In this document: in pieces, positions 1 through 21,126 of the stretch | Numbering within the stretch: position 1 is the stretch's first letter | How the letters are laid out: every line of letters begins with the position of its first letter | DNA from: a virus | IMG/VR virus record: IMGVR_UViG_3300043395_001088 | Location: 1-21,126 of that record | DNA: 21,126 nucleotides | Reading direction: 5' to 3' (one strand) | Position numbers and translations under genes: made by a program | The notes under the pieces: model-generated | The model's database searches: none | Told to the model about the DNA's origin: nothing | Seen by the model: the letters and a program-made list of their open reading frames with translations, nothing else

Positions 1-110
1 GGCGCACCCTTTGAACCAGGCTTTCTCATCCTCTCTGGTGTCTTACCAGCAGCCTTTTGTTCTTTGATACGCTCTCGTTTGGCCCAAATGTTGGCGTACA
101 AGCCCTTCAT
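1..110 (-). CDS. Small basic phage protein, C-terminus cut by window edge
   Basis: The frame opens with ATG at 110 and reads about 36 codons without a stop to the left edge, so the gene is partial. The N-terminus begins MKGLYANIWAKRERIKEQ and continues with a Lys/Arg/Gly-rich stretch that includes RMRKPGSKGA. Its start overlaps the TGA of the preceding gene (ATGA arrangement), which supports translational coupling. From memory, small proteins beginning MKGLYANI and carrying KMRKPG-like motifs recur in environmental phages with unknown function. The strong positive charge would suit nucleic-acid binding or packaging, but that is only inference. Confidence 0.65.
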   Translation of the reverse strand, partial: MKGLYANIWAKRERIKEQKAAGKTPERMRKPGSKGA

Positions 111-265
111 TTTTTCATAGCCTTACGAGCTTGAGACAAACCAATTGCAACCGCTTGTTTCTGACTCTTGACAACAGGGCCACCCTTACCTGAGTGCAAT
201 TTGCCTTTGCCGTACTCTGTCATTACTTTGGACATTTTCTTTTCACCAGCTTTGGTCATCTTCAT
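107..265 (-). CDS. DUF6496-like small basic protein
   Basis: This is a 52-residue Lys-rich protein. It contains KVMTEYGKGKLHSGKGG at about residues 13-29 and then KSQKQAVAIGLSQARKA at about 33-49. This layout, a 'vm.eyk.GkL.SGsg' segment followed by 'RkQAiAIaLSeArka', is typical of the DUF6496 family of small proteins found in phages and bacteria; that is recalled, not searched. The function is unknown. The start codon overlaps the upstream stop (ATGA at 262-265), and the stop overlaps the next start in the same way at 107-110, so three tiny genes form one coupled run. Confidence 0.75.
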   Translation of the reverse strand: MKMTKAGEKKMSKVMTEYGKGKLHSGKGGPVVKSQKQAVAIGLSQARKAMKK

Positions 266-396
266 TTTTTGCCTTTCGGGTCAAAGAATTTATACGCAAC
301 AGACTCAAATCCTTTTTTAGCCGCTTCTTTTCTTGCTTTCTCGGCTAACTTTTTGGCTTGCTTTGGGTTCACAGGCTGGCTATTAGTCGTTCCCAT
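262..396 (-). CDS. Small Lys/Ala-rich hypothetical protein (44 aa)
   Basis: The gene encodes 44 residues starting MGTTNSQPVNPKQAKKLAEK and ending FDPKGKK. The middle (about residues 11-28) is a Lys/Ala/Glu-rich stretch that should form a charged helix. The start overlaps the end of the HiPIP-like gene by 14 bases, and the stop overlaps the next start (ATGA). I recognise no family. It is supported by its place in a continuous chain of overlapping genes and by a Shine-Dalgarno-like GGAGGAAG just upstream of the ATG. Confidence 0.6.
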   Translation of the reverse strand: MGTTNSQPVNPKQAKKLAEKARKEAAKKGFESVAYKFFDPKGKK

Positions 397-862
397 TTTC
401 TTCCTCCGTGTCGTTCATGTCAGATTCTTCAGTCACTGGGCCACCAACAATCCACGCTGCACAAGTACGCTTCGCTGCACACTTGAAGTGAAACAGATCA
501 CAATAACCTAGATCACCAGCATCAATCACATCCCACGCATCAGGCTCACCCACGCCTTTTGCAATGCAATCCAACATAGTCGGTGTTTGAATAAACGCTG
601 CACAGTTCCCGCAACGAGAACGCTTGGCTTGATCTGGTGACAGTCGCCAACCCTTTGATAATTCCCGCCAATACTCACTGTTCGGCTCATTAGGATTCAA
701 CGGGCCATAGTTGGCTTTGTCAATCGCCTTCTGACGATTCGCTAAATTTTCTTCAATGTCTTGAGTCGCTGTCGGACAAGCATCATTCATCTCTTCAGAT
801 TCTTTTTGCTCGTTCTTGATCTCAATCTCAATCTCAACCGCAGGGGCAAGTAGTCCAGCCAT
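383..862 (-). CDS. Cys-rich phage protein, HiPIP-like
   Basis: I place the start at the ATG at 862 (159 aa), because GGAG lies five bases upstream; the longer frame to 895 begins with TTG and runs through a terminator-like hairpin. The N-terminal ~60 residues are acidic and low in complexity (EIEIEIK, EESDMN-type runs). The C-terminal half carries six cysteines: C84 and C87 (CGNC), C99, C121 (GYCDLF), C128 and C134. The spacing C-x2-C, a third Cys, then G-Y-C resembles the four-cysteine cluster of high-potential iron-sulfur proteins, and such proteins are annotated this way in phages. A zinc-binding role is equally possible. The function in the phage is unknown. Confidence 0.65.
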   Translation of the reverse strand: MAGLLAPAVEIEIEIKNEQKESEEMNDACPTATQDIEENLANRQKAIDKANYGPLNPNEPNSEYWRELSKGWRLSPDQAKRSRCGNCAAFIQTPTMLDCIAKGVGEPDAWDVIDAGDLGYCDLFHFKCAAKRTCAAWIVGGPVTEESDMNDTEEENGND

Positions 863-870
863 GATCACTC

Positions 871-893
871 CAAAAAGAAGGGGGTTTCCCCCC
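871..893 (-). terminator. Rho-independent terminator-like hairpin between the Ref-like and HiPIP-like genes
   Basis: On the minus strand five or six G are followed by AAA, then five C, then TTCTTTTT. This is a short, very stable GC stem with a U-rich tail, the standard form of an intrinsic terminator. It lies in the only sizeable gap (863-948) of the leftward operon, directly before the GGAG of the next gene. It could end or attenuate transcription of the recombination genes, unless phage antitermination allows read-through. The three-base loop is tight. Confidence 0.6.
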
Positions 894-948
894 AACAGGG
901 GAAGGTTGCAACTGCGATGGTGGGAGAAATCACCAGAACGCCCCTGTC

Positions 949-1221
949 CTATGAATTCTCCCTCATTTCCAAGAGCCTTTCAATTGTTATGTTCAAAGCG
1001 TCAAGTTCATCCATTTTCTTGATTGCCCACATCCTTCGCTGTCCATGAATCCCAAGAGTCGGACTTCTGTGGCAATCTGGACATAACGCCACACAAGTGT
1101 ATTGACTTCCTTGCTTAACATGGTGCGCTTCACTTGGGCCTGGCTCATCACAAACCGAACAAGGTAATTCCTTAACTTGGGCTAGGTGTCTACGCTGTTT
1201 GTTGTTTAGTTTGTTAAACAT
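949..1221 (-). CDS. Ref-like HNH/zinc recombination nuclease
   Basis: This 90-residue protein has a clear His/Cys core: C21-x2-C24, then EAHHVKQGSQ (H33, H34), C43, C47, C50-H51 (LCPDCHR) and GIHGQRRMW (H59). This pattern matches the C-terminal nuclease domain of the Ref (recombination enhancement function) family and the related HNH-like phage proteins. In phage P1, Ref is a RecA-dependent endonuclease that boosts homologous recombination. Here the whole protein is about the size of the catalytic domain. It starts eight bases inside the preceding gene. Its neighbours RusA and NinB support a recombination role. The family call is firm; RecA dependence is inferred. Confidence 0.8.
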   Translation of the reverse strand: MFNKLNNKQRRHLAQVKELPCSVCDEPGPSEAHHVKQGSQYTCVALCPDCHRSPTLGIHGQRRMWAIKKMDELDALNITIERLLEMRENS

Positions 1222-1600
1222 ACAAATCTACCGCCTTCTTCAACATCTCAGGATCAACCTTGCCCCACTCGTCTTGACAAATTTGTAAAGCATTGTCAAT
1301 CGTGATCGCCCACTCTTTTTTCCATTTCCAATCTTTTGAACACTCAACGCAAATGTTAAGTGCGCTTTTGATTTTTCTGAACTCAGGTGAGTCAGTCTTT
1401 CCCATTTCTTCTAAACAGTGAGCAATGATGAAAATCGCCTTGGATGAAGTGAACATCTCTGATTGGCAATTCTCTCCTTCATCTAAGATCAAAAGACTGA
1501 TCCTGTGGTCGGTCATGGCTTCTTTGACTTTTTGTTTAGCAACTGCTCTTGCCACAGGGTTATAAACGACATTCTTTGGAACACGCCTAACGAACTTCAT
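1214..1600 (-). CDS. Hypothetical phage protein
   Basis: No family is recognised. With the start at ATG 1600 (MKFVRRVPKN, GAG a few bases upstream) the product is 128 residues; an in-frame ATG at 1615 would add five. The N-terminus is basic (about residues 1-30). The rest is mixed helical with Cys residues and Trp-rich KDWKWKKEWAI near residue 95, ending KKAVDLYV. It overlaps the NinB gene by 14 bases upstream and the Ref-like gene by eight bases downstream. Its position between two recombination genes suggests a DNA-metabolism or accessory role, but nothing in the sequence shows one. Confidence 0.75.
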   Translation of the reverse strand: MKFVRRVPKNVVYNPVARAVAKQKVKEAMTDHRISLLILDEGENCQSEMFTSSKAIFIIAHCLEEMGKTDSPEFRKIKSALNICVECSKDWKWKKEWAITIDNALQICQDEWGKVDPEMLKKAVDLYV

Positions 1601-2000
1601 CGATCTCGACCCCATTCGATGAACACCAAGCCATCAGCCACTCAGTAAACTCGCTTGCTTCTTCTTTTGTAAAGTTTCGTGTCTGGATGCCCAATTGCAC
1701 GACCCTTTGTCCATCAAGGCTAGGAACGACTTGACCAACCCTTCTATCGGTTTCCGCTGCCCAAGCATCAACAAGAAAGCGTTTCCAACTCTCCGTGTCC
1801 CACTTTGCACCCATGTGCTGTGCCTGTTTAGCAACTTGCCCGATGATTGAATGAAACATTGCGTTCTGGTCAATGCTTCTCTTTTCTTCTTTGATTGACA
1901 GGGTTAACACATGACCACCATTTAGCCTAGCCTTGATTCTTGGCATTAGGCTTGAGATCAACTCATGAGCCTGTTGGTAGTTGTGCAGTTTCCAATCCAT
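1587..2000 (-). CDS. ninB: NinB-type recombination mediator
   Basis: The 137-residue product has the size and signature of the lambda NinB (Orf) family: an N-terminal helix-strand region, then EEKRSIDQNAMFHSII at about 38-53 (family pattern 'k.RS.dQNak.h.ll.diA'), and SWKRFLVDAW at 71-80. In lambda, NinB/Orf binds single-stranded DNA and SSB and substitutes for host RecFOR in recombination. The gene begins where the RusA gene stops (TAATG). Pairing of ninB with rusA (the rap/rusA position) is typical of the lambdoid nin region. This family call is among the most secure in the left operon. Confidence 0.88.
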   Translation of the reverse strand: MDWKLHNYQQAHELISSLMPRIKARLNGGHVLTLSIKEEKRSIDQNAMFHSIIGQVAKQAQHMGAKWDTESWKRFLVDAWAAETDRRVGQVVPSLDGQRVVQLGIQTRNFTKEEASEFTEWLMAWCSSNGVEIDEVR

Positions 2001-2407
2001 TAAGCCTCCTTGATCAAAACATCAATGCCTGGCTTAACATCATACACTTTTGTTAAGTGCAACTCAACGATCTGCGAGTCATCTTTGTAAATCAGTCCGT
2101 TAAAGGCATCTGTAACGGCCTTACAAAGATTGTCTAGGTCTGGCTTCTTTGAAGGCCTCTCAGAACCGCTTAAACAGGCTTCTGTGCGCTTTTTTGAGTA
2201 TGACTGAGGCACACCCACACGGAAATACAAAAATGCCTCTAATGCCGTTTCTAAGGGTTCTTGACTTCCCATCGCTTGCATAGCGTAAACCCTAACTGCT
2301 TCTTCAAAGGTTTTTGTCTTTTTTGGGGTGTAAGTTCCGAATCGGCTCAGTCTTGGTCTGCCCTTTGGGATTGGTGCTATTGGAATGGAGAATTGAATCA
2401 TCATCAT
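2000..2407 (-). CDS. rusA: RusA family Holliday junction resolvase
   Basis: The 135-residue protein begins IQFSIPIAPIPKGRPR after three Met codons, as RusA proteins do ('f.ipG.P.pk.RPR'). It carries the catalytic block KKPDLDNLCKAVTDAFNG at 87-104, followed by YKDDSQIVE at 107-115. D90, D92 and the later D109/D110 are the expected metal-binding acids, and K96 matches the catalytic lysine. The enzyme cuts four-way junctions in recombination or before packaging. It is followed by ninB with a one-base stop/start overlap and preceded by a 55-aa gene whose TGA sits inside its first ATGs. The length is normal for the family. Confidence 0.92.
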   Translation of the reverse strand: MMMIQFSIPIAPIPKGRPRLSRFGTYTPKKTKTFEEAVRVYAMQAMGSQEPLETALEAFLYFRVGVPQSYSKKRTEACLSGSERPSKKPDLDNLCKAVTDAFNGLIYKDDSQIVELHLTKVYDVKPGIDVLIKEA

Positions 2408-2571
2408 GGATGCGCCTTAAACCAACTGATTCGCTTTCCAAAAAAATAAAGATAGAAGCCAAACCTGTCACGCCATTGCACATGAATATTAATTGGAGTT
2501 CCTCCTTCGTTAATTGAAAAACCCCAAAAACGAAAGTATGTAATTCCTGTCATGTGTTTATGTTTGCTCAT
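2404..2571 (-). CDS. Small aromatic-rich hypothetical protein (55 aa)
   Basis: This is a short gene. It starts at ATG 2571 with GGAG eight bases upstream and ends with a TGA inside the ATGATG of rusA. The protein begins MSKHKHMTGITYFRFWGFSI and is rich in Phe, Tyr and Trp, with VQWRDRFGFYLYFFGKR at about 31-47. The alternating aromatic/basic pattern suggests a small beta-sheet fold rather than a membrane helix. It overlaps the preceding gene by 14 bases. No family is recognised. Overlaps at both ends and a good ribosome site support expression. Confidence 0.65.
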   Translation of the reverse strand: MSKHKHMTGITYFRFWGFSINEGGTPINIHVQWRDRFGFYLYFFGKRISWFKAHP

Positions 2572-2785
2572 CTTTAATTCTCCTTAGAAAATCGTCTTTG
2601 AATCCTGTAAACAATCCTGATTGATCAGCGTCCAAGTCTTTGACTGTCCACCAAATCTGCTCTTTCCAGCCTGGGTTCTTCGCTAACCTCAAACAATGCT
2701 GCATCCATCTCTGATAGATCCCCTGTGATCCAGAGTGCTCTGGTGACTGTGAGCATGGAGTGGCATTGTCTTTCTTTGTGTTCAT
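2558..2785 (-). CDS. Hypothetical phage protein, downstream frame of a possible frameshifted gene
   Basis: The C-terminal two thirds (from about RWMQHCLRLAKNPGWKEQIW through DLDADQSGLFTGFKDDFLRR) reads like a conserved small phage protein: Trp-rich, then an 'LD.d.sGL..g..d.l' end. The N-terminus in this frame (Met, Thr/Ser/Cys/Pro-rich) looks unnatural, and ATG 2785 has no clear ribosome site. An overlapping frame (2625-2816) supplies a better N-terminus starting exactly at the previous gene's stop. I suspect the two are one gene separated by a +1 shift near 2715-2725, but list this frame as the more likely C-terminal product. Confidence 0.5.
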   Translation of the reverse strand: MNTKKDNATPCSQSPEHSGSQGIYQRWMQHCLRLAKNPGWKEQIWWTVKDLDADQSGLFTGFKDDFLRRIKDEQT

Positions 2786-2816
2786 CAAGGATTCGGTTTG
2801 CTTGGTTAATGTTCAT
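2625..2816 (-). CDS. Upstream frame of the possible frameshifted gene
   Basis: This frame starts with ATG at 2816, overlapping the TGA of the helicase-loader gene (ATGA), the usual junction in this operon. The first ~35 residues (NINQANRILDEHKERQCHS, then VTRALWITGDLS) look like a normal helical phage protein. Beyond about residue 36 the sequence becomes charged and unlike a folded domain (EEPRLERADLVDSQRLGR), while the overlapping frame becomes protein-like at the same place. It is either a separate 63-aa gene or the true N-terminal half of the gene ending at 2558. I favour the second reading. Confidence 0.45.
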   Translation of the reverse strand: MNINQANRILDEHKERQCHSMLTVTRALWITGDLSEMDAALFEVSEEPRLERADLVDSQRLGR

Positions 2817-3202
2817 TTTTTAAATTTTTCTCTAAGTATTCTTAACGCTGCTAGTCCAGCTTCTCGTTGTCGATCTGCTTCTTCAATTTCAGCCTGCGTC
2901 ATTTGTTTTTCAATCATTTTTACAGGCTTAACAGGAATCTGTGGGCCAGCATTGCAAAGATTCCTAAACTTGATCGCACTTGGGACAAACTCTCCATCTA
3001 GCTTGCTAATCGCATAGTCCATGCTTGGTTTGTATGTTAAGAATCGACCAAGTTGAGTTTTCCACTCTTGTCGAACAAAGTCTGGATCAATGCCATCAAA
3101 GTGACGATTGAAAGGTGCGCCAAAAATAGCCATCATCCGAGCAAAGATGTAATCAAGCCCTTCGTCTGGTTGGCAGAAATCAGCTTCCGAGTAACTTGAC
3201 AT
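2813..3202 (-). CDS. Lambda P-like replicative helicase loader
   Basis: I place the start at ATG 3202 because GGAGGTG lies about seven bases upstream; this gives 129 residues. The segment LDYIFARMMAIFGAPFNRHF at 16-35, followed by DPDFVRQEW and a stretch ending EFVPSAIKFRNLC at 71-83, fits the replication protein P family ('iF..l...yG..F...wgd....k..W...l' and 'P....F..lC'). P loads the host DnaB helicase at the phage origin. The C-terminal 30 residues are a charged coil (QAEIEEADRQREAGL). It follows a DUF1376 protein, the usual pairing with the origin-binding protein upstream. The start overlaps the end of that gene by 23 bases. Confidence 0.7.
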   Translation of the reverse strand: MSSYSEADFCQPDEGLDYIFARMMAIFGAPFNRHFDGIDPDFVRQEWKTQLGRFLTYKPSMDYAISKLDGEFVPSAIKFRNLCNAGPQIPVKPVKMIEKQMTQAEIEEADRQREAGLAALRILREKFKK

Positions 3203-3911
3203 TTGAGCCACCTCCGATAAGTCCACGTGTTAAGCCAGATATTACACGCTGATTCATCTGACCAGTCTGACTTAAGTTCTGTTGTTCAGGCTTGATCCAA
3301 TCTGCTTTAAATCCTCTCCAACCTCTAGCGACACATTCAATCAATGCTTGCTCAAGTGTCCAGTTAAGTTTATCTGCCTCTTTACGAATTTGATTAATAA
3401 CGACTTCCGATATGACCGCCCTAGATTTTTTACGCTGTTCAGTAAACGCTTTCCACACTTCTTCTGATACGCCTTCAGGCGCAACAACGACAGTTGTTCT
3501 TTTATTTGGTTCTTGGTTATTGGTTATTGGTTTATGGTTATTGGTTGCCATTGGGGTAGCATTAGGGGGGCTATTAGCCTCCCCATTGGGGGGGCTATCC
3601 AAACCCTTTGACCACCGAACATTTGCGCCCTTTTTTCCATCTTCTGAGAACTTTCGATACTTGGCAATTTCCTTGTCAGCTCTTGGATGAATATAGCCAT
3701 GCTCGGTGCTTACAAAAAACTCGTCAAGAATTGACAAGACTTCTTGCTCATAATCCCTCATGCCAATCTGACGAGCGATATCTCGTTGCTTGATCGGTAA
3801 TTCATGAAGGTAGTAGTAGTCAAGCAATCGTCTAAACGCCAAGTCCTCAATGAGCGATAGATGATGCGTGTGACTTTTATAGTCACCTATATGAAATTGG
3901 TAAAAGTGCAT
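3180..3911 (-). CDS. DUF1376 (YdaU-type) phage replication initiation protein
   Basis: I choose ATG 3911 (MHFYQFHIGDYKSHTHHLSL, AGGA five bases upstream), giving 243 residues. The N-terminal ~85 residues are a clear DUF1376 domain: 'fhiGdY...T.hLs..E..aYrrLLd.yY....Pi..d...ia.....' with RRLLDYYYLHELPI at about 27-40. A Pro/Asn/Thr-rich linker follows (about 115-150). The C-terminal third has EEVWKAFTEQRKKSRA and EQALIECVARGWRGFKADW, a helical replisome-type module. The protein is the probable origin-binding or initiator factor, acting with the P-like loader that overlaps it downstream. The linker DNA contains runs of TTGGTTATTGG-like repeats (3508-3545), which could be the origin region. Confidence 0.8.
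   Translation of the reverse strand: MHFYQFHIGDYKSHTHHLSLIEDLAFRRLLDYYYLHELPIKQRDIARQIGMRDYEQEVLSILDEFFVSTEHGYIHPRADKEIAKYRKFSEDGKKGANVRWSKGLDSPPNGEANSPPNATPMATNNHKPITNNQEPNKRTTVVVAPEGVSEEVWKAFTEQRKKSRAVISEVVINQIRKEADKLNWTLEQALIECVARGWRGFKADWIKPEQQNLSQTGQMNQRVISGLTRGLIGGGSNVKLLGS
3505..3550. repeat. Short AT-rich direct repeats inside the DUF1376 gene; possible origin iterons
   Basis: On the plus strand the sequence repeats TTGGTTATTGG-like words several times (gttcTTGGTTATTGGTTATTGG..., then ATGGTTATTGG). These encode an Asn/Pro-rich linker (NNHKPITNNQ). In lambda the origin iterons lie inside the O gene, also in its linker-coding part. The position in the middle of the initiator gene therefore makes a replication origin plausible. 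Low-complexity linker coding explains the repeats equally well. Confidence 0.4.
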
Positions 3912-4014
3912 ACTTTTCCTCGCAACCCTCCAGAAGGAAACATGGGCAGGTGGGAGGTTCACTTTTCGGTGCGCTCATGACTTCGCACCTAGCCCTGTTT
4001 CACACAATCTTACA

Positions 4015-4164
4015 TCAAAAACAATTTGTGTTGCAACTTCCACCAAAACAACAGGTCGTGCAAGTCACCATGCGCCCTTGGTAGGTGTAAGTGCTGGTGG
4101 TGCAGTTAGCCCACACGCTTGTTGATACCACGGCAATCAACCAGGCTGCGATTAGTTTTTTCAT
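4015..4164 (-). CDS. Secreted Cys-rich mini-protein (49 aa)
   Basis: The start at 4164 overlaps the stop of the Cro-like gene (ATGA). Residues 1-19 form a textbook signal peptide: MKK, a hydrophobic core LIAAWLIAVVSTSV, and the cleavage pattern VWA-N. The predicted mature part is only about 30 residues with six cysteines: one near its start, then the cluster MVTCTTCCFGGSCNTNCF at the C-terminus. A protein like this should be exported and disulfide-bonded in the periplasm. I recall similar CTTCC...C..CF mini-proteins in phages, with no known function. Its place directly behind an immediate-early regulator suggests early expression. Superinfection exclusion or modulation of host envelope proteins is speculation. 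Confidence 0.72.
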   Translation of the reverse strand: MKKLIAAWLIAVVSTSVWANCTTSTYTYQGRMVTCTTCCFGGSCNTNCF

Positions 4165-4337
4165 TCGGTTTCTCCAGTTTTAACATCTTGGGTCTGTTGC
4201 TCCCTGATTTTTCGCAGTTGTTCAGCCCTGTCCTTAGGCATCTCTTTCCACTGCGTAACAGCAGATCGAGTGACACCTAACAGGCTTGCAAGTTTACTTT
4301 TGTTTCCAGCAAATGCGATTGCTTCCTCTAAAGTCAT
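4161..4337 (-). CDS. P22 Cro-like HTH transcription regulator
   Basis: I start at ATG 4337 (58 aa) with AGGAG six bases upstream; the open frame upstream runs through the promoter and operators. Residues 1-34 read MTLEEAIAFAG, then KSKLASLLGVTRSAVTQW at 13-30, then KEMP: a helix-turn-helix with the 'LA..LGvtr.aVsqW...iP..ra..l' pattern of the P22 Cro/YdaS group. The C-terminus is short and charged. It is the first gene leftward from the divergent control region, so it probably binds the nearby CTTAACA sites and represses one or both early promoters. No CI-type repressor is present in the window. Confidence 0.82.
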   Translation of the reverse strand: MTLEEAIAFAGNKSKLASLLGVTRSAVTQWKEMPKDRAEQLRKIREQQTQDVKTGETE

Positions 4338-4359
4338 GATGACTCCTTTCAGTTTAGCC

Positions 4360-4388
4360 ATCTTAACAGAGTATCTTAACAACAACAA
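4360..4388 (-). promoter_or_regulatory. Leftward early promoter (sigma70-like)
   Basis: On the minus strand a -35 box TTGTTG (4388-4383) is followed by a 17-bp spacer and a -10 box TAAGAT (4365-4360). Transcription would start near 4353, just before the AAAGGAG ribosome site and the ATG at 4337 of the Cro-like gene. Both operator copies at 4362-4368 and 4375-4381 lie in the spacer/-10 region, so a bound regulator would block polymerase. Confidence 0.6.
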
Positions 4389-4403
4389 ATAAGGGTAAGT
4401 CCC

Positions 4404-4433
4404 TAGACAAAGTGTTAAGTAGTTTGTTAAGAT
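4404..4433 (+). promoter_or_regulatory. Rightward early promoter (sigma70-like)
   Basis: On the plus strand TAGACA (4404-4409) matches the -35 consensus in five of six bases. An 18-bp spacer leads to TAAGAT (4428-4433) as -10. It would drive the rightward operon starting at 4479 with a leader of about 39 bases. Its -10 box is identical to the leftward promoter's and overlaps the outer operator, giving a near-symmetrical control region. Confidence 0.6.
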
Positions 4434-4467
4434 GGCGTCAATGTTTAGCAAACGCTGAACAGATCAA

Positions 4468-4483
4468 GGAGTCTTAACATGAA
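4468..4483 (+). promoter_or_regulatory. Ribosome site identical to the one at 4734-4749
   Basis: The 16 bases GGAGTCTTAACATGAA around the start codon of the 4479 gene recur exactly at 4734-4749 around the start of the membrane peptide gene. They combine a strong Shine-Dalgarno site with the CTTAACA motif of the operator array. This is either a duplication of a translation initiation region or a shared regulatory site. Confidence 0.55.
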
Positions 4484-4706
4484 CATCAGATCGCAACTTT
4501 CTAGGAGTGTCCAAATGGACTTCTCAGTTATCCCCTTTGATTTCGCCTCTACCGAGGTTCGCATCCAAGCAAATACCAAGTCTGCCAAAGACTTCTTTGC
4601 TAACAAGTTTGGCATTGGATGCGTCAGCATCAATGTCCCCAAGTCTGTCGCCCAAAACGCTCTCGACAAAATCGAGGCAGAGGGTTTCTCTGTTAACCTT
4701 ATCTAA
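4479..4706 (+). CDS. Hypothetical protein, first gene of rightward operon
   Basis: The 75-residue product starts at ATG 4479 with GGAG eight bases upstream (a second Met is at residue 13). From about residue 14 it reads DFSVIPFDFASTEVRI, then SAKDFFANKFGIGCVSINVP and a C-terminal helix QNALDKIEAEGFSVN. This looks like a compact alpha/beta fold with an N-terminal tail. I recall similar 'f....VRI......FF....G.G...i.vp.s' proteins in phages but no function. It is the first rightward early gene, so it should be made immediately on infection. Its ribosome site contains an operator-like CTTAACA. Confidence 0.75.
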   Translation: MNIRSQLSRSVQMDFSVIPFDFASTEVRIQANTKSAKDFFANKFGIGCVSINVPKSVAQNALDKIEAEGFSVNLI

Positions 4707-4710
4707 ACAT

Positions 4711-4728
4711 AAGCCACTTAGGTGGCTT
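4711..4728 (+). terminator. Terminator/attenuator-like hairpin after first rightward gene
   Basis: AAGCCAC and GTGGCTT form a perfect 7-bp stem with a TTAG loop, five bases after the stop of the first rightward gene. Only a short TTTAA follows, so termination would be weak. It may attenuate the operon or protect the 3' end of the first transcript. Confidence 0.45.
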
Positions 4729-4744
4729 TAACTGGAGTCTTAAC

Positions 4745-4825
4745 ATGAAGCAAGAAATCATTTACGCAGTCATCACCATCGTGACCTTTGCCTATATTGG
4801 CGTTCTTCTGGCATGGAGAGGGTAA
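4745..4825 (+). CDS. Tiny single-span membrane peptide (26 aa)
   Basis: The frame encodes MKQEIIYAVITIVTFAYIGV and then LLAWRG before TAA. It is a single hydrophobic helix of about 20 residues with a charged N-terminus and a WRG end. It has a full GGAG ribosome site, and its stop overlaps the next gene's start (TAATG), which argues for real translation. Peptides of this kind insert in the inner membrane. Its role is unknown; it could modulate a host membrane protein or simply couple translation to the next gene. Confidence 0.6.
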   Translation: MKQEIIYAVITIVTFAYIGVLLAWRG

Positions 4826-5025
4826 TGGACGTAGTAAACCACCCGCCGCACTACACAGATCATCCATCAGGTATTGAGTGCATTCAGATCACTGAACACT
4901 TGAACTTCTGTCTTGGCAATGCTGTTAAGTATATCTGGAGGGCTGATCTGAAAGACGATGCCATTGAAGACCTAAAAAAAGCAGTTTGGTATATCAACCG
5001 AGAAATCGCAAGGAGAACCAAGTGA
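4825..5025 (+). CDS. DUF3310 protein
   Basis: I start at ATG 4825 (66 aa), with GGAG six bases upstream and a one-base overlap with the preceding stop. The protein follows the DUF3310 pattern closely: NHPPHYTDHPSGIECIQI near the N-terminus, then HLNFCLGNAVKYIWRADLKD, then DLKKAVWYINREI. DUF3310 proteins are common in phages, often annotated as SaV-like or nucleotide-kinase-associated, but the biochemical function is not established. The length is typical. The stop overlaps the next start (GTGA). Confidence 0.85.
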   Translation: MDVVNHPPHYTDHPSGIECIQITEHLNFCLGNAVKYIWRADLKDDAIEDLKKAVWYINREIARRTK

Positions 5026-5186
5026 ACACCAAGATGCTTGTCAGGGCAAGAGAACTGTTTTCTGTGCCTTACATCCCCAACGAAATCAACCGAGCCAACC
5101 AACGCAAGTGGATTCGCTCTATCCGCAGACTTGGAGACAAGTGGCTTCTTGCAAAAACCATCAGGAGAAATCATGGAATTCAATGA
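5022..5186 (+). CDS. Small basic hypothetical protein (GTG start)
   Basis: The best start is GTG 5022: AGGAG lies seven bases upstream and it overlaps the DUF3310 stop as GTGA, giving 54 residues. The longer frame from 4986 would sit inside the DUF3310 gene. The sequence is rich in Arg/Lys: MLVRARELFSVPYIPNEINR, then RKWIRSIRRLGDKWLLA. From memory this 'R.lF.vpyiP..inR.N.rkWvrsvR.LGd.WLla' protein recurs in phages of Gram-negative bacteria. The basic helices suggest nucleic-acid binding. The function is unknown. Confidence 0.75.
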   Translation: MNTKMLVRARELFSVPYIPNEINRANQRKWIRSIRRLGDKWLLAKTIRRNHGIQ

Positions 5187-5346
5187 CTATTCAACAATAA
5201 TCATGGACTTGGAACGCACTCTTAAGTCGCTTGAGAACAAGTGCCTTCATAAAAAATATGACGGATACATCACAGAAATCGGTCATGCTCACCAGAAACT
5301 CAGCGAGTTGTTGATCTGGATTGCTCACGAGCAGGTGAAGAAATGA
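5173..5346 (+). CDS. Small helical hypothetical protein (57 aa)
   Basis: I start at ATG 5173 (MEFNDYSTIIMDLERTLKSL) because AGGAG lies six bases upstream; the long upstream extension is in the wrong frame of two other genes. The 57 residues are almost all helical, with heptad-like leucines and a C-terminal SELLIWIAHEQVKK. It overlaps the previous gene by 14 bases, and its TGA overlaps the next ATG. No family is recognised. Confidence 0.65.
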   Translation: MEFNDYSTIIMDLERTLKSLENKCLHKKYDGYITEIGHAHQKLSELLIWIAHEQVKK

Positions 5347-5564
5347 AAGAATGGCACGACCTACCCAAAAAAGACGGCGACTACTACTACCTCAAGGTGG
5401 TGGACATTTACAGGGACGATGCTCTGTTCGTGGATTACGAAATCTACAAGAACGAGTGTGAAGAACCCATCCAGATTGACTTCTTCCATGAAGCCATTGA
5501 AAAGATCATTCAGCAAGTCAAAGAAGATTACAGAGAAAGCGAGAGAAACGATGTTCTGCCCTGA
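5343..5564 (+). CDS. Acidic hypothetical protein (73 aa)
   Basis: ATG 5343 overlaps the preceding TGA. The protein opens MKEWHDLPKKDGDYYYLKVV and then alternates strands and an acidic helix (NECEEPIQIDFFHEAIEKII). The start 'W.dlP.kdG.Yl..' is common among small phage proteins that contain a DUF551-like or similar beta-sheet fold, but the match is not firm enough to name. No catalytic motif is seen. It overlaps the next gene by 14 bases. Confidence 0.65.
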   Translation: MKEWHDLPKKDGDYYYLKVVDIYRDDALFVDYEIYKNECEEPIQIDFFHEAIEKIIQQVKEDYRESERNDVLP

Positions 5565-5745
5565 CAAACTCATCCAAGAAGCAATTGATGCTTCTAAGCA
5601 ACACTCACCCAACTTAGACTCACAATTAGCGTTTCAAAATGGCTACATGAAGGCCATCATCGCCAATCTTTGCTATACAATTGAAAGCACACGAGATGAA
5701 CTCAAACTCGTGAAACAGGAACTTAATTCAATCGGAGAACTTTAA
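5551..5745 (+). CDS. Small helical hypothetical protein (64 aa)
   Basis: The start is ATG 5551 (MFCPDKLIQEAIDASKQHSP); the longer open frame upstream is out of frame with the real gene there. The C-terminal half, LCYTIESTRDELKLVKQELN, looks like a coiled coil. It ends with TAATG shared with the ERF gene, so it is probably coupled to it. This position is often held by a short accessory to the annealing protein, but I recognise no family. Confidence 0.65.
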   Translation: MFCPDKLIQEAIDASKQHSPNLDSQLAFQNGYMKAIIANLCYTIESTRDELKLVKQELNSIGEL

Positions 5746-6293
5746 TGAAGCAAATCGCATCTGCCCTGGTCAAAGCACAAAAAGCCTTTGGCCCTGCACT
5801 CAAGACCTCTACAAATCCACACTTTAAGTCACGCTATGCTGATCTGTCGGCTTGCGTTGAAGCGGTCATAGACGCTCTAAACGATCACGGAATCTTTCTG
5901 CTGCAGAAGAACTATGACTGCACAGATGGGGTCATGGTGGAAACTGTCTTTGTCCACGAATCAGGCGAAATGCTTGAGTGTGGAATTGTCCACTTCCCTG
6001 CTGTCAAACACGATCCACAAGGCTACGCATCAGCCCTGACCTATGCTCGTCGCTATTCGCTTATGGCGGCTTGTGGAATCGCTCCAGAAGATGACGACGG
6101 CAACCGATCTGCTCAGTCTTTCAAAAGCGTAGACGCATCGGCATTGGCTGACATGATCACAGCAATCAACGATTGCACAACTGCTGACGAACTCAAGCAA
6201 GCATTTACAGAAGCCTATAAAGCCACTTCTGGCGATGCCAATGCACAGAAAAAGATTGTCATGGCTAAAGATGCCAAGAAGGGACAATTATGA
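5745..6293 (+). CDS. ERF family single-strand annealing protein
   Basis: The 182-residue protein has the ERF core: LVKAQKAFGPALKTSTNPHF at 8-27, KSRYADLSACVEAVIDAL at 28-45, and the diagnostic DPQGYASALTYARRYSLMAA at 90-109 followed by GIAPEDDDGN. ERF proteins anneal complementary single strands and drive RecA-independent recombination in P22-like phages. The C-terminal third is a helical tail. The gene lies 600 bases before the YqaJ exonuclease and SSB, completing an annealing/resection/SSB recombination set. The start overlaps the upstream stop (TAATG). Confidence 0.92.
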   Translation: MKQIASALVKAQKAFGPALKTSTNPHFKSRYADLSACVEAVIDALNDHGIFLLQKNYDCTDGVMVETVFVHESGEMLECGIVHFPAVKHDPQGYASALTYARRYSLMAACGIAPEDDDGNRSAQSFKSVDASALADMITAINDCTTADELKQAFTEAYKATSGDANAQKKIVMAKDAKKGQL

Positions 6294-6505
6294 ACACAGG
6301 TGGGCCAGCGTTTCCAAAACCAAAATTAATGCAACAAGCAGTCAGTTTTGACCATGAAGAAGGCATGACCTTGCGAGACTACTTTGCCGCCAAAGCGATG
6401 CAAAGTTACATGATGCAAGAAGTCTGGAATCCAGATACATACCAAATGGCGGCAAGATCGGCATATAGAGTGGCAGACGCAATGCTGAAAGCGAGGGAAC
6501 AATGA
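6290..6505 (+). CDS. Conserved small phage protein (GMTLRDYFAAKAM motif)
   Basis: The 71-residue protein begins MNTGGPAFPKPKLM and contains EGMTLRDYFAAKAMQSYMMQ at about 24-43, then YQMAARSAYRVADAMLKARE. This 'gGpAFP......GmTlRDYfAakAM......AY..AdamL.aR' arrangement is very common among small proteins of phages and prophages of Gram-negative bacteria, always of unknown function. Both ends overlap neighbours (ATGA at each junction). The size is normal for the family. Confidence 0.8.
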   Translation: MNTGGPAFPKPKLMQQAVSFDHEEGMTLRDYFAAKAMQSYMMQEVWNPDTYQMAARSAYRVADAMLKAREQ

Positions 6506-6729
6506 GAACTAGCAACATTGAATTAATAGATTTAATTTTGACCATGAATAGTGCAGACATAAATGCTTTGCAAGATGCTCAGTTTACGCTTGAATCTATC
6601 AAACAAGCAGACCCAGGCACTTATGATGAAATCATTAATCAATCTCTGCAATTAATAAATAAAGCACTTGGATTGTCTTGTCATGATGCGATTGACAAAA
6701 TTGCTGAGCAATTAGGAGTAGAAGTATGA
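6502..6729 (+). CDS. Hypothetical protein (75 aa)
   Basis: This is an acidic helical protein starting MRTSNIELIDLILTMNSADI. It has SLQLINKALGLSCHDAIDKI in the middle and ends AEQLGVEV. No domain is recognised. The gene is more AT-rich than its neighbours (ATTAATAGATTTAATTTT at the start), which may show a separate origin. ATGA overlaps at both ends place it firmly in the operon. Confidence 0.65.
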   Translation: MRTSNIELIDLILTMNSADINALQDAQFTLESIKQADPGTYDEIINQSLQLINKALGLSCHDAIDKIAEQLGVEV

Positions 6730-6908
6730 CTAAACCAACAGGAATCAAAATGACTATTCCTGATCAGACCAAACACAAAAACGATAAATATCTGATCAAT
6801 GTGAAAGTGGTCAATACCTCAAAAACACCCGTCAACAAGTTGGAGTGCTATGGCACATACGACAAAGCCACAGTAGACGCAATTCTTAATTTAATGGGTG
6901 TTAAATAA
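6726..6908 (+). CDS. Small basic hypothetical protein (60 aa)
   Basis: The product starts MTKPTGIKMTIPDQTKHKND and then appears to form a beta-sheet (YLINVKVVNTSKTPVNKLEC), ending in a helix DKATVDAILNLMGVK. It is lysine-rich. The gene overlaps its upstream neighbour (ATGA) and shares TAATG with the exonuclease gene. Small proteins placed just before YqaJ exonucleases occur in many phages, but I cannot assign a function. Confidence 0.65.
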   Translation: MTKPTGIKMTIPDQTKHKNDKYLINVKVVNTSKTPVNKLECYGTYDKATVDAILNLMGVK

Positions 6909-7531
6909 TGGAACAAAGAACAGACGAATGGTTTAGCGCTCGTCTTGGAAAAGTCACTGCATCACGGATCGGAGATGTAATGGCTCGGACTAAGACAGGA
7001 TACTCGGCAAGTCGGGCTAACTACATGGCTCAACTGGTCGTAGAACGGCTCACAAACCGCAAGGAAGAGTCTTACACCAATGCCGCTATGCAATGGGGTA
7101 CAGAAAACGAACCACTTGCCAGATCAGCCTATGAGGTCGCTAATGATGTATTGGTTAAAGAAGTTGGGTTTATTGATCATCCAGAAATCGCCAATTCTGG
7201 CGCTTCACCTGATGGGCTGGTTGGTGATGATGGCATGGTGGAAATCAAGTGTCCTAATACAGCCACACACATAGAAACCCTACTTAACAACACGATTGAT
7301 GGCAAGTATCGTTATCAAATGTTGTGGCAGATGCGTTGCACCAATCGCAAATGGTGTGACTTTGTAAGTTTTGACCCACGGATGCCAGAGGAACTTCAAT
7401 TGAAGATCATCCGTGTTGACTACGATCAGGCTGAAGTTGACCAGATCGAAGCAGAGGTCACAAAGTTCTTATCTGAGGTGGATGAGAAAGTTAAGAAACT
7501 CAACGAGGTAAAAAATGGCATCAGTCAATAA
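6908..7531 (+). CDS. YqaJ/lambda-exonuclease family recombinase nuclease
   Basis: The 207-residue protein opens EQRTDEWFSARLGKVTASRI at 2-21, the standard entry of YqaJ-type (PD-(D/E)XK) exonucleases. It continues with MQWGTENEPLARSAYE at 61-76, and the catalytic block GASPDGLVGDDGMVEIKCP at 98-116 supplies D102, E112 and K114. WQMRCTNRKWCDFVSFDP matches the next conserved block. The enzyme resects double-stranded ends 5' to 3' to feed the ERF annealing protein. Its 3' end overlaps the SSB gene by 17 bases. The length is normal. Confidence 0.92.
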   Translation: MEQRTDEWFSARLGKVTASRIGDVMARTKTGYSASRANYMAQLVVERLTNRKEESYTNAAMQWGTENEPLARSAYEVANDVLVKEVGFIDHPEIANSGASPDGLVGDDGMVEIKCPNTATHIETLLNNTIDGKYRYQMLWQMRCTNRKWCDFVSFDPRMPEELQLKIIRVDYDQAEVDQIEAEVTKFLSEVDEKVKKLNEVKNGISQ

Positions 7532-7916
7532 AGTGATTCTTGTAGGGTCTTGTGGACAGGACTGCGAGGTTCGTTTCACCGCTTCTGGCAAGGCAGTAGC
7601 GAATGTGTCTATCGCAACCAGTAGCCGAAAGAAGAATCCTCAAGGCGAAAAAGTAGAGGAAACGACTTGGCACAAGTTGATTTTCTTTGACAAGCTGGCT
7701 GAGATCGCTGGTCAGTTTTTAACCAAGGGAACTATGGTCTATGTTGAAGGTCAGATCAAGCATGACAAATACATGGACAAAAATGGGCAAGAACGCCACG
7801 TTACCAATGTGATCTGCCAAGAAATGACAGTCTTGAAGCGTGGTCAGGAAAAAAACTCAGTTCCTGAAGGTGCGCCGAAAGATGTGGAGATTGATGACTC
7901 ATCAATTCCTTTTTGA
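7515..7916 (+). CDS. ssb: Single-stranded DNA-binding protein
   Basis: The 133-residue protein has an OB fold of the bacterial SSB type at about 2-108: NKVILVGSCGQDCEVRFTAS at the N-terminus, then TTWHKLIFFDKLAEIAGQFL, and GTMVYVEGQIK. The linker is very short. The C-terminus EIDDSSIPF keeps the acidic tip that binds partner proteins in SSB. It coats single strands in phage replication and recombination with the neighbouring ERF and exonuclease. It begins inside the end of the exonuclease gene. Confidence 0.94.
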   Translation: MASVNKVILVGSCGQDCEVRFTASGKAVANVSIATSSRKKNPQGEKVEETTWHKLIFFDKLAEIAGQFLTKGTMVYVEGQIKHDKYMDKNGQERHVTNVICQEMTVLKRGQEKNSVPEGAPKDVEIDDSSIPF

Positions 7917-8006
7917 ACAATGGGCGAAAGCGGATGCTGTGGGGTATCGACAGTAGTCAAAACCACAGACGCAGCGAGTAGCCCACCCAACACGGAGATT
8001 TAAAAA
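7917..8006. other. Intergenic segment with hairpin and a 27-codon frame
   Basis: This 90-base gap is the longest within the rightward operon. CTGTGG and CCACAG (about 7938-7972) can form a 6-bp stem around a smaller GAC...GTC stem. A 27-codon open frame (7920-8003, Gly/Cys/Ser/Thr-rich) fills the same segment but lacks a ribosome site. The GGAG for the next gene is at 7994-7997. A structured leader or mRNA processing site is possible. Confidence 0.35.
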
Positions 8007-8324
8007 ATGTTTGATCCTTTCAAGTTCATTAAAGAAAAGTTTGGCACTTCAGTCCACCAGTTGGTTCGCAGAGATGACCCTGTAACATCTTACGAGGCAG
8101 CAGAGAGGGTAGACACCCAGAAGATGGAAAAGATCGTCCTGGAAGCGATTAAAGGCTTTCCAGAGGGGTGCATTGCTGATCAAGTCTTAGAGGCATTGCC
8201 TCAGTATTCCTACTCCACTGTGACTGCTCGGTTTTCCTCTCTTTTGAGGAAAGATCACATAGAGATCATTGGGACTCGTCCTGGTCGGTCTGGTCGCCAA
8301 CAACGCATTATGAGGGCTGTATGA
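8007..8324 (+). CDS. Winged-helix DNA-binding phage protein
   Basis: The 105-residue protein contains RRDDPVTSYEAAERVDTQKM at about 21-40, followed by a winged-helix region: KIVLEAIKGFPEGCIADQVLEAL, YSYSTVTARFSSLLRKDHIE (recognition helix) and a basic wing GTRPGRSGRQQR. Small proteins with '(R)..DP.TS..AA' plus 'S.sTv.aRfs.L...g.i' are frequent in phages as presumed regulators. GGAG lies nine bases before the ATG. It may regulate later rightward genes or the switch to late transcription; the DNA target is unknown. Confidence 0.75.
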   Translation: MFDPFKFIKEKFGTSVHQLVRRDDPVTSYEAAERVDTQKMEKIVLEAIKGFPEGCIADQVLEALPQYSYSTVTARFSSLLRKDHIEIIGTRPGRSGRQQRIMRAV

Positions 8325-8548
8325 CCACAGAAACCATTGCAAAGTGGATGATCGACCGAGGTTATGCCACTGGTCATGGCGACACCATTGAAGACTTGCT
8401 CAAAGAGTTGGAATGGCAGATCAGGGAGAGTGAGCGAGAGGCGTGTGCAAAGGTGTGTGAAAACATTTACACAGGCGAAGAAGCAACTGGCGATTGGCCT
8501 ACACCTGAAATGTGCGCCGCCGCCATCAGAGCAAGGGGAAACAAATGA
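8321..8548 (+). CDS. Conserved small hypothetical phage protein (75 aa)
   Basis: The sequence starts MTTETIAKWMIDRGYATGHG. Then WQIRESEREACAKVCENIY at about 32-50 and CAAAIRARGNK at the end give the pattern 'r..ErEaCAkvce........a..CAaaIRaRG', which recurs in many phage proteins of unknown function. The two conserved Cys-containing helices may pair or bind metal. It is joined to both neighbours by ATGA overlaps. Confidence 0.75.
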   Translation: MTTETIAKWMIDRGYATGHGDTIEDLLKELEWQIRESEREACAKVCENIYTGEEATGDWPTPEMCAAAIRARGNK

Positions 8549-8652
8549 GTGCAGAAACACTCATGATCTTCCTGATGTGCGTCTATATCCCTATTGGGAT
8601 GGTGATGGCGTTTTTTGGTTTTGTTCAGATATTGGGGTGGTTAAATGAATGA
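8545..8652 (+). CDS. Small single-span membrane protein (35 aa)
   Basis: This is a short frame. It encodes MSAETLMIFLMCVYIPIGMV followed by MAFFGFVQILGWLNE: one long hydrophobic helix with a short acidic N-terminus. ATG 8545 overlaps the preceding TGA, and the TGA at 8650-8652 overlaps the next gene by eight bases, so it fits the operon exactly. It is probably an inner-membrane peptide of unknown role. Confidence 0.6.
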   Translation: MSAETLMIFLMCVYIPIGMVMAFFGFVQILGWLNE

Positions 8653-8869
8653 AAATGATTTGTTATATATGGCTGAGTATTTTATTCAGAAGAATCAGGC
8701 ACTTTTCTTTTATAGGACGGCAAAATTTAACTCGCCTGATTTGGAAAGATCAATTTATTGGCTATTAATGTGGCAACAAGCCATTGATCAACAAAACAAA
8801 GCATTGCAAAAAGTTGCACCAACCAAGCGAATCAAAGGTATGTTGATTGCAGCAGGGTTCACAGGATGA
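8645..8869 (+). CDS. Hypothetical protein (74 aa)
   Basis: The product starts MNENDLLYMAEYFIQKNQAL and is Gln/aromatic-rich (IYWLLMWQQAIDQQNKALQK). It looks fully helical and ends in KGMLIAAGFTG. No family is recognised. The coding DNA is more AT-rich than its neighbours, like the gene at 6502. It overlaps both neighbours by a few bases. Confidence 0.6.
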   Translation: MNENDLLYMAEYFIQKNQALFFYRTAKFNSPDLERSIYWLLMWQQAIDQQNKALQKVAPTKRIKGMLIAAGFTG

Positions 8870-9078
8870 GCGAAAGACTCAAGTGTCCAGAGTGTGGGAA
8901 GTGGTCAGATGTGCTGGAAACAAGACCGATCAGAGGAAAGAACATCATCTATCGTCGCAGGGAATGTGGAAATGGTCACAGATTTTTCTCACATGAAGTT
9001 GTCATTGGATTGGTAAAGAAACGAGATGAAAAAACCACACACACCGAAAATCAGAGAAATTCTAAGAAGCAGTCCTAA
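8866..9078 (+). CDS. Zinc-ribbon mini-protein, NrdR N-terminus-like
   Basis: The 70-residue protein has C7-x2-C10 (KCPECGKWSDVLETR) and, after a linker, YRRRECGNGHRFFSHE with C34 and H38. This closely follows the zinc ribbon of NrdR ('CP.Cg...v.dsR.....iRRRReC..Cg.RFtt.E'), but the ATP-cone domain is missing and the fourth ligand would be His rather than Cys. It probably binds DNA or RNA polymerase as a small regulator. The Lys-rich tail may be unstructured. The gene overlaps the next by 53 bases in another frame. Confidence 0.75.
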   Translation: MSERLKCPECGKWSDVLETRPIRGKNIIYRRRECGNGHRFFSHEVVIGLVKKRDEKTTHTENQRNSKKQS

Positions 9079-9322
9079 TGGCAGAACTGCAAAGCAGATT
9101 CACAAAGAAATCCCAGAAATCTCAAAAGTAAAAACAGTCAAAAGCAGTCTAACCAAGATGCCAGATGTTTATATTGACAGATGGGTAAAAGAGACTGGGA
9201 GCAGAGGTCAATATCAAGCGGTCTACATGGCAGTCATACCACCTGATGATTGCCCACATCCAAAAGATCGGTTTCCAGAAGTTTGTAAAACCAGATGGGT
9301 TGATAGAGGAGCACAAGCATGA
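9026..9322 (+). CDS. Small DNA-binding-like phage protein (98 aa)
   Basis: The N-terminal half is basic and looks like a winged helix: KIREILRSSPNGRTAKQIHK, then SKVKTVKSSLTKMPDVYIDR and a wing ending QYQAVYMAV. It continues with a short acidic segment containing DDCPHPKDRF. In phages, 'CPHP..R' tails follow wHTH domains of this type. Its first 53 bases overlap the zinc-ribbon gene, which is unusual in this operon. GAG before ATG 9026 is a modest ribosome site. Function beyond DNA binding is not visible. Confidence 0.7.
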   Translation: MKKPHTPKIREILRSSPNGRTAKQIHKEIPEISKVKTVKSSLTKMPDVYIDRWVKETGSRGQYQAVYMAVIPPDDCPHPKDRFPEVCKTRWVDRGAQA

Positions 9323-9516
9323 TTGAAGCAATGAAACAGGCGCTGGAGGCGTTGGAACAAGTCAAACCCTTGTACGACAAGCACCACGCAATTGCTGCCC
9401 TACGCCAAGCCATCGCAGAAGCAGAGAAGCAAGAACGATACTTCTGCGAACGATGTGGAAAGCGTTTGTCTGGTGGCATTCATACCTGCACACCGCCAGT
9501 AAAAGCGTGTGGCTAA
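9319..9516 (+). CDS. Helical phage protein with C-terminal zinc-finger-like motif
   Basis: The 65-residue protein opens MIEAMKQALEALEQVKPLYD and has IAALRQAIAEAEKQ at about 25-38, the common 'ALeaLe......AI.aLRqAIaEAekQ' block of small phage proteins. Residues 43-64 add C43, C46, H55, C57 and C64 (YFCERCGKRLSGGIHTC), a possible zinc site not always present in that family. It is the last rightward gene; only two bases separate its stop from the end of the convergent endolysin gene. Confidence 0.75.
   Translation: MIEAMKQALEALEQVKPLYDKHHAIAALRQAIAEAEKQERYFCERCGKRLSGGIHTCTPPVKACG
9489..9511. terminator. Imperfect hairpin at the convergent gene junction
   Basis: CACAC-C-GC and GC-GTGTG can pair (one bulged C) around an eight-base loop, at the end of the rightward operon and directly beyond the end of the leftward late operon. 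There is no U-tract on either side, so it is not a typical intrinsic terminator. It may be all that marks the meeting point of the two transcripts. Confidence 0.3.
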
Positions 9517-9518
9517 AC

Positions 9519-10046
9519 TCAAGCCAGCATATTTTCTGCAATCTCTTTTGAGTGAGCAACTCGATTCATCCAGCCTTTGATGAACTTGACTTGTTCAGGT
9601 CGCCTCTCAACAAGAGCCTTGTAAAACGCCTCTTTTTGCTCAGTGAACCCACGGATAACATCTGCGGGTTCTTTTGCTTTTACAGCCCCCAAAGTGCCGT
9701 TACCAATTGCACCATCGTCTTTGACACCAACTGCCCGTTGTAGCAGTTTGGCAGACTGACCAGGGCCAGCGTTCACAGCAAAGTCATAGACCAGATAATC
9801 CAGACCTGTCGGCAGGTCATCGCCCTTGATCCGATCCCAAATGCGTGATTTATAGAACCGCATGACCATCTCTTTTGGAGGAGTTTCTTTGCGGTCAATC
9901 AACTCCCAACCTTCCCAATCAGGGTTAGGAACACGAGCAATCCCCGCATAGGTCTGACCACCCAAGTCACCAGCAATGTTCGTCAGGCGATAACCTCCCT
10001 CAGACTCAATGACCTTATCAAACGACAGTTCCCAGTTCTCTTTCAT
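9519..10046 (-). CDS. GH108 family endolysin (N-acetylmuramidase)
   Basis: The 175-residue protein begins MKENWELSFDKVIESEGGYR, with the glycoside hydrolase 108 signature 'f...l..EGGy.....D.GG.T..GI'. The predicted catalytic acid is E16 in EGGY, followed by DLGGQTYAGIA at about 27-37. A C-terminal peptidoglycan-binding-3 type half carries LDYLVYDFAVNAGPGQSAKLL and RAVGVKDDGAIGNGT. It cleaves the glycan strands of peptidoglycan at the end of infection. There is no signal peptide, so it needs the adjacent holin candidates. It overlaps the holin-like gene by four bases and ends the late operon. Confidence 0.92.
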   Translation of the reverse strand: MKENWELSFDKVIESEGGYRLTNIAGDLGGQTYAGIARVPNPDWEGWELIDRKETPPKEMVMRFYKSRIWDRIKGDDLPTGLDYLVYDFAVNAGPGQSAKLLQRAVGVKDDGAIGNGTLGAVKAKEPADVIRGFTEQKEAFYKALVERRPEQVKFIKGWMNRVAHSKEIAENMLA

Positions 10047-10453
10047 TTTTTACCTTTCATGTCCATGATTTTTTCAAGAGTGCGACCACCGAAATAGAAC
10101 GACATGATCAACATACCCCATTGACCCAAAAGTTCCACATAGCGTTCATTGGCATTTTGACCAAAAGCAGACATCATTGCAAAGACAAAATACGCCCCTA
10201 GAATGAATATCAGCGTCATTGGTCGGATGTTCTTGGACAGCCAAGAATCGCTTGCCATATCCGCTTTTAAGCGGTCTGTGAGATTGTTTTGCTCGGTCTT
10301 ATAGGCTTCTAGGTCAATGTTCAATTCACCTAGTTTGCCATCTGACTCAATCTTCTTTAGTTCAGCAAGTGCCTTGGCTTTAGCCTCTTCATTTGGAAGA
10401 ACTTTGTCCAGAATCTTGCTGCCCACTTCCATCAGGGCTGGCAGGGGGATCAT
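10043..10453 (-). CDS. Holin-like membrane protein (GTA_holin_3TM type)
   Basis: The 136-residue protein has an amphipathic, Lys/Glu/Ala-rich N-terminal half (1-60), then ASDSWLSKNIRPMTLIFILG and two hydrophobic stretches at about 79-98 and 110-124, and ends with a short basic tail. 'sW..k..RP.t.......' before paired membrane segments is typical of the '3TM holin' family seen in gene transfer agents and phages. It should sit in the inner membrane and release the endolysin, which is encoded directly downstream. It overlaps the next upstream gene by 65 bases. Confidence 0.72.
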   Translation of the reverse strand: MIPLPALMEVGSKILDKVLPNEEAKAKALAELKKIESDGKLGELNIDLEAYKTEQNNLTDRLKADMASDSWLSKNIRPMTLIFILGAYFVFAMMSAFGQNANERYVELLGQWGMLIMSFYFGGRTLEKIMDMKGKK

Positions 10454-10718
10454 TTTCAGGCTCCTTCTTTAATAGGTCTTGCACAACATCCTTGCCCTTA
10501 ATAGCCAACAAGGTTCCTAGACTGCCCAAAATGTATTTGGACATATCCGACAAAAGGTAGAAAAATTGCTTATCTGCTGGTGCAATTCCACCCATAGGCT
10601 GAGGAACAAACACCAAAGAGAACATCGACAACCCAACCATGACCAACACAGTGGCGCAGAAGGTGAAGGCGATCATGAATTTGATCTTTGCCTCAATCGT
10701 TTCGTTGTCCCACTTCAT
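10389..10718 (-). CDS. Two-span membrane protein, holin/antiholin candidate
   Basis: The 109-residue protein has hydrophobic segments at about 14-38 (FMIAFTFCATVLVMVGLSMF) and 53-73 (FYLLSDMSKYILGSLGTLLA), joined by a loop containing PQPMGGIAPADKQ. The C-terminal ~30 residues are polar and low in complexity (PENDPPASPDGSGQQDSGQS). The topology fits a class II holin or an antiholin. The polar tail is encoded by DNA that also encodes the first 22 residues of the neighbouring holin-like protein. Membrane location is firm, holin function is inferred from the lysis context. Confidence 0.65.
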   Translation of the reverse strand: MKWDNETIEAKIKFMIAFTFCATVLVMVGLSMFSLVFVPQPMGGIAPADKQFFYLLSDMSKYILGSLGTLLAIKGKDVVQDLLKKEPENDPPASPDGSGQQDSGQSSSK

Positions 10719-10900
10719 CTCTGTTCACCTTTCAATTCTTCGGGCTTCAACAACTGATCAGGGCACTCTTGGGTGATGGCGCACAGGGGTCGTTTGCAAT
10801 CTTCCATCTCCCAATTCTTGGGGTTCATGCAGGGGTAGCGGTAATACTCTGGCGCATCACAGCCAGCCAGCAGAACGACCAAAATAAGCGCCCTCATCAT
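10715..10900 (-). CDS. Small Cys-rich lipoprotein in the lysis cassette
   Basis: I start at ATG 10900 (MMRALILVVLLAGC), which overlaps the upstream TGA; AAAGGA lies just before it. The frame upstream to 10939 lies in the neighbouring gene. The product is 61 residues with a lipobox LLAG-C14, so the mature protein is lipidated and probably in the outer membrane. It then carries CDAPEYYRYPCMNPKNWEME and three further Cys before a charged end. An outer-membrane spanin (Rz1-like) role fits the position, but it is not Pro-rich. I recall similar 'PeYYrYPC..p.nWe...C' lipoproteins beside phage lysis genes. Confidence 0.68.
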   Translation of the reverse strand: MMRALILVVLLAGCDAPEYYRYPCMNPKNWEMEDCKRPLCAITQECPDQLLKPEELKGEQR

Positions 10901-11388
10901 TTGTCCTTTGCAAACATGATCCCTTGGATCACTAGCCAAATCAAAGGCGGAACCAACAACACAACCAAGCCGACGCCAATTGCAATGTTGACCATCTCAG
11001 CCATCTTCTTGGCCTTCTTGATGGCGGCATCCCTGGCTCTGCGTCTAGCCTCTCGCTCCGCTTCTTCGCCTTCTGCAACACGCTTTTGGATGGCCTCCCA
11101 AACATCAGCACGACCAGTTTGAAAGAAGATCATCTTTAGACCTTCTTCCCACTCACGCTGTTGCATCAACTGGACTTCAATCTGGATCGCTTGAGCCAGT
11201 GAAGAACCGCCTTCTTTCTTTGCTTGCTCTAGGGCATCAGTTGCCTGTTTCTTTGCCCCAAAATATTGCCCCAACATAGGGGCAAGAGATTGCACATCGT
11301 TAACAGTCTTTTGAGCCTGTTTGATGACCTGCACAGTCTTTTGAACGGCTGCAAATGCTGAAAGGGCAAGAGTGATTGGCTCCATCAT
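10897..11388 (-). CDS. Helical protein with C-terminal membrane anchor
   Basis: The 163-residue protein starts with two Met codons (MMEPITLALSAFAAVQKTVQ). Its long central part is helical and charged, with GRADVWEAIQKRVAEGEEAE and then a run of Arg/Lys/Ala (about 108-130). The C-terminus has one membrane span at about 134-157 (NIAIGVGLVVLLVPPLIWLV) followed by MFAKDK. Proteins with this plan, starting 'mdPiT...a....vk.i' and containing 'G..dvwe', occur next to lysis genes in podoviruses. An inner-membrane spanin or lysis accessory is possible. No enzymatic motif is seen. Confidence 0.62.
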   Translation of the reverse strand: MMEPITLALSAFAAVQKTVQVIKQAQKTVNDVQSLAPMLGQYFGAKKQATDALEQAKKEGGSSLAQAIQIEVQLMQQREWEEGLKMIFFQTGRADVWEAIQKRVAEGEEAEREARRRARDAAIKKAKKMAEMVNIAIGVGLVVLLVPPLIWLVIQGIMFAKDK

Positions 11389-11597
11389 CCACCTTTAAAG
11401 TGAGAGGCGATCCAAGTAAACACACCGCCAACCATTGAGGCGATGGTCATACCCATCCAGAAACCACCTTTGCCCTTGTTTGCCAGTGCTAGAAGTTCCT
11501 CCAGTTGGCGTTCCATCTTGTCGACCTTCTTGTCCATTTCTTGGACTTTTTGCCAGAGGACACCATATTTGACAAGATCAATTTCGTTCGACTCCAT
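11385..11597 (-). CDS. Coiled-coil plus single-span membrane protein (holin/XhlA-like)
   Basis: The start is ATG 11597 (GAGG six bases upstream; the frame to 11609 begins with TTG), giving 70 residues. MESNEIDLVKYGVLWQKVQE leads into a coiled coil KKVDKMERQLEELLALANKG, then one membrane helix (about 50-65, FWMGMTIASMVGGVFTWIA) and SHFKGG. This coil-plus-anchor layout resembles XhlA or small phage holins. It overlaps the next upstream gene by 20 bases. Its location in the lysis block supports a membrane-disruption or spanin-like role, which is inferred. Confidence 0.65.
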   Translation of the reverse strand: MESNEIDLVKYGVLWQKVQEMDKKVDKMERQLEELLALANKGKGGFWMGMTIASMVGGVFTWIASHFKGG

Positions 11598-11799
11598 CTT
11601 CACCCTCAAGAGATTTCTTGAGCATACTCATGAAGGCATCACGACCAACGCTTAGTTGTTGACGCTGAAAATCAACGCTTGCAATCTTTCGATCAAGGTC
11701 AATCAAGTGATCTAGCATCAACTTCTGCTCTTGGGTCATGCTCTCAATGTCATGCTCTACGCCATCAATATTCACGATTTGGGGCTGTTTGTTTGCCAT
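11578..11799 (-). CDS. Small DUF6447-like protein
   Basis: ATG 11799 (MANKQPQIVNIDGVEHDIES) gives 73 residues; the longer frame adds an unlikely N-terminus. The protein has a short beta start (QIVNIDGVEHDIESMTQEQK) and then a helix LDHLIDLDRKIASVDFQRQQ followed by LSVGRDAFMSMLKKSLEG. This 'v.idGke..l..ls...k.....i...d.ki......l.v...ar..y...L' plan resembles the DUF6447 family of small phage proteins found between tail fibre and lysis genes. No function is known. Confidence 0.65.
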   Translation of the reverse strand: MANKQPQIVNIDGVEHDIESMTQEQKLMLDHLIDLDRKIASVDFQRQQLSVGRDAFMSMLKKSLEGEDGVERN

Positions 11800-11844
11800 C
11801 TCGTTCTCTCTGTGAGCCACCATCAAAGGCTGGTGGATTGCCTG

Positions 11845-12075
11845 TTAAACAGATGCTTGGCGCAAAGGCTCAAGATTCTCATTCGTCCAGAAGGTCTTGG
11901 CAAGTATAATCTTCAGGTGCTCTTTGTTACGAGCAACAGTATCAGCCCACTCAGCATCGTCCATTTGCTCAGGTTTGCCAGCGTTTAAGAGGTTGACGCT
12001 GTCCATAGCCGCCGAGTAATGGCGAGCCACTTCTTCAGCGGACGGGGTTTCCACAGGGGTTGCGACTTCAGTCAT
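11845..12075 (-). CDS. Small acidic protein downstream of the tail fibre gene
   Basis: ATG 12075 with AAGGAG about eight bases upstream gives 76 residues (MTEVATPVETPSAEEVARHY). It is helical and acidic, with DDAEWADTVARNKEHLKIIL at about 40-59, and ends AKTFWTNENLEPLRQASV. Proteins of the pattern 'w...v.rNv.HLei...kdfWt.edl.pl..a' commonly follow tail fibre genes in phages, and may act in fibre assembly. That role is not shown here. It begins two bases after the fibre gene's stop. Confidence 0.68.
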   Translation of the reverse strand: MTEVATPVETPSAEEVARHYSAAMDSVNLLNAGKPEQMDDAEWADTVARNKEHLKIILAKTFWTNENLEPLRQASV

Positions 12076-12077
12076 TT

Positions 12078-13946
12078 TCAGGCTCCTTTGAGTTGAGATT
12101 TGAGGCTGTCCACCTCGGCAGATAGTTGTTTGACAGCGTTGACCAGATACCAAGTCAAGTTGTCAGGGTCAACTGACAAAACGCCAGTCGATTCTTGCTT
12201 CACGCAGTCAGGCAAGACCTGTTGCAGTTCTTGAGCAATCACGCCCAGTTGAACACCTGATTTTTTGACGGCATCAATAGGCTTGAGTTCTGCATCTACT
12301 TCCTCGGGCAAACGATACTCAAAGTTTCGCACCCGAATGGCGTTGATTTTCACAAGACCATCATTGTTGTCAACGATGTTTTTCTTCAGGCGTTGGTCAG
12401 ATGTGGTAGACCAAGAGGCTGAGTTGTTGCCTTGGTAAATACCGCCATAAGTAGAGCCGTTGTACGCAACGATAAATCCAGTATTAGAGCCTTTACCTGT
12501 GGTGTTTGGCGTTCCAATTACCAGTTCATTTGTATCTGTTGCCGCATTGGGCTGTGCGTTTGAGCCAATAAATACACCATTAGTGCCACTTGTAAGGTTA
12601 CTTCCAGCGGTATAACCTAAAGCGGTACTCCCTTGTGCGCCGCCTGTATTGTTATAAAGAGCCTGATAACCAACTGCTGTGTGGTTTGAGCCGGTGGTGT
12701 TGGAGGTCAAGGCTTGCATACCAACTGCGGTGTTGCCATTGGCGGTGGTGTTGGCTTCAAGTGCTGACCGACCAACTGCCACATTGTTAGAACCAGTAGT
12801 ATTTGCGTATAAAGCATATAAACCAAGAGCAGAGTTAGCATTACCAGTCGTGTTAAATCTTAAGGATGTATTACCAATCGCAGTATTTTCTACGCCTGTG
12901 GTGTTTGCATAACCAGCCAAAGAACCAAATGCAGTAATTGTTCCAGTCGTGTTGCTATATCCAGCCTGATAACCCACTGCTGTGTTGGTGGAGCCAGTGG
13001 TGTTTGAATAAAGCGCAGTTCTTCCTACAGCGGTGTTTTGATTTCCAGTTGTTGTGGCTTGCAATACTCTATTGCCAATAGCCGTATTGCTGTCACCTGT
13101 TGCAACATTTAGAGCGAGATAACCAACAGCGGTGTTTACATTACCGACAGAGTTTGTATAAAGCGCGCCGCCTCCAACGGCCACATTTTCTGCGCCTGTT
13201 GTTCCGCTGTAAGAAGCCTGATAACCAACAGCCGTGTTGTTAGAGGCGGTGGTGTTAGAGGCAAGGGCTTGGCGACCAATTGCTATGTTTTTTGTTCCAG
13301 TAGTATTTGACGCTAAAGGAGCATAACTTCCGATTGCCGTGTTGTCATCGCCCGTTGTATTTGCTACAAGTGCATTTGAGCCAACGGCTAAATTTGACCC
13401 TGCCGTTGCTACAAGCAATGCGTTATAACCAATTGCAGTTGTGTTGTTATTTGAAGCAGTACCAGCCGCCAACGCACTCGCACCCACCGCAGTGTTGGTG
13501 GACACAGCACCTGCGCCACGCCCCACAGTGATGCCATTAACACCCAACTGTGCGCCATCAAAGGTAAGCACAGAGCCACTTGTAGCCACCTTAGAGCCGT
13601 TGAGATACAGAACCCCGTTGGCAGTGCCAGCAGACAGAGTAGGGTTCACATTCGCAAAGGTAGCCGTTCCGTTGATCGTGACAGTATCACCAGAAGCATC
13701 ACCCAAAGTTGTGTTACCAGTAGACGATAGAGTTGTGAAAGCACCAGCCGCAGCCGTGGTCGTTCCAACAGGGCCATTGAAGGAGTCACCCTTAGTCCCC
13801 GCTTGGAAGTCCTTGAGTTCTGCCATCAACTCACGAATGGCATCGTTGATATTGCTAGGAGCGCATCCTTCAGCAATGTTGATGCTGTTAATGTCCGTGT
13901 TGCTGTTAGCGGTTGCGCTAAATTCGCTGATCTTTGTTTTTGCCAT
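12078..13946 (-). CDS. Tail fibre with YadA-like repeats and S74 intramolecular chaperone
   Basis: The 622-residue protein starts MAKTKISEFSATANSNTDIN; residues 1-50 (with AIRELMAELKDFQ) form a virion-attachment domain common to phage fibres. About 147-462 is a run of some 14 imperfect ~22-residue repeats of the NTAVGYQAL...NTTG type, the left-handed beta-roll of YadA head domains, so the fibre is probably a trimer. The C-terminus is a Peptidase_S74 chaperone starting at SDQRLKKNI; S516 is the expected self-cleavage serine, with GVIAQELQQVLPD downstream. The chaperone cuts itself off after trimer folding. This is the likely host-receptor binding protein. Confidence 0.92.
   Translation of the reverse strand: MAKTKISEFSATANSNTDINSINIAEGCAPSNINDAIRELMAELKDFQAGTKGDSFNGPVGTTTAAAGAFTTLSSTGNTTLGDASGDTVTINGTATFANVNPTLSAGTANGVLYLNGSKVATSGSVLTFDGAQLGVNGITVGRGAGAVSTNTAVGASALAAGTASNNNTTAIGYNALLVATAGSNLAVGSNALVANTTGDDNTAIGSYAPLASNTTGTKNIAIGRQALASNTTASNNTAVGYQASYSGTTGAENVAVGGGALYTNSVGNVNTAVGYLALNVATGDSNTAIGNRVLQATTTGNQNTAVGRTALYSNTTGSTNTAVGYQAGYSNTTGTITAFGSLAGYANTTGVENTAIGNTSLRFNTTGNANSALGLYALYANTTGSNNVAVGRSALEANTTANGNTAVGMQALTSNTTGSNHTAVGYQALYNNTGGAQGSTALGYTAGSNLTSGTNGVFIGSNAQPNAATDTNELVIGTPNTTGKGSNTGFIVAYNGSTYGGIYQGNNSASWSTTSDQRLKKNIVDNNDGLVKINAIRVRNFEYRLPEEVDAELKPIDAVKKSGVQLGVIAQELQQVLPDCVKQESTGVLSVDPDNLTWYLVNAVKQLSAEVDSLKSQLKGA
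12561..13508 (-). repeat. Degenerate 66-base coding repeats in the tail fibre
   Basis: About 14 consecutive units, most near 22 codons, encode NTAVG/NTAIG...ALxxNTTG repeats (residues 147-462). The DNA copies share words such as GCGGTGTT and CCAGTxGTGTT, but each is diverged. The repeat length can change by recombination, which would alter fibre length. Confidence 0.85.
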
Positions 13947-13958
13947 CGAAATGCCCCT

Positions 13959-15545
13959 TTACTGTTTCATTTGCTCTGCCTGATAAAGCAGATTGAACAT
14001 TGTTGGATAGTCTAATTCAGGAATCACATTTTCGACACCTAAAAGACCACGCCTTGCTTGACCTGCTCTGTATGCCGCTTCTCCAACTAAACGAGGAGAT
14101 GACATGGCAGCACCTGTTAATGCCGCTGGAGCACCACCAACAGAAAACAATCCAATTCCACCTATTGGAGCAGTTGCTCTCTGGATACCTCTCGGAGTCC
14201 ACTCAGACAACGCTTGTCCAGCCAATGCTGGCATCATTTCACGACCACCTTGTTGCTCAAGTTGTTCAGCAAGTTTTAAACGCTGACCATAATTGGTGTT
14301 TGCGTTATTCCGCATCAATGATTGCAACTTACGCATCGCTGTATCAGCAGATGCTTTGTCGCCTAAAGACAACGCTCTTTCAATCTCTCTGATCTGTTCA
14401 GTAGAGTCTGTGTAAGCCTTCATCGTCTTTGCATAAGTAGGTGCTTGCTTGTTAATCTCGGTTTTGATCGAGTTGTAAACACCCTTGATGACAGTATCAG
14501 AAACAGTCCGTGGCTGAACACCCTCAAGAATTTGACCAACACTTTGCTTCAAAGCATCAATGCCTTCAGGCGTGTGGTATTCAGCAGGGTCTAATTTCTT
14601 CCACTCATCAATAATGTCTTTTGCTTGCTGAAGCGTATTAGCCGCATCTTTATTCTTGACTTGACCCTTAAAAGAAACCTTATCAAACTCGTTTTGCAAG
14701 GCTTTATCAATACCAGCAAAGTCAATTACAGTCTTATCGCCTTTGATGTTTTGAATGTTTTTTCTGTAAGCATTGCCTCGATCAATACGCAATTGCTCAA
14801 GGTTTTGTTTAGCAGTATTAAGAACTTCCATCGGATCGGCTTGACCACGCAAATTTGTAGTGAACTGGCGACCAACATCACCACCTTCAGCACCAGCCCT
14901 AAAAGCCTGTTTAACCGCATCAGTTCCTGCGCCAGTAGTCATGCCAAGGACATTAGATGCGCCAGTTCCTAGAGCCTTTGTTCCAGTCGTAACGCTTCTT
15001 GCAGTCAATGCCAACGGATCAACCATTGAAGATGCTTGGGATAACTTAGCAGAAATTGCTGGTGCTTTGGTTGTTGCCATTGCACCACCAGTTAAAACTG
15101 TAGAAACATCAGCAAGGAAAGATGCAGGGTCATTAGCAATTACTTTCTTAACCCCTTCAACAGAGCCATATCGGTCAAGATACATCTGACCAACCATGTT
15201 TGCCGCTTCTCTGGATGCTTTATCTTCACCGATAGCCTGGACAAGTCGTTCAGGGAGGATGTTCTGCAAAGTGCCAGCCATCACATCTAAAACCGCTTTA
15301 CCAGTCTGCACTGGAGAAGAAATGGCATTGATGATGTCGCCAAGCATATTGCCAACAGAAGGAACAAAGTTGGTTATTGCTCCTTTTGCAACTTGTCCAG
15401 CAGTCAATGGTTGCGCTTGTTTTTGTTCAGTTTGAGGCTGAAGAATCTTTGCAGCCATGCCTTTTCCAAACTTCTCATCAAAGAAGTTCGCCGTATCAGG
15501 ATTTGCAAGCAAAAAATCAATTGCTTGTTGTGAAGGTTCAGCCAT
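13959..15545 (-). CDS. Large internal virion (ejection) protein
   Basis: The 528-residue protein starts MAEPSQQAIDFLLANPDTAN. It has an Ala/Gly-rich hydrophobic section (about 45-200, with GGAMATTKAPAISAK and MTTGAGTDAVKQAF), a helical, Gln/Lys/Asp-rich middle (about 210-420), and a Gly/Ala/Pro-rich C-terminal region (GIGLFSVGGAPAALTGAAM). Such long helical proteins with glycine-rich amphipathic stretches, placed after the tail/stabilisation gene, are typical ejection proteins of short-tailed phages that form a channel through the cell envelope. No enzymatic domain is evident. It lies two bases after the 449-residue gene. Confidence 0.7.
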   Translation of the reverse strand: MAEPSQQAIDFLLANPDTANFFDEKFGKGMAAKILQPQTEQKQAQPLTAGQVAKGAITNFVPSVGNMLGDIINAISSPVQTGKAVLDVMAGTLQNILPERLVQAIGEDKASREAANMVGQMYLDRYGSVEGVKKVIANDPASFLADVSTVLTGGAMATTKAPAISAKLSQASSMVDPLALTARSVTTGTKALGTGASNVLGMTTGAGTDAVKQAFRAGAEGGDVGRQFTTNLRGQADPMEVLNTAKQNLEQLRIDRGNAYRKNIQNIKGDKTVIDFAGIDKALQNEFDKVSFKGQVKNKDAANTLQQAKDIIDEWKKLDPAEYHTPEGIDALKQSVGQILEGVQPRTVSDTVIKGVYNSIKTEINKQAPTYAKTMKAYTDSTEQIREIERALSLGDKASADTAMRKLQSLMRNNANTNYGQRLKLAEQLEQQGGREMMPALAGQALSEWTPRGIQRATAPIGGIGLFSVGGAPAALTGAAMSSPRLVGEAAYRAGQARRGLLGVENVIPELDYPTMFNLLYQAEQMKQ

Positions 15546-15547
15546 GT

Positions 15548-16897
15548 TTACATTCCTTCATACGGATTTTCATTGAACTTAAATCCACGCAAACTTTTGT
15601 TGTTTTGGAAATAGTAACTCTCTGCTTGATTGGCGTAACGGCTTGCCTTGTTAGACAAATCTTGAATGTCTTTCAATGCTTGACGCTTAGACTCAATTGT
15701 TTTTCTTGGGTTAGCCAAATCACCAACCGCAGCATCGTATCGTGCCGCATCCCGATCAGAAGTTGGGCCAGAGAACTTAGGAGCATTAACAGCCAATTGG
15801 TTAGACAATCGAGCAAGTTGATCATTTGCCTCTTTTGCTTGAGTTGACAATCCAACTGCACCAGCAAGTCCTTTGATTCCTGCTTCGACCACGCCACCAT
15901 AGGCTTGCTCAAGCAAAGGCGCTGCTCGTTTTGCAATGTCAGCGTTAGTGCTAGCCTTCTTAGCCTCATCTTTAAACTCTTGAACTTGATCAAACTCTTT
16001 CTTCTGAGAGTAAGAAAATTGTTCAGGCTTGTTGGCTTCTGCTTGTTGTCTGAGTTGAGCAAGTTGCGCTTGAATTTGTTGATTTCCAAGAGCAATCGCT
16101 TGACTTCCTTGAGCAATCTGCAAAGACTGCGCCAATTGTTGCTGACGGAAATCAGCGTTTTCTTTACTAGTTGCGGCTCTAGTAAGAGCATCTCCAATTT
16201 GACGCACACGCTCATCAACTTTATCAGGCTCAATTAAACCATGTCGATAACTATTTGCGTATTGATTGGCAACTGCACGAATGTTCGCAGGAATCGTCTG
16301 ATCATTCGTGAAAATTGCAAAAGGATTATCTTGTTGTTGACCTGCACCAACAAATCCAGCCTTTCGCAAATCAGGAACTAACTTTGCAAAAGTTGACAAT
16401 GCTTCAAGAGGATTGCTTGACTGAGCCGCTAATGCTTGAAGTTTATTCAAGTCAACATTTACTTGTTTTTGTGCAGGAACAACTTGCGCCCCTGGCATCA
16501 AGTTACCTTCCTCATCACGAATGACTTGAGCAGGTTGACCAAACATGGTTTGTTGCTCTGGAGTTTGCGTAACATTGAAAATCTGCGGGAACATGGTTCG
16601 CATACGCTCTGCTTCTTGCGTTTTGCGTAGCATTTCATTGATCTGCAAACCAGCCAATCTTTCACCAACACCTTCACGCAAAGCATTCTTATAGGCTTGC
16701 TGACCCATCTGCAAACCACGAGCGATAGCCAATGCGCCACCGCCAGGAGTTGCACTTGGCGCACCCGCTTGAAGTAACCCTAGAGCAGCGGCTTGCAACG
16801 CTTGTTGATTTGCGTCTTGCCGATAACGATTCAAATCGTCACCAAGCAAACCTGTCAGATAGTCAGGAGTCGTTCCGAAAAAGTCTAGAAGTGCCAT
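15548..16897 (-). CDS. Internal virion (ejection) protein, Gln-rich coiled coil
   Basis: I start at ATG 16897 (MALLDFFGTTPDYLTGLLGD), giving 449 residues; the frame to 16948 overlaps the previous gene. N-terminal residues 20-75 are Ala/Gly/Gln-rich (QQALQAAALGLLQAGAPSAT). Residues about 250-310 form a Gln/Ala coiled coil (QQLAQSLQIAQGSQAIAL, QAQLAQLRQQAEANK), and the C-terminus is charged and Asn/Tyr-rich (SYYFQNNKSLRGF). 'MaLLdfFG..pdyl.gLLg' starts are common in phage internal virion proteins. It probably travels with the neighbouring 283- and 528-residue proteins as an ejection set. No lysozyme or transglycosylase motif was found. Confidence 0.7.
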   Translation of the reverse strand: MALLDFFGTTPDYLTGLLGDDLNRYRQDANQQALQAAALGLLQAGAPSATPGGGALAIARGLQMGQQAYKNALREGVGERLAGLQINEMLRKTQEAERMRTMFPQIFNVTQTPEQQTMFGQPAQVIRDEEGNLMPGAQVVPAQKQVNVDLNKLQALAAQSSNPLEALSTFAKLVPDLRKAGFVGAGQQQDNPFAIFTNDQTIPANIRAVANQYANSYRHGLIEPDKVDERVRQIGDALTRAATSKENADFRQQQLAQSLQIAQGSQAIALGNQQIQAQLAQLRQQAEANKPEQFSYSQKKEFDQVQEFKDEAKKASTNADIAKRAAPLLEQAYGGVVEAGIKGLAGAVGLSTQAKEANDQLARLSNQLAVNAPKFSGPTSDRDAARYDAAVGDLANPRKTIESKRQALKDIQDLSNKASRYANQAESYYFQNNKSLRGFKFNENPYEGM

Positions 16898-16898
16898 T

Positions 16899-17750
16899 TC
16901 AGCCCCCGAACAAACTGCCAAAGAATTGATTGATACCGCCAGAACCACCAGTGCCTAGTCGATCAATGCCACCCAACAGGCTCACACCAAGCAAACCAGT
17001 TCCAAGTGCGTTTGCCATCGGATTCGTGTAATAAGGCGTTTGAGTAGTCGTAGAGCGACCAGCAGGGAATCCATAAACCATGTTGAGATAGTTTGTAAGA
17101 TTCGCTTGCGGTTGGTTCTGCATAAAGTTGAATCGATTTACATCCGACTGCAAAGCCTGTTGCAGATAACCTTCACGAGCCTGACCAGCACCCAACAGAT
17201 TCTGAATGTCACCATAGTCAGCCATTGCCATGCTAGGGGCAAGTGCAGTGGCTCGCTCTTGTGCGGCTCGTTCTTGAGCGTAGTTCTGATAAGCCAATTG
17301 ACCAGCAGTGTTAGCGAGTTGATTGGCAAAGGTATTAGCCAACTGACCCTGCAATCCAGCCATTGCACCAGAGCCGTAACGACCAGCCCTAGACGCTTGC
17401 GAGGCTAGATTAGCCGTTCCAGTTTGAAAGGCTTGCTGTGCCGCTTGTGCCGCAGGTTGGAAAGCACCTTGAAAGAAAGGATTGCCACCAAGGAACTGAC
17501 CACCAATCGTTTGACCGAGTTGCTGTTGTGCCGCACCCAACAACGGAGAACCTTGCATGGCTCGTTGCTCAAGTGCTTGCAGTCCTGCTTGAGTCGTTTC
17601 GCTCGGAGCGACATAGGTCTGACCAGGGTAGTATTGCGGGCCACCACCTTGATATAGTCGTTGAGCCTCTTGCAAGCCAAATGTCAGATACGGCTGAATC
17701 GCAGGATCAATTTGGGTCGTTTGTGTGGATGTTTGAATACCAGTTGCCAT
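16899..17750 (-). CDS. Ala/Gln-rich virion protein (ejection or tail-hub type)
   Basis: ATG 17750 (MATGIQTSTQTTQIDPAIQP) with AAAGGA upstream gives 283 residues. It is unusually rich in Ala, Gln and Gly: QAGLQALEQRAMQGSPLLGA, AFQPAAQAAQQAFQTGTANL, QASRAGRYGSGAMAG. The C-terminus turns Gly-rich and hydrophobic (ANALGTGLLGVSLLGGIDRL). Family members I recall start 'i.p...g.l..a..ly..g...y.g.tyv....t..g' and sit between tail and ejection genes of podoviruses. It most likely forms part of the internal core or DNA-delivery channel. No signal peptide or enzymatic motif. Confidence 0.7.
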   Translation of the reverse strand: MATGIQTSTQTTQIDPAIQPYLTFGLQEAQRLYQGGGPQYYPGQTYVAPSETTQAGLQALEQRAMQGSPLLGAAQQQLGQTIGGQFLGGNPFFQGAFQPAAQAAQQAFQTGTANLASQASRAGRYGSGAMAGLQGQLANTFANQLANTAGQLAYQNYAQERAAQERATALAPSMAMADYGDIQNLLGAGQAREGYLQQALQSDVNRFNFMQNQPQANLTNYLNMVYGFPAGRSTTTQTPYYTNPMANALGTGLLGVSLLGGIDRLGTGGSGGINQFFGSLFGG

Positions 17751-17772
17751 GTCAAATCCTTTCTTTAAAGGA

Positions 17773-17797
17773 CTCCATGAATGGGTCATCCACGGAG
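17773..17797 (-). promoter_or_regulatory. 11-bp intercistronic hairpin before the 283-aa virion gene
   Basis: On the minus strand CTCCGTGGATG and CATTCATGGAG pair over 11 positions (two G-U) around an ACC loop. No U-tract follows, so it is more likely an mRNA processing or stability element than a terminator. It occupies the only sizeable gap in the structural part of the late operon (17751-17809). Confidence 0.5.
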
Positions 17798-17799
17798 CA

Positions 17800-17828
17800 A
17801 TTATACGAATTAACCAACGATGATGTAA
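17800..17828 (-). promoter_or_regulatory. Possible late internal promoter with perfect -10
   Basis: TATAAT is present on the minus strand at 17805-17800, directly after the stop codon of the upstream gene. The -35 position (17828-17823, TTACAT) is poor, so this would be a weak or activator-dependent promoter for the 283-aa gene and onward. Confidence 0.35.
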
Positions 17829-18592
17829 GCATAAGTTTTGTCACTTGTTGCATTTGAATAGTGTGTTAAGGTCGCTTCACCTTTTGTCTGTGCGCTGACA
17901 TAAACATTCGTTGAAGCGGCAGGGGCTACATAGGTGGCCGTTAAGATGACACTAGGCGTAGCAGGTCGATCTGGGGTCGTTTGCGTCCCCAGATGTTCAA
18001 TCGTCACCCCAACATCAGATGCTCGCCACATCAACTGAACATAGTCATTTGCCTGTAATTCAGCAAAAAAGTTAAGCGCACCAATTAAATATGACGGATC
18101 GCCTGTGCTTTTTCGGGCTGGAATATGAAATTTAGAGTTTGAATTGGCTATGTCAGCCCCATTCTTTCTGAACCAAATATCCACATCCTGACCATCGTTT
18201 GTCGTGTTCTTAAACTGAATCGAGAACTGGAAGTTATAGATTCCGTAAGAACGAACATTGATTCGTGAAGAATTAGATACATAAACACCATTGGAATAGT
18301 CCGTGGTGTCGTAGGTAATCGCATAAGCCGTGGTCGTGTTAGCCACGGATTGATCGGTTGCGTCCTGAAATGCCCCATAAGGCGAAGAATCCTCGTAGGC
18401 GGCTTCAGAGAACGGAACTAGGACAATCTTACTGTCACCACCAATTCGCTCGTCATAGATCGTTGTAGTCGTTGCGTTGCCCGTTGCTAGCGTGACCAGA
18501 CCAGTGTTGTTGGTCTTGCCATTCATGATCCCTCGGACAATCTCAGAAATCGCCCTCGGATCGCCACCAAACGGAGGAAGTGTTCTAAACAT
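17810..18592 (-). CDS. Virion protein with jelly-roll-like C-terminal domain
   Basis: The 260-residue protein begins MFRTLPPFGGDPRAISEIVR, with GIMNGKTNNTGLVTLATG at about 21-38 and ERIGGDSKIVLVP near 49-61, an N-terminal module found in many environmental phage virion proteins. Residues about 100-260 are almost all beta strands (RINVRSYGIYNFQFSIQFKN, DVDIWFRKNGADI, DYVQLMWRASDVGVTIEH), resembling a C1q/TNF-like jelly roll, and end in SDKTYAYIIVG. It is probably a decoration or tail-associated binding protein. It overlaps the upstream stabilisation gene by one base at 18592. Confidence 0.68.
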   Translation of the reverse strand: MFRTLPPFGGDPRAISEIVRGIMNGKTNNTGLVTLATGNATTTTIYDERIGGDSKIVLVPFSEAAYEDSSPYGAFQDATDQSVANTTTAYAITYDTTDYSNGVYVSNSSRINVRSYGIYNFQFSIQFKNTTNDGQDVDIWFRKNGADIANSNSKFHIPARKSTGDPSYLIGALNFFAELQANDYVQLMWRASDVGVTIEHLGTQTTPDRPATPSVILTATYVAPAASTNVYVSAQTKGEATLTHYSNATSDKTYAYIIVG

Positions 18593-20244
18593 TAGCGCAC
18601 TCCCTGACCAACAACCTCAACATCCACCGCAACAGCGTTCTTCCAATTGTTCCCAGTTGGGGTGATCTGAATCCGATGGTAATTGCCACCAGACCTTAAC
18701 GAAACCCTGTTTTCTTGGGATGCCTGAACCGCAGTTCCATAAACAATATCGTCATCCAACTGTTGTCTTGACGCAACAGCGATGCTTGCCGAGCCGTTAT
18801 CAATCTGCGGTCTGACTAGGGTAATCACCGATCTTTGGCTTCCAATGTCGCCAGTTTGGATGTTTCCAGTCAGGTAAGACCCTGTATAGGTGATCACTCT
18901 AGTCCCAAGCGTTCCACCCAAGAAATACTTGCCACCGAGGAACAAAGGAGAGTCCAAGGATTGATCAAGTGCATCAATGGATGCGCTGATTGAGTCGATC
19001 TGATCCAATGTCAAAGCCGCCGTTGTTGCTTCAGAGATGTAACTAGACCCTGCAATGGCGTATGTCCACTTCTTTGTTGCAAAGTTGTAGATCACCAGTT
19101 TACGAGTGCCATCAATCGCTAGGAAGTTCCACAGAACCAACTTCCGCAAAGGATCAACAGCAGCAGACATATTCGGAAAGTCTGAAGCGGCAGCGTTGGC
19201 AAAGAACCAACGATCAACCTTTTCAGACCCGATTGGAATCACTTGCTGACCATCGCACATATAGAAGCCATCGTCAGACAAGTAGAAGGTAATCCCTGCA
19301 TATTGAGCAATAGAGCCAGCAACAGAACAGCCCTTGTTGCGAGAGATGTTGTCAAATTGGAACACGAACGGAGTCCCAATGTAGGACATACGATAGATGG
19401 CTCGTTCCAAGAAGATCACCCCGAATTCACCACCTCGGATGCCAACGATCTGACCCCCATCAGGAAGGTCTTGATAGTCGGACTGAGTGACTTGCGAACT
19501 CGTCCATGTGGTTTCGTCATTCAGACCAGACCATTGCACTCGATACTGTTGCTGGACACCAGATTCTTTGATGTTGGCACACACAACAAAATCACGCACG
19601 ACTGTAATGAATTTAGCAATCGGCGCATCGTCAGAAAGATTACGGAAAGAAGTAGATGTTCCAAGAGTCCAACTTTGCAAGCGTTGAGAGTTATTCGTGG
19701 CAATGACCACATCACCAAACTGAGTGAACCTGAATCGTTCGTTACTTGCAGTGGTGTATCCAGATGCACTGGGCTTGATCGTCACATTACCCGATGTGGT
19801 CGCAGAAGTGGTCGTGACAGTGAAGGTGTTTGCATCGGTTACAGTCACCGAGAAAGTGCCATCCGTTGCCGATCCAGAGGTGAAATCCAGATAAACCGAA
19901 TCACCAGTTTTCAGTTTGTGTCCATTACTGGTCACTGTCAGAGTGGTCGTGCCAACCTGAGAATAAGTCCCTGTAAACTTAGAAACATCTGTCAAAGCAC
20001 CCACACCAGACACAGAGTAAATCGTGCTTAAACCTGCCGTAAACACTTGCGTGTCCCCATCAGGCTCTCTTGCACCATAAAGAGAAATCAAGTTCTCAGC
20101 AGCAGCCTCGGAGAAGTTCACAGCAGATGGAAAAGGGCCATACCCGACAGCCTGAGAAACCACATTCTTGGCATCAGTCAATGCACCTGTCAGACCAGGT
20201 TGGTCAGGCAACCATTCCGTAAGTTCTATGCGTTGAATAGCCAT
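18592..20244 (-). CDS. Tail/head-completion stabilisation protein (beta-propeller-like)
   Basis: The 550-residue protein begins MAIQRIELTEWLPDQPGLTG, with VGYGPFPSAVNFSEAAAENL at about 33-52, an N-terminus widespread in podovirus proteins annotated as phage stabilisation or tail nozzle proteins. Repeated blocks such as RFRFTQFGDVVIATN, DFVVCANIKESGV, GITFYLSDDGFYMCDG and RKLVIYNFATKKWTYAI read as blades of a beta-propeller. Residues about 95-155 look like an inserted Ig-like module (TLTVTSNGHKLKTGDSVYLD, TFSVTVTDANTFTVTTTSA). It probably closes the portal and connects head and tail. It overlaps the upstream gene by 19 bases. Confidence 0.75.
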   Translation of the reverse strand: MAIQRIELTEWLPDQPGLTGALTDAKNVVSQAVGYGPFPSAVNFSEAAAENLISLYGAREPDGDTQVFTAGLSTIYSVSGVGALTDVSKFTGTYSQVGTTTLTVTSNGHKLKTGDSVYLDFTSGSATDGTFSVTVTDANTFTVTTTSATTSGNVTIKPSASGYTTASNERFRFTQFGDVVIATNNSQRLQSWTLGTSTSFRNLSDDAPIAKFITVVRDFVVCANIKESGVQQQYRVQWSGLNDETTWTSSQVTQSDYQDLPDGGQIVGIRGGEFGVIFLERAIYRMSYIGTPFVFQFDNISRNKGCSVAGSIAQYAGITFYLSDDGFYMCDGQQVIPIGSEKVDRWFFANAAASDFPNMSAAVDPLRKLVLWNFLAIDGTRKLVIYNFATKKWTYAIAGSSYISEATTAALTLDQIDSISASIDALDQSLDSPLFLGGKYFLGGTLGTRVITYTGSYLTGNIQTGDIGSQRSVITLVRPQIDNGSASIAVASRQQLDDDIVYGTAVQASQENRVSLRSGGNYHRIQITPTGNNWKNAVAVDVEVVGQGVR

Positions 20245-21116
20245 GTGTTATTTCCCTGTTGTGCATTTGTCCAAGTGTTCGTGCTTGCGCTGATTGGAGT
20301 CCAATTATTCGTCCCTGTGGCTACTTCTTCCCAAGTGTTGTCATTGGCTGGCACATCAGACCATGTATTGTCATTGGTCACAATGTCCGACCAGTTATCG
20401 CCAATCCTGACACCATTACAGATGACAGTAGCCTCGCAGACCACAGACCCAACGCCACTTGCCGTGATCACACCATTAGCCGTGACTGTTGCATCTGCCG
20501 TGATGGTCGCAACTCCATCCAAGACCAGACCAGCAATGCATGAAACAGTCGCTGTTGCGTCAATTGATCCAGAAGCATCCCTGACCCTGATCCCATCAGC
20601 AGAAACATTGGCATCGCAAGTGATGGTCGCAATTCCTTCAGCAACGATTCCACCATTTGCCTCTACTGTTGCCGAGCAAGTAATAGAAGCAGAGGCATCT
20701 TTGACGATCTGAGCATCACAAGTGACAGTCGCACTAGCCTGAACATCAGCAACACCAAACTGGACTCTGATAGCATCAGCAGACACCGATGCGCTTGCCT
20801 CAATAGAAGCAGTCCCCAAGAGAACACGAATTGCATCACAAGTGACAGTAGCAGAAGCGTCAACAGCACCAGAGCCAAATTGAACCCTAGTGCCTTGCGC
20901 TGTTACATCTGCAGATGCTGTGATTGTTCCAGCACCGAATTGAACTCTAGTGCCATCTGCTGTTACTGTCGCAGAACCAGTTACCGATCCATAAGCGTCC
21001 CACAGCGTGACAGAAGTTAGGTATAACTCACTGTCAAGCGTTAGCGTTAGGTCATCAATTGATCCCTTGAGGTTGTCAAGGGAATCAATCGACCACGGCG
21101 GGAGCAGATCAGCCAT
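20226..21116 (-). CDS. Repeat-rich virion protein: 10 x 20-residue and 6 x 10-residue repeats
   Basis: The 296-residue protein starts MADLLPPWSIDSLDNLKGSI; a TGA two bases upstream (21118-21120) shows another gene ends at the window edge. Residues 43-239 are ten consecutive 20-residue units such as GTITASADVTAQGTRVQFGS and GAVDASATVTCDAIRVLLGT (nine full, the last 17 long). Residues 240-296 contain Trp exactly every tenth position (W242 to W292) in DNTWSDVPAN-type units. Alternating hydrophobic residues suggest a beta-solenoid or stacked beta structure. It is probably a tail or head-associated fibre; its position next to the stabilisation gene supports this. Function is not established. Confidence 0.8.
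   Translation of the reverse strand: MADLLPPWSIDSLDNLKGSIDDLTLTLDSELYLTSVTLWDAYGSVTGSATVTADGTRVQFGAGTITASADVTAQGTRVQFGSGAVDASATVTCDAIRVLLGTASIEASASVSADAIRVQFGVADVQASATVTCDAQIVKDASASITCSATVEANGGIVAEGIATITCDANVSADGIRVRDASGSIDATATVSCIAGLVLDGVATITADATVTANGVITASGVGSVVCEATVICNGVRIGDNWSDIVTNDNTWSDVPANDNTWEEVATGTNNWTPISASTNTWTNAQQGNNTWLFNA
20229..20399 (-). repeat. 30-base coding repeats with Trp every ten residues
   Basis: Directly after the 60-base units, six 30-base units encode NDNTW-type decapeptides (DNWSDIVTND, NTWSDVPAND, NTWEEVATGT, NNWTPISAST, NTWTNAQQGN, NTWLFNA). Trp spacing is exactly ten residues in all six. On the plus strand the unit is seen as repeated CCAxGTGTTGTCATTGG words. Confidence 0.85.
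20400..20990 (-). repeat. 60-base coding tandem repeats (ten units)
   Basis: Nine full and one shortened 60-base unit encode the 20-residue repeats of the virion protein (consensus roughly GSITASATVTADGIRVQFGx). Neighbouring copies such as those around 20880-20960 share long stretches of identity, while others have drifted. Units stay exactly in phase with no indels over nearly 600 bases. Confidence 0.85.
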
Positions 21117-21126
21117 TTCACGCCAA

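Follow-up and report, generated by a model that had tools for sequence, protein, structure and literature searches.

Dispersed CTTAACA copies in the genes of two freshwater phage lineages suggest a stoperator-like system tied to a Cro-type protein

The 7-mer CTTAACA (TGTTAAG on the complementary strand) is strongly enriched in part of a phage DNA, independently of protein sequence and codon use, and this excess recurs in a second lineage, occupies a defined location along the operons and is linked to the type of Cro-like protein encoded. Together, these patterns suggest stoperator-like transcription damping in two separate freshwater phage lineages without detected lysogeny genes. The dispersed in-gene copies are, with little doubt, selected sites, and they were probably selected to slow elongation. 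We infer that the Cro-like protein would bind CTTAACA and that its binding would affect elongation. The window, that is the whole stretch of DNA analyzed, comprises 21,126 nt of IMG/VR record IMGVR_UViG_3300043395_001088 (positions 1 to 21,126).

A preliminary description of the window had listed 16 copies of the motif, 14 of them before position 5000, and every listed position is exact. Whole-window dinucleotide-preserving shuffles yielded a mean of 2.6 copies and a maximum of 7. CTTAACA is the top 7-mer of the first 5 kb, with 14 copies where an order-2 Markov model predicts 1.27 (p ~1e-10), and it is unremarkable in the remainder of the window. When synonymous codons were shuffled per gene or per region, 1.0-1.4 in-gene copies were expected before 5 kb versus 8 observed, a number reached in 0 of 1000 shuffles; after 5 kb, 2 in-gene copies were observed versus 2.1-2.6 expected. 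The enrichment proposed earlier thus survives both the Markov and the protein- and codon-preserving backgrounds, and the accompanying concern that coding composition favours TTAA is excluded by the codon shuffles.

Single-mismatch variants are at most ~2-fold enriched (CTTAACG 2.1, ATTAACA 1.9), and we therefore claim no consensus wider than the 7-bp core, the flanks of which display a weak preference against C in the preceding position. A dyad partner of CTTAACA was sought and none was found; in-gene copies are solitary and without regular spacing. A megablast search of the whole window against named phages gave no match, a search of the window for Rfam families and tRNA genes found none, and a literal search of the literature for CTTAACA returned unrelated matches only.

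The candidate reader of the motif and the putative control elements surrounding its gene are as follows.

4161..4337, minus strand: candidate reader of the motif, a 58-aa helix-turn-helix (HTH) protein that belongs to the P22_Cro family (PF14549) and has the recognition helix TRSAVTQW
4360..4381, minus strand: operator of the leftward promoter, two tandem TGTTAAG copies at 4362 and 4375, 13 bp apart, across the spacer and -10
4365-4360 and 4388-4383, minus strand: leftward promoter elements, -10 TAAGAT and -35 TTGTTG respectively, inferred by eye and absent from the list of the promoter scan
4392..4404, no strand: palindrome AGGGTAAGTCCCT, flanked by the operator arms, as another conserved control element
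4404..4433, plus strand: rightward promoter, TAGACA-N18-TAAGAT with TG before the -10
4413 and 4425, plus strand: operator of the rightward promoter, tandem TGTTAAG copies 12 bp apart, overlapping the spacer and -10
4473..4479, plus strand: CTTAACA copy that overlaps a start codon, at 4479 (GGAGTCTTAACATG), from motif count and gene list
4739..4745, plus strand: CTTAACA copy that overlaps the start codon of a small ORF, at 4745 (GGAGTCTTAACATG), from motif count and gene list
877..893, minus strand: terminator-like hairpin GGGGGGAAACCCCC followed by a T-rich tail, leftward operon, by pattern only

The 58-aa protein matches PF14549 with an E value of 3.4e-11 and 43.2 bits, above the curated Pfam cut-off of 30.2. 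Across 10 records, this family has one match per genome in all 10, 6 of them above the cut-off. According to an AlphaFold2 model (pLDDT 82.6), the protein has the all-helical Cro fold; top Foldseek matches are N15 Cro (6on0/2hin), P22 Cro (1rzs) and Xfaso1 Cro (3bd1), with probability 1.00 and an rmsd of 1.2-1.4, the nearest structures being the complex of N15 Cro with its operator DNA (6on0) and P22 Cro. It is very likely the reader of CTTAACA, judging from the position of its gene and the covariation described below, although binding may be weak for a protein of one 58-aa domain and a site of 7 bp. Tandem operator sites 12-14 bp apart recur in relatives. In 32 of 154 loci, the 350 bp upstream of the HTH gene contain AGGGN5CCCT, with 0.008 expected per locus. 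The protein encoded at 4479-4706 has no relatives in a homology search, and the window holds no copy of CTTAACA beyond the terminator-like hairpin.

The earlier partition of sites, with four copies in the divergent intergenic region and seven in leftward genes, holds. The in-gene copies before 5 kb, as used in the codon shuffles and with RusA and DUF3310 assigned by Pfam, are listed here.

3228..3234, minus strand: DUF1376 replication protein gene (Gly-Leu-Thr)
3035..3041, minus strand: gene 2813-3226 (Phe-Leu-Thr), best supported single intragenic site
2927..2933, plus strand: gene 2813-3226 (Pro-Val-Lys), could be background
2033..2039, plus strand: RusA gene
2051..2057, minus strand: RusA gene
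1354..1360, minus strand: gene 1214-1615, no assigned function
1114..1120, plus strand: HNH-like gene 949-1221
4923..4929, minus strand: DUF3310 gene of the rightward operon

A paired-CTTAACA pattern scan of IMG/VR retrieved at least 120 stretches, which are mostly unrelated; relatives were therefore sought by protein-anchored searches. At the 3035 site, where Phe-Leu-Thr is kept, CTTAACA is present in 4 of 4 homologues from phages with an AVTQ recognition helix (two independent) versus 1 of 61 others, and in a separate homologue comparison it is present in 0 of 47. At the 3228 site, 5 of 5 amino-acid-identical relatives without the motif use a different spelling. The 2927 copy taken alone is weak evidence, since 7 of 24 homologues with Pro-Val-Lys and without enrichment also contain TGTTAAG. 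In relatives with other regulators, the 7-mer is kept at only 2 of 29 amino-acid-identical sites versus 28-34% for GC-matched 7-mers. Phages with another regulator thus use different codons for the same residues.

The second lineage repeats the in-gene excess over codon shuffles, with 24 copies versus 2.4 expected at locus L306 and 19 versus 3.0 at L308. Observed and expected in-gene counts are 12 and 2.5 for L311, 9 and 1.5 for L309, and 6 and 1.1 for L130. Control loci with other helix-turn-helix types are mostly at or below expectation, the clear exceptions being L325 and L330, both of the AVTH type. In the window, L287, L308, L309, L307 and L130, CTTAACA ranks first among 7-mers sought de novo around the regulator and is clustered upstream of the HTH gene. 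Sorted by recognition helix, observed versus expected counts are 70/15 for AVTQ, 17/4.5 for AVTH, 50/17 for AVC, 26/23 for A.SQ and 8/13.6 for bulky types. The link between helix and motif is not all-or-none, because single loci in the A.SQ and AVC groups (L188, L275, L171, L190) show some enrichment. The group of L130, L131 and L360 has a clear operator and weaker dispersal (18 versus ~5.4 over 0-10 kb); for L131 taken alone, the in-gene excess over codon shuffles is not significant. Dispersed motifs for other helix types were also searched for, and candidates exist, none of them convincing. Since the motif covaries with the recognition helix, reader and site can be predicted simply from sequence. 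Within the L306 group, conservation of individual positions was assessed twice and exceeds background only modestly (8/8 versus 0.61, 5/5 versus 0.53, 4/7 versus 0.47), indicating that motif copies turn over.

Along the genomes, copies follow the operon headed by the HTH gene. For the window and the L306 group, 59 copies versus 11.8 expected lie within 0 to 10 kb in this direction, and they run for at least 10 kb, into the terminase gene; in the divergent operon there are 12 versus 1.8 expected within 2 kb and 7 versus 5.8 beyond. The complete relative MW202544 has four operator sites followed by nine copies over 8 kb that extend through the terminase gene, after which they become sparse. In L306, the 3' end of the presumed terminase gene contains five copies within 226 bp. 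Over seven genomes, 47 copies are on the coding and 39 on the template strand, which bears out the earlier caveat of mixed orientations.

In the explanation that we consider best overall, the 58-aa P22_Cro-type protein would recognize CTTAACA as an asymmetric site, and the tandem copies that cover -10 and spacer in each of the two divergent promoters would allow it to repress both its own operon and the one opposite. Synonymous codon choice would place solitary 7-mers in the genes of the Cro-headed operon and ~2 kb into the divergent one. As Cro accumulates, operon-bound molecules would slow or stop RNA polymerases already past the promoter, so that early transcription would be shut down along the whole unit, start included. 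This combination of a Cro-type reader, selected in-gene sites and stoperator-like use seems to us evenly balanced between being right and wrong, and the same even prospect applies to an effect of bound Cro on elongation. By analogy, mixed orientation counts against it, as reversed L5 sites are inactive and fail to stop elongation (PMC9283540). Of the stoperator-like reading put forward earlier, the putative Cro-like operator and the dispersal within genes stand, and the latter now extends to a second lineage and is tied to Cro type; likeness to L5 would be functional only. Tentatively, a minimal Cro in freshwater phages without detected lysogeny genes may act as a genome-embedded elongation brake, with ~15-30 solitary 7-bp sites, synonymously written and in either orientation, dimming one operon into the terminase gene, and may have evolved apart from actinobacteriophage stoperators.

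The copies might instead act as a sink that dilutes Cro, such that promoter repression waits for enough protein or shifts with genome replication while elongation is unaffected. Solitary copies in both orientations, and a turnover that keeps their number rather than fixed places, agree with this rather unlikely alternative; a sink, however, would work anywhere in the genome, yet the copies concentrate in the Cro-headed operon, and most of the divergent and structural regions have none. Quite unlikely is a silencing or DNA-organizing array, in which bridging, looping or spreading would strengthen promoter repression or shape regional replication or packaging: density is highest around the operator and on one side, and the cluster at the L306 terminase 3' end would fit, but the protein has no oligomerization domain beyond the Cro fold and in-gene spacing is irregular. 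Copies in and near replication and recombination genes could point to another reader, such as the primosomal DUF1376 replication protein or a recombination protein encoded in this operon, by analogy with iterons or recombination hot spots. This is improbable, as phages with a DUF1376 protein 68-86% identical to that of the window mostly lack enrichment, as do L225, the phage with the nearest Erf, and the 47 phages with the nearest 2813-3226 protein (49 motif copies versus ~67 expected), while the correlate is the Cro type and the densest cluster is at Cro's own promoter. Finally, TTA, ACA, GTT and AAG are ordinary codons here and copy 2927 resembles background, but an origin of the excess in coding composition, host codon-pair habits or chance is highly improbable in view of the codon shuffles, the second lineage and the other codons by which relatives lacking the operator encode the same residues.

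If the preferred reading of a Cro-type reader with stoperator-like sites is true, a stoperator system would have arisen convergently from a single Cro domain in another kind of phage, in which no lysogeny genes were found; dispersed repressor sites would be a general control of long phage operons; and coding sequence would be bent at synonymous positions to carry them. An integrase (PF00589) had no match in 9 related records, and a CI-type repressor (PF00717) had none in 10 records including the window, itself a fragment; four of the records searched are ~35 kb long. The CI-type repressor and integrase of a temperate lambdoid cI/cro switch were thus not found in the records searched. No close relative of the window's Cro protein was found in bacterial genomes, which therefore give no evidence of a prophage form.

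To our knowledge, the only well-established stoperators are those of temperate actinobacterial phages, whose repressor has two domains. The window system shares with P22 Cro and N15 Cro the family PF14549, the fold, and a gene beside divergent promoters with operators overlapping the -10, but differs in its dozens of solitary in-gene sites and in that no CI-type partner was found; rather than an inverted-repeat operator read by a dimer, a P22_Cro feature, its operator copies are mostly tandem, 12-14 bp apart. Cro proteins known so far act at few switch-region operators, and the Cro of PY54 binds just one site (PMC4488713, PMC4997575). The repeats of the T1-like phages T1, Stevie and TLS are likewise dispersed and asymmetric, occur in phages with a lytic life style and were compared with stoperators by their authors; unlike the present motif, they are 22 bp long, predominantly intergenic and unidirectional, and no reader was proposed (PMC4319613, PMC11447400). 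Asymmetric motifs not consistently in gene direction also occur in the Nostoc cyanophages A-1 and N-1, where a longer motif, typically between ORFs, was suggested to represent stoperators and no reader was identified (PMC4916379). L5 stoperators are 13 bp long and number more than 20 per genome; most of them occupy short intergenic spaces, they have one orientation to transcription, and in this temperate phage they are read by a monomeric repressor of two domains (PMC9283540, PMC6550527). The window system falls outside the L5 stoperator family, because it has a 7-bp core, copies that are mostly within genes and in both orientations, and a one-domain 58-aa protein; in addition, no integrase was found in the related records searched. 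As in L5 and Cluster A phages (repressor gp71), however, many asymmetric copies of one site are present at promoters and within the transcribed region, and the sites covary with repressor type.

The preliminary description had reported 16 copies of the 7-mer CTTAACA or its complement TGTTAAG, enriched in the first 5 kb; every listed position is exact, and 14 lie before position 5000. Among 7-mers, CTTAACA is the most frequent in the first 5 kb, where 14 copies compare with 1.27 predicted by an order-2 Markov model; past that point its count is unremarkable. The codon-preserving background proposed in the same description was also run, synonymous codons being permuted per gene or per region in 1000 shuffles that preserved all proteins and codon use. 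The first 5 kb contain 8 copies inside coding sequence (in-gene copies) compared with shuffle means of 1.4 and 1.0, and 8 or more were reached in 0/1000 shuffles; the remainder of the window contains 2, with 2.1-2.6 expected. Because shuffles that keep protein and codon use fall short of 8, the in-gene excess is no coding artefact.

The gene at 4161-4337 (minus strand) encodes a helix-turn-helix (HTH) protein of the P22_Cro family (PF14549, 43.2 bits), the AlphaFold2 model of which (pLDDT 82.6) is structurally similar to operator-bound N15 Cro and to P22 Cro. Exactly one P22_Cro match occurs in each of 10/10 records; no tyrosine integrase was found in nine records searched, nor an S24-type repressor in ten. 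In MW202544 (L360; L numbers denote related phage loci), a complete circular relative of 34.7 kb, the Cro-side operon passes through replication genes and terminase to the structural genes, and the recombination genes are transcribed in the opposite direction. Its Cro gene (19307-19456) is unannotated in the public record, which places a hypothetical gene on the other strand. Elsewhere in the window, reading the translation by eye shows NTAVG-like units repeated many times in a large protein (12078-13946), the C-terminal part of which resembles an intramolecular chaperone.

Each of the two divergent promoters has a tandem pair of copies overlapping its spacer and -10, which accounts for all four intergenic copies; the leftward promoter is our reading of the sequence by eye. 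Operator copies are recurrently tandem, 12-14 bp apart. The mapped features are:

4392-4404, palindrome AGGGN5CCCT, also upstream of the HTH gene in, for example, L130, L164, L170 and L148
4404-4433, plus strand, rightward promoter TAGACA-N18-TAAGAT, with a tandem pair over spacer and -10
4473 and 4739, two copies overlapping start codons, GGAGTCTTAACATG

Comparably to these last copies, CTTAAC in L308 and L309 runs on into the Cro gene's own ATG. The palindrome is found upstream of the Cro gene in 32/154 loci, irrespective of Cro type, and lies ~41 bp ahead of a TACAAT/TAAGAT -10, spaced as class II activator sites are.

Several hundred loci were gathered by searches with proteins of the window and its relatives. 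A second lineage (L287/L305/L306, one phage, with L307, L308, L309 and L310/L311) carries the motif at 10-30 copies per contig, its Cro being 42-47% identical to that of the window across aligned columns. Codon shuffles again gave far fewer in-gene copies than observed in L306 (24 versus 2.4), L308 (19 versus 3.0), L311 (12 versus 2.5), L309 (9 versus 1.5) and L130 (6 versus 1.1); control loci with other regulators were nearly all at, below or slightly above expectation. In a search blind to the motif, CTTAACA ranked first among 7-mers in the window, L287, L308, L309, L307 and L130, and in all six it clusters upstream of the Cro gene.

Within 10 kb of the Cro gene, the operon in the Cro direction holds 59 copies versus 11.8 expected (window and L306 group) and 18 versus ~5.4 (L130/L131/L360 group). 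In the divergent operon the excess is confined to the first 2 kb (12 versus 1.8; beyond, 7 versus 5.8). From the operator onwards, copies in MW202544 continue across the terminase gene and are sparse thereafter. L306 has five TGTTAAG in 226 bp (11965-12196), several read as Val-Lys codons, at the 3' end of a large open frame (10655-12316), presumably the terminase large subunit gene. The site is a 7-bp asymmetric core, with C before it weakly disfavoured; in-gene copies are solitary, an inverted partner having been sought and not found. Conservation of position in the L306 group is only modestly over background, and individual copies turn over.

By recognition helix, observed/expected counts are 70/15 for AVTQ (the window's type), 17/4.5 for AVTH, 50/17 for AVC, 26/23 for A.SQ and 8/13.6 for bulky types; across these phages, enrichment tracks Cro type. 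That it tracks the replication protein was rejected, phages with a DUF1376 protein 68-86% identical to the window's being mostly without enrichment. In the 47 phages whose homologues lie closest to the 2813-3226 protein, 49 copies compare with ~67 expected (our sums). L325 and L330 (helix SRAAVTHW) show moderate in-gene enrichment (6/1.5 and 8/2.5), the cluster upstream of the HTH gene being absent. Phages with other helices have near-variants in excess (L257, CGTTAAG, 9/1.1; L283, AGTTAAC, 9/0.8; L275, CCTTAAC and AGTTAAG); these may reflect a system of this kind whose specificity has shifted.

Where relatives with other regulators keep the amino acids of in-gene sites, the 7-mer is kept in 2/29 comparisons; other 7-mers of those genes, matched for GC, are kept in 28-34%. 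The clearest case of the same amino acids in other codons is position 3035 (Phe-Leu-Thr). There, CTTAACA occurs in all four AVTQ homologues (64-65% protein identity; L287, L305 and L306 counting as one phage, L308 as another) and in 1/61 other homologues keeping Phe-Leu-Thr, namely L264 of the partly enriched AVC group. The protein of this gene (2813-3226) is nearer to site-lacking phages than to the site-bearing L306 group. The copy at 2927 may be background.

CTTAACA is probably read by the Cro protein, since the pattern needs a DNA-binding reader, Cro type correlates with it and the densest cluster lies at the Cro promoter. Cro bound at in-gene copies would alter transcription of the operon that its gene heads; the full chain, from selected sites through Cro as reader to this effect, we consider evenly balanced between right and wrong. 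Copies occur in both orientations with respect to the gene (47 coding, 39 template). This speaks against an L5 mechanism, which is orientation-specific (PMC9283540), and would be compatible with a plain roadblock, a sink or a silencing array. A simple sink, however, could use copies anywhere in the genome; as they concentrate in the Cro-headed operon, an effect on its transcription is favoured.

No report of in-gene Cro sites was found in the literature searched, which does not prove their absence. The repeats of T1-like phages are 22-bp, intergenic and one-way, with no known reader, and the motifs of Nostoc cyanophages are asymmetric and typically lie between ORFs. The nearest functional analogue is the stoperator of mycobacteriophage L5, a dispersed repressor site inside transcription units, although site length, placement, orientation and reader are all unlike and the two are not of the same family.
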